Source of the DNA: Methylomonas subterranea
GTDB lineage: Bacteria; Pseudomonadota; Gammaproteobacteria; Methylococcales; Methylomonadaceae
Reading direction: 5' to 3'
Length of the DNA: 64,000 nucleotides
Assembly (NCBI RefSeq): GCF_024505185.1
Contig: NZ_JANIBJ010000014.1
Span: 42,820-106,819 of the forward strand
Below are positions 1 to 64,000 of the stretch, in pieces. The notes beneath the pieces were generated by a model. It made no database searches, was not told the DNA's origin, and saw only the letters and a list, made by a program, of their open reading frames with translations. Position numbers and translations under genes: made by a program. The first letter of the stretch is position 1. Every line of letters starts with the position of its first letter.

Positions 1-30
1 CTAAGCAACAAACCCTCGGGAGTAACCGTC

Positions 31-183
31 ATGATGAGTCAGTCCGTGCATATGAAAGATCAAAAAGCCAATCAAAACGCCATGCGCAGCCGGCTATACC
101 GGCAATTCACCATCAATCGGCTGGAAGACCTGACCGTGGTGGTAGTGTTATGGGGTGTATTTCTGCTGGCCGGCGCCGGTTAA
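31..183 (+). CDS. small single-span membrane protein, possibly partial
   Basis: A 50-residue frame begins at an ATG eight bases after CGGGAG and ends ten bases before the next gene. The first half is polar and basic, and the last 17 residues form one hydrophobic segment (VVVVLWGVFLLAGAG). The frame has no stop up to the left edge, so this could also be the C-terminal end of a longer protein that starts outside the window. I do not recognise the family. Tight spacing suggests it is co-transcribed with the NIF3-like gene that follows. Confidence 0.45.
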   Translation: MMSQSVHMKDQKANQNAMRSRLYRQFTINRLEDLTVVVVLWGVFLLAGAG

Positions 184-192
184 AATACCGGC

Positions 193-513
193 ATGTATCA
201 ACTAACTTTTTATGTTCCCGCCAGCCATCTGGATCAGGTAAAAAATGCCTTGTTCGAGGCTGGAGCCGGGCGTTTTAACGATTACGACCAATGCGCCTGG
301 CAAACCTTGGGCCAAGGCCAGTTCCGCCCGCTGGCGGACAGCCGGCCCTTTTTGGGGCAGATAGGCAAACTGGAACGGCTGGCGGAATATAAAGTGGAAA
401 TGATTTGTGCCGACGCGCAAATAAAAGCCGCCATTAGCGCCTTGCTGGCCGCTCACCCCTATCAACAACCGGCCTATGCGGTTTACAAAATACTCGATGC
501 AAGCGATCTATAG
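193..513 (+). CDS. NIF3-like protein (stand-alone YqfO insert domain)
   Basis: A 106-residue soluble protein that matches the PII/CutA-like domain found inserted in the middle of NIF3/YqfO proteins; the motif AGAGRFNDYDQCAW and the ending HPYQQPAYAVYKI are typical. These short proteins are usually annotated as NGG1p-interacting factor NIF3 and sometimes, wrongly, as RTX toxin. The metal-binding NIF3 halves are absent, so no hydrolase activity should be assumed. Function is unknown. It is convergent with oxyR, and the 120 bases between them hold no clear terminator. Confidence 0.8.
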   Translation: MYQLTFYVPASHLDQVKNALFEAGAGRFNDYDQCAWQTLGQGQFRPLADSRPFLGQIGKLERLAEYKVEMICADAQIKAAISALLAAHPYQQPAYAVYKILDASDL

Positions 514-635
514 TGGCCCACCATGCGCCGGTGGCGCTATCGCTCAACCAAGACGGGCGGGACAATTCAAGCTTCCGCAACCGTTGCGGCGCGGTCTTTA
601 CGGCAGTTTTATCCGCCGACCTTGAACAGCAAAAC

Positions 636-1511
636 TCACGGCAAGGGTTTATATGCCAACAACTTGGCCAATGTCTCGAGAATCGCGCCACGAGGATGGG
701 ACCGCAGCCAAACCAAAGCAATAGTCCGGCTAGGCCGCTGGCTGATATTGATGTAGCGAATGTCGCTATCCTCGGCCTGAACGGCAACGGACGGCATCAA
801 GGTGACCCCGACGCCGTTCTTGACCATGAAACGCAAGGTTTCCAGGCTGGAAGCCCGAAAATCGTGTTCCACGAATCGGGATGGGTCGCACAACTTCAAG
901 GCCTGATCGCGCAGGCAGTGCCCCTCATCGAGTAACAACAGATGCTCCCTGGCCGCCATGTTCAGGTCGACTTCCTCCAGATTGGCCAGCGGGTGGTCGG
1001 CACACACGGCCAAGGTAAAAGGGTCTTCGAACAGCGTCCGGCATGTCAGTTGCTCATGCTCGACCGGCAGGGCCAGCATGGCCGCATCCAGTTTTTTGCC
1101 CAGCAGCAAGGCAATCAGCGCATGGGTTTTTTCCTCGACCAATTGTAATTTAAGCTCCGGGTAGTGCTGCTTAATGCGGAAGACATACTCCGGCAGCACA
1201 TAACTGGCCAGCGAAGGAAACGCCCCCAGCGACAGCATGTTGCGATGCCTGTCGCTGGCATGGACGGCGATTTGCCTGATGCCCTGAACGTCCGCCAGAA
1301 TTCTTTTCGCAATCGGCAAAATTTCCTGACAGGTATCGGTCACTTCCACGCTGTTTTTCTCGCGCACGAACAATTCCACGCCCAAATACTCCTCGAGCTT
1401 TTTGATTTGCGTGCTCAAGGTCGGTTGGCCGATCGAGCATTGCTCGGCGGCCTGACTGAAGTTTTTTAATTCAGCTACCGCCACCAGATAGCTTAAATCG
1501 CGCAGGTTCAT
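636..1511 (-). CDS. oxyR: hydrogen peroxide-sensing LysR-type regulator OxyR
   Basis: A 291-residue LysR-family regulator with an N-terminal winged helix (about residues 1-60) and a LysR substrate domain. The two redox cysteines that form the peroxide-sensing disulfide of E. coli OxyR are present at the same positions, Cys199 and Cys208, in GHCLRDQALKLC. That separates it from generic LysR proteins. It is divergent from a catalase-peroxidase gene, the classic OxyR target, so it probably senses H2O2 in the cytoplasm and controls katG across the shared 310-base promoter region. It is slightly shorter than E. coli OxyR (305). Confidence 0.95.
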   Translation of the reverse strand: MNLRDLSYLVAVAELKNFSQAAEQCSIGQPTLSTQIKKLEEYLGVELFVREKNSVEVTDTCQEILPIAKRILADVQGIRQIAVHASDRHRNMLSLGAFPSLASYVLPEYVFRIKQHYPELKLQLVEEKTHALIALLLGKKLDAAMLALPVEHEQLTCRTLFEDPFTLAVCADHPLANLEEVDLNMAAREHLLLLDEGHCLRDQALKLCDPSRFVEHDFRASSLETLRFMVKNGVGVTLMPSVAVQAEDSDIRYINISQRPSRTIALVWLRSHPRGAILETLAKLLAYKPLP

Positions 1512-4041
<2,530 letters not shown>

Positions 4042-4056
4042 TTGGCTGGCCCGAAA

Positions 4057-4086
4057 CCCAACTCGACCGTATCCGGTCGAGTTGGG
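4057..4086 (+). terminator. hairpin after katG
   Basis: A perfect 13-base inverted repeat (4057-4069 with 4074-4086) with a four-base loop, starting 16 bases after the katG stop. It is very stable but has no T run after it, so it may act as an RNA 3'-end stabiliser or a weak terminator. Confidence 0.6.
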
Positions 4087-4354
4087 CGTCCCGTCAGCCG
4101 TTGGCTGAATGCCAGCCGCGGAATTCCCTGCAAACGTCCGCAACCCATGCTTAATGAAGGAACATGAATTAGGCATCGGCTTTCGAATAATTTTTCCCCT
4201 GGCTACTTCAAGCTAATGCCATTACCATGCGCTTTCCCGGAAAGCGCCCATTGCTCGGCGCGTTTAAATACAAGCCGGCTCTATTCATTTTTCCCGCCCA
4301 ATGCCGGCAATCAAGCGGATGACGGCGCTAACATTTATATCGGGAGTGCCTCGA

Positions 4355-5359
4355 ATGGCCTTGGTTTCATTACGACAAGTTTTGGATTATGCGGCGGAGC
4401 ACGGTTTTGCCGTTCCGGCTTTCAATATCAGCAACATGGAACAGGTACAAGCCATCATGGCGGCGGCGGACGCCTGCGATAGCCCGGTGATCATGCAAGG
4501 TTCGGCCGGCGCCAATCGCTACGCCGGCGAGATTTTTTTACGCCATCTGATTCTGGCCGCCGTCGAACAATACCCCCATATTCCGGTGGTCATGCACCGC
4601 GATCACGGACCCTCGCCGGAAATTTGCGCGCAAGCGATTCAAGCCGGCTTTAGCTCGGTGATGATGGACGGCTCCCTGCTGGAGGACATGAAAACCCCGG
4701 CTTCTTTCGAATATAACGTCGACGCCACCCGCGCGGTGGTGCGGATGGCGCATGCTTGCGGAGTTTCCGTTGAAGGCGAAATAGGCTGCCTGGGCGCATT
4801 GGCCGGCGAACAAGATCATCAGCGTTTGTTGACCGATCCCGATGAAGCGGTGGCGTTTGTCGAACAGACCGGCGTCGATGCCCTGGCCGTCGCCATCGGC
4901 ACCAGCCATGGCGCCTATAAATTCAGCAAGCCACCCACCGGCGAGGTTTTGGTGATCGACCGTCTAAAAGCCTTGCAACAGCGCCTGCCGAATATGCACT
5001 TCGTGATGCACGGTTCCAGTTCGATACCGCCAGAGTGGCTGGAAATCATCAACGCATACGGCGGCGCCATCCCGGAGACCTATGGGGTACCGCTGGCCGA
5101 AATCGTCGAGGGGATCCGATACGGTGTCCGCAAGGTCAATATAGACACCGATTTGCGCATGGCTTCGACCGGCGCCATGCGCCGCTTTTTGGCGCAACCT
5201 GAAAATGCAACCGAATTGGACGCCCGAAAAACCTATCAAGCCGCCAGGGACGCCATGCGGGCGCTTTGCCAGTCGCGTTATGAAGCCTTCGGCAGTGCCG
5301 GGCACGCGGACAAAATCAAGGCCATCCCGCTTGGCGAAATGGCCAAACGCTATCGCTAG
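4355..5359 (+). CDS. fba: class II fructose-bisphosphate aldolase, Calvin-cycle subtype
   Basis: Reversibly joins dihydroxyacetone phosphate and glyceraldehyde 3-phosphate. The start is the ATG at 4355, seven bases after CGGGAGTG; the family begins [11 protein letters not shown], so the longer frame from 4301 is not used. The 334 residues match the Calvin-cycle (CbbA-like) subtype. Visible catalytic and zinc residues are Asp83 and His84 (HRDHGPS), His185 ([10 protein letters not shown]) and His219 (MHGSSS), with NIDTDLR closing the phosphate site. In a methanotroph it would serve glycolysis and the RuMP cycle's sugar interconversions. It stands alone, with no other Calvin genes nearby. Confidence 0.95.
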
Positions 5360-5426
5360 CCTATCGATGCCGCAATGCCTATCATCGCTCCCAACGCCGG
5401 CACGAACGGGGGCGGGGAGTCCGCGC

Positions 5427-6593
5427 TTAATGCCCTTCTTCGCCCTCATCCTCGTTTTTGCTGATTTCTTCCAGGGCCAGGCTGTCCAGCATGCGTTTGC
5501 CGTTGTCCGCCTTGGGCGCCGTTGCCGAACCCAGCCCTTCGCTGAGATTGATCTTCAATTTTAAATTGTTGGGCGAATCCGAATTTCGCAAAGCCTCTTC
5601 CAGCGAAATCACGCCGCTTTTGTACAACTTCATCAAGTGACTGTCGAAGGTCTGCATGCCGATGTTTTCGGATTTTTCCATGGCCTCCTTGATGGCGTGT
5701 ACCTCGCCCTTGTGTATCAAATCGCTGACCAGCTTGCTGCCGAGCAAAATTTCTATCGCCGCCACCCGCTTGCCGTCCACCGTCGGCACCAGACGTTGCG
5801 AAACGAAGGCCTGCAAATTCAGCGACAAATCCAGTAATAATTGCCCGCGCCGCTCTTCCGGGAAAAAATTGATGATCCGGTCCAAGGCTTGGTTGGCGTT
5901 ATTGGCATGTAGCGTGGATAGGCACAAGTGGCCGGTCTCGGCAAAGGCCAGCGCGTGTTCCATGGTCTCCTGGCTGCGGATTTCGCCGATCAGGATCACG
6001 TCCGGCGCCTGTCTCAGGGTGTTTTTCAACGCGTCTTCGTAGCTCAAGGTATCCACCCCTACTTCGCGTTGATTGACCAGGGATTTTTTATGCGGATGCA
6101 CGAACTCAATGGGATCTTCGATAGTGATGATATGTCCGGACGAGTTGCTGTTACGATGATCGATCAAGGCCGCCAAGGAGGTGGATTTTCCCGAACCCGT
6201 GCCACCGACAAATAAAATCAGCCCGCGTTTTTCCATGATTTTGTCTTTCAGGATTTGCGGCAGGCCCAGGCTGTCGGCATTGGGGATGTCGACCTTGATA
6301 TTGCGGATCACCAGCGCGTGGCTGTTGCGCTGCCGGAAAATATTCACCCGGAAACGACCTATGCCGGGTTCGGCTATGGCCAGATTCATCTCCGGCACAT
6401 GCTCGAAGGCGGCGCGCTGGTCGGCGTCCATGATGCTGTCGGCTATTTCCTTCAGGCGCTCATTCGTCAGCTTGACATTCTCTATGGGTTTCAAGGCACC
6501 GTGAAATTTCGCCGCCGGCGGCGCCCCCACGGTCAAATAAAGATCCGAGCCGTCGTGTTGTACCAATACCTTCAAATAGTCTTTAAATTCCAT
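5427..6593 (-). CDS. pilU: type IV pilus retraction ATPase PilU
   Basis: A 388-residue hexameric AAA-type secretion ATPase that helps PilT retract type IV pili at the inner membrane. Walker A is GGTGSGKST (130-138), followed by the His box, and Walker B is in PDVILIGEIR (198-206). The C-terminal block MQTFDSHLMKLYKSGVIS followed by EEALRNSDSPNNLKLKI marks PilU rather than PilT. The tail is acidic. pilT is not adjacent here, and the assembly genes pilBCD lie 5 kb away on the same strand. Confidence 0.92.
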   Translation of the reverse strand: MEFKDYLKVLVQHDGSDLYLTVGAPPAAKFHGALKPIENVKLTNERLKEIADSIMDADQRAAFEHVPEMNLAIAEPGIGRFRVNIFRQRNSHALVIRNIKVDIPNADSLGLPQILKDKIMEKRGLILFVGGTGSGKSTSLAALIDHRNSNSSGHIITIEDPIEFVHPHKKSLVNQREVGVDTLSYEDALKNTLRQAPDVILIGEIRSQETMEHALAFAETGHLCLSTLHANNANQALDRIINFFPEERRGQLLLDLSLNLQAFVSQRLVPTVDGKRVAAIEILLGSKLVSDLIHKGEVHAIKEAMEKSENIGMQTFDSHLMKLYKSGVISLEEALRNSDSPNNLKLKINLSEGLGSATAPKADNGKRMLDSLALEEISKNEDEGEEGH

Positions 6594-6723
6594 TGCCTTG
6601 CCACGGTAATCGTTAAAATCGGCTTTAAGTGTAGAGTAATACCCGCTTAAGTGAAGCCGGAAACAGTGTCTCGGCTATCGCGTATAATGGCGGGTTTTTC
6701 AAAATACCCGTAGTAGTGCAGTC
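6594..6723 (+). promoter_or_regulatory. promoter region of the PP-loop/tusA operon
   Basis: The divergent gap between pilU and the PP-loop gene holds a perfect -10 hexamer TATAAT at 6683-6688 on the plus strand, 36 bases before the ATG. No good -35 is seen at 16-18 bases, so activity could depend on an activator. Confidence 0.45.
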
Positions 6724-7767
6724 ATGAATCAACAACGAAAAGCCGTGGCGCTGATTTCCGGCGGCCTGGACTCCATGCTGGCCACCCAGGCCATCCTGGA
6801 TCAGGGCATACACGTCGAAGGCATCAATTTTTTTACCGGCTTCTGCGTGGAAGGCCACACTCACGCCATTCGCAAGCAGGATGCGGATAAACCCAAGCGC
6901 AACAACTCCCTGTGGGTTGCCGAGCAACTCGGCATTAAGTTGCACATCATCGATGTGATCGAAGAATACAAGCAGGTGCTATTGAACCCCAAGCACGGTT
7001 ATGGCGCCAACATGAATCCTTGCCTGGACTGCAAGATCTTCATGGTCAACAAAGCCAAACAATGGATGGCGGAAAACGGTTTCGACTTCATCATTACCGG
7101 CGAAGTGGTCGGCCAGCGGCCGATGTCGCAGCGCAAGCAAACCATGCCCATCGTCGCCGCGGAATCGGGCGCCGACGATTTGCTGGTGCGCCCCTTGTCG
7201 GCGCAAAATTTGCCGGCCACGCTGCCGGAACGGGAAGGCTGGATCAACCGGGAAAAAATGTTCGGCTTCAGCGGCCGCTCCCGCAAACCGCAAATGGCCC
7301 TGGCCAAGCAATTCGGTTTTACCGATTACGCCCAGCCGGCCGGCGGCTGTTGCTTTTTAACCGACGCCGCCTATTCGAACAAACTGGTCGATTTGTGGAA
7401 AGCGCGCGGCAACCGCGAATACGAACTGGACGACGTGATGCTGTTGAAAGTCGGCCGCCACATCCGCCCCAAGCCGAACTTCAAGCTTATCGTTGCCCGC
7501 GAAGACGGCGAATCCCGCTTCATGAGCGGTTATAAAAAAGACTTTATGAGCATGAACTGCGCCAGCCACCGCGGCCCGCTGGTTTTGATCGACGGCGCGC
7601 CGACCGAAGAGGACCTGTATCTGGCCGGCCAGATTACCGCCCGTTACGGCCAGGGCCGCGATGCGGCAACGGTGGACGTGACCATTCGCGGCCGGGATGG
7701 CGAAGAACACAACATCCAGGTCATTCCCCTGCCGGCGGAACATATCCCCGAAGAGTGGTTCGTATGA
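6724..7767 (+). CDS. PP-loop tRNA thiolase-like protein (MnmA-related, with C-terminal DUF814-like domain)
   Basis: A 347-residue protein. The N-terminal adenine-nucleotide alpha hydrolase domain carries the PP-loop SGGLDS at 12-17. Cysteines sit at 100 and 103 (NPCLDCK) and at 209 and 210 (GGCCFLT); Cys103 and Cys210 lie close to where MnmA has its two catalytic cysteines (102 and 199 in E. coli). Roughly the last 110 residues resemble the NFACT-R/DUF814 domain (LLKVGRHIRPKPNFKLIVAR). It is often annotated as tRNA (5-methylaminomethyl-2-thiouridylate)-methyltransferase, but the fold points to ATP-dependent sulfur transfer. A four-base ATGA overlap couples it to tusA, a sulfur carrier, which supports an RNA thiolation role. 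The exact substrate is not known to me. Confidence 0.75.
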   Translation: MNQQRKAVALISGGLDSMLATQAILDQGIHVEGINFFTGFCVEGHTHAIRKQDADKPKRNNSLWVAEQLGIKLHIIDVIEEYKQVLLNPKHGYGANMNPCLDCKIFMVNKAKQWMAENGFDFIITGEVVGQRPMSQRKQTMPIVAAESGADDLLVRPLSAQNLPATLPEREGWINREKMFGFSGRSRKPQMALAKQFGFTDYAQPAGGCCFLTDAAYSNKLVDLWKARGNREYELDDVMLLKVGRHIRPKPNFKLIVAREDGESRFMSGYKKDFMSMNCASHRGPLVLIDGAPTEEDLYLAGQITARYGQGRDAATVDVTIRGRDGEEHNIQVIPLPAEHIPEEWFV

Positions 7768-7988
7768 ACCGGCAAACCTTGAACGCCCGCCGCTTGTTGT
7801 GCCCGCTGCCGGTTATCCGCACCCAAGACAAAGTCAAAACCCTGCAAAGCGGCGACATTTTGACTGTCGAGTGCACAGACCCCGGCGTGATGCAGGATAT
7901 ACCGGCCTGGTGCCGCATCAACGGCCACAAGGTGCTGGAAACCCGGGCCGATAACGGCGAATATATAATCGTTTTGGAAGTGGTTTAA
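7764..7988 (+). CDS. tusA: TusA-family sulfur carrier protein
   Basis: A 74-residue SirA/TusA-family protein. The persulfide-carrying cysteine is Cys13 in the family motif ARRLLCPLPVI. The start is the ATG of the ATGA that overlaps the stop of the PP-loop gene; a GTG nine bases earlier is less likely. It carries sulfur as a persulfide from a cysteine desulfurase or rhodanese to an acceptor, and its gene position suggests that the acceptor is the PP-loop protein. It ends 20 bases before argJ, so one transcript may run through. Confidence 0.85.
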   Translation: MNRQTLNARRLLCPLPVIRTQDKVKTLQSGDILTVECTDPGVMQDIPAWCRINGHKVLETRADNGEYIIVLEVV

Positions 7989-8008
7989 TTTTTTCGACAG
8001 GTAAGGGC

Positions 8009-9223
8009 ATGGCAGTAGGACAATGTGATTTCCCCACGATGCACCCGGTTAAGGGCATCAAACTCGGCACCTGCAACGCGGGCATCAAACAAAACGTACG
8101 CGATGATGTGCTGGTTATCGAAATGGCCGAAACCGGCAGCTGCGCGGCGGTGTTCACCCAAAACGCCTTTTGCGCCGCTCCGGTCTTGATCGCTCGCGAA
8201 CATCTGGCGCAAGAGCCGCGCTGGCTGTTGATCAACTCCGGCAACGCCAATGCCGGCACCGGCAAACAAGGCCTGCAGGATGCCTTTGCCAGCTGCGCCG
8301 CGCTGGCCGGCGAAGTGGATGGCATTGCCCAGCAGGTATTGCCGTTTTCCACCGGCGTGATCGGCGAACCCTTGCCGGTCGCCAAACTCACCGCCGCCCT
8401 GCCCGCCGCCGTGGCGAATTTGCACGAAGATCATTGGGACCGGGCGGCCCGCGCCATCATGACCACCGACACCTTCGCCAAGGGCGCGTCGACCGTCATC
8501 GATATCGCCGGCCGGCCGGTCACCATTACCGGTATTTCCAAGGGGGCCGGCATGATTCAGCCCAACATGGCCACCATGCTGGGCTTTATCGCCACCGACG
8601 CCAACATCGAACAAGACTTGCTGCAAACCTGTTTGTCGCGCGCGGCAGAACTGTCTTTCAACCGCATCACGGTAGACGGCGACACCTCCACCAACGATGC
8701 TTGCGTGTTGTTGGCCAGCGGCCGCGGCGATGCGCCGGAAATCACGGCGGACAGCCCCGAATACGCCGTTTTCGCGGCAGCGGTGACCCGCGTCTGCAAG
8801 CGCTTGGCCGAATTGATCGTCCGCGACGGCGAAGGCGCCACCAAATTGATCCGGATCGTGGTGGAACAAGCCTTGGATAACGCGGAAGCCACGCGGGTGG
8901 CCAAAACCATCGCTCATTCGCCGCTGGTGAAAACCGCCTTTTTCGCCAGCGACCCGAACTGGGGCCGCATCCTGGCGGCGGTGGGCAGGGCCGGCCTAAC
9001 CGACATGGCATTGGATAAAGTCGAAATTTATCTGGGCACCGTCTGCATCGTCGAAAATGGCGCCCGCTCGCCCGCTTATACCGAGCAGGACGGACAACGC
9101 GTGATGGACCAGGCCGAAATCACCGTGACGGTGCGCTTGGGCCGGGGCAACGCGCATGAAGAAGTGCTGACCTGCGACTTTTCCTACGATTACGTGCGCA
9201 TCAATGCCGAATATCGTACCTGA
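8009..9223 (+). CDS. argJ: bifunctional glutamate N-acetyltransferase/ornithine acetyltransferase ArgJ
   Basis: Transfers the acetyl group from N-acetylornithine to glutamate in the cyclic arginine pathway; members of this type may also use acetyl-CoA. The 404-residue precursor cleaves itself between Ala188 and Thr189 in KGAGMIQPNMATML, and the new N-terminal threonine is the nucleophile. The oxyanion-type motif STGVIGE lies at 114-120. The stop codon directly abuts the start of the Nudix gene. Confidence 0.96.
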   Translation: MAVGQCDFPTMHPVKGIKLGTCNAGIKQNVRDDVLVIEMAETGSCAAVFTQNAFCAAPVLIAREHLAQEPRWLLINSGNANAGTGKQGLQDAFASCAALAGEVDGIAQQVLPFSTGVIGEPLPVAKLTAALPAAVANLHEDHWDRAARAIMTTDTFAKGASTVIDIAGRPVTITGISKGAGMIQPNMATMLGFIATDANIEQDLLQTCLSRAAELSFNRITVDGDTSTNDACVLLASGRGDAPEITADSPEYAVFAAAVTRVCKRLAELIVRDGEGATKLIRIVVEQALDNAEATRVAKTIAHSPLVKTAFFASDPNWGRILAAVGRAGLTDMALDKVEIYLGTVCIVENGARSPAYTEQDGQRVMDQAEITVTVRLGRGNAHEEVLTCDFSYDYVRINAEYRT

Positions 9224-10159
9224 ATGAGCGCGACCCCGGCCGTACATGTCGCCGTTGGCGTGATTCGCGACGGCGACGGCAATATTTTGCTGACCCGGCG
9301 CGCCAGACACGCCCATCAGGGCGGCTTGTGGGAATTTCCCGGCGGCAAGCTGGAAGCGGATGAAAGCGTGGCGCAAGCCCTGCGGCGCGAGCTGCGGGAA
9401 GAAGTGGGTATCACGGTAAAAAACGCCCATCCGCTGATCAAAATCAATCACCGCTACCCGGAGCTGCGGGTGCTGCTGGATGTCTGGCAGGTAACCGATT
9501 TCTCCGGCACGGCCGATGCGCGCGAAGGCCAGGCCATGCGCTGGGTTGCGCCGCAACGCTTGAGCGCTTACACATTTCCCGCCGCCAATTTGCCCATCAT
9601 TACCGCCGCTCGCCTGCCCGACCGCTACGCCATTCTGGAAGGGCAAAACGCCGAGCAGGTGCTGAGCAACCTGGAACGCATCGTCGACAAACAAATTCAG
9701 TTGCTGCAATTGCGGCTTAAAACGCTGCCCACGGCGGCGGTATCCGCGGTTTGCGAGGCCGTCCTGGAAAAATGCCAACGGCGCGGCATACGGGTGTTGT
9801 TGAACTCCGATCTGGCCTTGAGCCATCGGAACGCCGACGGCATCCATCTCAGCAGCCGGGCCTTGCTGGCTTGTCGGTCCAGACCGCCACATTATCAGTG
9901 GGTGGCGGCCTCCTGCCATAATCTGTCGGAATTGCGGCATGCCGAACAGATAGGCGCGGATTTTGCGGTATTGGCGCCGATTTTACCGACCCCGACCCAT
10001 CCCGGTGCCCGGACATTGGGATGGGAGGCCGCGGCAAACCTGATAACCCGGGTCAATCTGCCGGTATTTTTCCTGGGCGGCCTGGAACTGGCCGACATGG
10101 ACAGAGCTCGGCATGCCGGCGCTCGGGGTATTGCCGGTATCAGCGCTTTTTTGACCTGA
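9224..10159 (+). CDS. Nudix (MutT) hydrolase fused to a ThiE-like domain
   Basis: A 311-residue two-domain protein. Residues 1-130 form a MutT-type 8-oxo-dGTP diphosphatase with a complete Nudix box at 41-63 (G, x5, E, x7, REL REE VG). About 135-311 form a thiamine-phosphate-synthase-like barrel (LLNSDLAL, DGIHLSS, GARGIAGISAF). This fusion is widespread in gammaproteobacteria. The first half should sanitise oxidised nucleotides; the role of the ThiE half is unclear and may not be thiamine synthesis. Its ATG touches the argJ stop (TGAATG), so the two are translationally coupled. Confidence 0.9.
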   Translation: MSATPAVHVAVGVIRDGDGNILLTRRARHAHQGGLWEFPGGKLEADESVAQALRRELREEVGITVKNAHPLIKINHRYPELRVLLDVWQVTDFSGTADAREGQAMRWVAPQRLSAYTFPAANLPIITAARLPDRYAILEGQNAEQVLSNLERIVDKQIQLLQLRLKTLPTAAVSAVCEAVLEKCQRRGIRVLLNSDLALSHRNADGIHLSSRALLACRSRPPHYQWVAASCHNLSELRHAEQIGADFAVLAPILPTPTHPGARTLGWEAAANLITRVNLPVFFLGGLELADMDRARHAGARGIAGISAFLT

Positions 10160-10225
10160 GGCACCTCGGTGCTTATAGCGGGTCCCGCCCCAATCATGAA
10201 CCAGGGGATACGCTGGCTTGCGGGC

Positions 10226-10429
10226 TTATTCCTCGGGGCCGCGCCAATCGATATCGCTCTCCGGCGAAACCGGCTGGCCGGGAATTTTATGCGCCTCGGT
10301 GGCCCAGTCGCCCAAATCGATCAGTTTGCAGCGCTGGCTGCAAAACGGCTTGTAGGGCTGCTCGGCCGTCCAGGGCACCGGGGCTTTGCAAGTCGGGCAG
10401 GCGACAGTGGCGATGGCGCGTTCGCCCAT
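10226..10429 (-). CDS. yacG: DNA gyrase inhibitor YacG
   Basis: A 67-residue zinc protein that binds GyrB and inhibits gyrase. Zinc ligands are Cys11, Cys14, Cys30 and Cys34 (CPTCK ... FCSQRCK), and the central [10 protein letters not shown] is the family signature. The start is the ATG inside TAATG, one base overlapping the zapD stop. A longer frame reading upstream is not needed. It is the last gene of the pilD-coaE-zapD-yacG run, an order common in gammaproteobacteria. Confidence 0.94.
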
Positions 10430-11199
10430 TACACCGCGCAACGCGACAAGGAGAAAGAAATATCCGCTGGCGTTTGAGTCGGCCGATTTTCGTCGCTCGA
10501 CGGCATCATAAATCGGATACTGAAGCGGTGTTTGCCGCCGCTGATCTCGGCAAAACACCCCACCGACGCCGACACACCCACCCTTAACAGTTGTACCGGA
10601 TGGCTTTTATCCAGAGCCAGTTGAAAGAAACCGGCTTGGGCGATTTCCTGTTTCGGCGCGCTGCTTTGGCGGATGAAACCCAAAATCAGGTCGATGGCAT
10701 TGCGGATGTCGGCAAACGGCTGTGTCCATTGTTGAAAATCCCTTTGCTGGTCGGCCCGGTCTTGCTCCAGCCAATAATGAAACGCCGGCAAATCGAACGA
10801 GCAGGTACCGCCGGGAATCGTGCTGCGCTGCGAAATACTCTGAAACAACCCGCTTTCCATCACGCTGGCGCCGACTTTTCCGCTGGCGTTGTAAAGATTA
10901 CGGCTGGCCTGGGTCAGCTCCGACAGTATCTCCTGTAATTTTTGCGTATCGACATCCTGGCTGCCGCTCAACATCCCCAGCACTTTGGCGTGTCTATCCA
11001 ACTCCTTGATCAATTCCGACTTCAAATCGGCGCGGCCGAATATGACCAATATATCCAGCAAGGTATCGACAGCCGCCCGCTTATCGAATACGGAATCTCC
11101 GGCCATGAAGTGGCTGAGCTGTTGAAATAATTGCTCCAGGCGCATAAACACCCGAATTCGTTCGTTAAGAGGGAATTCGTAGGTCGTTTGTCTGTTCAA
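10429..11199 (-). CDS. zapD: cell division protein ZapD
   Basis: A 256-residue cytoplasmic protein (formerly YacF/DUF1342) that bundles FtsZ filaments at the Z-ring. The start [19 protein letters not shown] and the segment [17 protein letters not shown] are strongly conserved in the family. Its ATG overlaps the coaE stop (ATGA), and its stop overlaps the yacG start. Confidence 0.95.
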
Positions 11200-11807
11200 G
11201 CCGATGTCGTCCCAGCGGTGGCTAATAAAAGGTAGGAATTGTGCAGTCTTTTAACCTGTTCCGCAAGGCGATCTGCTGTCACGGCATTGTCTATCACATC
11301 GTGTGCCAGCGCCAAACGTTGCCGGCGGCTGGCTTGGGCGGCGATGACCGCCATGGCCTGCTCTCGGCCCACCCCATCCCGGTCCATGACGCGTTGTATT
11401 TGCATCGACTCCGGACAATCGACCAGCAGCACCCTGTCCAGGATATAGTCATTTTGCGTTTCCACCAGCAAAGGAATCACCACCAGACAGTAAATCGCCG
11501 TCAAGCCGGCAATTTGTGCAACCACTTCCTTGAAAATCAAGGGATGCATGATGGCGTCCAATTGCCGCTTTTGCCGAAGATCGGAAAAAGCCAATTGCCT
11601 GAGCCTTGCCCGGTCGAGCGATCCGTCCGCCTTGATAATCTCCTTGCCGAAAACCTCCGCGAGCAGCGACAAGGCAGGCTGTCCGGGCTCCACCAACTGG
11701 CGGGCAATGACATCCGTATCTATGATCGGCACGTGCAAGCCGGCAAACAAGCGGCAGACGGTCGATTTTCCGCTGCCTATGCCGCCGGTCAACCCCACTC
11801 TCAGCAT
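11196..11807 (-). CDS. coaE: dephospho-CoA kinase
   Basis: Phosphorylates dephospho-CoA at the ribose 3'-hydroxyl, the last step of coenzyme A synthesis. The 203 residues carry the P-loop GGIGSGKST (8-16), the DTDVIARQLV substrate motif and HPLIF in the CoA lid. It lies three bases after pilD and overlaps zapD, so it sits inside the pil/division operon. Confidence 0.96.
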   Translation of the reverse strand: MLRVGLTGGIGSGKSTVCRLFAGLHVPIIDTDVIARQLVEPGQPALSLLAEVFGKEIIKADGSLDRARLRQLAFSDLRQKRQLDAIMHPLIFKEVVAQIAGLTAIYCLVVIPLLVETQNDYILDRVLLVDCPESMQIQRVMDRDGVGREQAMAVIAAQASRRQRLALAHDVIDNAVTADRLAEQVKRLHNSYLLLATAGTTSA

Positions 11808-11810
11808 TGG

Positions 11811-12677
11811 CTAAAACCCGGCGAAACTCAGGTACAGGCGGTTTAAATCGCTGCCCCAAATCAACGCCAGCCAACCGGCCGCGGCCAGATAGGGGCCAAA
11901 CGGGATTGGCTTTGCGGCGTCGCGACGTCCGAACATGACCATGGCAATACCAACGACGGCGCCCACCAAAGAGGACAGGATGATGATCAAGGGCAAATAC
12001 TGCCAGCCCAACCAAGCGCCCAGCATGGCTAAAAGCTTAAAATCGCCAAAACCCATGCCTTCCTTGCCGGTCAACAATTTAAACAGATGGTAAACGCTCC
12101 AAAGACTCAAATACCCGGCGGCGGCGCCGATAATACTGGCATGCGCGTCGGTATAAATTGAAAACAGGCTCAACAGCAAACCCAACCACAATACCGGCAA
12201 GGTGATCGAATCCGGCAACAGTTGATGGTCTATGTCGATGAAACTCAGCACGATCAGGCTCCAGGTCAACACCAATCCGAATAGCATGGGCAGTCCATAG
12301 CCGAAATGCCAAGCCACCAACGCCGAGCATAGGCCGGTAAAGGCTTCAATCAGCGGGTAACGTGGAGAAATGGGCGCGGAACAATGGCCGCACTTGCCGC
12401 GTAACCAGACGTAACTGAATACCGGTATATTTTGATAGGGCTTGATCTCGGTTTTGCAGGCCGGACAGCGGGACGCCGGCCACATCAAATCAAACCGCTC
12501 GCCCTTGGGCTCGGCAGGCATTTGTAAATATTCCAGACAATCCCGCCGCCAACCCGATTGCATCATGCCGGGCAGGCGATAAATCACCACATTCAGAAAA
12601 CTGCCGACCATCAGACCGACAACCAGCACAAGGCCGATCAATAGCGACGGGGATTGTTGCAAGCTTGTCAAAAACAT
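11811..12677 (-). CDS. pilD: type IV prepilin peptidase/N-methyltransferase PilD
   Basis: A 288-residue inner-membrane aspartyl protease that cuts prepilin leader peptides and methylates the new N-terminus. The cytoplasmic zinc site Cys71, Cys74, Cys96 and Cys99 is complete, so it should be bifunctional. Catalytic aspartates are in FIDIDHQLLPD (148 region) and at Asp212 in the GxGD motif (GMGFGDFK). About eight membrane segments follow. It closes the pilB-pilC-pilD set. Confidence 0.96.
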   Translation of the reverse strand: MFLTSLQQSPSLLIGLVLVVGLMVGSFLNVVIYRLPGMMQSGWRRDCLEYLQMPAEPKGERFDLMWPASRCPACKTEIKPYQNIPVFSYVWLRGKCGHCSAPISPRYPLIEAFTGLCSALVAWHFGYGLPMLFGLVLTWSLIVLSFIDIDHQLLPDSITLPVLWLGLLLSLFSIYTDAHASIIGAAAGYLSLWSVYHLFKLLTGKEGMGFGDFKLLAMLGAWLGWQYLPLIIILSSLVGAVVGIAMVMFGRRDAAKPIPFGPYLAAAGWLALIWGSDLNRLYLSFAGF

Positions 12678-12725
12678 ACGCTACCAAGCAAAAAAGGGGG
12701 CATGAGCCGCGACCAAGGCAATCGA

Positions 12726-13946
12726 TTAGCCGACCGCGGCGCCGAGTTTAAAGATGGGCAGGTACATCGCCACGATCAAGCCGCCCACCAGTATCCCCAA
12801 CACCGCCATGATGATGGGTTCCATCAGGCTGCTGAGATTATCGACCAGGTTGTCTACCTCTTCTTCGAAAAAATCGGCGACTTTGTCCAGCATGCTGTCG
12901 ATGGAACCCGATTCTTCGCCGATAGCCACCATTTGCACCACCATGTTGGGAAACAAACCGGTCTGTATCATCGAAAACTGCAGTTGCTGGCCGGTGGAAA
13001 CGTCATCGCGCATTTTCATCACCCCGTCGTAAAACAGGATGTTGCCGCAAGCCCCCGCCACGGACACCAGCGCCTCAACCAGCGGCACGCCGGCGGCCGA
13101 CATGGTGGAGAGGGTGCGGGCAAAACGGGCAATGGCCGATTTCTCCAAAATCATGCCGACAACCGGAATTTTCAATAAGGCCCGGTCAAGAAAATGATTG
13201 AAGGGTCGAGAGCGTTTTTTGAAATAACTGAAGGTATAGCCGACACCGCCGATCACGCCGACCACGGCCCACCACCATTCCTGTACCCATTCCGACAAAC
13301 CAATGACGAACTTGGTGAAAGCCGGCAAGTCGGCGCCGAAACTTTTAAATAAATCCTCAAACACCGGCACCACGAAGATCAGCAAAATCGCCGTGACAAT
13401 GAAAGCCACCACCAAAACCGCGATCGGGTAAGTCAGGGCTTTTTTGACCTTTTTCCGAATGGATTCGGTTTTTTCCTTGTAGGTGGCAATTTTGTCCAGC
13501 AAACCTTCCAGCACCCCGGCCTGCTCGCCGGCGTGGACCAGATTGCAGAATAAGTCATCGAAATAAAGCGGTCGCTTGCCCATGGCTTGGGCCAGGGTAT
13601 CGCCGCCCTCGATATCGGCTTTGATCCCCAGCAGCAATTCCGACATGCTGGCATTGTCGTGGCCCTTGCCTATGATGTCGAAGGATTGCACCAAAGGTAC
13701 GCCCGCCTCCAGCATGGTGGCCAACTGTCTGGCGAACACGGCAATATCGCCGGTGGTGATCTTTTGTACTTTATTCCCGAACAAGGGCTTGGGCTTGGGT
13801 TTTATTTTTACCACCCTGATCCCCATTTTCCGCAACTCGGAACGGGCGATGGCCTCGCTTTTGGCGCTGATCAAGCCGCCGGCTTTTTTACTGTGCTTAT
13901 CGAGACCTTCCCAAAGAAAGTCGATTTGGTCTGTTTGTTTAGCCAT
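12726..13946 (-). CDS. pilC: type IV pilus inner-membrane platform protein PilC
   Basis: A 406-residue GspF-type protein that couples the PilB/PilT ATPases to the pilus base. It has the usual two repeated T2SSF domains, each preceding membrane helices, and the phrases DIAVFARQLATMLEAGVPL and ARFARTLSTMSAAGVPLVEA mark the two copies. It starts three bases after the pilB stop. Confidence 0.96.
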   Translation of the reverse strand: MAKQTDQIDFLWEGLDKHSKKAGGLISAKSEAIARSELRKMGIRVVKIKPKPKPLFGNKVQKITTGDIAVFARQLATMLEAGVPLVQSFDIIGKGHDNASMSELLLGIKADIEGGDTLAQAMGKRPLYFDDLFCNLVHAGEQAGVLEGLLDKIATYKEKTESIRKKVKKALTYPIAVLVVAFIVTAILLIFVVPVFEDLFKSFGADLPAFTKFVIGLSEWVQEWWWAVVGVIGGVGYTFSYFKKRSRPFNHFLDRALLKIPVVGMILEKSAIARFARTLSTMSAAGVPLVEALVSVAGACGNILFYDGVMKMRDDVSTGQQLQFSMIQTGLFPNMVVQMVAIGEESGSIDSMLDKVADFFEEEVDNLVDNLSSLMEPIIMAVLGILVGGLIVAMYLPIFKLGAAVG

Positions 13947-13949
13947 GCT

Positions 13950-15659
13950 TTATTCCTTGGTGACGCGATCAATTTCTTCCAGCGAAGTAATACCCTGCCG
14001 CACTTTTAACAAGCCGGAAGCCCGCAGATCGTTGATGCCCTCGCTCTTGGCCAACTCGGCCATTTGCATGGCATTGCCGCCGCTAAGAATCAAGGCCCGC
14101 ATTTTTTCGCTGATAGGCAATACCTGATAGATGCCTACCCGACCTTTATAACCATTGTTACAGTGCTCGCAACCCACCGGCTCGTAAACCTTGAAGCTGC
14201 CGATATCTTCTTTCGCATAGCCGGCCGACAGCAGCACGCTTTCCGGAAAATCAGCCTCTTTTTTACAGTATTCGCACAGCCGCCGCGCCAAGCGTTGCGC
14301 CATGATCAAATTCACCGCCGAAACGATATTGAACGGCTCTATGCCCATTTGCATCAAGCGGTTGATGGTTTGCGGCGCATCGTTGGTATGTAGGGTGGAA
14401 AGCACCAAGTGACCGGTTTGCGCGGCCTTGACCGCGATGCTGGCGGTTTCCAAATCCCGTATCTCGCCCACCATGATGATGTCGGGATCCTGCCGCAAAA
14501 AAGCCCGCAGAGCTTCGGCAAAGGTCAGACCGGCCTTGGGGTTGACGTTGACCTGATTGATACCCTCCACGGTGATCTCCACCGGGTCTTCCGCCGTGGA
14601 AATGTTCCGCTCTATGCTGTTCAGAATGTTCAAGCCGGTGTAGAGGGATACGGTTTTACCGCTACCGGTCGGCCCGGTCACCAGCACCATGCCGTAAGGC
14701 CTGTGTATGGCGGTTAAAAACAGTTTTTGCTGTACTTCCTCGAAGCCCAGTTTTTCGATGCCGATCTGGGCGCTGCTGGGGTCGAGTATCCGCATGACCA
14801 CCTTTTCGCCGAACAAGGTCGGACAGGTGTTTACCCGGAAGTCGATGGCGCGGCTTTTGGACAACTGCATCTTGATCCGACCGTCCTGAGGTACCCGGCG
14901 CTCGGCGATGTCCATTTTCGACATGACCTTGATCCGGGAAATGATACGGTTGGAAATACTGACCGGCGGACTGGCCACCTCCGATAAAATCCCGTCGGAA
15001 CGAAAACGGATGCGGAATTTTTTTTCGAACGGTTCCAAGTGAATATCCGAAACGCCTTTTTTGATCGAGTCCAACAAAATCTTGTTTACAAAACGGACGA
15101 TGGGCGCGTCATCGATATCCGAACTGACCTCTTCAACGGGCTGATCATCCCCACCGGAGATGTTGATGTTATCCAGATCGGCGTCCAGCATGCTGGACAT
15201 GGAGGTATCGACAGCTTCCAATGCCGCATCGATGGCCTTGATGAGTTTTTCTTCCTCGACCAGGATATTTTCGGTATTCAGCCGGGTATGAAATTTGATC
15301 TCATCCAGGGCCTGAAAATTGGTGGGGTCGGCCGTGGCGACAAACAAGCGGTTGCCGCGCTTGAATAAGGGCAAGGCATGATGCTGGCGCACCAACTTTT
15401 CGCTGACCAACTTGATCGGCACGCCGCTCAAGTCGATGGCATCCAGATCCAGGAAAGGCACCCCGAATTCCGCCGAGGCCAAATTTGCCACGGTGCGGCT
15501 ATCCACTTGCTTGTTTTTGACCAGGTAGCTGACAAAAGGCAGTTTATTTTTTTGAGCCTCTTCCACGGCGGCGGCGGCGGCTTCTTCGGTCAGCACGCCT
15601 TGTTGAATAAGGCATTTTGCCAAACCGCTGAAATGAATATTGGAAGGAGCTGTGGCCAT
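13950..15659 (-). CDS. pilB: type IV pilus extension ATPase PilB
   Basis: A 569-residue hexameric ATPase that powers pilus extension. An N-terminal MshEN domain (about 1-150), which binds c-di-GMP in some PilB/MshE homologues, is followed by the ATPase core with Walker A GPTGSGKT (329-336), an Asp/Glu-rich linker and Walker B DPDIIMVGEIRD. The C-terminal zinc-binding cysteines are present (CEYCKK ... CEHCNNG). pilA is not in the window. Confidence 0.96.
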   Translation of the reverse strand: MATAPSNIHFSGLAKCLIQQGVLTEEAAAAAVEEAQKNKLPFVSYLVKNKQVDSRTVANLASAEFGVPFLDLDAIDLSGVPIKLVSEKLVRQHHALPLFKRGNRLFVATADPTNFQALDEIKFHTRLNTENILVEEEKLIKAIDAALEAVDTSMSSMLDADLDNINISGGDDQPVEEVSSDIDDAPIVRFVNKILLDSIKKGVSDIHLEPFEKKFRIRFRSDGILSEVASPPVSISNRIISRIKVMSKMDIAERRVPQDGRIKMQLSKSRAIDFRVNTCPTLFGEKVVMRILDPSSAQIGIEKLGFEEVQQKLFLTAIHRPYGMVLVTGPTGSGKTVSLYTGLNILNSIERNISTAEDPVEITVEGINQVNVNPKAGLTFAEALRAFLRQDPDIIMVGEIRDLETASIAVKAAQTGHLVLSTLHTNDAPQTINRLMQMGIEPFNIVSAVNLIMAQRLARRLCEYCKKEADFPESVLLSAGYAKEDIGSFKVYEPVGCEHCNNGYKGRVGIYQVLPISEKMRALILSGGNAMQMAELAKSEGINDLRASGLLKVRQGITSLEEIDRVTKE

Positions 15660-15753
15660 GTAAAGTAATTTCTTTTAGTTATGCTGCAACTATAGATGAC
15701 TTAAGGATTTTGTCCACACCTTTACCGCGCGCAACGGCAGGAAATCAAACTAC

Positions 15754-16551
15754 TTAACTCAACAATTGCATAATGAGTCTTTTGATCGACCGCGGCTCGA
15801 AAGGCTTGTCCAATACAGCCGAAACCCCCGCTTTTTCGATGGCCGCCAAGCGGTTTTGATTTTGCTCGCTGGTCACCATCAAGATGGGCACGGTCGCTAT
15901 TTGCTCCGCGTCGCCGCGTATCGCATTGACCAACTGCAAACCGTCCATCTCCGGCATATTCAGGTCGGTAACGATCAGATCGAAGAAATGTTCCTGAAAC
16001 ATTCCCAAGGCCTGTTTGCCGTCGCTGGCGCAAGTAATACGCTCTATCCCGACATTATTCAATACGCGCTGTATGTATTTGCGTGAAAATTCACTATCGT
16101 CAACCAATAAAACCTGCAAATCCTCCACATCGATGTGCTCTAAATCAGCCTTTTCCGGATGCAAATAATCCAGCGCCGCGCACAGGGCCGTATCCAGCTC
16201 CCGCTGGGTGAACGGTTTCGGCAGGATGGCTATCGCGCCGGCCTGCCGGATCGGTTCGAGGTATTGAATATTGGTTTCACTGGAAATCAATAAAAAAGCC
16301 ATGTCGTAGGATTCGCTGTCCTTGCGAATGGCATGAATCAGGTCCACGCCCGTCATGTCGGGTAAATACATGCTGCTGATGATCAGGTCCGGTTTGACCG
16401 ATTTGAGTTGCGCCAGCATTTCCCCGCCGCTGGAAACACAGGTAACGGCGTGAATACCACTGGCCTGTAAATGCTGACTGATGATGATACGTTGAGTGTG
16501 AGAGGGTTCTACCAAAAACACCTCCAGAGTGGCCATTTCGTTCTCGTTCAT
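15754..16551 (-). CDS. tandem-receiver response regulator, first receiver degenerate
   Basis: A 265-residue protein made of two CheY-like receiver domains and no output domain. In the second (about 144-265) all key residues are present: Asp151/Asp152, the phosphorylated Asp196 (VTDLNMPEMDG) and the lysine in LDKPF. In the first (about 8-130) the phospho-acceptor position is Ser60 (IISSMYLPDMTG), and the acidic pair is reduced to one Glu, so it cannot be phosphorylated in the usual way. It lies three bases after the HDOD-GAF gene and upstream of pilBCD. A role in motility or surface signalling is an inference from this context. Confidence 0.88.
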   Translation of the reverse strand: MNENEMATLEVFLVEPSHTQRIIISQHLQASGIHAVTCVSSGGEMLAQLKSVKPDLIISSMYLPDMTGVDLIHAIRKDSESYDMAFLLISSETNIQYLEPIRQAGAIAILPKPFTQRELDTALCAALDYLHPEKADLEHIDVEDLQVLLVDDSEFSRKYIQRVLNNVGIERITCASDGKQALGMFQEHFFDLIVTDLNMPEMDGLQLVNAIRGDAEQIATVPILMVTSEQNQNRLAAIEKAGVSAVLDKPFEPRSIKRLIMQLLS

Positions 16552-16554
16552 AGG

Positions 16555-17997
16555 TCAATGATGTTTCATCCTGTATAGGGTCAAGCCGATCTGCGCCTGT
16601 TTGGCAAAATGCTTGGTTGCGGAAAAGTCTTCGGCGGTCAAAGCCTTATGCCCTATCCCGCGGTCGCAGTAGATCAAACCGATGGGTTTGTTCTCCACCT
16701 GAATCGGGAACACAAAACATTCGTGCCGGCCAAACCGCGATTCAATTTGTCGGCTATAAAGCGCGCCATGCTGATCGGGCTTTAACCACAACCCATCGTC
16801 TTCGCGCAAGGCGTGAAACAGCAGATTGCCTTGAGCGTCGGTATTGTTTACGCGAATTTTTTCGTTGACGGCTTGCTTTTGCCAGCCCAAGGCAATTTTT
16901 TCATTCAACGATTTTTTATCCGGGCCCAACAACATGAATATGGTTCTGTCCATTTCCACCCCGCGATAAACGCCTTCCATCACCATCTCAAACAACACGT
17001 TCAAATCAATATTGCCACTGATATGCGCGGTAATATCCTGCAGCACCTGGAACCGTATCTGCTTTTTATCGAATTGCGCCTCATCCTGCACGACCACCGT
17101 CCCATGCTCGCGCTCAGGACTGATATATCGCGACGCGTCGTGCGCACCGAATTGCTGCGCTATCTCAATAGCCTTCAAGGTGTTGGCTTGAATTTTGGAT
17201 TTGATGCCTTCGGTAGCGCCGCCGCCCAACTTTTGCAAGGTTTCCAGACAAGCCGCCATCTCGTCCGACTCCATGCCCCGGTCGAGCGCTTGACAAATCC
17301 GCGCTCCCATACAGACGATCCGGACTCGCGTATCCGGTGACTGCGGATGACTGATGGCCTCCTGAATCAGGCCGCCCAAATGCCAGGATTTGCCGAGCTT
17401 TTTACCCAAATCCTGCAGATGAAAACCCAGCACCTCTTTTTCAGCCGCTTCGCCGTCAGCCCCGCTCAACGCCAAGCGCTCATGCACGCGGGCAATTTTC
17501 GGGTGATTGGAGCACCAGAATGCCACATGGCCGACATTGTGCAGCAATGCCGCGACAAACACCTCTTCGGGCGACGGGTCCCCCAACGCGACGGCTAGTT
17601 CCCTGGCCTGCACGGCGGCATGTATAGCCAGGGCAATCTCCTTGTTGGCCCGCTCCTTGTTGGCCGGCGACAAAATCGATTCGAAGAAAGAACAGGCCAG
17701 CGTCAGTTCCCGAATCATATGCATGCCCAAAATCACTATGGCGCGGGAAACGGTGCTGATTTTTTGCCGGGAAGGATTGTAATACGTGCAGTTGCCGATT
17801 TTTAACAGTTTGGCGGTTAGGCTGGGATCCTGCAAAATAATGGAAGACAGTTCCATGGCCCCCTTCTTTTTGTCATCCATGGCGGAATAAATCTTTTGCG
17901 CCGTGTTGCTAAAGATGGGCATTTCTTCATCACGCAGGATTTCGACCCACTCGTCCAAACCTTGGGGTTGTTTATCGTTTAAATCGCCCGCGTTCAT
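16555..17997 (-). CDS. HDOD-GAF signalling protein
   Basis: A 480-residue cytoplasmic protein with an N-terminal HDOD domain (about 20-220; LSSIILQDPSLTAKLLKIGN, AALLHNVGHVAFW) and a C-terminal GAF domain (about 320-470; DLNVLFEMVMEGVYRGVEMD). HDOD proteins of this kind act as protein-protein hubs in c-di-GMP, motility and stress signalling and usually lack phosphodiesterase residues. Its ATG directly follows the valS stop (TAAATG), and the tandem-receiver gene follows three bases later, so the two probably act together. Confidence 0.87.
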   Translation of the reverse strand: MNAGDLNDKQPQGLDEWVEILRDEEMPIFSNTAQKIYSAMDDKKKGAMELSSIILQDPSLTAKLLKIGNCTYYNPSRQKISTVSRAIVILGMHMIRELTLACSFFESILSPANKERANKEIALAIHAAVQARELAVALGDPSPEEVFVAALLHNVGHVAFWCSNHPKIARVHERLALSGADGEAAEKEVLGFHLQDLGKKLGKSWHLGGLIQEAISHPQSPDTRVRIVCMGARICQALDRGMESDEMAACLETLQKLGGGATEGIKSKIQANTLKAIEIAQQFGAHDASRYISPEREHGTVVVQDEAQFDKKQIRFQVLQDITAHISGNIDLNVLFEMVMEGVYRGVEMDRTIFMLLGPDKKSLNEKIALGWQKQAVNEKIRVNNTDAQGNLLFHALREDDGLWLKPDQHGALYSRQIESRFGRHECFVFPIQVENKPIGLIYCDRGIGHKALTAEDFSATKHFAKQAQIGLTLYRMKHH

Positions 17998-20805
<2,808 letters not shown>

Positions 20806-21000
20806 GTTTTGTGTCGGATGCGCTTGGGTTTAAATTAAGGCTATTTTAACCGTAAATTGGTCGGGGGCTGGAATTTAACAGCCCATGCCCACCACGGATT
20901 AGGACTGACGCAGCCGATTGGCGTAACGCAATTAGCCTGACCGTTGTGTATCGGTACGGTTAAACTACGCCAACCGCATCTGCCCTCACGACCGCCCGTC

Positions 21001-21549
21001 ATGACGCTCCGCGAACTCACCCACCAATTCGCTTCCGAAGGCCGGCTGGAGACCATCATTCTGCGCCACTCGCGCGACGAGCTGGCCGTTTCGGTTGATG
21101 CGGCTCACGCCGAACCGGGGCGCGGGTTGATCGGTGATAGACGGGCGAATACTCTCCGCTCCGGCAGGCAATCCGCCAAACGCGAACTGACTTTGTTTCA
21201 GGCCGAACATTTGCCGCTTATTGCCAATTGGTGCGGAATCGCCGAGTTGCAGCCAATCCGCTTGCGGCGCAATCTGGTCGTTTCGGGACTTAATTTGATT
21301 GCGATGCGCTCGCCGTTTGCGGATGTGGTGTTGCAATGGTCGGTGGGCGATGAAGTGATTATTCAAATCACCGGACCATGCGATCCGTGTTCGAAGATGC
21401 CCGCCGAATTGGGCTTGGGAAGCTATAACGCCTTGCGCGGTCACGGCGGCATGACGGCGCGCATTGTATCCGGCGGTTTGATTCGTGTCGGTGACAGTGT
21501 GCGGTTAAATGCCATTCGGCAACTGGAGCCCAAAATCGAATCATCCTGA
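21001..21549 (+). CDS. MOSC domain-containing protein
   Basis: A 182-residue protein with a MOSC (molybdenum cofactor sulfurase C-terminal) beta-barrel. The motif GPCDPCSKM holds the conserved cysteine, and the LTLFQAEHLPLI and GHGGMTARIVSGG segments fit the family. The start is taken as ATG 21001 (MTLRELTHQF), 19 codons into the longest frame. MOSC proteins bind molybdopterin or sulfurated partners; the substrate here is unknown. It is a single-gene unit between valS and the membrane-protein pair. Confidence 0.8.
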   Translation: MTLRELTHQFASEGRLETIILRHSRDELAVSVDAAHAEPGRGLIGDRRANTLRSGRQSAKRELTLFQAEHLPLIANWCGIAELQPIRLRRNLVVSGLNLIAMRSPFADVVLQWSVGDEVIIQITGPCDPCSKMPAELGLGSYNALRGHGGMTARIVSGGLIRVGDSVRLNAIRQLEPKIESS

Positions 21550-21566
21550 ACACAACGGAAAAACAA

Positions 21567-22331
21567 TCAAGCCCTTTGTCTTTGCAATATCAGAGCGGTT
21601 TTATTGAAGACCTGTAACACCGGGCCGGCGCCGGCAATGGCCACCGCATCCACCAGACAATACCAGGCAGCCACGCCGCTAGGCGGGTTGCCTTGCGGTA
21701 AACTGGACGCGGGGTCAATCACGGCCCAGGCCCATGTGCCGGCGCTGGTGCCGACAATCTCCAGCCAGGAGGTGATGAAAAATGCACCGAGATACACCAT
21801 GGGCGAGCGCCCCTTGAACAAATAGATCAAAAACACACAGAACAACACGGCACCGATGATATCTTGCCGCTGTGCCCAGACACTGATTCCCCATAAAGCC
21901 CAGAGCCCGCAAACACCCACCACAAATACCGCAATCCGCCGGGCATGGCGCATAAAAAACCCGGAACGCCCCAATGCCACCGCCGTCAGATAGACCAAGC
22001 CATGCCCGGCGGGCACGTAGGCCGGTACATTCTCAAACCTATATACGTAGCCTTTCATGTAAATCGACGCAAAATATTCGCCCACCACCGCAAACGCGAC
22101 GGCAACCGCCACCTGGGTACGGACGTATTTACATTCGCCGCGCAGAAAGGCCAGCAAGAATATCCAACCGAAAAATGCCAACACGTACTGCATGAACCGC
22201 GGCGCAAAACCATCGGTGGTCAGACAAATCGTGGTGGTCACGAAAGTAAAGCCGGCGATGAAATAATCCCGCCGCTTATGCGGCGCGGCGACATCCGGCG
22301 GGGGGAAATGCGGCAGCGTAAAAAGATTCAT
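21567..22331 (-). CDS. polytopic membrane protein, family not recognised
   Basis: A 254-residue integral membrane protein with about seven or eight hydrophobic segments. The start is ATG 22331, preceded by AAGGGAA at five bases; the longer frame has no such site. Conserved-looking loops include GEYFASIYMKGYVYRF, PAYVPAGHGLVYLT and WLEIVGTSAGTWAW. The last is vaguely like carotenoid-type membrane enzymes, but I cannot assign it. It lies 16 bases after the yqaA-like gene, so they form one transcript. Confidence 0.75.
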   Translation of the reverse strand: MNLFTLPHFPPPDVAAPHKRRDYFIAGFTFVTTTICLTTDGFAPRFMQYVLAFFGWIFLLAFLRGECKYVRTQVAVAVAFAVVGEYFASIYMKGYVYRFENVPAYVPAGHGLVYLTAVALGRSGFFMRHARRIAVFVVGVCGLWALWGISVWAQRQDIIGAVLFCVFLIYLFKGRSPMVYLGAFFITSWLEIVGTSAGTWAWAVIDPASSLPQGNPPSGVAAWYCLVDAVAIAGAGPVLQVFNKTALILQRQRA

Positions 22332-22347
22332 CGATTCCCTTGCACTA

Positions 22348-22773
22348 TCAAAGAAAAGCATAAGCCACCGCAATATAACGCAGTGCCTTACCGAGAAAAA
22401 TGGCGAATATCGAGGAAAATAGCGACAGCTTGAGCCAACCGCCGGCAAAACATAAACCGTCCCCCACTATCGGCAACCAGGAGAACAACAGCGCCCAACT
22501 CCCCCAATCGCGAACCGTCCGCAGTGACTTGCGCCGGGAATCCGGCAACAAGGCTTCGGCCGGATACCTTTTTGCGGCCCAGTGCCCCAGCCACCAGGTT
22601 GTCAACGCCCCCAGAGTATTGCCTATTGTGGCGACCACCACCAATTGTCCGACCACGTAGCGCTGACTGTTTACCAGATAAGCCAGCACGGCTTCGGAGC
22701 CGCCCGGTGCGATCGTCGAGGAAATAAATGCACTGAGAAACAAACCCAACATGCCCCACGATTCCAATGCCAA
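22348..22773 (-). CDS. yqaA: YqaA family (VTT/DedA-like) membrane protein
   Basis: A 141-residue membrane protein of the small VTT/SNARE-associated group. The N-terminal half-buried motif FLSAFISSTIAPGGSEAVL and the central NTLGALTTWWLGHWAA are typical of YqaA. The function of the group is unknown; related DedA proteins scramble or carry lipids. It heads a two-gene unit with the 254-residue membrane protein. Confidence 0.85.
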   Translation of the reverse strand: MALESWGMLGLFLSAFISSTIAPGGSEAVLAYLVNSQRYVVGQLVVVATIGNTLGALTTWWLGHWAAKRYPAEALLPDSRRKSLRTVRDWGSWALLFSWLPIVGDGLCFAGGWLKLSLFSSIFAIFLGKALRYIAVAYAFL

Positions 22774-22790
22774 TTGTTTACTCCCATAAA

Positions 22791-22823
22791 AAAGCCCCTG
22801 AAACCAAGCGTTTCAGGGGCTTT
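22791..22823 (-). terminator. rho-independent terminator of the cupredoxin gene
   Basis: A perfect 14-base stem (22791-22804 with 22810-22823) and a five-base loop. On the minus strand it is followed by a run of six T residues. It lies 13 bases after the cupredoxin stop and just before yqaA, so it separates the two minus-strand units. Confidence 0.9.
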
Positions 22824-22835
22824 AAGATACTGTCG

Positions 22836-23765
22836 TCATTTATCCGGCAGCGGAATCGCTTTTTTGCTTGAAAGCTTTTTCAACAATTTACCGACCAAGT
22901 CCAGCGCAACGCCCACCGCTTCGGAAACCCATTCAAACACGGTGGCAATGACTTCACCGACACTCATGCCTTTAAAGCGCTTGGCCAATAACGGCGCCAC
23001 CAAAATTCCCACCGCCAGACCCACAACACCGACACCGGACAGAAAACCACTGTCCGCCTCGGCGCCAGCGGCATCGCCGGCGGGTTTGCCGGCGGAAGAG
23101 GAAGCAGCCAACGCCAACGCGGCGCTAGCGGCCTTGGCCTCCGCTTCCTGAGCCGCAAACACCTTGGGATCAAACGGTTTGCCGCTGTAGTCGTCGGGAA
23201 AAACACTGGCCGTCAACCCGGGAATGCTGGGCAGGTCTTCGCTGCCCTTGCCCACCTTTAACTGGGCTTTCATGCCTTTTTCCATATGCTGGGCAATATC
23301 GCAATGCACCAGATAGGTTTTATCGCCGGGCGGTAAAATCAGCGTGCCGGAAACACTGCCGGGGCCACTGACTTCCAGATGAAACATGCCTTTCGGATAC
23401 AAATACTTGGGTAAACCATGCATCATCCACTGATGACGGATTTCGTCATCGTTGACAAAATGCACGGTCAATTTGGTACAAGGTTCGAATTGGTATTCCT
23501 GCTGGTCGAAGGCCCACATGGTGCCCGGAAATTTTTCCGAATATTTGTGCCCCGCGTGTACCGTAAGCTCCTTGGTGGCGGCTATTTTGTCGCAACCGCC
23601 GGGCAAGGTGTCCGTGTTTTGCCCCATCACCATGCCGCCATCCATGTCCATCAAGTGGCCATCGCCATGGTTCATCATGTTTTTGTGTTCCTGAAACTCT
23701 TTCGCGGAAACACCTGAAACAGACAACGCACAAACCAGAGCGGCAATCGATACTGTTTTGACCAT
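22836..23765 (-). CDS. membrane-anchored cupredoxin with Met/His-rich N-terminus
   Basis: A 309-residue exported protein. The start is ATG 23765 (GAGGAA nine bases before it), giving a signal peptide of about 22 residues cut after VSA. Next comes a Met/His-rich stretch (HKNMMNHGDGHLMDMDGG), a typical copper-binding segment, then a cupredoxin domain with a complete type 1 copper set: His in DEIRHQWMMHG, and Cys, His and Met in HCDIAQHMEKGM. An Ala-rich linker, a hydrophobic helix (GVGVVGLAVGILVAPLLA) and an amphipathic basic tail should hold it at the membrane. It is probably a periplasmic electron carrier or copper chaperone. It follows the small TM-anchored protein gene on the same strand. 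Confidence 0.82.
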   Translation of the reverse strand: MVKTVSIAALVCALSVSGVSAKEFQEHKNMMNHGDGHLMDMDGGMVMGQNTDTLPGGCDKIAATKELTVHAGHKYSEKFPGTMWAFDQQEYQFEPCTKLTVHFVNDDEIRHQWMMHGLPKYLYPKGMFHLEVSGPGSVSGTLILPPGDKTYLVHCDIAQHMEKGMKAQLKVGKGSEDLPSIPGLTASVFPDDYSGKPFDPKVFAAQEAEAKAASAALALAASSSAGKPAGDAAGAEADSGFLSGVGVVGLAVGILVAPLLAKRFKGMSVGEVIATVFEWVSEAVGVALDLVGKLLKKLSSKKAIPLPDK

Positions 23766-23852
23766 TAGAGCAATTCCTCTATAACTAAAGTCGACGTTTA
23801 AAAAATCTTGAACCCCTCGCCATAAAGAGCGCGGAATCCGGAAGCGGCAATC

Positions 23853-23885
23853 GTTCATCCCGCCGCGTGAAGGGGCGGGATGAAC
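23853..23885 (-). other. hairpin between the two copper-locus genes
   Basis: A perfect 12-base inverted repeat (23853-23864 with 23874-23885) with a nine-base loop, ten bases after the stop of the upstream gene and about 90 before the cupredoxin ATG. There is no T run, so it is more likely a processing or attenuation site that sets the ratio of the two proteins than a full terminator. Confidence 0.6.
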
Positions 23886-23894
23886 GCCGACAGC

Positions 23895-24488
23895 CTAAAA
23901 TTCTTTCGCTTTACCCAGCAATTCATCCACTTTGCGTTTGAACCCGGCGTGAGACAAATAAGCGATGTACAGGCCCGCAAATAGCACCAATGCGTACAAT
24001 CCCATGCTGCCTTTACTGGTTGGTTGTCCGCCGCCGGCCTTGAAGCTCATGTGCGCATCCAGACGCTCGCCGCTATCCTGCAGCAAGGTGATATGGATCA
24101 GATATTTACCCGCTTCGGGCACGCCGTTATCCAGATTCAGAATCACGGTACCGGATTTGTGTTTTTTGGGTTCCTGATAAAAAACCCGCGTGCCTTCCGG
24201 CTCCTTGGTGACTTCAAATTCAATGGCTCTATCGCGATAGCGTTGATCCTGATAATCGAATACCAACTGAATCAATGAATCGGTGTCGGGGATGTTGCCG
24301 CAGAACTCTTCGGCCGGATAGGCTTTAGGTTGATAAGCGGTGTAATGAATCCAATGGTCCTTTTCCAGCTCAAACTTACACTGATCGGTGTCCGTACCGG
24401 CGGCGCCGCCGTGCGCTAATGCCGCAGTGGAAAAAATCAGCCCGACCAGAGCAAAAAGACCATTTCTGAAAATACCCGATGTTTTCAT
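23895..24488 (-). CDS. exported protein with C-terminal membrane anchor, copper-locus partner
   Basis: A 197-residue protein starting at ATG 24488 (GGAAGGG six bases upstream). It has a signal peptide of about 25 residues ending ALAHG, so mature histidine is near the N-terminus, then two cysteines (DQCKFELEKD and EEFCGNIPD), a beta-rich domain (IEFEVTKEPEGTRVFYQEP; GKYLIHITLLQDSG) and one C-terminal transmembrane helix followed by a basic tail. This layout recalls PmoD/AmoD-type copper-associated proteins of methane and ammonia oxidisers, but I cannot confirm homology. It sits upstream of the cupredoxin gene in one unit. Confidence 0.7.
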   Translation of the reverse strand: MKTSGIFRNGLFALVGLIFSTAALAHGGAAGTDTDQCKFELEKDHWIHYTAYQPKAYPAEEFCGNIPDTDSLIQLVFDYQDQRYRDRAIEFEVTKEPEGTRVFYQEPKKHKSGTVILNLDNGVPEAGKYLIHITLLQDSGERLDAHMSFKAGGGQPTSKGSMGLYALVLFAGLYIAYLSHAGFKRKVDELLGKAKEF

Positions 24489-24676
24489 GTTTACCCTTCC
24501 CGTTGTTAATGTTTTATTATTATTCATGCACTTACGCATGATGCGACTCGGTATTATCCACCTTGATAAGCTAGCTGTCCCACCAAAAATCGGCCCTAAC
24601 TCTAGCACATCACCCCTTGCAAATAAAGGCATTACTTATATGGCTCTCGGCGCCGAACCGCTTGACGGAATTTTTT

Positions 24677-24706
24677 TTGTCAGCGCCGAATGACAATCCT
24701 TATAAT
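24677..24706 (+). promoter_or_regulatory. sigma70 promoter of pgi
   Basis: TTGTCA at 24677-24682 and a perfect TATAAT at 24701-24706 are separated by 18 bases, 72 bases before the pgi ATG. The divergent partner is the copper-locus gene. Confidence 0.65.
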
Positions 24707-24778
24707 GCGGAAATACCCTTTCCACCGCACGTAATTCGGACCCGCTTAAGGTTCCCTGTCTGGTTTATCACATAAATT

Positions 24779-26419
24779 ATGTCCAAATTAATCGACTCCA
24801 CCGAATGGAACGCAGCCAAGCAACATCACCGGGAAATTGCCGGCAAATTCTGCATGAAAGAAGCATTCGCCAATGACCCTTTACGCTTCGATAAGTTCTC
24901 CATCACCTTTAACGATTTGCTGTTCGATTACTCCAAAAACCTGATCACCGACCAAACCCTGCCCTTATTGATTGAAGTCGCCAAGCGGGCCGAACTTTCG
25001 CAAAAAACCGAAGCAATGTTTTCCGGCTCCATCATCAATACCACCGAAAAGCGCGCGGTATTACATACCGCATTGCGCAACCGGGGCAACAAGCCGGTCT
25101 ATTTTCGCGGCCAGGATGTGATGCCGGAAATCAACAAAGTCCTGGCCAAAATGCGGGCTTTCACGGAACAGGTGCGTAGCGGCTGTTGGGCGGGCTATAC
25201 CGGCAAGCGGATCACCGACATCGTCAACATCGGTATCGGCGGCTCCGACCTGGGCCCCAAAATGGTGGATACAGCCCTTGCGCCCTACGGCATGGAAGGC
25301 TTGAAAGCCCATTTCGTGTCCAATGTCGACCAAACCGATATTGTCGAAACCTTGAAACCGCTGAATCCCGAAACAACGCTGTTCCTGATTTCCTCGAAAA
25401 CCTTTACCACGCAGGAAACCATGACCAACGCCCGTTCGGCGCGCAACTGGTTTTTGAACGGCGCCAAGGACTCCGCCCATATCTCCCGGCATTTCATTGC
25501 GATTTCCACCAACGAGGAAAAAGTTAGGGAATTCGGCATAGACCCCAAAAACATGTTCGAGTTTTGGGATTGGGTGGGTGGCCGCTACTCGCTCTGGTCG
25601 GTGATCGGCATGTCCATCGCCCTGTATATCGGCATGGACAATTTCGAGGAATTGCTGATGGGCGCCTATCTGGCGGACGACCATTTCCGCCACGCCCCGT
25701 TCGAGCAAAACATCCCCGTCATCATGGGCTTGCTGGGCATTTGGTACAACAACTTCTTCGAGGCCGAAACGTACGCCATTTTGCCTTACGCGCAATCGCT
25801 GAAATATTTTGCCGACTACTTTCAACAAGGCGACATGGAAAGCAACGGCAAAAGCGCCACCATCAACGGCGAAAAAGTCGATTACAATACCGGCCCGATT
25901 ATCTGGGGCCAACCCGGCACCAATGGTCAGCACGCCTTTTTTCAGCTGATCCACCAGGGCACCAAATTGATTCCCGGCGACTTTCTGGCCGCCGCGCAAA
26001 GCCAGTACGACCTGCCGGATCATCATGACATTCTGATTTCAAATTTTCTGGCGCAGGCGGAAGCCTTGATGCGCGGCAAAACCGAAGCGGAAGTCAGAAT
26101 GGATTTGAACCACGATCCCAACCTGGACGACGCGCTGATTGCGTCGAAAATTTTCGACGGCAATAAACCATCGAATTCGTTCCTGTTCAAAAAACTCACC
26201 CCCAGGACCCTGGGAACCCTGATTGCGTTTTATGAACACAAAATCTTCGTGCAAGGGGTTATCTGGAATATCAACTCTTTCGATCAGATGGGGGTGGAAT
26301 TGGGCAAGGTACTGGCCAAGGCTATTTTGCCGGAACTGAAAAATGAAGAATTAATTACCAGCCACGACAGTTCCACCAATGGCTTGATCAATACCTACAA
26401 GAAATTGCGCAAGGCCTGA
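24779..26419 (+). CDS. pgi: glucose-6-phosphate isomerase
   Basis: Interconverts glucose 6-phosphate and fructose 6-phosphate. The 546 residues match the E. coli-type enzyme, with the signatures [29 protein letters not shown] and [18 protein letters not shown]. In a RuMP-cycle methanotroph it links fructose 6-phosphate to glucose 6-phosphate oxidation and to glycogen or sucrose precursors. Single gene, bounded by its own promoter and a bidirectional terminator. Confidence 0.97.
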
Positions 26420-26464
26420 CTCACGTTACCCCTTGAATTGCTCTCCTTACGTATGCCGCACACA

Positions 26465-26489
26465 AAAAACCCGGCAGCGCCGGGTTTTT
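26465..26489. terminator. bidirectional terminator between pgi and the cohesin-like gene
   Basis: An 11-base stem (AAAAACCCGGC paired with GCCGGGTTTTT) with a three-base loop, T-rich on both strands, between two convergent genes. Confidence 0.92.
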
Positions 26490-26511
26490 ACATACTTTTT
26501 TAGGCGGGTGC

Positions 26512-27105
26512 TCAAACCTGTTTACGACGCCCCATCGGACCCAGCAGGCCCGCCAAACCGACGCCGAACAGCCAGGCCGCGGCCGGTAGAGGCACCACGC
26601 GTACTTGGCTGTTAACGTAATTGACATCAACCAACGTCCCGCTCGGCAAAGTAAACCCGGTATCGTCAAACGCGGGATTCCCAATACCGATGGTTGTTTC
26701 CGAGCCCACGGCGCCCAACACGTTGAAAGTGAACGATGCGATGGCAAAAGAGTTCCCGGCATCACCAGCGGTTAGTTTATTTAGAAATACGTAATCAATA
26801 ACCCCGGCATTTTCTTCACTCATAAAAGAGCTATCCCAGGGGGGATTGGCAACCGCGCTACCAACGTAGCTCAATACCAATGGATCCCAACTCAGCGAAA
26901 ACGCCGCCCCGTCGGGCCCCAAAGTGAAATCATATCCCCTCAGTTCCAATGTCAAAGTGTCGCCCGCATTCGCATTGATGATATTGCCTTGACTGAACAT
27001 CACGGTATTCGGCGCCACAACGGTAGCCGAAACTGGGGCTGAAAACATGGCAAGTAAGACCAAGCCACTAAGCATCGAAAGCGGCTTCTTAAAAATTTCG
27101 TTCAT
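26512..27105 (-). CDS. PEP-CTERM protein with cohesin-like domain
   Basis: A 197-residue exported protein starting at ATG 27105 (GGAGAA five bases upstream). The signal peptide runs to about residue 28 (PVSA). Residues 30-165 resemble a type I cohesin: AGDTLTLELRG, FSLSWDPLVLSYVG and FAIASFTFNVLG match the usual beta strands. The C-terminus is a PEP-CTERM-type sorting signal: VPLPAAAWLFGVGLAG, hydrophobic helix, then RRK, for cutting and anchoring by an exosortase. The gene directly upstream encodes a cytochrome with a dockerin, the natural ligand of a cohesin. The cohesin assignment rests on pattern, not on a search. Confidence 0.75.
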   Translation of the reverse strand: MNEIFKKPLSMLSGLVLLAMFSAPVSATVVAPNTVMFSQGNIINANAGDTLTLELRGYDFTLGPDGAAFSLSWDPLVLSYVGSAVANPPWDSSFMSEENAGVIDYVFLNKLTAGDAGNSFAIASFTFNVLGAVGSETTIGIGNPAFDDTGFTLPSGTLVDVNYVNSQVRVVPLPAAAWLFGVGLAGLLGPMGRRKQV

Positions 27106-27160
27106 GTATTCTCCGAATTTATTTGATATGGATGTATTCATTAAAAACTTCGCTATTTGC

Positions 27161-27196
27161 GCTTGAATCGGCCCAGCATCACGGGCCGATTCAAGC
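27161..27196 (-). terminator. hairpin after the cytochrome gene
   Basis: A perfect 14-base inverted repeat (27161-27174 with 27183-27196) with an eight-base loop, nine bases after the cytochrome stop and 56 before the cohesin-like gene's start. No T run follows on the minus strand, so some read-through into the cohesin-like gene is possible. Confidence 0.65.
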
Positions 27197-27204
27197 AATA
27201 AAAC

Positions 27205-29160
27205 TCAGGGCGCCATGCCCGATGGGCCCGACACTTTTCCCAAATATCCCTTTGCGATACTCAAATCGGTAGGGTCGACTATCCCATTTCCATTCAAATC
27301 TTCATGCCCGTTTGGAGACACTTTTCCCAGTAAAGCTTTTTGCCTGGACAGATCGGTAGGATCAACCACCTTGTTCTGATTGAAATCCGCATCACAGATA
27401 TTGCCGTAGCCGTCGCCGTCGGTGTCGCGCTGGTTGGCGTTGGCTATCAGCGTGCAGTTATCCAGATGATCGGGTACGCCGTCGCCGTCGCTATCCAACG
27501 CCGGCGCGGCGACGGACGCGGCGAACTCGGTACTGGCGATGACGGTGGTTTTATCGGCCGCGGCGTCGTACAGGGTTTTGAAATCCACCACTTCCGGCGT
27601 CGTCGTGTCGCTGAACAAATCCCGGGCAAAGCCATGGGCCAGGGTTTGATACACCAACTCCGCAGTCACGCTGTAATTGCCCGGCGGCAGGGTTTCGATT
27701 CGATAGCGGATCTCGTCGCTGCCGCCGACGAAATCGGCGTCGCTCAGCGCTTCACCCACCACCTGAATATCGCTTGGCGCGTTGAGTTTGTCGAAACCCT
27801 TAGGCAAGATACGATTGTCTTTCAGATATTCCTTGCCGCGCAGCAAGGTGTAAGTCACTTCGCCCAGGTTGTTGCCCATGATGGCTTCATAAACCTGGAC
27901 TTGCTCGGGTGATGAAATCAACTCGTAATGCGGCTCGAAACTACCCGGCACTTCGTCGGCATCGATACCCGCCACGCTGCCGTCGGGATTGACCTTGCCG
28001 GATTCCCAGACGATGGCATTCTGGCTATCGCGCACCGTAACGCGCAGGAAGGCGCGCCGCGACGGATAGGCAGTCGGCAGTTTGTGGCCGGTGGCACTGG
28101 TGGTTTTCAGGCTGAAATCCAGCGCGCCCGGCGTGTCATGTTGCTCAAGCACAGTCAGAGAGGCCGCGCTTTTCAGCATGGCGTCGGTTTTGGCGATGGT
28201 TTCCGGGAAGTTATTCGACAACACGCCCAGTTGGGTTTTATTGTCGTTCAGGATACCCAGCATCAGCTTGTTGGCGCCGATCAGGTCGTGAAGGGCGAAG
28301 TTATTCCGCTGAGGTAGGAACGGCGGTCGATTGGAAATGCGCACGCCATCGGCGCGGCCCATATGGCAGCCCTGGCAGCTTTTTTCGTCGACAAAACTGC
28401 TATGTTCCCATTCCATGTAAGGCGTCTGCTCGGGAAATTCCGATTCCGGCGTGGTGCTGAGGATATTGCCGGCCTCGTCGACAAAAGGCGTTTTCAGGTT
28501 ATGGCAGGAGGCGCACAACTTGGATTCCTTGACATGCGCACCGTAAGTCGGCGTATACCCCGACATCATGATCATGGGATTCGGAAACAAGGCCGTATCG
28601 CCCGGACCGCCGTAAGGACCGTAAATGGTTTTGCCGCTATTGATGTTGTAGTTACCCGACATGTGCGGCAAGGTCCCCAACGACGCGGAATTGGGAATTT
28701 GATGACACAGCGTGCAACTGACGCCGTCCATGGCGGCATTGTGGCCTGGATGGCCGGCGCTGAGTATGCCGCCGTCGAAAACGGTCTGGCCGGCGAGATT
28801 TCCGGCGAACTTGGCTTCGTAGTTCGCCATCGGCGCGTGGCATTTGGTGCATTTATCGTTGATCACGCCTTGCAACTCGGGATGCCGACTCAGTTCGCCG
28901 CGCACCTTGGCCTTCCAGAACGGATCGCGCGCGGAGTTGGCCATCATGGTCGACGACCAATCGGTGATGATGGAAACATCGACATTGTTTTTATCGCGGA
29001 TACCGTTATGGCACAGACTACAATTACCGGAGCCGGAAAAATGGGTGGTGGTGAAGGTATTGACGCCCGGCGCCTGCGGCGGCGCCAAAAAGTCCGCGCG
29101 GGATAGCCCCGGCGCAAGCGCCAGCCAGCACAGCAGCAAGCTTAGTATTCTTGGATGCAT
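27205..29160 (-). CDS. secreted pentaheme cytochrome c with thrombospondin-3 and dockerin repeats
   Basis: A 651-residue protein. A signal peptide (residues 1-22) is followed by five CxxCH haem sites at 47, 104, 149, 216 and 262 (CSLCH, CTKCH, CTLCH, CASCH, CQGCH). A long beta-rich region without haem motifs (about 300-555) follows. The C-terminus has calcium-binding thrombospondin type 3 repeats (DSDGDGVPDHLDNC, DTDGDGYGNICD) and then a type I dockerin-like pair: DFNQNKVVDPTDL and DLNGNGIVDPTDL, each with Asp/Asn at positions 1, 3, 5 and 12. It is exported and probably extracellular. Start chosen at ATG 29160 for the signal peptide; ATG 29202 is an alternative. Neighbours are two PEP-CTERM proteins, one cohesin-like. 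Confidence 0.88.
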   Translation of the reverse strand: MHPRILSLLLCWLALAPGLSRADFLAPPQAPGVNTFTTTHFSGSGNCSLCHNGIRDKNNVDVSIITDWSSTMMANSARDPFWKAKVRGELSRHPELQGVINDKCTKCHAPMANYEAKFAGNLAGQTVFDGGILSAGHPGHNAAMDGVSCTLCHQIPNSASLGTLPHMSGNYNINSGKTIYGPYGGPGDTALFPNPMIMMSGYTPTYGAHVKESKLCASCHNLKTPFVDEAGNILSTTPESEFPEQTPYMEWEHSSFVDEKSCQGCHMGRADGVRISNRPPFLPQRNNFALHDLIGANKLMLGILNDNKTQLGVLSNNFPETIAKTDAMLKSAASLTVLEQHDTPGALDFSLKTTSATGHKLPTAYPSRRAFLRVTVRDSQNAIVWESGKVNPDGSVAGIDADEVPGSFEPHYELISSPEQVQVYEAIMGNNLGEVTYTLLRGKEYLKDNRILPKGFDKLNAPSDIQVVGEALSDADFVGGSDEIRYRIETLPPGNYSVTAELVYQTLAHGFARDLFSDTTTPEVVDFKTLYDAAADKTTVIASTEFAASVAAPALDSDGDGVPDHLDNCTLIANANQRDTDGDGYGNICDADFNQNKVVDPTDLSRQKALLGKVSPNGHEDLNGNGIVDPTDLSIAKGYLGKVSGPSGMAP

Positions 29161-29215
29161 AAAATTGTCTCTATGATTTGCCGCCGAGTGGCTAACGGCC
29201 ATGGATTTGACGGAC

Positions 29216-29253
29216 AAATACAGCGTATCCCAGGCTGGCGATACGCTGTATTT
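29216..29253 (-). terminator. terminator after the larger PEP-CTERM gene
   Basis: A perfect 14-base stem (29216-29229 with 29240-29253) and a ten-base loop, 15 bases after the PEP-CTERM stop on the minus strand. The T run is clearer on the plus strand. It may limit read-through into the cytochrome gene. Confidence 0.75.
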
Positions 29254-29268
29254 TTAACGGATCTTCAA

Positions 29269-30387
29269 TCAGGCGACCGCTTTGCGGCGACCCACGCTCA
29301 ACATACCTATCAGCGCGCTGCCGAACAACCAAACCGCGCCCGGCACCGGAACGGCGGCGACGTTGCCGACCAGATTCAAGGTCAGTTGGTAGTTTTGCCG
29401 GGTGCTGGCGGCGCCCAAGTCCGCATCGGACAAGTTCAACAGGTATTGCGCGCTGAAGGCGCCGCTGTTGGCGGTCAACAGGTTGGCAATGAAGGAATGG
29501 CTTTCGCCTTGCGCCAGGCCGGCAAAGCCGGATAAGCCGCTATCGAACGCGGCGGTATCGCCGCTGCCGACGACGCTATCCAAATCCAGGCCGATACGGT
29601 CGGCGTTGGCCAGATTGAACAAGCCGAAGCCCAACGAGGCCATGCTGTTTTGCGCGACCGTGCCGAAATCCAGGGTCAGGGTGCTGCTCTCGGAACCGCC
29701 ATCAAAGGAAGCCAGGGCGTGCAGCAGATAGCTGTAGTTGGCTTGCAAGCTGCCGGACCAGTCGACACTGTAGGTGGTTGACGAGCCGGCGCCCGCTTGC
29801 CCCATGATGCTGGAGAGCGTCGTCGTGGCGGATAAGGTCGGCAAACTCAATAATGCACTGACGGTGCCGTTTCCGGCGTAATCATCCAGATTTTGCTGGT
29901 CGACGGCGGCCGTGGTATTGGTTGCGACAGTTGCCGCGGTGTCGGGCCCCCAGCTACAATTGATCGGGCCGGTCATGCCCATGGCCAAGCCGCAGCCCGT
30001 TCCGGATTGAGTCAAATTCGGCGCGAAACTGGCGCTGACGCCAGCCGCCGATAACAATGCGCTACTGGTGCCGCTACCGTTGGCGGTTCTACCCGGACCA
30101 TTATTTTTGTTACCGACGCCGTTGATTACCTGGGTACGATTTGAAGTAAGCTGCAAATCGACCCCGGTCAATACCCCAAAATTTGCATCGAACTGGCTCA
30201 AGGCAACATTGGCAACCGTGGAGCCATTGTTGCTGTTGCTTGCGGATAAGACGCCCGAACCGGTTGCCGTTACAGAAGCCGAGCCGCTGAAATCGACGGG
30301 ACCGCTGTTTACGGTCAGGGCGGCTTGTGAGCTAGCGCTTACGGCCAGCAAGGCGGCGACGGCTGTTAATTGTAAATTCACACTCAT
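29269..30387 (-). CDS. PEP-CTERM surface protein
   Basis: A 372-residue exported protein: signal peptide of about 22 residues (SASSQA), a low-complexity Ser/Thr/Gly/Ala/Asn-rich body with few charged residues, and a C-terminal exosortase signal (VPVPGAVWLFGSALIG, then GRRK). The body reads like a choice-of-anchor type extracellular domain (LDFGTVAQN, GFGLFNLANADRIGLDLDSV). It is likely surface-bound or released into the matrix. The probable c-di-GMP riboswitch 76 bases upstream suggests control by the biofilm signal. No enzyme motif is visible. Confidence 0.82.
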   Translation of the reverse strand: MSVNLQLTAVAALLAVSASSQAALTVNSGPVDFSGSASVTATGSGVLSASNSNNGSTVANVALSQFDANFGVLTGVDLQLTSNRTQVINGVGNKNNGPGRTANGSGTSSALLSAAGVSASFAPNLTQSGTGCGLAMGMTGPINCSWGPDTAATVATNTTAAVDQQNLDDYAGNGTVSALLSLPTLSATTTLSSIMGQAGAGSSTTYSVDWSGSLQANYSYLLHALASFDGGSESSTLTLDFGTVAQNSMASLGFGLFNLANADRIGLDLDSVVGSGDTAAFDSGLSGFAGLAQGESHSFIANLLTANSGAFSAQYLLNLSDADLGAASTRQNYQLTLNLVGNVAAVPVPGAVWLFGSALIGMLSVGRRKAVA

Positions 30388-30462
30388 ACTAGATTATTCC
30401 ATTGTGTCGTTGGTTGAAAAAATTGCGTGAAATGCGGCATATGCCGCCCCCTGTTGCCAGGG

Positions 30463-30533
30463 GGCAATCCGGCTGTCTTACAGTTGCAGTCAAGACCCGT
30501 GACTTTCCGCACCTGCTTCACAGCAGGATTGGC
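30463..30533 (-). promoter_or_regulatory. probable cyclic di-GMP-I (GEMM) riboswitch aptamer
   Basis: On the minus strand, 76 bases before the PEP-CTERM ATG. A small stem TGCT/AGCA is capped by the GNRA tetraloop GTGA, followed by GCGGAAAGTCACGGGTCTT, a variable loop, and AAGACAGCCGGATTGCC. The pairs GGGTCTT/AAGACAGCC and CAATCC/GGATTG rebuild the GEMM-I core, and CACGGGTC...GACAGCCGG is its hallmark. Directly downstream, GCCCCCTG/CAGGGGGC (30446-30465) and the palindrome GCGGCATATGCCGC (30434-30447) overlap each other, an arrangement suited to a switching expression platform, with a T6 run ten bases further on. Confidence 0.65.
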
Positions 30534-30891
30534 GATGGATATCCCCGGATTTGCATGGCTTTAGCGACTGCTTATTGCATTTGCGGCACCCAACCGGCAA
30601 ACCCTTCATCCCTAACAATATTCAAACTTGGCAATACTGTTATTCATTAATATGTCAACATCCATGCCAATCCTTTAAGTGCTTGTAATTATTTGCTTAC
30701 ATTAACAATCAGCCAGCCTATCCACTCCTCCAAATGTGGGATTTGACTCATCTAATATGGGATTTCGCCCATATCGACTCCAACCCCTCCCTATGCCGGT
30801 AAGCCAAGCCGGGCGCAGTCTAAGGCAAGCATTGTTTGGGCAATAATTGCCTTGCATCCCTTGGCGGGACGCTGTTGTCGGTGTGTTTAAG

Positions 30892-30921
30892 TTACGATTC
30901 ACGGAATATTTCGACTATAAT
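30892..30921 (+). promoter_or_regulatory. possible promoter of uppP
   Basis: A perfect TATAAT at 30916-30921 with a poor -35 (TTACGA at 30892-30897, 18-base gap), about 115 bases before the uppP ATG. The rest of the 650-base gap between the PEP-CTERM gene and uppP holds the riboswitch leader and a small inverted repeat ATATGGG/CCCATAT near 30758-30777, and no gene. Confidence 0.4.
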
Positions 30922-31037
30922 CCCGTCCCGTTTGCATGGCTTCTTGCCCTGCCCATCCTTATATCCTTCTAACAATAACTACCTGATCAACATGCTGAAT
31001 TTTCCCCATGTGCCGGTTTGGTATGGAGTCTGCCGAT

Positions 31038-31865
31038 ATGGACATTGAACTACTGATCAAATCTCTCATCCTGGGCGTAGTGGAAGGCCTGACGGAATTT
31101 CTGCCCATCTCCAGCACAGGACATTTGATCCTGGCCGGCGACCTGCTCGACTTCAACGACGAAAAAGCCAAGCTGTTTTCGATTGTGATTCAGGTAGGGG
31201 CGATTTTGGCGATCTGCTGGGAATACCGCGGCAAAATCGCTTCCGTACTGTCCGGCCTGACCAGCGACAAACAGGCGCAAAAATTCGTGCTGAATCTGGC
31301 CGTAGCCTTCATCCCGCTGGCCAGCTTGGGCCTGTTGTTCGGCAAAACGATCAAGGCCTTGCTGTTCAAACCGATACCCGTGGCGCTGGCCTTCATCGTC
31401 GGCGCTTTCGTCATTATCTGGGCGGAAAAGCGCGAGCATAAAATCCGCGTGCACAGTGTCGACGACTTGAGCATGCTGGACGCCTTCAAGCTCGGCATCG
31501 CCCAGGCTTTTGCGTTGATTCCCGGCACATCGCGCTCCGGCTCCACCATCATCGGCGGCTTGTTGTTCGGCCTGTCGCGCAAGGCGGCAACCGAGTTTTC
31601 GTTTTTCCTGGCGATTCCCACCCTGGTAATCGCTAGCTTCTACGACCTGTACAAGCATCGGGAATTGCTGCATGCGGAAAGCGACATGGCCTCGTTTGCC
31701 GTCGGTTTGGTCGCGGCCTTCATCAGCGCCCTGTTTGCCGTCAAGGGCCTGCTGCGCTACATCAGCCACCACGATTTCATCATCTTCGCCTGGTACCGCA
31801 TCGCCTTTGGCCTGATAGTCATCGGCACGGCCTACGGCGGGCTGGTGCAATGGACGGTCGATTGA
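31038..31865 (+). CDS. uppP: undecaprenyl-diphosphate phosphatase
   Basis: An integral membrane phosphatase (BacA/UppP) that recycles undecaprenyl diphosphate for peptidoglycan and other envelope polymers. The start is ATG 31038 (GGAG nine bases upstream), giving 275 residues that begin [10 protein letters not shown]. Both active-site motifs are present: [16 protein letters not shown] and [10 protein letters not shown]. It heads a plus-strand run with the exchanger and the RND exporter. Confidence 0.95.
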
Positions 31866-31903
31866 ACCGCTTCCCCCTCATTTTTTTACTTTGTAGGTAA
31901 TCC

Positions 31904-32878
31904 ATGGCTTTGCCAATTTTGATGATCGTTTTGGGTTTAATCATTCTGGTCTGGAGCGCCGACCTGTTTGTTGAAGGCGCCGCCGCCATTGCGCGGCATC
32001 TGGGCATGTCGCCCTTACTGATCGGCATGTTGGTGGTCGGCTTCGGCACCTCCGCGCCCGAGTTGTCGGTATCCGCCCTATCGGCCCTGCAAGGCAACCC
32101 CGGCTTGGCGCTGGGCAACGGCTATGGCTCCAATATCACCAATATCGCCCTGATTCTCGGGGTCACCGCCATCATCAGCCCAATCGCCGTGCATTCGCAA
32201 ATTTTGAAAAAGGAGTTGCCGATTTTGTTATTGGTGACCTTATTTGCGTTTGCGCAACTCCACGACGGCGAATTTTCCCGTCTGGATGGCGTGTTGGAGT
32301 TGATTCTATTTGCCGGTGTCATGGCCTGGATGACGGTGCAGGGCATGAAACAGCATCGCGCCGACAGTTTCGAACAGGAAATCGAGGCGGAACTGGACGC
32401 GCATGCGATGTCCGCCTTTCAGGCCTGGCTCTGGTTGATCGCCGGTTTGGTTTTACTGGTGGTCAGTTCGCGGATGTTGGTTTGGGGGGCGGTATCGATA
32501 GCCACCGACCTGGGCGTCAGCGATTTGATCATCGGCTTGACCGTGGTCGCCATCGGCACGTCGTTGCCGGAACTGGCTTCGTCCGTGATGGCAGCCCGCA
32601 AGGGCGAACACGACTTGGCCGTGGGTAATATCATCGGTTCCAATCTTTTCAACACCTTGGCCGTGGTGGGCGTGGCCGGCGCCATCCAGCCCATGACCAT
32701 CCCTGCGGAGATTATCAGCCGCGATTGGCCGCTGATGACGCTGTTGACGTTGGCTTTGTTCGCCATGGCTTACGACCGTAACGGTAACGGCAGCATCAAT
32801 CGTTGGGAGGGCGGGATTTTGCTGGCCACCTATACCGCTTACACCCTTTACCTGATCGATAGCGTAGTGAGCACTTAA
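31904..32878 (+). CDS. calcium/sodium antiporter (YrbG-like)
   Basis: A 324-residue member of the CaCA superfamily with ten or so membrane helices in two inverted halves. The two alpha repeats are seen as GFGTSAPELSVSA followed by GNGYGSNITNIALILG, and AIGTSLPELASSV followed by VGNIIGSNLFNTLAV, with the ion-binding Glu and Asn residues kept. It should exchange Ca2+ for Na+ or H+ across the inner membrane. It ends two bases before the RND gene, so the two are co-transcribed. Confidence 0.93.
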   Translation: MALPILMIVLGLIILVWSADLFVEGAAAIARHLGMSPLLIGMLVVGFGTSAPELSVSALSALQGNPGLALGNGYGSNITNIALILGVTAIISPIAVHSQILKKELPILLLVTLFAFAQLHDGEFSRLDGVLELILFAGVMAWMTVQGMKQHRADSFEQEIEAELDAHAMSAFQAWLWLIAGLVLLVVSSRMLVWGAVSIATDLGVSDLIIGLTVVAIGTSLPELASSVMAARKGEHDLAVGNIIGSNLFNTLAVVGVAGAIQPMTIPAEIISRDWPLMTLLTLALFAMAYDRNGNGSINRWEGGILLATYTAYTLYLIDSVVST

Positions 32879-32880
32879 AC

Positions 32881-35565
32881 ATGCCGATGGAAACGCATTT
32901 ACGCAATCTGGCTTTCCGCTGGAGTAATTGGCTGATGTATTCGCCGGCATTATTGCTGGCGAGCTCCATGCTGCTGGCGTATTTTGCCGTTCACTACACC
33001 AGCCGGCATCTGACGATCAATACCGATACCGCCGAGCTGATTGCGCCGGAATCGCAATTCCAACAAAATCGCCGCAGATTCGAAAAAGCCTTCGGCCAGG
33101 ATATACACACCCTGCTGCTGGTCATCGATTCCACCAGCCCGGAACTGACCAAGGCCGCCGCGCAACGCCTGGGCCGCGCGCTACGCGCGGATACCGCGCA
33201 TTTCAGCAAGGTTTACCGTCCCGACGAAAATGCCTTTTTTCACCGCAACGGCCTGTTGTACCTGGATACCACCAAACTGCAGGACTTTTCCGTCACCCTG
33301 GCCCAAGCCCAGCCCTTTATCGGTCGTATTTCCCAGGATCCCAGCCTGAACGGGTTTTTCTCGATTTTTGAAGACGCCTTGAATGCGGAAAACAAAAGCG
33401 GCGAAGTACCGATCGACTTGATGTCGCTGATCGACAAAGTCAGCCTCTCTCTACACAAAACCCTGAACGGCGAAACCGATTTATTGTCCTGGCAAAACTT
33501 GATTGCCGAAAACAATATCAGCGAAGCCCAATCGGACAAGGCATTTATTTTTGTCACCCCGAAATTCGACTTCAGCCAGTTGCTGCCGGTGGAACCTGCC
33601 ATCAACGCCATTCGTGCCGCGGTCGATAAAATCCAGGATCCCAATTTACCCGAAGTCAAAGTCTGGATCACTGGCGAGGTGGGGCTGGAACACGATGAAA
33701 TGGCCGGCATGAGCGAAGGTACCTTTACCGCCAGCATTTTCTCGATAGTGCTGGTGTGCGGCATTCTGCTGATCGCCTACCGTTCGTGGCTCTTGATGCT
33801 GGCCACCTTGCTGACGCTGGCCCTGGGCATGATTTTCTGCGGCTTGTTCGCGGCGGTGGCCGTCGAGGAATTGAACCTGATATCGGTGGCGTTCGCGGTT
33901 TCCAATATCGGTCTGGGTGTGGAATATGCCATTCATTTCTGCCTGCGTTACCGGGACAATCTGGATCTGCACGGCAAGGACAAACTGAGAGCCATCCATT
34001 CCGCCGTGCTCGATACCAGCCCATCGCTGATTTTATGCGCAGGCACTACCTCGATAGGCCTCTACGCATTCGTCCCCACCGACTACCAAGGTATTTCCGA
34101 ACTTGGCTTGTTGGCCGGCTCCAGTTTGTTCATCTGTTTATTCATCACCCTGACGGTGCTGCCGGTGTTGTTGAAAATTCTGCCGACACCCGCCATTCAT
34201 GCCTTGCAACGCGGAGAGCACCCCGGCGCGTCGAAAATATCCTTGTGGCTGGCATCGTTCACGCTACATTACGCAAAACCCATTACCTGGGCTACCGCGC
34301 TGCTAACGGTGATCGCGCTCTTTTTGGTCTTTCAGGTCAAAACAGACTTCAACCCCATCAATCTGCGCGATCCGCACACCGAGTCGGTGATTGCCTTTAA
34401 GGAACTGCTGAAAGCCCGGGATACTTCGCCGATGACGCTGACCGTATTGGCGCAATCGGAAGCCGATGCCAAAGCCATGCGAAAAAAACTGGCCGGTTTA
34501 AAAACAGTGGATAAGACCGTCAGTCTGTTCGATTTCGTACCCAAGGATCAGGAAAACAAATTGGGCATCATAGACGACATGATGATGACACTGGGTCCGC
34601 AAAGCCAATCGTTTCCGCAACTGAAAACCGGTACCGACCCCAAGCCCAGCATTCTGCGCATGATTGCGGCCATAGATACCCGCCTGCCCCAAAAAACAGC
34701 TCCGGCCGAAATCCGCTCCCTGCAAGCCTTCAAACAACAACTACAGGATGTGTTACTGGAACTTGACGCCCGTTTCCAACCCGATCGCGGCGTGTTTGTC
34801 GAAAAAATCCAAACCTCCCTGCTCGGTACGCTGCCGACCGTCATGAACCAACTACTGACGGGCTTCCAGGCCGAGGAAATCGAACCCGCCAGTATCCCCA
34901 CCGAGGTAAGGGAGCGCTGGCTAAGCAAGGACGGTCTGTACCGCATTCAGATCTTTCCCAAGCAGGATTTGAACGACCTGGACCATCTGCGGGATTTCAT
35001 TACCGAAGTACAAGCCATAGCGCCCGACGCCACCGATTTGCCCGTTATGTATTGGGAGTCCATGAAAGCCGTTTTGGCGGCATTTCAACAAGCCATCGTC
35101 ATTGCACTGACGGCGATAGCGGTATTGCTGCTATTCATCCGCCGCAGCATCGTCGACACCCTGCTGGTGATGACGCCGCTGGTTTTGGCAGGCCTGTTCA
35201 CCATGGCCAGCACCGTATTTACCGGCACGCCTATCAATTTCGCCAACATCATAGCCCTGCCGCTGTTGATGGGGCTGGGCGTCGACAATGGCATACACAT
35301 GGTGGAAAAGCTGCATCATTCCCTGTCGGAAGATCAGAATATCTATCAATCCAGCACGGCCCGCGGCATGTTTTACGGCGCATTGACCACCATCTCCAGT
35401 TTTGCCGGCCTGGCCTTTTCTCCGCATCAAGGTATCGCCAGCATGGGATTGGTCATCACCATCGGTATTTTCTGGATCATGACCTGTACATTTGTGTTAT
35501 TGCCAGCCATCAGCAAATTGGCGCTCAAACCCCGGCGCATTGTAGTCAGGGTCGAAACCGCCTGA
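32881..35565 (+). CDS. hpnN: RND-family lipid exporter, hopanoid transporter HpnN-like
   Basis: An 894-residue MMPL/RND-type protein. A first transmembrane helix is followed by a periplasmic domain opening with LTINTDTAELIAPES, typical of HpnN; a first block of membrane helices (about 280-430), a second periplasmic domain, and a second helix block (about 730-880) with GLGVDNGIHMVEKL complete it. HpnN moves hopanoids to the outer membrane, and gamma-methanotrophs make hopanoids. No other hpn gene is in the window, so the substrate is inferred from sequence style. It lies two bases after the antiporter gene. Confidence 0.8.
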   Translation: MPMETHLRNLAFRWSNWLMYSPALLLASSMLLAYFAVHYTSRHLTINTDTAELIAPESQFQQNRRRFEKAFGQDIHTLLLVIDSTSPELTKAAAQRLGRALRADTAHFSKVYRPDENAFFHRNGLLYLDTTKLQDFSVTLAQAQPFIGRISQDPSLNGFFSIFEDALNAENKSGEVPIDLMSLIDKVSLSLHKTLNGETDLLSWQNLIAENNISEAQSDKAFIFVTPKFDFSQLLPVEPAINAIRAAVDKIQDPNLPEVKVWITGEVGLEHDEMAGMSEGTFTASIFSIVLVCGILLIAYRSWLLMLATLLTLALGMIFCGLFAAVAVEELNLISVAFAVSNIGLGVEYAIHFCLRYRDNLDLHGKDKLRAIHSAVLDTSPSLILCAGTTSIGLYAFVPTDYQGISELGLLAGSSLFICLFITLTVLPVLLKILPTPAIHALQRGEHPGASKISLWLASFTLHYAKPITWATALLTVIALFLVFQVKTDFNPINLRDPHTESVIAFKELLKARDTSPMTLTVLAQSEADAKAMRKKLAGLKTVDKTVSLFDFVPKDQENKLGIIDDMMMTLGPQSQSFPQLKTGTDPKPSILRMIAAIDTRLPQKTAPAEIRSLQAFKQQLQDVLLELDARFQPDRGVFVEKIQTSLLGTLPTVMNQLLTGFQAEEIEPASIPTEVRERWLSKDGLYRIQIFPKQDLNDLDHLRDFITEVQAIAPDATDLPVMYWESMKAVLAAFQQAIVIALTAIAVLLLFIRRSIVDTLLVMTPLVLAGLFTMASTVFTGTPINFANIIALPLLMGLGVDNGIHMVEKLHHSLSEDQNIYQSSTARGMFYGALTTISSFAGLAFSPHQGIASMGLVITIGIFWIMTCTFVLLPAISKLALKPRRIVVRVETA

Positions 35566-35660
35566 CCCGTTGCCGCCTTCGAGGTTTTGCCGCGCTTGAA
35601 TGCCCAACCATAACCAGCCACAATAATCGTTTTCCGATTCAAGCATCCGTTGAGGCCAGC

Positions 35661-36509
35661 ATGTTCTTGATCTTGGGTTATATGGTCATTTTGGGTGGCG
35701 TTTTAGGCGGTTTCGCGCTTGCCGGCGGCCACCTGGGAGTGCTTTGGCAACCCGTTGAAGTGCTGATTCTGTTCGGCGCCGGCTTAGGCGCCTTTTTGGC
35801 CAGCAACTCGCTGGACATCGTCAAAGCGGCGCTAGCCGGAGCTTTTAACGCATTAAAACCCAGCATCTACAGCAAAAGCTACTACCTTGAATTATTGCTG
35901 AGTTTCAACGCCCTCTGTCAAAAGGCCCGCAAGGAAGGCTTGCTGTCACTGGAGAAAGTGGTGGACGATCCCGATTACAATGCCATTTTCGGGGAACAAG
36001 TGGCCGCGGATCATCATTTAATGGAATTTGTCTGCGACAAATTGCGCTTGATTTTAACCGGCGTCGATTTCAATCAACTGGAACACCTGATCGATGCCGA
36101 GCTTGAAGTGCACCTCGAAGACGGACACGTACCCCTCAGAGCCGTGCAGCAATTGGGCGATAGCATGCCGGCCTTCGGCATCGTCGCGGCGGTCATGGGC
36201 GTCGTTCATACCATGGAATCCGTAGGTGTTCCGCCAGCGGAGCTGGGCAAGTTGGTGGCCGCGGCGCTGGTAGGTACTTTCCTGGGCATCCTGGTGGCTT
36301 ACGGTTTCGTCAACCCGGTAGCCGCGATAATGGAGCGTCGCCTGGAAGACCAATTGAATGCTTTAAGATGCGCTCAATCGGGCTTGCTAAATTGCGCCAA
36401 GGGCACCTCGCCAAGCATTACGGTGGAATTCATGCGCATCACTATTCCGCAAAGTGTTCGTCCTGACTTTCTGGAAATGGAAGCAAGGCTGAAAGCCGGC
36501 AAGGGATAG
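35661..36509 (+). CDS. motA: flagellar stator protein MotA
   Basis: A 282-residue, four-helix inner-membrane protein that forms the proton channel of the flagellar motor with MotB. The start is ATG 35661 with GAGG six bases upstream; the longer frame overlaps hpnN. The fourth helix and proline segment AYGFVNPVAAIMERR and the cytoplasmic loop are typical. motB follows after six bases. Confidence 0.95.
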   Translation: MFLILGYMVILGGVLGGFALAGGHLGVLWQPVEVLILFGAGLGAFLASNSLDIVKAALAGAFNALKPSIYSKSYYLELLLSFNALCQKARKEGLLSLEKVVDDPDYNAIFGEQVAADHHLMEFVCDKLRLILTGVDFNQLEHLIDAELEVHLEDGHVPLRAVQQLGDSMPAFGIVAAVMGVVHTMESVGVPPAELGKLVAAALVGTFLGILVAYGFVNPVAAIMERRLEDQLNALRCAQSGLLNCAKGTSPSITVEFMRITIPQSVRPDFLEMEARLKAGKG

Positions 36510-36515
36510 TCAGCG

Positions 36516-37448
36516 GTGGCCGAATCTCCCGTCATTATCATCAAGAAATCCGCCAAGCGGAGCCGACATAGCCGTCATGGCGGGGTTTGGAAGATCGCTT
36601 ATGCCGATTTCGTTACGGCAATGATGGCATTTTTTCTGCTAATGTGGTTGTTGGGCTCAACCGACGATACCACCAAAAAAGGCATATCCGAATACTTTCA
36701 AGATCCGTTCGGTGTCAACATCAGCACTAGCGGCGAAGGCATAGCGGACCGAGCGGCGCTTATACCGGGCGGCGGCTCTGACTTGGCTGCCACGGACAGC
36801 GGTCAAGTCGATTCCGGTCCGGACATACCGCCGTCGCTTGCCGACAAATCTCCGGAAGAAATTGAAAAACTTGCCGAACTGCGGGAACGGCAAATTCTGG
36901 AAAAACTGGAGGCAAAAATTGAATCCTTGTTGGCCGCCAATGCCAAATTGGCTGAATACCGCGATCAGATCAAGCTGGAAACCACGCCGGAAGGTTTGAA
37001 AATCCAGATTATCGACGCCCAAAACCGCCCCATGTTCAAACTGGCCAGCGCGGAAATTGAAGAACACGCCAAAATGATACTGCGCGAACTGGCGCCCGTT
37101 ATCAATGAATTGCCCAACAAGGTAACCGTCAATGGGCACACCGACGCACTACCATTCCCCAGTAATAAATTCGGCTACTCCAACTGGGAGCTCTCCAGCA
37201 ACCGCGCCAACATCGCCCGCCACGAGCTGAATCTGGGCGGATTGGGGGAAGAGAAAATTTTAAGGGTGGTCGGCTTGGCATCCAGCATTCCATATAACAC
37301 CGAAAACCCCGAAGACCCCATGAACCGACGGATTTCCGTTATCGTCATGAACAAGAAAACCGAGAACCGGGTATTGCACGAAGGCGCCACGCCCAGCGAG
37401 CCCGCCGGCACATACGAACCCCTTCATAACGATCCAAGAACCGAATGA
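36516..37448 (+). CDS. motB: flagellar stator protein MotB
   Basis: A 310-residue stator subunit with a GTG start. One transmembrane helix (about 29-46) carries the proton-binding Asp31 (IAYADFVTAMMAFF), followed by a plug and linker, and a C-terminal OmpA-like peptidoglycan-binding domain (VNGHTDALPF, NWELSSNRAN). No flagellar structural genes are nearby, as is usual for stator pairs. Confidence 0.96.
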   Translation: MAESPVIIIKKSAKRSRHSRHGGVWKIAYADFVTAMMAFFLLMWLLGSTDDTTKKGISEYFQDPFGVNISTSGEGIADRAALIPGGGSDLAATDSGQVDSGPDIPPSLADKSPEEIEKLAELRERQILEKLEAKIESLLAANAKLAEYRDQIKLETTPEGLKIQIIDAQNRPMFKLASAEIEEHAKMILRELAPVINELPNKVTVNGHTDALPFPSNKFGYSNWELSSNRANIARHELNLGGLGEEKILRVVGLASSIPYNTENPEDPMNRRISVIVMNKKTENRVLHEGATPSEPAGTYEPLHNDPRTE

Positions 37449-37528
37449 GCTATTCGGGCACCAATCCGCTCAGTCCTTACCTTCGGCGCGCAGCCGTGGA
37501 AATGATTTTGCAATAATCCGGGGTAAGT

Positions 37529-37738
37529 TCAAGCCGCGCTTTGACAATATACCGATTGATGGCGAATACCCGAGCCGTCCGGGGCATTAGCGCCATACCA
37601 TTCCTTAAAATCATGCGGCAACTCGAGCAATGGCGCGGTAACGCAGTACCTCAGTAAACCGTCGGTTGTAATGTATAGGCCGCCGCCAATTTTTTGATTG
37701 CGTGGGTTTTGAGCGTTGAGCGTATGCAAGGTGTCCAT
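37529..37738 (-). CDS. doubtful small ORF in the motB-pgm gap
   Basis: A 69-residue frame starting MDTLHTLNAQ, with GTGGAAA just upstream as a weak ribosome site. It has no recognised motif, signal peptide or membrane segment. It is the only frame of any interest in the 633-base gap 37449-38081, in which I see no hairpin, RNA or repeat. It may be a chance frame or a gene remnant. Confidence 0.2.
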   Translation of the reverse strand: MDTLHTLNAQNPRNQKIGGGLYITTDGLLRYCVTAPLLELPHDFKEWYGANAPDGSGIRHQSVYCQSAA

Positions 37739-38081
37739 AAGTTTCCACATTTATTTAACCGTGGAATAGTCTCTATAGACCGACTTAACGCATACTTAAA
37801 TCAACATGGCTCATGCAGCAGGCCTGGCATCGCCCTTGCCGATGAAAGAATAGTCGATGGGGCAAGTTACTCGCCGGACGGGACGCAGGGAACGCGTCCG
37901 CGCTGACCGAAGCGGCGACATTCCAATCGCCTAAGTCTGCCGGACAAACAAACTTGCTCCGCCAAATTGCGTGCGAAGCAAACCAGTTGCGAGCGATTGC
38001 CGAGCCTCCTACGCAACGGCATCCGGATTTTCGCCGTCAAGCCAAGCTAAGATGCCTAAACGGAGCAAACCAAGCCTTGAC

Positions 38082-39725
<1,644 letters not shown>

Positions 39726-39810
39726 CTACCCTTAATGCGACAATTTAAAGCGTTTAACTTACACCAAAACACCTTTCTTTAACAGACTTGCAGGCAGACA
39801 CAGATTGGTT

Positions 39811-40365
39811 ATGAGACATAAAATGTTGTTACGCAATATTTTGACAGGCTTTTGTCTTGCTCCGTGCCTTTGCGCGGCCGACCCGGAGGTCAGATTGATC
39901 ATCGACACCCAAACCCGTAACCTCGAAATCGTAAAGGGCGAAGAAACGCTTGAAGTGTTGGAGCATGTGGTCATAGGCCGCAAGGGTGCCGGCACCAAAG
40001 AATATCGTGGCGACGACGTAACACCGCTCGGTAACTATCGGATCGGCTGGATCAACGAAAAAAGCGCTTTTCGTAAGTTCTTCGGCTTGACTTATCCCAA
40101 TCCGGATCACGCGGAGAAGGCCCTGCAGAAAGGCCGCATCGATCAGGATACTTACCAAGCCATAGTCAACGCGGAATTCAAAGGTCAAATTCCGCCGCAA
40201 AATACCGACCTCGGCGGCCAAATTGGCATACATGGTTTAGGTAGCGGCAGTTTAAGTATTCACGAGACGTTTGACTGGACGCATGGCTGCATTGCTCTAA
40301 CGAATGATCAAATCGATCGGTTGAGTCAATACGTGGAAACCGGCACGCCGGTGACCGTTAAATAA
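39811..40365 (+). CDS. L,D-transpeptidase family protein
   Basis: A 184-residue periplasmic YkuD-domain protein with a signal peptide ending near CAA (about 23 residues). Catalytic residues fit IHGLG (His141) and THGCIALTN (Cys160), the HxnS/THGC motif. Such enzymes cross-link peptidoglycan through 3-3 bonds or attach lipoproteins to it. The start could be ATG 39811 or 39823; both keep the signal peptide. It lies 82 bases upstream of an Lpp-like lipoprotein gene. Confidence 0.9.
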   Translation: MRHKMLLRNILTGFCLAPCLCAADPEVRLIIDTQTRNLEIVKGEETLEVLEHVVIGRKGAGTKEYRGDDVTPLGNYRIGWINEKSAFRKFFGLTYPNPDHAEKALQKGRIDQDTYQAIVNAEFKGQIPPQNTDLGGQIGIHGLGSGSLSIHETFDWTHGCIALTNDQIDRLSQYVETGTPVTVK

Positions 40366-40447
40366 TGTTGGTAAATTTCCAAAAAATGTTGGAGAATTGC
40401 CACCGTATGTTCCATTTGTTTTTTAAACCACTATCAAGGGGAAAACC

Positions 40448-40726
40448 ATGATGAAAGCTGTAAAATTATCCGCACTTGTTGCTGTTGCCGCTCTGGCTAC
40501 CGGCTGCGCAAGCACTTCAGACATCGAAAACCTGCAAGGTCAAATCGATTCTCTGAAACCACAAGTTTCCGCTGCTTCCGCTGATGCCGCTTCCGCTAAA
40601 GCCGCCGCTGCCGAAGCCGCCGCCAAAGCCGCAGCCGCAGAAGCTGCCGCCAACCGCGCTGCCCAATACGCTCAAGACACCAACAGCAAATTGGACAGAC
40701 TGTTCAAAAAATCACAACACAAATAA
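40448..40726 (+). CDS. OprI/Lpp-like alanine-zipper murein lipoprotein
   Basis: A 92-residue outer-membrane lipoprotein: signal peptide with lipobox LATGC (cysteine at about 20), an Ala-rich coiled coil of heptads (ASADAASAKAAAAEAA), and a C-terminal basic end NSKLDRLFKKSQHK, as in OprI, where the last lysine is bound to peptidoglycan. A strong ribosome site GGGGAAAACC precedes the tandem ATGATG. It is likely an abundant protein. L,D-transpeptidase genes flank it on both sides. Confidence 0.9.
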   Translation: MMKAVKLSALVAVAALATGCASTSDIENLQGQIDSLKPQVSAASADAASAKAAAAEAAAKAAAAEAAANRAAQYAQDTNSKLDRLFKKSQHK

Positions 40727-40749
40727 GCTTTATTGCTGTCGTCGATTTG

Positions 40750-40784
40750 AAAGCCCGAGAGATTTAAAGCTCTCGGGCTTTTTT
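40750..40784. terminator. bidirectional terminator after the lipoprotein gene
   Basis: A perfect 12-base stem (AAAGCCCGAGAG with CTCTCGGGCTTT), an eight-base loop and a T run on the plus strand. It lies between the lipoprotein gene and the convergent transpeptidase gene. Confidence 0.92.
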
Positions 40785-40791
40785 ATGCGTA

Positions 40792-41742
40792 TCAGTTTTG
40801 CACTGTCGTCTGAGTCGAGGCCTGACTTGGCCGCTCGTAGACGGCTACAGGAATGCCGGTAGGCTTTTCCAAAGCCATTTTCAAGATCGAGCCTTTTACG
40901 ACCGGTATTTGCCCGCCGTTGGCCTGCTCAATCAGATTCAAAGCGGTATGCAGGCGCTGCTCATAGCTTGCGGGCCACTCCTCCATCTCCGGATAAACCT
41001 CCATGTACAACGTGTCATGATACCAACCCACCTTGATGGATTGATTGACGATATTGACCGACGTACCCACTTTTACCATTGGAAAAAACTGTTCGATATC
41101 GCTGGGATACATGCGGATACAGCCGTGACTGACCCGCATGCCGATGCCGTTGGTTTTTTGAGTACTGTGCATCAAATAACCGGATATGCCCAAACGCATG
41201 GCAAACAGGCCGAGAGGGTTATTCGGACCCGGCGGATAATAAGGATCCAGCACATCACCATCGGCGAGGTGTTCGGCAATAATGGAAGGCGGCGGCGTCC
41301 AAGAGGGATTTTCCATCTTGGCGGCAATATGGGTTCTGCCCAAGGGAGTTCTCCAGTTATTTTCCCGGCCTATGCCAATCGCATAAGTAACAACCTGATG
41401 AGCATTTGGGTAATAGTAAACCCGCATTTCCGGCAAATTAACCACAATACCCTGTCTCGGCGCATTCGGCAGAATAAAGCTGGTTGGGATACGTACCGGA
41501 GTTCCCTCCCCCGGCAGCCAGCGATCCACGTGGGGATTGGCCAAAACGATTTCATCCTGGCCAAGACGGTGCTCTACCGCGATATCGATCAGGGTATCTT
41601 CGTATTTGGCCGCAACATATTTGACTTCATGCGGAGGACTGCCGATCAAACTGTCGCCAGGACGATCGGGAACGGGCAGTGTCAGCGCAGTTGCGGCGGT
41701 AGTGGTAAGGGCCAGTAAACTGGATAATAGCGTGCGTTTCAT
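40792..41742 (-). CDS. L,D-transpeptidase ErfK/YbiS-like
   Basis: A 316-residue periplasmic enzyme. A signal peptide (about 1-20) is followed by a LysM-like segment (about 40-86), then the YkuD domain with His192 and catalytic Cys208 in SHGCIRMYPSD. The E. coli relatives ErfK, YbiS and YcfS attach Braun lipoprotein to peptidoglycan, and here the gene is convergent with an Lpp-like gene. Its ATG overlaps the rdgC stop by one base (TGATG). Confidence 0.93.
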   Translation of the reverse strand: MKRTLLSSLLALTTTAATALTLPVPDRPGDSLIGSPPHEVKYVAAKYEDTLIDIAVEHRLGQDEIVLANPHVDRWLPGEGTPVRIPTSFILPNAPRQGIVVNLPEMRVYYYPNAHQVVTYAIGIGRENNWRTPLGRTHIAAKMENPSWTPPPSIIAEHLADGDVLDPYYPPGPNNPLGLFAMRLGISGYLMHSTQKTNGIGMRVSHGCIRMYPSDIEQFFPMVKVGTSVNIVNQSIKVGWYHDTLYMEVYPEMEEWPASYEQRLHTALNLIEQANGGQIPVVKGSILKMALEKPTGIPVAVYERPSQASTQTTVQN

Positions 41743-42650
41743 CAGGCATTACCTTCGACATTGAATAATTCGAGCAGACGCGGAATGAACTGCGCAAGTT
41801 CCGCGCTCATAATGGAAAAATCGGCGTCAAACTGCTCGGTTTCGTCAAACGCCTCGATATCGGCTGCCTGCTCCTGAATCAAGTCCAGAAATTTTAGACG
41901 CTTCACCGCCAGACCTTCATCCAGTACGAAAGACAGCCTATCCGCCCAACTGATTGCCAATTTGATCACCTGCTTACCGCTATCCAGGTGATTCTTGATT
42001 TCCGGCAAGGCCAGATCGTGCCGTTTACAACGGATTATCCCCCCCTCTTCCTCGGGAGAGCGTAATTCGCATTCGTCTTCAATCAAAATATCCTTGGGCG
42101 CGCCGTTATCCAGCAGCCACTGCGTCATAACGCCGGCCGGCTTTACCGATGCGCCTATCGGAACAACGGGTAACGAACCCAGACATTGACGCAAATTGCT
42201 TAACAGGTCTTCGGCTTTTTTGGCGGATGCCGCATCAACCACCAGCCAACCGCCCCGGCTATCGATGTAGGCAAAGGTTTTTTTCGAAAAGGAAAAAGCC
42301 CTTGGTAACAGCTCAAAAATCAACTCGTCCTTAATGCGGCCACGCTCCTTGGCCGGCAGTTTACGCGCCTCCCGCTCTTCTATTTCGCTGATTCGATCTT
42401 GCAGCATTTCATTGATCACGGAAGCAGGCACCACTTTTTCTTCCTTTTTCGCGCTGATCATCATAAAGCCGTTGTTGGCATGTACCAACGCATCCGAGGC
42501 CCTGCCCAGGGGGGCTGTCCAGCCGAAGCTGAATTCATCATGACTGCCGCAAGGCCGAAAAGGGTGCTGTTGCAGTTTTTGCTCCAACAGCTCCGCCGAC
42601 AAGCTAAAGGGCTCGGTAAAACGATAAATCGCAAGATTTTTAAACCACAT
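41742..42650 (-). CDS. rdgC: recombination-associated protein RdgC
   Basis: A 302-residue ring-forming DNA-binding protein that limits RecA. The start is ATG 42650 (MWFKNLAIYRF), the standard family N-terminus. Typical segments are GWTAPLGRASDALVHANNG and the C-terminal KRLKFLDLIQEQ. It is co-transcribed with the transpeptidase gene through a one-base overlap. Confidence 0.95.
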   Translation of the reverse strand: MWFKNLAIYRFTEPFSLSAELLEQKLQQHPFRPCGSHDEFSFGWTAPLGRASDALVHANNGFMMISAKKEEKVVPASVINEMLQDRISEIEEREARKLPAKERGRIKDELIFELLPRAFSFSKKTFAYIDSRGGWLVVDAASAKKAEDLLSNLRQCLGSLPVVPIGASVKPAGVMTQWLLDNGAPKDILIEDECELRSPEEEGGIIRCKRHDLALPEIKNHLDSGKQVIKLAISWADRLSFVLDEGLAVKRLKFLDLIQEQAADIEAFDETEQFDADFSIMSAELAQFIPRLLELFNVEGNA

Positions 42651-42934
42651 GCATACGCTCAATAAAAACCGGTGATTATCGCAAATTTATTACGGCGATA
42701 GAACCCGCCAGACCGAAAACCAGCTCGCGCCACACCCAACCAAGCTCCAGACCAAAACGACAACTTACACATATCGCCCCAAAGCCGCCCATCAACGGCC
42801 ATATGCGCCTTTCGGACAAATCAGCCCCGGACATTCCCTAAGCCAATCAAGGTAAACCGCGCCCCATGACAAAGGTTTGTTAGAATGCCGCAGCTTTAAC
42901 ACACTATTCCTAAACCATGGCGACGGGAGACCCC

Positions 42935-43114
42935 ATGTCCGGACTGGAAACGGTTATTCTCGGTGCATTGACCATATTATTGCTGTTTTGGCTGCAACCC
43001 GGCCTAAAAGCCGCTATTGCTCGCGGCAAGCAGGCGCCGAGCGACTGGCAAAGCGTGATATTGCCGTTGGGCCTGGTTGTGATGTTTGTAATATTTTTAA
43101 TTGCGATGGTTTGA
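42935..43114 (+). CDS. small two-helix membrane protein
   Basis: A 59-residue protein starting at ATG 42935, with GGGAGA six bases upstream; an in-frame ATG 18 bases earlier is possible. Two hydrophobic segments (TVILGALTILLLFWL and VILPLGLVVMFVIFLIAMV) are joined by a basic loop. No family is recognised. Its stop is one base before darP (TGAAATG), so they are coupled. Confidence 0.7.
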   Translation: MSGLETVILGALTILLLFWLQPGLKAAIARGKQAPSDWQSVILPLGLVVMFVIFLIAMV

Positions 43115-43115
43115 A

Positions 43116-43718
43116 ATGATTGAAGAAGAATATTTCCAAGATGAGTATGAAGAGGAAGACGAAAGCGAGTTCTATGCGATTCGCCCAAACAAAACCCAGA
43201 TAAAAAAACAAATTGCCGCCGTTTTTGCCATAGCGGAAGAAATTTGCGAATTGACGCCGGCGCAAATCGCCGAATTCAATCTGCCCGAAAAAATTCAAAC
43301 CGCCTTGGCGGATGCCGGCAAAATGGGCAGAAATGCCGCCCGCAAGCGCTTGCTGAAATACATCACGGCACAATTTCGCAACCTGGACACCGAGGAAATA
43401 GCGGAAAAGTTGGCGCGCATGAAAAACAAAAGCGCGCACGCGGTCCGGGAACACCATCAAGCCGAGCGCTGGCGCGATCAGTTACTTGCCGATAACGGCA
43501 ACCAACAACTGACCCTGTTCATGGGCGACTACCCGGAAGCGGACAGCCAGCACATCCGGCAATTACAGCGCAATGGCCAAAAAGAGGCCAAGGATGGCAA
43601 ACCGCCAAAATCCTCGCGCCTGCTGTACAAATACCTGAAAGAGTTGATTGCCGGCCAACAGGCATACTCGCCGGATAAGCAACCGGACGACGACGAAGAA
43701 CATGATGACGACGAGTGA
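43116..43718 (+). CDS. darP: ribosome biogenesis factor DarP (YjgA, DUF615)
   Basis: A 200-residue soluble protein of the YjgA family, which helps the assembly of the 50S subunit. Family signatures are KTQIKKQIAAVFAIAEEI, ARKRLLKYI and SRLLYKYLKEL. Both ends are strongly acidic (EEEYFQDEYEEEDESEF; DDDEEHDDDE). The start ATG 43116 follows the upstream stop after one base. Confidence 0.92.
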   Translation: MIEEEYFQDEYEEEDESEFYAIRPNKTQIKKQIAAVFAIAEEICELTPAQIAEFNLPEKIQTALADAGKMGRNAARKRLLKYITAQFRNLDTEEIAEKLARMKNKSAHAVREHHQAERWRDQLLADNGNQQLTLFMGDYPEADSQHIRQLQRNGQKEAKDGKPPKSSRLLYKYLKELIAGQQAYSPDKQPDDDEEHDDDE

Positions 43719-43739
43719 CGGCCCACGGAACGCTATCTT

Positions 43740-44480
43740 TCAATATTGCAGGTTTTGCATCTGACGCCTGATCCAATCCCGCCGCCCGACCAAATACGCA
43801 CTGGGCTTGGCGGCATTCAATAAAATGGGATTCGGCAAGGTGGCCGCCAGCAGGGCCGCTTGCCCCGCCGACAGTTGTTTGGCTGGAACGCCGAAATAAT
43901 GCCGGCTGGCGGCCTCAATACCGAATATATGATCGCCGAATTCAGCGATATTCACATACATCTCCAAAATCCTGTCTTTATTCCAGATACTTTCTATCAG
44001 AAATGTAAACCAGATTTCCAGCACCTTGCGGGCATAATTTTTCGCCGGACTCAAAAACAGATTTTTAGCCACCTGCTGACTAATGGTACTGGCCCCACGC
44101 AGCTTCCCGCCTCGCTGGTATTGTCGGTAGGCCTTGTAAATGGCGTCGACATCAAAACCAAAATGCCGATAAAAGCGCTGATCCTCGGCCGCGATAACGG
44201 CCGCGAATACCTGCCCGGATATTTGATTGCGGCTCACCCAATGATATTGAATCGGCTGATACGGCCTGGCGGCAATCAGATCGTCAATATGAGCCTTCAG
44301 CATGAAGGCTGAAGTAGGCGCGGGAACATAGCGCAGGGCAACGACCGCGATAATTGAACTGACTAACAAGCCGAATCCGGCATATGCCACAATCCGCAAC
44401 AGCCTCTTAGGCAGATTTCCTAAGTTTTGCCGGCGTTGGGCTTGCGGCTGGTAGCGAACTGATCGGCGTAATGGTTTCAA
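43740..44480 (-). CDS. mtgA: monofunctional peptidoglycan glycosyltransferase MtgA
   Basis: A 246-residue family 51 transglycosylase that polymerises lipid II in the periplasm, anchored by one N-terminal helix (about 28-50). Catalytic motifs are AAEDQRFYRHFGFD, RGASTISQQVAKNLFL, KVLEIWFTFLIES and RILEMYVNIAEFG. It is convergent with darP and needs no partner gene. Confidence 0.95.
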   Translation of the reverse strand: MKPLRRSVRYQPQAQRRQNLGNLPKRLLRIVAYAGFGLLVSSIIAVVALRYVPAPTSAFMLKAHIDDLIAARPYQPIQYHWVSRNQISGQVFAAVIAAEDQRFYRHFGFDVDAIYKAYRQYQRGGKLRGASTISQQVAKNLFLSPAKNYARKVLEIWFTFLIESIWNKDRILEMYVNIAEFGDHIFGIEAASRHYFGVPAKQLSAGQAALLAATLPNPILLNAAKPSAYLVGRRDWIRRQMQNLQY

Positions 44481-44632
44481 GGCTCTAAGGGCAAGTAATG
44501 GTTAATTCGTAATGGCTGCCGAATCATATAGCTAAATCACCGAGAGGGCGGCAGAAAGGACAAAATGCGTGATATGCCACACTGGCAGCGTGAAATAACA
44601 TAGTTTTAATGTTAGCAGCGGATTTTTTTAGC

Positions 44633-44638
44633 TATAAT
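44633..44638 (+). promoter_or_regulatory. isolated -10 element upstream of mepA
   Basis: A perfect TATAAT in an AT-rich stretch of the 450-base gap 44481-44930. The -35 is weak. Transcription from here would cross the stable hairpin at 44756-44793 before mepA. Confidence 0.35.
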
Positions 44639-44755
44639 GTCGCAAAACATCACGCCTTCAAAGGATGGCACGACTAATGCTACAAAGAAATCAGGTGTCA
44701 GGGATTTTTAGTTCTCTCCCCCGTGGACATGGAAAATATAGACGCCAAGGAATAT

Positions 44756-44793
44756 CCCGGACAACTGCATAAGGAATTGTGCAGTTGTCCGGG
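44756..44793. repeat. 14-base perfect inverted repeat in the mepA leader
   Basis: CCCGGACAACTGCA pairs perfectly with its reverse complement across a ten-base loop. It has no T run on either strand, so it is not a plain terminator. It is the only strong structure in the mtgA-mepA gap and could be a leader hairpin, a small RNA stem or an operator-like palindrome. Confidence 0.65.
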
Positions 44794-44930
44794 CAGGGAC
44801 GACAACCGCCAACAACCCACTTTAGCTCGCTCCGAGCCACTCAAAAACCCACACCCCGACATGCCATAAGTCACTGCAAGGTGTATCATGCCCGGCAATT
44901 CGATTTGTTTTTCCGCCTAGCCGCCACTTC

Positions 44931-45773
44931 ATGTTCAAAATTTTAGTTATCGCCCTCTATCTGCTGGGCAGCTTCTGCTTCGCCGATTCCAATCCCCAAA
45001 GTTGGGCGCAACGCACCACGCCGACAAGCGACTCGATCTCACAAAGCATAGGCACCTTTACCAGCGGCTGTGTTGCCGGCGCGATGGCCTTGCCCACATC
45101 GGGCATCGGCTACCAAGCCATGCGCCTGTCGCGCAACCGTGTGTACGGGCACAGCGCGTTGATACAGTTTATTCAACAGCTTGGGCAAGTCGCCGCCGAC
45201 CAACAACTTGGCACATTATTGATAGGCGACCTGGGGCAAGCCCGCGGCGGACCGACGCCTAGCGGCCACCGCAGTCATCAGACCGGCCTGGACGTGGATA
45301 TCTGGTTCTTGCTGTCCAGGCAGTTGGATAACCGCTTGCTGAGCGCCAACGAACGGGAAACCTGGAGCGCGCCGTCGATGGTGAATTTATCTACCGATAC
45401 AGTGGACTATCGACAATGGACCGAAGCCCACGAAAAGATTCTGCAAGCCGCCGCCAATTCTCCGGAAGTGGACAGGATTTTCGTCAACCCCAGTATCAAG
45501 CAGGAGTTATGCAAGCATAAAACCGCCTCGGCGGCGGAATGGCTGCGAAAAATCCGCCCTTGGTGGAAACACGACGATCATTTTCATGTGCGCTTAAAAT
45601 GCCCTGACGGCAATTTGTATTGCCAGGGCCAACCAGCGCTGCCAATCGGCGACGGCTGTGACGCCAGCTTGGCCTGGTGGTTTTCCGCCGAAGCCAAGAC
45701 CCCAAGCAAACCCGCCAAACCGACAGCGCCGCCGCCATTACCCGCCTTGTGCGAACAAGTGTTAAATCAATAA
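44931..45773 (+). CDS. mepA: penicillin-insensitive murein endopeptidase MepA
   Basis: A 280-residue LAS-type zinc metallopeptidase that cuts D-Ala-mDAP cross-links in peptidoglycan. It has a signal peptide of about 18 residues (FCFA). The zinc ligands are in GHRSHQTGLDVD and HDDHFHVRLKCP, with paired cysteines outside. The C-terminus is Pro/Lys-rich. Confidence 0.94.
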   Translation: MFKILVIALYLLGSFCFADSNPQSWAQRTTPTSDSISQSIGTFTSGCVAGAMALPTSGIGYQAMRLSRNRVYGHSALIQFIQQLGQVAADQQLGTLLIGDLGQARGGPTPSGHRSHQTGLDVDIWFLLSRQLDNRLLSANERETWSAPSMVNLSTDTVDYRQWTEAHEKILQAAANSPEVDRIFVNPSIKQELCKHKTASAAEWLRKIRPWWKHDDHFHVRLKCPDGNLYCQGQPALPIGDGCDASLAWWFSAEAKTPSKPAKPTAPPPLPALCEQVLNQ

Positions 45774-45826
45774 ACCAACAGTCGCCGATAGATAAAAAGG
45801 CCGCTTGAGGCTTGCAAACCAGCCGG

Positions 45827-46063
45827 TTATTTATCGGGTTTTGACCGTTCATTCAGGCCAATATCCGCTTTAAAGGCATGTGGCCGGGATTGCTGTCTTC
45901 GCTGGTTGGCGTTGGCCAAAAACTGCTTGCGCAATGGGGTATCGGCTTGAGACCAGCCGCAAATCTCGCTCAAACTGCGAAAACAGCCCAAACAAATATC
46001 TTGCTCGTCCAAACAACAATTACGCACGCAAGGCGACGGGATGTTTTCCGACTCTTCAGCCAC
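45827..46063 (-). CDS. DUF1289 cysteine-rich protein
   Basis: A 78-residue protein with a conserved cysteine core, SPCVRNCCLDEQDICLGC, followed by SLSEICGWSQ, as in DUF1289 proteins, which are thought to bind an iron-sulfur cluster or zinc. I chose the GTG at 46063, which overlaps the end of ribF by eight bases and gives the usual family length. An ATG at 46105 would add 14 residues. It is coupled to ribF; the function is unknown. Confidence 0.8.
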   Translation of the reverse strand: MAEESENIPSPCVRNCCLDEQDICLGCFRSLSEICGWSQADTPLRKQFLANANQRRQQSRPHAFKADIGLNERSKPDK

Positions 46064-47009
46064 GGTCCATGCCCGCGAAAAAGGCCTGCGCCTCGGAGAC
46101 GTCATGCGCGATTTGCGCCCGCAATGCAGTCAGCGATTCGAAACGGACCTCGTCGCGCAATCGGGCCTTGAAATGCACCTCGACATAACGACCATAAATG
46201 TCCCGGTTGAAGTTGAATAAATGCGTCTCCAGCACTGCAGTGGCACCGCCATCGACCGTGGGGCGATTGCCAAGATTTGCCACACCGTAAAGTTCGCCGC
46301 CGTCCAATCCCGTCATGGTCACCGCAAACACCCCGACCAGCGGGGTATTCTTACGAAACATGCGTAGATTGGCGGTCGGAAAACCCAGTTCACGCCCTCG
46401 CTTGTCGCCGTGCGCCACCCGCCCGCACACAGAATAATCCCGCCCCAACAAGCTTTTGGCCTGCGCCAGATCGCCTTCCCCCAAGGCATCGCGAATCACT
46501 GTGCTACTGACTCGCAAGCCCTCCAACTCGAATGAATCGGTGGACTCGACCGCAAAGCCGTATTCCTGGCCGCGATGCTGCAACAAAGCGAAATTACCGC
46601 GTCTTGCCTTGCCGAAGTGGAAGTCGTCGCCAATCACCAAATGCTTGATGTTGAGCTTGCTCAGCAGTATGTCCTGAATGAACTGTTCCGCGTCGCAATC
46701 CGCCAGCGCGCGATTAAAGGGCAAAACCAACAGTTCGTCTATGGGCAATTTGGCGAATTGAATGACCTTTTCCCGCAATCGGGTCAGCCGGGAGGGCGCG
46801 TGATCGCCCAAAAAATATTCCAAGGGTTGCGGCTCGAACACCATGGCCACGGTTGGCAAGCCCAGGCGCTTGCCATGCGCCGCCACCCGTTCGATAACCC
46901 GCCTGTGCCCCAGATGCAAACCGTCGAAATTGCCGATAGTCAACACACAGCCATCACGCAACGGCTCAAGATGCTGTAATCCCCGAATCAAACGCATAGC
47001 TTCCGTCAT
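46056..47009 (-). CDS. ribF: bifunctional riboflavin kinase/FAD synthetase
   Basis: Makes FMN and then FAD from riboflavin. The 317 residues hold an N-terminal nucleotidyltransferase domain (TIGNFDGLHLGHRR; VIGDDFHFGKARRGN; SSTVIRDAL) and a C-terminal flavokinase domain (GRELGFPTANLRM; GVANLGNRPTVDG). The ATG at 47009 has AGGG seven bases upstream; the fifth codon (MRLIRGLQ) is the alternative family-like start. Confidence 0.95.
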   Translation of the reverse strand: MTEAMRLIRGLQHLEPLRDGCVLTIGNFDGLHLGHRRVIERVAAHGKRLGLPTVAMVFEPQPLEYFLGDHAPSRLTRLREKVIQFAKLPIDELLVLPFNRALADCDAEQFIQDILLSKLNIKHLVIGDDFHFGKARRGNFALLQHRGQEYGFAVESTDSFELEGLRVSSTVIRDALGEGDLAQAKSLLGRDYSVCGRVAHGDKRGRELGFPTANLRMFRKNTPLVGVFAVTMTGLDGGELYGVANLGNRPTVDGGATAVLETHLFNFNRDIYGRYVEVHFKARLRDEVRFESLTALRAQIAHDVSEAQAFFAGMDRG

Positions 47010-47093
47010 GTAAAAACCCTGGATTTTAACAGTAACGACCGGTGCGACCTATCGTCATTTATAATGTCCGCCTCATAAACGGTGTAACCCAAC

Positions 47094-48086
47094 ATGATAG
47101 ATACCTTGTATATCGAATCGGCGATAGCTGAACACCCGCGCGTAGCGGCAATTCGGCGGCGTTTTCCCGAAGCCAGGGTAATTGATTGCGAACGTTACGG
47201 CGAAGTGTTCAACCCCAAGGCCCAGAACTTTCGCCTGCAAAAGCAAAACCCGGCCCTGATTCTGGCCGGCAAACACCAGAAATTTGTCTTGCCGGCCCCA
47301 GCCGGATACGGCATCGGCGGCGAGCAAAACTATTATTTCTCTCACATGCTCAACTGCCTGTACGATTGCCGGTATTGTTTCCTGCAAGGCATGTACCAAT
47401 CCGCCAACTATGTACTGTTTGTCAATTACGAAGATTTTCAGCGGCAAATACGCGATATCTGCCGGGAAACGCCGCAGCAAGCCATCTACTTTTTCTCCGG
47501 CTACGATTGCGACAGCTTAGCACTCGAGCCGGTCACCGGGTTTGCCGAAGCGTTTTTACCGCTGTTTGCCGAGTTGCCGAATGCCTGGCTGGAACTGCGC
47601 ACCAAGAGCACGCAAATTCGCGGTTTGCTGAATCGACCGGCGTTAGAACGCTGTGTAGTCGCGTTCAGCTTGTCGCCCGAATCGGTGGCCGATAAAGTGG
47701 AAGCCAAGGCCCCGTCGCTGAGCAAGCGCCTGGAGGCCGCCGCCAAACTGCAACAACAGGGCTGGCGGATAGGTTTGCGCTTCGACCCCTTGATTTATCA
47801 GCATCATTACCGGGAACAGTATCGGCAATTGTTTGCGCGGGTTTTTTCGACCATCGATGCCGCCGCCTTGCATTCGGTGAGCTTGGGCGTATTCCGCTTG
47901 CCGGAGCACTTTTTCAAGAAAATGCACAAACTCTATCCCGATGAACGCCTATTCGCCAGCCCCCTACGAAATACCGCCGGCATGGTGTCGTATAAAACCG
48001 AGCTGGAACAGGCCATGATGGAAGACTGCGCCGACATGCTGCTGCAATACATACCCAGCGAGCGGTTTTTTCCGTGTCGACTGTAA
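47094..48086 (+). CDS. spore photoproduct lyase-like radical SAM protein
   Basis: A 330-residue radical SAM enzyme of the SPL/SplB family. The [4Fe-4S] ligands are Cys88, Cys92 and Cys95 in the family's CxxxCxxC motif (NCLYDCRYCF). Cys139 (SGYDCDSLALEP) falls where Bacillus SplB has its catalytic Cys141. SplB repairs the thymine spore photoproduct in spore DNA, but this organism is not a spore-former, so the substrate may be another UV lesion or nucleic acid. It overlaps the dehydrogenase gene by 13 bases. Confidence 0.85.
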   Translation: MIDTLYIESAIAEHPRVAAIRRRFPEARVIDCERYGEVFNPKAQNFRLQKQNPALILAGKHQKFVLPAPAGYGIGGEQNYYFSHMLNCLYDCRYCFLQGMYQSANYVLFVNYEDFQRQIRDICRETPQQAIYFFSGYDCDSLALEPVTGFAEAFLPLFAELPNAWLELRTKSTQIRGLLNRPALERCVVAFSLSPESVADKVEAKAPSLSKRLEAAAKLQQQGWRIGLRFDPLIYQHHYREQYRQLFARVFSTIDAAALHSVSLGVFRLPEHFFKKMHKLYPDERLFASPLRNTAGMVSYKTELEQAMMEDCADMLLQYIPSERFFPCRL

Positions 48087-48787
48087 AACGTACCGTACTG
48101 GTCTCGGGCGCCAGCTCCGGCATCGGCCGGGCCGTGGCTGAGTTGCTGATAAGCCAGGGACATTTTGTGATCGGCACGAGCCGGGACGTCCGGCGATTTG
48201 CCGTCGAACACCCTCTTTTTGTTCCCGCGCAACTGAATCTAGCGGCGCTTTCCGACATCGAGCCCTTTTGCAAACAGCTACAAGCCAACTTTCCGCGACT
48301 GGATGCCGTAATATTCGCCGCCGGTTACGGCCAATTCGGCAATCTTGAACAACTGTCTTTTAGCCAGATCGAGCACTTGATGACGGTCAACTTTACCGGG
48401 CAGGTCTTCATGACCAAGGCCTTGCTGCCCAAACTCAAACAGAAATCCCACTGCAACCTGATTTATATCGGTTCGGAAGCCGCGCTAAAAGGCAGCCGTA
48501 ACGGCAGTGTTTATTGCGCCAGCAAATTCGCCTTGCGTGGTTTTAGCCAGGCCTTGCGCGACGAGTGCGGCAAAAGCGGAGTGCGGGTGTCGCTGGTTAA
48601 TCCCGGCATGGTGGACACCGCATTTTTTGATCATCTGCATTTCAATCCAGGCCGCCAGCCCGGGCAGGCTTTGCTCGCCGAAGACGTGGCCGATGCGATC
48701 AGCTATATCGTAAATGCCAAGCCAAATTGCGCGGTGGACGAAATCAATCTCAGCCCCCTTAACAAAGTCATCGAATTCAAAAAATAA
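48074..48787 (+). CDS. short-chain dehydrogenase/reductase
   Basis: A 237-residue classical SDR with a GTG start inside the end of the SPL-like gene. The cofactor motif is SGASSGIG, the NNAG-like site is AAGYG, and the active site is Ser/Tyr/Lys with YCASK. The residues after the second strand (TSRDVRR) suggest NADPH. The substrate cannot be told. The 13-base overlap with the SPL-like gene suggests a functional link. Confidence 0.9.
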   Translation: MSTVKRTVLVSGASSGIGRAVAELLISQGHFVIGTSRDVRRFAVEHPLFVPAQLNLAALSDIEPFCKQLQANFPRLDAVIFAAGYGQFGNLEQLSFSQIEHLMTVNFTGQVFMTKALLPKLKQKSHCNLIYIGSEAALKGSRNGSVYCASKFALRGFSQALRDECGKSGVRVSLVNPGMVDTAFFDHLHFNPGRQPGQALLAEDVADAISYIVNAKPNCAVDEINLSPLNKVIEFKK

Positions 48788-48801
48788 CACCACAAAATCG
48801 G

Positions 48802-48825
48802 CAGCCCGCATCAAATATGCGGCTG
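48802..48825 (+). terminator. hairpin after the dehydrogenase gene
   Basis: CAGCCCGCAT pairs with ATGCGGCTG with one bulged C, followed by TAAAA. It is a weak terminator 15 bases after the stop. The remaining bases up to dsbB hold no gene. Confidence 0.4.
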
Positions 48826-48977
48826 TAAAATGCGCGATATGTTAAAAAGATCGGAAATGAACGAATTATTCAACCCCAGCGGATGGGCCGGGACAGCAAT
48901 CGAGATCCCAACCCCGACGATGTCGGATATTCTCGCCCCTTGAGGGTAAATCACTGCATGCAAGCAAGACAGGAATT

Positions 48978-49496
48978 ATGAATCGGATAACAGTTAGTCG
49001 AAGGCTCTGGTTTTCAACGGGTTTTATGGCTTGTTGCGGACTGCTGGCCGTAGGAGCCTACATGCAGTTCGTGGAGGAACTGGAGCCCTGCCCGCTCTGC
49101 ATCTCCCAGCGCTTGGCGATACTGGCCACCGGCATCATTTTTTTAATGGCGGCGCTGCATAACAAGGCTCACAACATTTACGCCATCGCCGCCGCCTTTT
49201 CCGCCCTGCTCGGCGCCGGCATATCGGCCCGACATGTCTGGCTGCAGCATTTGCCGCCCGAGCAAGTGCCGGAATGCAGCCCTGGCCTGGAATATGTGTT
49301 CCAGCATTTTCCCTTGACGGATACCATCAAATTGATGCTGACCGGCACCGGCGAATGCTCGCAAATCGATGGCATATTTCTGGGGTTGACCATCCCGGGC
49401 TGGACATTCATTGCCTTTGTCATGCTGGCCGCCTTCAGTTTGGCAAGCCTTCGCGTATACCATGCGTCGGATACCGATCAAGAAAAGGATATTTGA
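48978..49496 (+). CDS. dsbB: disulfide bond formation protein DsbB
   Basis: A 172-residue, four-helix quinone reductase in the inner membrane that reoxidises DsbA. Both periplasmic cysteine pairs are present: Cys38-Cys41 (EPCPLC) and Cys100-Cys127. dsbA is not nearby. It should support the many disulfide and haem proteins exported by this cell. Confidence 0.95.
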   Translation: MNRITVSRRLWFSTGFMACCGLLAVGAYMQFVEELEPCPLCISQRLAILATGIIFLMAALHNKAHNIYAIAAAFSALLGAGISARHVWLQHLPPEQVPECSPGLEYVFQHFPLTDTIKLMLTGTGECSQIDGIFLGLTIPGWTFIAFVMLAAFSLASLRVYHASDTDQEKDI

Positions 49497-49592
49497 TAGC
49501 CGCGGAACAGTATCGATTCGAAGCCGGGACTACATGTTATGCACAAATTTGGGGCAACCGCAATTTCTAACGGTCTCTTTCAGCACGGGCAT

Positions 49593-49606
49593 TTGACACA
49601 GATCAA
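49593..49606. promoter_or_regulatory. Anr/Fnr-like palindrome
   Basis: TTGAC-ACAG-ATCAA fits the Fnr/Anr box TTGAT-N4-ATCAA with one change. It lies in the AT-rich gap between dsbB and priA, about 205 bases before priA. No -10 box is clearly placed relative to it. Confidence 0.4.
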
Positions 49607-49725
49607 TTAAATAAGTAAGTCAATGAAATATATAAATTATTTTTCATGCCCTAAAATTAATCAAGTTAACAAATCTGTAACAAAAACCGACACTAAGCGC
49701 GACTGCTCCACCACAATCCACAGAG

Positions 49726-49748
49726 TTATCCACAGATTTTGTGTATAA
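49726..49748. promoter_or_regulatory. paired DnaA boxes upstream of priA
   Basis: TTATCCACA (49726-49734) and, on the other strand, TTATACACA (49740-49748) are both perfect to TTATNCACA and face each other five bases apart, 63 bases before the priA ATG. An AT-rich stretch (about 49605-49680) lies just upstream. Confidence 0.6.
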
Positions 49749-49810
49749 CCCGGATTCCCCCAATACCTGCAATCACTTAGGCGGGCAACATCAAAAACAC
49801 CTCATAAAAC

Positions 49811-52027
49811 ATGGCTAACTGCAGCTCTTCGATCCAATTCATTTTGCGAATTGCCATTCCGGTGCCACTACCCCGATTGTTCGATTATTCGCTACCCGAG
49901 CAACATGACCCGCGCTCCATAAGACCGGGCATGCGCGTCTCGGTACCATTCGGCAAACGCATGAAAACCGGCGTCGTTGTGCAGGTCGCCGATCTTGACG
50001 ACAGCACCACGGATCCCGATAAACTAAAACCGATCGAACGGATACTGGATTCCGAACCCCTGTTATCGGCTCGGGACCTACAGTTGTTGCACTGGGCCGC
50101 CCGCTACTATCACCACCCCTTGGGCGAAGTGCTGGCGACCGCCTTTCCGGTTGCGCTCAGACAGGGCAAGGCCGCGTCCGTGCAAGAGGATTGTTACTAC
50201 AGCCTGAGCGAACAAGGACAGCGGGCGAGTCCCGCGCAGCTGCAGCGCTCCGGCAGGCAACAGGCTCTGCTGACACTCTTTCAGACCGGCCCGTATGCAA
50301 TTGCCTCGACGGAATTAAGCCAGCATAAAGCCGCCTTGAAAGCCTTACTGGCAAAAGGCCTGATTCAGCCGAGCCCGCGTCAGGAAACAGATCGCGCCTG
50401 GGCAGGGCAAGCCGACGCTTTACAGCCGAATCCCCAGCAACGACACGCTATCGATACGGTTATCGCCGGTTTGGGACAATTTTCGGTATCGTTGCTACAG
50501 GGCGTCACCGGTAGCGGCAAAACCGAAGTGTATATGCAGATCATTGCGGAAACCCTGTCTCGCGGCCTACAGACATTGGTTTTATTACCCGAAATAACGT
50601 TGACGCCGCAGCTGGAACAGCGTTTTCGCCAACGTTTTTCCGCACCCATCGTCTGCTTTCATTCCAAGCTCAATGACACTCAACGCTTGAAAACCTGGCT
50701 GGGCATGCGGCAAGGTCATGCCGCCATCATGCTGGGCACCCGCTCCGCCCTGTTCACCCCCTTACAAAAACCCGGTCTGATCATTCTGGACGAAGAGCAT
50801 GACAGTTCGTTCAAACAACAGGAAGGGTTTCGCTTTTCGGCCCGCGACGTCGCCATCGCCCGCGGCAAAATATTGAATATTCCGGTCTTGTTGGGCTCGG
50901 CGACGCCTTCCTTGGAAAGCTTATACAACGTCGTCCGCCATCGCTATCGGCTGTTACAGCTATCCAGCCGGGCCGGCGATGCGGCGGATCCGTTGTTTCA
51001 GCTGCTGGATATACGCAACAAACCCTTGCGCGCCGGTTTATCGGACGCCTTGATCTCAACCATGCACGCCACCCTGGATCAAGGCCGGCAGGTTCTGCTG
51101 TTTCTGAACCGGCGCGGTTTCGCGCCGGTTCAGATCTGTCATGCTTGCGGCTGGGTATCCCGCTGCGCGCGCTGCGACGCCAATATGGTAATCCATGCCG
51201 GCGAGCACCGTTTACGCTGCCACCACTGCGGCAGCGAACAAGGCCTACCCAAGGTTTGCCCGGCTTGCAAAACAGGCGAACTGCAAGCTCTGGGCCTGGG
51301 CACCGAACGCATTGAACTCACGCTGGCGGAGCTGTTTCCCGGCAAAACCATCGTCCGGCTGGATAAGGATACCACCCAGCGCAAAGGTTCCTTGGAGGCC
51401 TACCTGGAGCAAATTCATAGCGGCCGGGCCGATATCATTCTGGGCACCCAAATGCTGGCCAAGGGCCATCATTTTCCGGAGGTGACCCTGGTGGCGATAC
51501 TGGATATTGATAGCGGTTTGTTCAGCGTCGACTTTCGCGCCGGCGAAAAACTGGCCCAAATGATAGTGCAGGTCGCGGGGCGCGCCGGCCGGGCCGACAA
51601 GCGCGGCAAAGTGGTGTTACAAACCCGACAGCCCGAACATACCCTGCTGACCACCCTGATCGACAAGGGCTATCAAGCGTTCGCGGAAGCCGCCCTGACG
51701 GAACGCCGGCAAGCCGGCCTGCCCCCTTATAGTCATCAGGCTCTGTTTAGGGCGCATGCCAATAATGCCCAACTCCCGCAAGAATTTTTGTCGGCCCTGG
51801 TTGATTTGATCCGGACTCTGAATGGCGGCAAAACCCGGGTTTTGGGACCAGTCGCCGCGCCGATGACGCGTCGCGCCGGCCAATTCAGATTCCAGTTGTT
51901 GCTGCAAAGCCCACAACGCAAGGATTTGCATCGATTACTGGATGAAGCGGTACCGCAAATTTCCAGGCTCAAGTTGGCGGCAAAAGTCCGTTGGTCGCTG
52001 GATGTCGATCCGGTGGATTTATATTAA
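49811..52027 (+). CDS. priA: primosomal protein N' (replication restart helicase PriA)
   Basis: A 738-residue superfamily 2 helicase that restarts stalled forks. An N-terminal 3'-end-binding domain is followed by the helicase core with Walker A GVTGSGKTEVY (231-241), a DEEH box, and four zinc-binding cysteine pairs in the insert (CHACGW, CARCD, CHHCG, CPACK). The C-terminus RLKLAAKVRWSLDVDPVDLY is standard. Confidence 0.97.
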   Translation: MANCSSSIQFILRIAIPVPLPRLFDYSLPEQHDPRSIRPGMRVSVPFGKRMKTGVVVQVADLDDSTTDPDKLKPIERILDSEPLLSARDLQLLHWAARYYHHPLGEVLATAFPVALRQGKAASVQEDCYYSLSEQGQRASPAQLQRSGRQQALLTLFQTGPYAIASTELSQHKAALKALLAKGLIQPSPRQETDRAWAGQADALQPNPQQRHAIDTVIAGLGQFSVSLLQGVTGSGKTEVYMQIIAETLSRGLQTLVLLPEITLTPQLEQRFRQRFSAPIVCFHSKLNDTQRLKTWLGMRQGHAAIMLGTRSALFTPLQKPGLIILDEEHDSSFKQQEGFRFSARDVAIARGKILNIPVLLGSATPSLESLYNVVRHRYRLLQLSSRAGDAADPLFQLLDIRNKPLRAGLSDALISTMHATLDQGRQVLLFLNRRGFAPVQICHACGWVSRCARCDANMVIHAGEHRLRCHHCGSEQGLPKVCPACKTGELQALGLGTERIELTLAELFPGKTIVRLDKDTTQRKGSLEAYLEQIHSGRADIILGTQMLAKGHHFPEVTLVAILDIDSGLFSVDFRAGEKLAQMIVQVAGRAGRADKRGKVVLQTRQPEHTLLTTLIDKGYQAFAEAALTERRQAGLPPYSHQALFRAHANNAQLPQEFLSALVDLIRTLNGGKTRVLGPVAAPMTRRAGQFRFQLLLQSPQRKDLHRLLDEAVPQISRLKLAAKVRWSLDVDPVDLY

Positions 52028-52136
52028 GTCTTGGCAATCTCAGCCAAAGTCCCGTCTATTTATGGGATAATTCCGCAGTTTTGCGGGCCAAGCCCGTAGC
52101 GTAGCGATAATCATAATAACTATAGAGGGTATTGCA

Positions 52137-52889
52137 ATGTGTTGGAGTGGAGAGGCGTCCGGCGTTCTAGCCGCCGCGGGTTTAACAACCGCCGTATATG
52201 TAGCTTATAAAGGAGAATCCAAAGAACTGTGGATTCCGCTGACATATTTTGCCTTGATGGAATTATTACAGGCAGCTACCTATGTCTACATCAATCTCTG
52301 CGACAATCCCAACAATCAGGTGCTGACCTTGCTCGGCTATTTACACATCGCCTTCCAGCCGTTTTTCGTGAATATGGTGGCGATGTACTTCATTCCCGAA
52401 AGCGTCAAACTGAAAATCCGTACCACGGTGTATGCCTTGTGTTCCATCAGTTCATTGGCGATGCTGATCAAGATGTATCCGTTTGCCTGGGCCGGCGAGT
52501 GCGTGCCGGGCGTGGAAGGCTTTTGCGGCGCACAGACCTGCTCGGTCTCCGGGGCTTGGCATATCGCTTGGCAAATGCCGTTAAACGGTCTGATGTCGCA
52601 ACCGGTGGAATGGCTGTTCGGCTTTAACTGGGGCTTGCATGCCTTTTCTTATATTCTGGCGGCGTTTTACTTGCCCATCGTCTACGGTTCATGGCGCTTT
52701 GTCGGTTTTCATTATTTGATCGGACCCTGGATTTCCGACATCACCACCGACGATCCGAATGAGTATTGCGCGGTCTGGTGCCTGTTTTCGATTGCTTTGT
52801 GCGTATCGGTCATCAAAACCCCGATCAGAAAACATTTGCACGTCAAAAAATGGCCGTTTTATCAACGCGAAGTGGGCGACAGTTTGTAG
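52137..52889 (+). CDS. DUF5765-family membrane protein
   Basis: A 250-residue polytopic protein with about seven hydrophobic segments and the opening MCWSGEASGVLAAAGL, which I associate with DUF5765. A cysteine-rich loop near residues 121-135 (AGECVPGVEGFCGAQTC) and conserved His residues are seen. The function is unknown. It is a single gene after priA, with about 110 bases of leader. Confidence 0.7.
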   Translation: MCWSGEASGVLAAAGLTTAVYVAYKGESKELWIPLTYFALMELLQAATYVYINLCDNPNNQVLTLLGYLHIAFQPFFVNMVAMYFIPESVKLKIRTTVYALCSISSLAMLIKMYPFAWAGECVPGVEGFCGAQTCSVSGAWHIAWQMPLNGLMSQPVEWLFGFNWGLHAFSYILAAFYLPIVYGSWRFVGFHYLIGPWISDITTDDPNEYCAVWCLFSIALCVSVIKTPIRKHLHVKKWPFYQREVGDSL

Positions 52890-53023
52890 CGCGACTATTC
52901 GGTGGGCTCGGAGCAACCCTGACCCACCGTCACGGCTTATAGCTCGTCGTTATACACATTTCGATTTGCATGGGGCAACCCTTTTTCATGCCTCACCAAG
53001 CCTCATTATGGTGGCGTTTAGCT

Positions 53024-53130
53024 CCCTCTCCTGATGGAGAGGGCGGGGGGGAGGGGGGGGGGGGAGAATTTGAATCACCAAAATGCTTTATTTTGACTCT
53101 CCTCACCCTACCCTCTCCAACAGGAGAGGG
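53024..53130. repeat. paired inverted-repeat element with G12 tract
   Basis: Two copies of the same hairpin, CCCTCTCC-TGAT-GGAGAGGG (53024-53043) and CCCTCTCC-AACA-GGAGAGGG (53111-53130), bracket a stretch that includes G runs of seven and twelve (53053-53064). This is the look of a dispersed intergenic repeat. The 300-base gap 52890-53192 holds this element and no gene. The long G run may be unstable or a sequencing artefact. Confidence 0.75.
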
Positions 53131-53192
53131 GTTTTGATGGCTTCGCCACTGTTCGAGTGACTTGTGTATAACGATGAGGGCTTATAGATCAT

Positions 53193-53729
53193 TCAATTTA
53201 ATCGGCAGCTATTTTCACCGTCGACATTCAGCGACAAGCCCTGCAGAAATTGGGGGCGCCGCACAGCCATAAAACGCTCCCGCCAATACGGATTCCGTAG
53301 ACTGGATACCATTACCCTGCCGGTACGCGCGCTGGGCGCATGTACGAAATCATCGTTACCGACATAAATGCCGACGTGAGAATAAGGTTTTTCGGTATTG
53401 AAAAACAACAGATCGCCGGGTTGGCGTTGTTCCGCCCGAACTCCCGGCAACTGTTGCACCAGGGACTGGGTGGTGCGTGGCAACACTATCCCCTGTTTGT
53501 TGTAGACATACACCACCAGCCCGCTGCAATCAAAACCTTGTTCGGGCGCCGTGCCGCCATAAACGTAGGGCTGCCCCTGCAACTGCAAGGCATCCAGCGC
53601 CGCGCGGGTATTACCCGCAGCGGAGAAAGGCACATTCAACGGCACCTTTTCCGTACCGGCGCAGCCCGCCAACAAGCTCGCGACCAAGACCAAGGGGAAT
53701 GTCGATTTATACCGAAATAGCGCTGCCAT
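53193..53729 (-). CDS. NlpC/P60 family lipoprotein endopeptidase
   Basis: A 178-residue lipoprotein: signal peptide with lipobox LLAGC (Cys23) and a C-terminal NlpC/P60 cysteine peptidase domain with Cys68 (GFDCSGLV), His118 (SHVGIYV) and His130 (FVHAPS). It should cut peptidoglycan stem peptides, like E. coli NlpC/MepS. The start at 53729 is chosen for the signal peptide; the longer frame has none. Confidence 0.92.
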   Translation of the reverse strand: MAALFRYKSTFPLVLVASLLAGCAGTEKVPLNVPFSAAGNTRAALDALQLQGQPYVYGGTAPEQGFDCSGLVVYVYNKQGIVLPRTTQSLVQQLPGVRAEQRQPGDLLFFNTEKPYSHVGIYVGNDDFVHAPSARTGRVMVSSLRNPYWRERFMAVRRPQFLQGLSLNVDGENSCRLN

Positions 53730-53819
53730 CTTTCCAAATATCAAAAGGTTACCGCCGCCAATTATAGACCGATTCAACTTGTTTGCCTCTACCCGACATT
53801 TCTTGGCAGCCCGCAAACC

Positions 53820-54911
53820 TTAAAGCAGGCTGCTGAACAAATCCAACTGCCTGCATTCATCCACATATCGGCACGGCTGCAATGTCGACAAATTCACGCC
53901 AAGCAAGCGGACTTTCTTCTCGCCGACAGCGGTATTTCTCAATAAATCAATCAACAACGGAACGTTATCGTTCGTATCCGCAATGGCTTGCGGCAAGGTT
54001 CGCCCACGGGTTACTTGCACAAAATCCCGATACTTGACTTTGATGGTCAAGGTATAAGCCAGCAGTCTTTTTTCCGCAAGCTTGTTAAGCGCCTGACTCA
54101 ATAATGTTTGCAGATGAAAGAGAATGATTTGCGCGTCGTCGATATCCTCGGCAAATGTGGTTTCGACCCCAATGGATTTTCGGTCCCGGTGCGCATTAAC
54201 CGGCCGATGATCTATCCCGCGCGCAATATCGTAATAATGCCGGGCGGATTTACCGAAATATTGCTGCAGCATCGGCAGGGAGACTTGTTTTAAATCCCAA
54301 CCGTTTTGAATGCCCAAATCGCGCATTCTCTTTTCCGTGGCGGGGCCAACACCATGAAACTTTCCGATAGGCAATTTTGCCATGACTGCCAACGCCTGCT
54401 CCGGGGTAATGACACGCAATCCGTCCGGCTTGTCCAGATCCGAAGCGAGTTTTGCCAAAAACTTGTTATAGGAAATACCGGCCGAGGCAATCAGGCCGGT
54501 CTGGCGATATATCTCCCGCTTGATATGTTTGGCCAGCAATGTCGCCGAGCCCTTAAAATAAGAGCTGTCGCTGACGTCAAGATACGCTTCGTCCAAGGAT
54601 AACGGCTCGATGCAATCGCAATATCGACTGAAAATGGCACGAATGTTTTCCGACGCCTCCCTGTAAACGTCGAAGCGCGGCTTAATGAAAATGGCTTGGG
54701 GACAAAGTCGGGCGGCGCGCGCCGAAGGCATGGCGGAATGTACTCCGAACAGCCGCGCCTCGTAACTGCAGGTGGCAACCACGCCACGCGAATCCGGCTT
54801 ACCGCCCACCACGACGGGCTTGTTTCTATAGGCCGGATTATCGCGCTGCTCCACCGCGGCATAAAAGGCATCCATATCGATATGGATGATTTTGCGCGGC
54901 GATTGGTGCAT
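53820..54911 (-). CDS. dinB: DNA polymerase IV
   Basis: A 363-residue Y-family translesion polymerase. The N-terminal metal site is IIHIDMDAFYAAVEQRDNP, the second acidic site is SLDEAYLDV, and a helix-hairpin-helix segment (FHGVGPATEKRMRDLG) and a little-finger domain follow. It copies damaged DNA with low fidelity. It lies four bases after the DUF4389 gene, an unusual partner for dinB. No LexA box was searched for beyond the short gap. Confidence 0.96.
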   Translation of the reverse strand: MHQSPRKIIHIDMDAFYAAVEQRDNPAYRNKPVVVGGKPDSRGVVATCSYEARLFGVHSAMPSARAARLCPQAIFIKPRFDVYREASENIRAIFSRYCDCIEPLSLDEAYLDVSDSSYFKGSATLLAKHIKREIYRQTGLIASAGISYNKFLAKLASDLDKPDGLRVITPEQALAVMAKLPIGKFHGVGPATEKRMRDLGIQNGWDLKQVSLPMLQQYFGKSARHYYDIARGIDHRPVNAHRDRKSIGVETTFAEDIDDAQIILFHLQTLLSQALNKLAEKRLLAYTLTIKVKYRDFVQVTRGRTLPQAIADTNDNVPLLIDLLRNTAVGEKKVRLLGVNLSTLQPCRYVDECRQLDLFSSLL

Positions 54912-54914
54912 GCT

Positions 54915-55217
54915 TCAGGATTTGTCCGGCGACTCCAGTTCGGCTGTCAGATTCCAATCGGAAAAAGGGAACGGCAGTTGCTCGGTATTGAAGGTCAAAA
55001 ACAACAGAATATGGTAATGATAGGTAGCCAAGCTGCGGCCAAAACCCAAAATATTGCTATTCGTGGCACCGGTTATAAGCACCGACCCCACTTGCAATAG
55101 CACCACCAGCCACAGCATCAGTTTGACGATGCTATCGATGACGGCATAAATCAACATGAAAATAATACGCTTCCAGGTAGCGACGCGTTTCAGGTTTTCG
55201 TTGATCTCTTCCCGCAC
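54915..55217 (-). CDS. DUF4389 membrane protein
   Basis: A 100-residue protein with two membrane helices (RIIFMLIYAVIDSIVKLMLW and LVVLLQVGSVLITG regions) and the DUF4389 ending GRSLATYHYHILLFLTFNTE followed by PFPFSDW. The function is unknown. It lies five bases after the DUF2333 gene and four before dinB. Confidence 0.85.
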   Translation of the reverse strand: MREEINENLKRVATWKRIIFMLIYAVIDSIVKLMLWLVVLLQVGSVLITGATNSNILGFGRSLATYHYHILLFLTFNTEQLPFPFSDWNLTAELESPDKS

Positions 55218-55221
55218 CGCA

Positions 55222-56241
55222 TTACCCCCTGTTCATTACGTCCCGCAAATCCAGCGCGGCGGCATTGGCGCGGGCAATATAGTTGGCCAGGGCCAAAGAG
55301 TAGTTGGCGAACATTCCGAATCCGTCGCCATTCAGAACCACGGGACTCAGGGTTGGCGTCAAAGCGTTTTCCAAAGCCTGAATCATGTTATCCAGGGTAT
55401 TCATGGCCCGTTTGTCCAGCAAAATATCGGAAAAATCGTGCTTGATGGCTTTCAGGATATGCAACAACGCCCAGCAGGCGCCGCGAGCCTCGTAAAACAC
55501 GTTGTCGATTTCCATCCAGGGAGTTTGGCCTATGGTCGGCATATTGGCATTGATAAGATTGGCGGGGTCGCCGTGCATCGCGCCGGAGAACTTGTCGGTA
55601 CTGGCCGCCAGACGGGTGGACAAACCGCCCAGGCGCTTGATCACCACCTCGGTGTATTGCCACAAATTGTCGGCCCGAGAGTGAAACTGGGCGGCCTTGG
55701 AGGTTGACGTAGGATTTTGCAGACGCAGCATGTATTTATGCAACGCTTCGACGCCTTTTACGTACTCCGCCTCGGTGGAAGGCAAGGCCCAGGAATTGTG
55801 CTCGTAATAAAAGTAAGGTTCCGCCTGAGCCAGATCGGGGTCTTCAGCCGATTGCGACTGATCGCGGGCAAAATGGTTGCGCAATGCCGTTGTCGCATCC
55901 CGCAACATCACCAGGGCGCCGTATTCCCAGTTTTGGATGTTATCGCAAAACAGGCCGGGAGGCGCCACGTCATTGGTCAGATAGCCGCCGGGTTTGAAGA
56001 GTATCGTCTCCGCGATATGCGCCAAGGTATTGGCATAAACATAACCAATCGGCATTTGATCGGTATGGGTGACGTTCATACGCTCGACGGCTTCGTCCTG
56101 GACATTGAACTGCTCCGGCTCGCGACTCCACCATTCGCCCAGTAACAGCATAACAATTGCCACTACGCCTACCAGTGTGCCAAAACCCCAGAGTATGCCT
56201 TTAGACTTCGCGTCTTCGTAAGCTTGTGGACTATCCGACAT
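55222..56241 (-). CDS. DUF2333 family protein
   Basis: A 339-residue protein with one N-terminal membrane helix (about 15-40) and a large, mostly helical periplasmic part. The segments ILFKPGGYLTNDVAPPG and DNIQNWEYGAL are hallmarks of DUF2333. The start is ATG 56241 (MSDSPQAYEDAK). Function is unknown; it is co-transcribed with the DUF4389 gene and dinB. Confidence 0.88.
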   Translation of the reverse strand: MSDSPQAYEDAKSKGILWGFGTLVGVVAIVMLLLGEWWSREPEQFNVQDEAVERMNVTHTDQMPIGYVYANTLAHIAETILFKPGGYLTNDVAPPGLFCDNIQNWEYGALVMLRDATTALRNHFARDQSQSAEDPDLAQAEPYFYYEHNSWALPSTEAEYVKGVEALHKYMLRLQNPTSTSKAAQFHSRADNLWQYTEVVIKRLGGLSTRLAASTDKFSGAMHGDPANLINANMPTIGQTPWMEIDNVFYEARGACWALLHILKAIKHDFSDILLDKRAMNTLDNMIQALENALTPTLSPVVLNGDGFGMFANYSLALANYIARANAAALDLRDVMNRG

Positions 56242-56334
56242 GTATTGCATCCTGATTCGACTAAATAATTATGTGAGCAATCAACCGCTTTTCCGCGCGT
56301 ATGGTAGCACGGTTTATCTGGATGACATCCGATT

Positions 56335-56607
56335 TCAGTGCAGCTGAGTATTGGCAACTCTCAATGGCGACAACACCATTACAGGCGGCATCTGCACGTA
56401 AAACCCCTTGCTTTCAAGACTGGCGATTACCTTGACGACATCCTCCCTGGCCAATTTACGCACGGCGGACAACTCCAATTCCATGACGAATTGCAATGAT
56501 CCGAAACTATTGAGCAAACTTTCCGGCAACGCGGAAAAATCATCTTTTTTATCCATATACAAATAAAGTTCTTCTTTTTTTAAGCTTTTATAGATAAAAC
56601 ATAACAT
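56335..56607 (-). CDS. YcgL domain-containing protein
   Basis: A 90-residue soluble protein; MLCFIYKSLKKEELYLYM is the family start, so ATG 56607 is used, with GAGGGG upstream. The core FGSLQFVMELELS and the ending ESKGFYVQMPP fit the YcgL family of gammaproteobacteria, whose function is not established. It is divergent from the CPBP protease gene. Confidence 0.9.
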   Translation of the reverse strand: MLCFIYKSLKKEELYLYMDKKDDFSALPESLLNSFGSLQFVMELELSAVRKLAREDVVKVIASLESKGFYVQMPPVMVLSPLRVANTQLH

Positions 56608-56696
56608 CGCATTACCCCTCGCAAACAAATGCCGCCAAGTTTAACGGTTTTTCGCTAAAATTTTTGGCCGGATTTCTCCAACACAAACCTTATCCC

Positions 56697-57284
56697 ATGC
56701 CGCATTCCACTCAATCAGCCTCCACTTTTTTTAGCGTGGCTTGTTATTTCGAAGCCGCCCTGACCTTGGCGGCCATTGCCTTGGGCTGGCTGGTCGATAT
56801 AGATCCTTTTGACAAACTCGCCTGGGACGAGCGGGCTCTGTTGCACGGCCTGCTGCTCACCCTCCCCTTGTTGCTGTTATTTTTTGCCTTGCAAGAGGCG
56901 CCCCCGCGGGCGCTGCGGAGGATTAAAGCGCTGTTGCTGGAGACGTTGGGCCCCCGCCTGTACCGCCACCATTGGACCGACTTGATGATCCTGGCCACCA
57001 TTGCCGGATTTTCCGAGGAAGTATTATTTCGCGGCACCCTGCAACCTTGGCTGGAAAACAGCCTGGGCATGACGGCGGGCTTATGGCTCAGCAACGCGGC
57101 ATTCGCCCTGGCGCATGCCGTCACCCCCTTATATGCCTTACTGGCTCTGCTGATGGGCTTATATTTAGGCATCAGTCTGGATTATGGCGGAGAACGCAAT
57201 CTGCTAACACCTATCGTGATCCACGGCTTTTATGATTTCATCGCCTTCCTTGTTATTTTACGCAACTATCGAAACAGCCTTTAA
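56697..57284 (+). CDS. CPBP family intramembrane glutamic protease
   Basis: A 195-residue membrane protein with about six helices. CPBP motifs are GFSEEVLFRGTLQPWLE (catalytic Glu-Glu), a FALAH segment and IVIHGFYDF (histidine). It should cleave within or near membranes; substrates are unknown. The start ATG 56697 lacks a good ribosome site; a TTG at 56664 is the alternative. The next gene follows after 11 bases. Confidence 0.87.
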   Translation: MPHSTQSASTFFSVACYFEAALTLAAIALGWLVDIDPFDKLAWDERALLHGLLLTLPLLLLFFALQEAPPRALRRIKALLLETLGPRLYRHHWTDLMILATIAGFSEEVLFRGTLQPWLENSLGMTAGLWLSNAAFALAHAVTPLYALLALLMGLYLGISLDYGGERNLLTPIVIHGFYDFIAFLVILRNYRNSL

Positions 57285-57295
57285 AGAGCCTTCTC

Positions 57296-57778
57296 ATGCC
57301 CAATCTCTCCATGGAACAGTCAAACGCCTTGAAACCCCACTGGCTGATCTGCTTAGCCATGTTATCTTCTTTACTGATATACAATTTGCTCGGCCAGCTG
57401 TGGGGAGACGAAATCCGCCACCCCTTGGACGAGCCGCAACGAATAGTGCTTCGCACCATTTTATACATAGTCGCCATCGTCCTGTTCCCGTTGACCAATC
57501 TGCTACGCCACATTCTGTTGCGCCTGAACCAGACCATGCCCGGCAAGAAAACCGCCGGCCAGCGCTATCTGGTGACCATCCTCGTTACCCAATCCATGGT
57601 GGAAATCGTCGGCCTGTTCGGTTTTATCATGTTTGTGCTGGGCGACGACTTTAACACTTTATATATTTTCACCCTGTTGGGCGCGGTAGGCGTTTACCTA
57701 CACAAACCCAAGCGCGAGGAACTGCAAAGCATCCTTGATGCCTTGTCGTCTCCAAACCGCCAATACCGCAAAACCTGA
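57296..57778 (+). CDS. four-helix membrane protein, unknown family
   Basis: A 160-residue protein with four hydrophobic segments (about 15-37, 50-72, 92-117 and 122-137) and a basic C-terminus. The segment TQSMVEIVGLFGFIMFVLG resembles the acidic-residue helix of ATP synthase c-type subunits, but the layout differs, and I assign no function. It is co-transcribed with the CPBP gene. Confidence 0.7.
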   Translation: MPNLSMEQSNALKPHWLICLAMLSSLLIYNLLGQLWGDEIRHPLDEPQRIVLRTILYIVAIVLFPLTNLLRHILLRLNQTMPGKKTAGQRYLVTILVTQSMVEIVGLFGFIMFVLGDDFNTLYIFTLLGAVGVYLHKPKREELQSILDALSSPNRQYRKT

Positions 57779-57791
57779 AGCATTTCCGCTT

Positions 57792-59322
<1,531 letters not shown>

Positions 59323-59381
59323 GTGCTTGAACTCAAGGCATATCCATGTCCCGCCTCGGGACTGAATTTTGGAGTAAATTC

Positions 59382-60362
59382 ATGCAACAAACCCAAGCTA
59401 TAACATCCTCGCTGCCGTGTAATTTATGTGGCGGTCACGATGTTTCGGTATTAGCTACTCAAAGCAGAAACGGCGGCCCCTTGCGCAGCGTGATCTGCAA
59501 CAGCTGCGGCCTGGTGTGGAGCGATCCGTTTCCGCACGATCCCAGGCAGTTTTACGAACATGATTATAGGGTCGAATATAAAAACACCTACGCCCCCAAA
59601 CCCAAGCATATTTTGCGGGCCGGCAAAATCGCGCTGGACCGCCATGCCAAAATCAAACATTTTTTGCGGGACTCAAAACAGGTCCTCGACGTCGGCACCG
59701 GCGGCGGCGAATTCGCCTACCTGCTGAAGTCCTTGGGTCATGATCTTCAAGGCATAGAGCCCAACAAGGGCTATGCGGAATATTCAGCGGCCGAATACGG
59801 TTTAAACCTGCAAATCGGCTTCATTCAAGACGCTACGCTACCCACCGAACATTTCGACCTGATCACCATCTGGCACGTCCTCGAACACACCGAAGATCCC
59901 AGCTTGGTTTTGCGCAATTTGCGTAGCTGGTTAAAGCCCGACGGCATATTGGTTGTGGAAGTACCCAGCATAGAAGCCACCTGTCAGGCACCGAAAAGCA
60001 CCTTCCATGAAGCGCACCTCTACAATTTCAATCTGGAGACCCTGCGCAAAATGGGCGAGAAAGCCGGCTTGATGGAACACAGCCATTTGTTTTCCGCGGA
60101 CGGCGGTAATATGACGATTTTTTTCCAGCGCGCCAACGCAAACAACTCCGCCTTGGAAGATTTACGGATAGAGGGCAATGCCGCCCGCATCCAAGCCATT
60201 GTGCATGGGCATACCAACACCGCGCATTTTCTGACCGCCACGCCTTACCAGCGCTTTGTTCAACGCATGGGCAGAGCCCTATCGGAAAAAATTGCCCTGA
60301 AGAATTTTGACAATAACAAGGCTTTGCTCGACCAACTCTACCAGTCGTGCAAATCGAATTAA
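59382..60362 (+). CDS. class I SAM-dependent methyltransferase with N-terminal zinc-ribbon-like site
   Basis: A 326-residue protein. ATG 59382 follows GGAG by seven bases, so the longer frame is dropped. Two CxxC pairs at the start (PCNLCGG and CNSCGLVW) suggest a zinc site, as in sugar C-methyltransferases. The SAM motif I is VLDVGTGGGEFAYLL, with HVLEHTEDP as motif III (Methyltransf_23 style). It may act on a nucleotide sugar or polysaccharide. Its position between guaB and guaA is unexplained. Confidence 0.82.
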   Translation: MQQTQAITSSLPCNLCGGHDVSVLATQSRNGGPLRSVICNSCGLVWSDPFPHDPRQFYEHDYRVEYKNTYAPKPKHILRAGKIALDRHAKIKHFLRDSKQVLDVGTGGGEFAYLLKSLGHDLQGIEPNKGYAEYSAAEYGLNLQIGFIQDATLPTEHFDLITIWHVLEHTEDPSLVLRNLRSWLKPDGILVVEVPSIEATCQAPKSTFHEAHLYNFNLETLRKMGEKAGLMEHSHLFSADGGNMTIFFQRANANNSALEDLRIEGNAARIQAIVHGHTNTAHFLTATPYQRFVQRMGRALSEKIALKNFDNNKALLDQLYQSCKSN

Positions 60363-60452
60363 ACCCTCATCCGAAGCCGCCGTAAGGCAATGCCTTGGGC
60401 GGCAAGCCATTGCATAAATGGCTTTATTTTTCATATCTTCGAAGGCCCAACC

Positions 60453-62039
60453 GTGACACAAGCCCACGCCAACATCCATTCCGACAAAATCCTGATCCTC
60501 GATTTCGGCTCGCAATACACGCAACTGATTGCCCGCCGCATCCGTGAAATAGGTGTCTATTGCGAAATATACTCCTGCGACTGTTCCGCCGATGAAGTCA
60601 AAAACTTTGGCGCCAAGGGAATTATTCTGTCCGGCGGCCCGGAAACCGTCACCAGCAGCGATACTCCCAGGGCTCCCGCCTGCGTCTTCGAACTCGGCAT
60701 TCCGGTACTGGGCATTTGCTACGGCATGCAGACCATGGCCGAACAACTTGGCGGCAAGGTCGAATCGTCCGACCACCGCGAATTCGGCTATGCACAGATT
60801 CGCGCTCGCGGGCATTCCAGATTGTTGTTGAACATAGAAGACCACGCATCACCGGAAGGTTACGGCTTGCTGGACGTGTGGATGAGCCACGGCGACCGGG
60901 TGGTTGAGTTACCGGCCGGCTTCAAATTGATCGCTAGTTCCGACGGCGCGCCTATCGCTGGCATCGCCGACGAAGATAAAAACTTCTATGCGCTGCAATT
61001 CCATCCGGAAGTCACCCACACCAAGCAGGGCGGACGGATTTTGAGCCGTTTTGTGTTGGATATCTGCGGCTGCCAAGCCTTATGGAATGCCAGCAACATT
61101 ATCGAAGATAGTATTGCCGCCGTGCGAGAAAAAGTTGGCGCCGACCAAGTCATTCTGGGCTTGTCCGGCGGTGTTGATTCATCCGTGGTAGCCGCCCTGT
61201 TGCATAAGGCCATAGGCGAGCAACTGACCTGCGTATTCGTCGACACCGGCCTGCTGCGCTTGCACGAAGGCGACCAAGTCATGGCGATGTTCGCACAACA
61301 TATGGGCATCAAAGTCATCCGCGTGGATGCGGAACAACGTTATCTGGACGCCTTGGCCGGCGTCAACGACCCGGAAGCCAAACGTAAAATCATCGGCGGT
61401 CTGTTCGTGGAAATTTTCGACGAGGAAGCCGGCAAACTCACCGATGCCAAATGGCTGGCGCAAGGCACTATTTATCCGGATGTGATCGAATCGGCCGGCG
61501 CCAAGAGCGGCAAGGCCCACCTGATCAAATCGCACCACAACGTCGGCGGCCTGCCGGAAAACATGACCTTGAAACTGGTTGAGCCACTGCGCGAACTGTT
61601 CAAGGACGAAGTGCGTAAATTGGGCCTGGAATTGGGCCTACCGGCCGACATGATCTTTCGCCATCCTTTCCCCGGCCCCGGCCTGGGCGTGCGCATCCTG
61701 GGCGAAGTAAAAAAACAATACGCCGATTTATTGCGCCAAGCAGATGCCATCTTCATCGAGGAACTTTACCGCCACGAGTTGTACGACAAGGTCAGCCAGG
61801 CCTTCGCGGTATTTCTACCGGTGAAATCGGTCGGCGTGATGGGCGACGGCCGTAAATACGACTACGTCATCGCCATTCGCGCGGTGGAAACCATAGACTT
61901 CATGACTGCCCGCTGGGCGCATCTGCCTTACGATTTTCTGGATTTGATCTCGCGTCGGATTATCAACGAAGTGGCGGGCATTTCCCGTGTTACTTATGAC
62001 ATCTCCGGCAAGCCGCCCGCTACGATTGAGTGGGAATAA
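60453..62039 (+). CDS. guaA: GMP synthase (glutamine-hydrolysing)
   Basis: Converts XMP to GMP using glutamine. The start is GTG 60453 with GAAGG seven bases upstream, giving 528 residues, close to E. coli (525); the longer ATG frame is not family-like. The class I amidotransferase nucleophile is Cys89 (GICYGMQ), with the His/Glu pair in FHPEVTHT. The ATP-pyrophosphatase loop is LSGGVDSS, and the dimer domain ends KPPATIEWE. Confidence 0.97.
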
Positions 62040-62181
62040 AATTTCCGGACAATTAATTCCGCGACAATTTAATTGCCTATTTGGCGTTGGCACATATTCC
62101 AAACTCTTTTAACGCAATAAGTCGTGGTTGTAAATCGATTTGATTGGTCAAAATTTACGCAACTTCTCAGGAGGAAAATGA

Positions 62182-62481
62182 ATGAAGAAAATTATTGTTG
62201 CTTCAGCGCTGGCTTTAACCGGTTGCAGCACAGGAATTGTATCAACAGATAGAGACACCTATATGGTTGCTCATAGCCAACCATTTTCACTTTTGTTCCC
62301 GCTACTTTCAACGGATTCATGGGAAAAAGCAAAAGTATACGAGGAGGCTACGGATTTCTGCGGTGACAGAAAAAGAAATGTAGAAACAGTTGATCTAAAG
62401 GTTAGAGAAAGTCGCTTTTTCCGTAAATACGCGCGCGCGGAATTAAATTTTCGCTGTGTGGATAACATCTTGATTCACTAA
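62182..62481 (+). CDS. small lipoprotein of unknown function
   Basis: A 99-residue protein with a very strong ribosome site (CAGGAGG) and a lipoprotein signal with lipobox LALTGC (Cys at about 15). The mature part has two cysteines (TDFCGDRK, NFRCVDN) that could form a disulfide and a basic middle (RKRNVETVDLKVRESRFFRK). Base composition is lower in GC than in its neighbours, which may point to later acquisition. The family is not recognised. Confidence 0.75.
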   Translation: MKKIIVASALALTGCSTGIVSTDRDTYMVAHSQPFSLLFPLLSTDSWEKAKVYEEATDFCGDRKRNVETVDLKVRESRFFRKYARAELNFRCVDNILIH

Positions 62482-62595
62482 CGCGGCAGAAAGATATCCA
62501 ATCTCTGGCTACATATTTATACATTTGCGTAATGTCAGATGTTGCCGACGCTACTAGGCTTTAAGATTGCGCAGTCCACCCTTCGCCTAATTCCC

Positions 62596-63663
62596 ATGCC
62601 CCCCGAACAGTTCCAGCAAAAGCTCCTAGCTTGGTTCGATGAACATGGCCGCAAGGATTTGCCTTGGCAACAGGCCATCAGCCCCTACCGCGTATGGGTG
62701 TCGGAAATAATGCTGCAACAGACTCAGGTGGCCAGCGTTATTGATTATTTCAATCGATTCATGGCGCGCTTCCCAACTGTTAAAAACTTGGCGGACGCCG
62801 AGTTGGACGAAGTCTTACAACATTGGGCTGGACTGGGTTATTACGCCCGTGCCAGAAACCTGCATAAGACGGCACAAATAATCGCCACCAATGGCGGCGA
62901 ATTTCCGCAAACCGTGGAAGACTTTAGCGCCTTGCCCGGCATCGGACGTTCCACCGCCGGGGCCATACTCAGTATCGCTTGCGGCCAAAGCCAAGCTATA
63001 CTGGATGGCAACGTCAAACGGGTATTAACTCGCTTTCATGCCGTGCATGGCTGGCCGGGCGACAGCAGGGTTACAGCCCGACTTTGGGCCCTCAGCAGCC
63101 AATATACGCCGGGCCGGCGCGCTGGCGATTACACCCAGGCCATGATGGATTTGGGCGCAACCCTTTGCACGCGGAGCAAACCTCGTTGCGGGATTTGCCC
63201 CATAATCGACGGTTGTCAGGCATACCGTCTCGGCTTAGTCAATCAATTGCCGGAACCCAAGCCAAGAAAAACATTGCCAATCAAGCGAGCTTATTTTCTG
63301 GTTTTGCAAGACAATGAAAGACGAATTTTACTGGAAAAACGCCCTCCTACCGGAATATGGGGCGGCTTGTGGAGTTTGCCGGAATTTGCCGATCATCCGC
63401 TATTAGTGGATTGGTGCAAACAAAAAGGCTATCGGTTGATTGAGCCAACCGTTCTGGCTAACCAACGACATACTTTTTCGCATTATCACTTGGACTACGT
63501 TCCGATATTGGCTAAAGTGGATAACCCCATTGACAAAGTGATGGAAGCCGGGCGAACGGTTTGGTATAAATCCGGCGAGATCGATTTCTTAGGGCTGCCG
63601 GCGCCAATCAAGCGCCTGCTGCAACAATATTACACAGAGGATTATTATGACGAGAATGGTTAA
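62596..63663 (+). CDS. mutY: A/G-specific adenine glycosylase MutY
   Basis: Removes adenine mispaired with 8-oxoguanine. The start is taken as ATG 62596 (355 residues), though no clear ribosome site precedes it. Catalytic residues are Glu37 (SEIMLQQTQV) and Asp137 (AILDGNV), with a helix-hairpin-helix LPGIGRSTAG. The [4Fe-4S] cluster motif C-x6-C-x2-C-x5-C (CTRSKPRCGICPIIDGC) is complete, and a Nudix-like C-terminal domain reads 8-oxoG. It overlaps yggX by 17 bases, the usual mutY-yggX pair. Its partner in oxidised-base defence, the MutT-type protein, is at 9.2 kb. Confidence 0.96.
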   Translation: MPPEQFQQKLLAWFDEHGRKDLPWQQAISPYRVWVSEIMLQQTQVASVIDYFNRFMARFPTVKNLADAELDEVLQHWAGLGYYARARNLHKTAQIIATNGGEFPQTVEDFSALPGIGRSTAGAILSIACGQSQAILDGNVKRVLTRFHAVHGWPGDSRVTARLWALSSQYTPGRRAGDYTQAMMDLGATLCTRSKPRCGICPIIDGCQAYRLGLVNQLPEPKPRKTLPIKRAYFLVLQDNERRILLEKRPPTGIWGGLWSLPEFADHPLLVDWCKQKGYRLIEPTVLANQRHTFSHYHLDYVPILAKVDNPIDKVMEAGRTVWYKSGEIDFLGLPAPIKRLLQQYYTEDYYDENG

Positions 63664-63919
63664 ATGCGTAAAACTGGGTGTTGAAGCGGAAGGCTTGGAT
63701 ACACCTCCATTTCCTGGCCCTAACGGTCAACGCATTTTTGATCACGTTTCCAAACAGGCCTGGAAAGAATGGCTGGCCATGCAAACCATGATCATTAACG
63801 AACGTCGTCTGGCCAGTTTCGACCCGGCCGCAAAAAAGATTTTAGAAGCTGAGCGCGAAAAATTCCTGTTTGCCGGCGGATTTGAAGCACCGGAAGGCTA
63901 TGTACCTACCCCAAACTGA
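63647..63919 (+). CDS. yggX: oxidative damage protection/Fe(2+)-trafficking protein YggX
   Basis: A 90-residue protein that protects iron-sulfur clusters from oxidative damage. Family signatures are Cys7 near the start (MVKCVKLG), EAEGLDTPPFPGPNGQRIF and WLAMQTMIINERRL. The ATG at 63647 matches the family start and lies inside the end of mutY, so translation is coupled. Confidence 0.95.
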   Translation: MTRMVKCVKLGVEAEGLDTPPFPGPNGQRIFDHVSKQAWKEWLAMQTMIINERRLASFDPAAKKILEAEREKFLFAGGFEAPEGYVPTPN

Positions 63920-63936
63920 TCTTTTTTATTAAAGTT

Positions 63937-63985
63937 GTTCTCCAGTTTGAATTCAAATATTTTTCAAACTGGAGGAACTTGTTTT
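63937..63985 (+). terminator. terminator of the mutY-yggX unit
   Basis: A 15-base stem with one bulge (63937-63951 paired with 63963-63978), then TTGTTTT, 18 bases after the yggX stop. Confidence 0.8.
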
Positions 63986-64000
63986 AAGTCAAATCCCGGG

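Follow-up and report, generated by a model that had tools for sequence, protein, structure and literature searches.

A five-haem c-type cytochrome that ends in a dockerin is probably held at the cell surface of Methylomonas subterranea by the predicted cohesin encoded next to it, through a plug-and-socket joint of the cellulosome type. The locus lies in the window, i.e. the whole 64,000-nucleotide stretch of DNA that was analysed, carried by contig 14 of a 4.41 Mb genome (99.9% complete). Its host is likely a methane-oxidising bacterium, and the named homologues of the cassette proteins belong to Methylomonas, Methylococcaceae and similar taxa. The cassette consists of three genes in tandem on the minus strand, P0003 (29269-30387), P0002 (27205-29160) and P0001 (26512-27105), the last being downstream of P0002 and separated from it by 102 bases, stop codon counted. 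The sequence-only reading that preceded this analysis had placed the cytochrome and its neighbour at these same positions, which is confirmed; its description of the cassette holds for these two genes but overlooked a thrombospondin type 3 (TSP3) repeat in the cytochrome and the third gene at 29269-30387. This gene, P0003, is the first of the cassette and encodes a PEP-CTERM-type protein of 372 aa with a weak choice-of-anchor E match (20.8 bits versus a cut-off of 23.8). At the other end, a stem-loop (26465-26489, strandless although listed as +) with an 11-bp stem and A and T runs on opposite sides sits between the cassette and a convergent gene (24779-26419) encoding 546 aa, which we take to be glucose-6-phosphate isomerase. 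It is a possible terminator shared by the cassette and this gene; the stem-loop count of the region (10) is little above that of shuffled sequences (6.4, sd 3.2).

P0002 (651 aa) starts with a signal peptide, read by eye (residues 1-22; 29095-29160, minus strand). Its haem region (28363-29022, minus strand) matches Cytochrome_C7 (28 bits, cut-off 24.8) and contains five CxxCH motifs (CSLCH, CTKCH, CTLCH, CASCH and CQGCH), in agreement with the five haems claimed previously. A candidate identity as an MtrC/OmcA decahaem cytochrome was rejected, given these five motifs and a TIGR03507 score of 24.5 bits versus a cut-off of 209.3. The TSP3 repeat (residues 556-577; 27430-27495, minus strand; PF02412, 32 bits, cut-off 25) is also matched by COMP and thrombospondin chains. 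As the sequence-only reading had stated, the protein ends in two dockerin F-hands: residues 592-640 (27241-27387, minus strand) form a type I dockerin (PF00404, Dockerin_1, 26.5 bits, cut-off 22.9), whose F-hands DFNQNKVVDPTD and DLNGNGIVDPTD both have Asp or Asn at positions 1, 3, 5, 9 and 12. Each also carries Pro-Thr at positions 10 and 11, which contribute to cohesin recognition in clostridia. The two halves of the dockerin are thus alike, which would fit the dual binding of type I dockerins described in the accessible part of PMC12484212. A GKxxGPSG tail, common to related methanotroph loci (alignment A4), follows the dockerin, and NCBI gives three close homologues of P0002 (P0079, P0090 and P0099) the name 'dockerin type I domain-containing protein'.

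P0001 (197 aa, minus strand) carries a signal peptide and a PEP-CTERM-like tail and is predicted to adopt a cohesin fold. By itself, the protein has no Cohesin (PF00963) match in Pfam, and its search as a single sequence against PDB sequences gave no cohesin match; the A1 profile of its homologues gave two chance-level matches in PDB sequences. Among 47 homologues, 13 are matched by PF00963 at E <= 1 (the best at 1e-4), and NCBI annotates a 51% identical homologue as 'cohesin domain-containing protein'. The AlphaFold2 (AF2) model of the body (residues 29-170; 26596-27021) has a pLDDT of 84-94, and the 50 Foldseek and 50 VIA structure matches listed all bear cohesin or cellulosome/cohesin-dockerin titles, except 2o4e, which is titled interaction module of a C. 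perfringens glycosidase. The body alone scores 28.7 bits with a leave-out cohesin profile, and a profile built solely from Pfam-hit cohesins has no match in P0001. The model and these structure matches predict a cohesin jelly-roll fold for the body, and the type I cohesin proposed by the earlier reading is backed by the predicted structure and by the homologues' PF00963 matches, but not by a Pfam Cohesin match of the protein's own sequence. P0001 holds one such body and a scaffoldin with several cohesins is absent from the locus, suggesting a socket for a single client; the term 'scaffold' used previously was too strong.

The body is followed by a tail (VPLPAAAW-helix-RRK, VPLPAAAWLFGVGLAGLLGPMGRRKQV; 26515-26595, minus strand) with the motif-helix-basic anatomy of sorting signals. 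It scores below the curated cut-offs (PEP-CTERM, 14.2 versus 20.7; VPLPA-CTERM, 22.9 versus 25.35). The Pfam PEP-CTERM model matches 38 of the 47 P0001 homologues at E <= 1. The export and exosortase-signal tail claimed previously fit the signal peptide and tail anatomy, both read by eye, and the matches of the homologues, but not the score of the protein's own tail. The genome encodes two exosortases (PF09721, 264.7 and 251.6 bits) and two type II secretins (gspD) that exceed the cut-off. Together with the sorting tail, these genes suggest that the P0001-cytochrome pair would be anchored at the surface.

The gene pair is kept in relatives. Separation of the two genes in relatives and lack of a cohesin match by HMM or predicted structure were two of the three conditions that the earlier reading had set for its own refutation, and neither is observed. 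A cytochrome-core homologue is present in 28 of the 151 genomes of a family sample, broken matches in G113 and tail-only matches being left out, and 5 of these 28 cytochromes (in G000, G064, G117, G038 and G135) carry a dockerin or dockerin-like tail. All five adjoin a cohesin-profile gene, whereas none of the 23 tail-less homologues does so in the stretches read (the downstream side being cut by a contig end in G134). In G038, the cohesin gene is interrupted, its pieces being about 38 kb apart, and the dockerin is intact. Two named genomes, L006 (Methylomonas sp. LW13) and L007, also carry the pair. Five CxxCH motifs are likewise present in each of the other 27 homologues of the cytochrome core that were read. 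Among 16 of the 23 tail-less homologues whose C-termini were read, 15 stop at or just past the cytochrome domain, and the remaining one, L170 (G111), carries its own hydrophobic IPIP tail. A C-terminal autotransporter on these homologues was considered and rejected, no such domain being found in the 6 of 23 scanned with Pfam. The first gene of the cassette follows a similar distribution: in tblastn searches, a P0003 homologue (68-72% identical) lies upstream of the cytochrome in all five other TSP3-type loci searched (L006, L007, L146, L147 and L148) and at none of the 23 dockerin-less cytochrome loci; L163, L173 and L174 gave a tail match only.

G135 is an informative case, with caveats: the client is retained, and plug and socket have switched together. 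Over residues 55-610, its cytochrome shares 56% identity with P0002, but its tail is of a different dockerin-like class, and its cohesin groups with six cohesins associated with this same class (97/95 support). This dockerin is recognized by its motif and CSRPRCA end, with no Pfam report at E <= 0.01. The clade of the G135 cohesin also includes the very long branch of L054, which is of the other class, and the CTR class does not form one clade.

The P0001-P0002 pair belongs to a wider set of PEP-CTERM-tailed cohesins located beside dockerin-tailed clients, other haem proteins included. In the 151 genomes, Pfam models give 28 cohesin matches in 20 genomes and 71 dockerin matches in 42. A dockerin lies within 5 kb of 9 of the 28 cohesins, about 0.12 being expected for an assumed 4-Mb genome, and 19 have no Pfam dockerin inside this distance. 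Controls were 100 PEP-CTERM tail-only matches (query start at 109 or later), taken in listed order among the matches listed. A dockerin is found within 600 bp for 8 of 28 cohesins versus 0 of 100 controls (Fisher p 2e-6), within 2 kb for 8 of 28 versus 2 of 100, and within 5 kb for 9 of 28 versus 5 of 100, the control being clean at short range only. With a looser F-hand motif, a dockerin-type ORF adjoins the cohesin at 15 of the 19 loci read, L206, L207, L208 and L212 being the four without one; seven Pfam cohesin matches are outside these 19 loci, in which L207 represents three matches. All of the 34 listed pairs, which were picked beforehand as adjacent and include near copies, are on one strand, with a median gap of 71.5 bases and the cohesin downstream in 26.

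One client in this set is a nine-haem MtrC/F-like cytochrome (L173 in G107; L174 in G141 is a near copy). Another is a di-haem peroxidase-like protein (L217 in G094), encoded by the last ORF in a row of four of dockerin type that follows a cohesin-like gene; two of the three ORFs scanned in this row have a Pfam dockerin at E <= 0.01. Contig 7 of the window's own genome encodes an Exo_endo_phos protein with a dockerin (below the cut-off in the Pfam protein scan, above it in a six-frame search), behind which lies a gene for a cohesin-like PEP-CTERM protein that scores 29.5 bits in the leave-out profile. L185 and L217a belong to the broad cohesin profile, making their scores there circular; left out, they score 29.5 and 28.8 bits, using columns of an alignment that once included both. 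In a Desulfobulbus MAG (L054), a PEP-CTERM cohesin-like gene is flanked by dockerin ORFs. Over the class, a TSP3-dockerin tail profile matches 55 of 321 genomes at E <= 1e-6, many of them through TSP3 repeats alone, and a profile-detected cohesin adjoins 6 (in 6 genomes) of the 20 dockerin regions read from 13 genomes.

Cohesins and dockerins also tend to match by class. In a tree of 33 cohesins that have a dockerin neighbour (L174, a near copy of L173, L176, whose partner is cut by a contig end, L178 and the partnerless cohesins being left out), the class of the neighbouring dockerin switches 4 times versus a mean of 13.4 after shuffling, and none of 200 shuffles is as low, the classes having been assigned by eye from tail sequences and not blind. 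The nearest BLAST neighbour of a cohesin has the same dockerin class in 31 of 33 cases. In the tree, the small 'other' class shows no clustering (70 of 500 shuffles are as low), and neither dockerin class forms one clade. These data support co-adaptation of the cohesin and dockerin classes but do not prove it, because of near copies, joint inheritance, many long branches and by-eye classes; the matching classes can also arise from co-inheritance of adjoining genes.

The following model can be drawn for the pair. P0001 and P0002 would both exit the cytoplasm through Sec, as suggested by signal peptides recognized by eye. An exosortase would then cut P0001 at its PEP-CTERM-like tail and fix the cohesin to the cell envelope or to exopolysaccharide. 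The cytochrome would be delivered there as well, perhaps through type II secretion. With calcium bound, its two F-hands would insert into the cohesin, and the five haems would stay accessible to exchange electrons with a partner outside the cell.

Three other explanations have to be weighed against this model. P0001 and P0002 may not bind each other: P0001 would be a cohesin-fold beta-sandwich with another function (binding of the matrix or of sugars), and the dockerin would bind some other cohesin or simply aid folding in the presence of calcium. Consistent with this, a read-through fusion model (dockerin, stop read as Gly, leader and cohesin; alignment A3), which addresses the interface that the earlier reading asked for, is not confident (pTM 0.52), its dockerin part being poorly folded (pLDDT about 63), although by itself it speaks neither for nor against binding; a second predicted cohesin-like PEP-CTERM protein is encoded on contig 7; and no cohesin was detected beside the dockerin in 14 of the 20 class-wide regions read. 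However, the presence of the cohesin next to 5 of 5 dockerin(-like) cytochromes versus 0 of 23 others, the tendency of the dockerin class to predict the cohesin class, and the dockerins found within 600 bp of 8 of 28 cohesins versus 0 of 100 control tails argue against it, and the absence of binding appears quite improbable.

The other two explanations accept the joint but give it another place or role. It could form in the periplasm or at the inner membrane, the cytochrome then carrying electrons within the periplasm instead of acting at the surface. Exosortase processing alone is indeed no proof of exposure on the outer surface, but the genome has two type II secretin genes over the cut-off, and TSP3 and dockerin modules typically occur in extracellular proteins. 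Furthermore, the available part of PMC6281684 documents c-type cytochromes at the surface of another methanotroph, Methylococcus capsulatus. A periplasmic location seems rather unlikely. Alternatively, the joint could serve adhesion or the biofilm matrix, the haem domain being structural or involved in signalling, without electron transfer outside. PEP-CTERM proteins are linked to exopolysaccharide, and this link favours such a role, as does a match to the flocculation protein PepA, although weak (19.5 bits versus a cut-off of 80). Cohesin-dockerin proteins are also treated as adhesins in the sulfate-reducing partners of ANME archaea, according to the accessible portion of PMC10553843. The conservation of the five CxxCH motifs in the 27 other homologues read and the existence of further haem-protein clients speak against a role limited to adhesion, which seems improbable. 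A surface-held, redox-active cytochrome docked on P0001 is the preferred and probable reading.

The closest known systems include the type I pairs formed by cohesins and dockerins in clostridial cellulosomes (such as 1ohz, 5nrm and 6kge). The locus differs from them by its one cohesin without scaffoldin repeats, by an exosortase-type tail in place of an SLH or sortase anchor, and by its client, a five-haem redox protein and not a glycoside hydrolase or a carbohydrate-binding protein. Cohesins and dockerins are known outside cellulosomes. Non-cellulosomal cohesins, reportedly reviewed by Peer et al. in 2009, include those of Archaeoglobus fulgidus (2xdh) and of Clostridium perfringens glycosidases (2jh2 and 2vo8), which have other hosts, anchors and clients. 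Another organism to be compared, Saccharophagus degradans, is a gammaproteobacterium. Dockerin- and cohesin-like modules are both noted in it, as candidates only, in the part of PMC2386152 that was available, which mentions no pairing, exosortase tail or cytochrome. Surface docking by dockerin/cohesin proteins has likewise been proposed in methane-oxidising consortia of ANME archaea and sulfate-reducing partners (PMC5244752, PMC9012536 and PMC10553843, each available in part), and a hypothetical part in 'MHC adhesion' has been suggested for ANME cohesins and dockerins (PMC5244752, same part). The hosts of these systems are archaea or sulfate reducers, and the parts of these sources that were accessible do not describe an adjacent cohesin-cytochrome pair or a PEP-CTERM cohesin. 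In Methylococcus capsulatus, surface cytochromes carry current and the c-type cytochrome MCA0421 is tied to extracellular electron transfer (PMC6281684, available text); MCA0421 is compared with P0002 here as a methanotroph c-type cytochrome, and this text does not mention a cohesin-dockerin anchor. The single domains are already named by NCBI and are not new. No account of their pairing, of an exosortase-type socket or of haem clients was found in the literature searched, in which cohesin and PEP-CTERM, alone or with dockerin, were not found together (most subscription papers being outside the search).

Taken as a whole, the pairs may reflect an exosortase-tethered docking system across methanotrophs and other Gammaproteobacteria, with one case in a Desulfobulbus MAG, for and against which the chances are about even. 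Single-cohesin PEP-CTERM proteins would be surface sockets, each matched to a dockerin class, and the clients (five- and nine-haem cytochromes, di-haem peroxidases and an extracellular nuclease) would be swappable while the class match is kept, yielding a modular and partly redox counterpart of the cellulosome, built from sockets that each take one client. The locus bears on how methanotrophs and comparable bacteria retain cytochromes outside the cell and on the roles of exosortase-sorted proteins. Should PEP-CTERM cohesins prove to be sockets, a function open to pull-down tests could be assigned to many PEP-CTERM proteins that are so far uncharacterised, and the cohesin-dockerin joint would be a natural means of wiring redox proteins to the surfaces of Gram-negative cells.

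Besides the set of the five-haem cytochrome, further putative cohesin-dockerin sets were seen. The window's own genome carries a second pair (L185, G000:C7:38959-42371), in which the dockerin-like tail is borne by an Exo_endo_phos protein and the cohesin-like PEP-CTERM gene lies 221 bases downstream of the gene encoding it. A longer row (L217, G094:C2, 3964-13802 within the locus) comprises a cohesin-like gene and another PEP-CTERM gene followed by four consecutive dockerin-type ORFs, the final one encoding a CCP_MauG-like di-haem protein. PEP-CTERM cohesins also adjoin dockerin-like proteins of a class whose C-terminus ends in L-C-T-R-x-[RK]-C-A or a near variant (L202, L203, L204, L214, L215 and L216, among others).

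In G038, from the same genus, the cohesin gene adjoining the cytochrome is interrupted. Its two pieces (L148 and L197, G038:C3:77241-77507 and 38730-39104) are separated by about 38 kb on the same contig, a layout that would fit the insertion of a large element.

Close to the cassette in the window (22836-24632), a cupredoxin-like protein rich in His and Met is encoded next to a protein that shows, by eye, a C-terminal membrane helix; this pair is perhaps copper-related.

One cytochrome homologue devoid of the dockerin tail (L170, G111:C160) has a hydrophobic C-terminus, IPIP...TRR, which looks as though this protein had a sorting or membrane tail of its own in place of the dockerin. At L261 (G235:C58), a PEP-CTERM gene precedes dockerin-type ORFs, one of which encodes a CCP_MauG-like protein; the PEP-CTERM gene gave no match to the cohesin profile, and its product is possibly a socket that this profile misses. 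Finally, a locus from another genome of the genus (L207, G147:C22:73852-75635) holds three Pfam cohesin matches inside 1.8 kb, two of them within a single 599-aa ORF that is cut by the contig end and whose product is possibly a multi-cohesin, scaffoldin-like protein.
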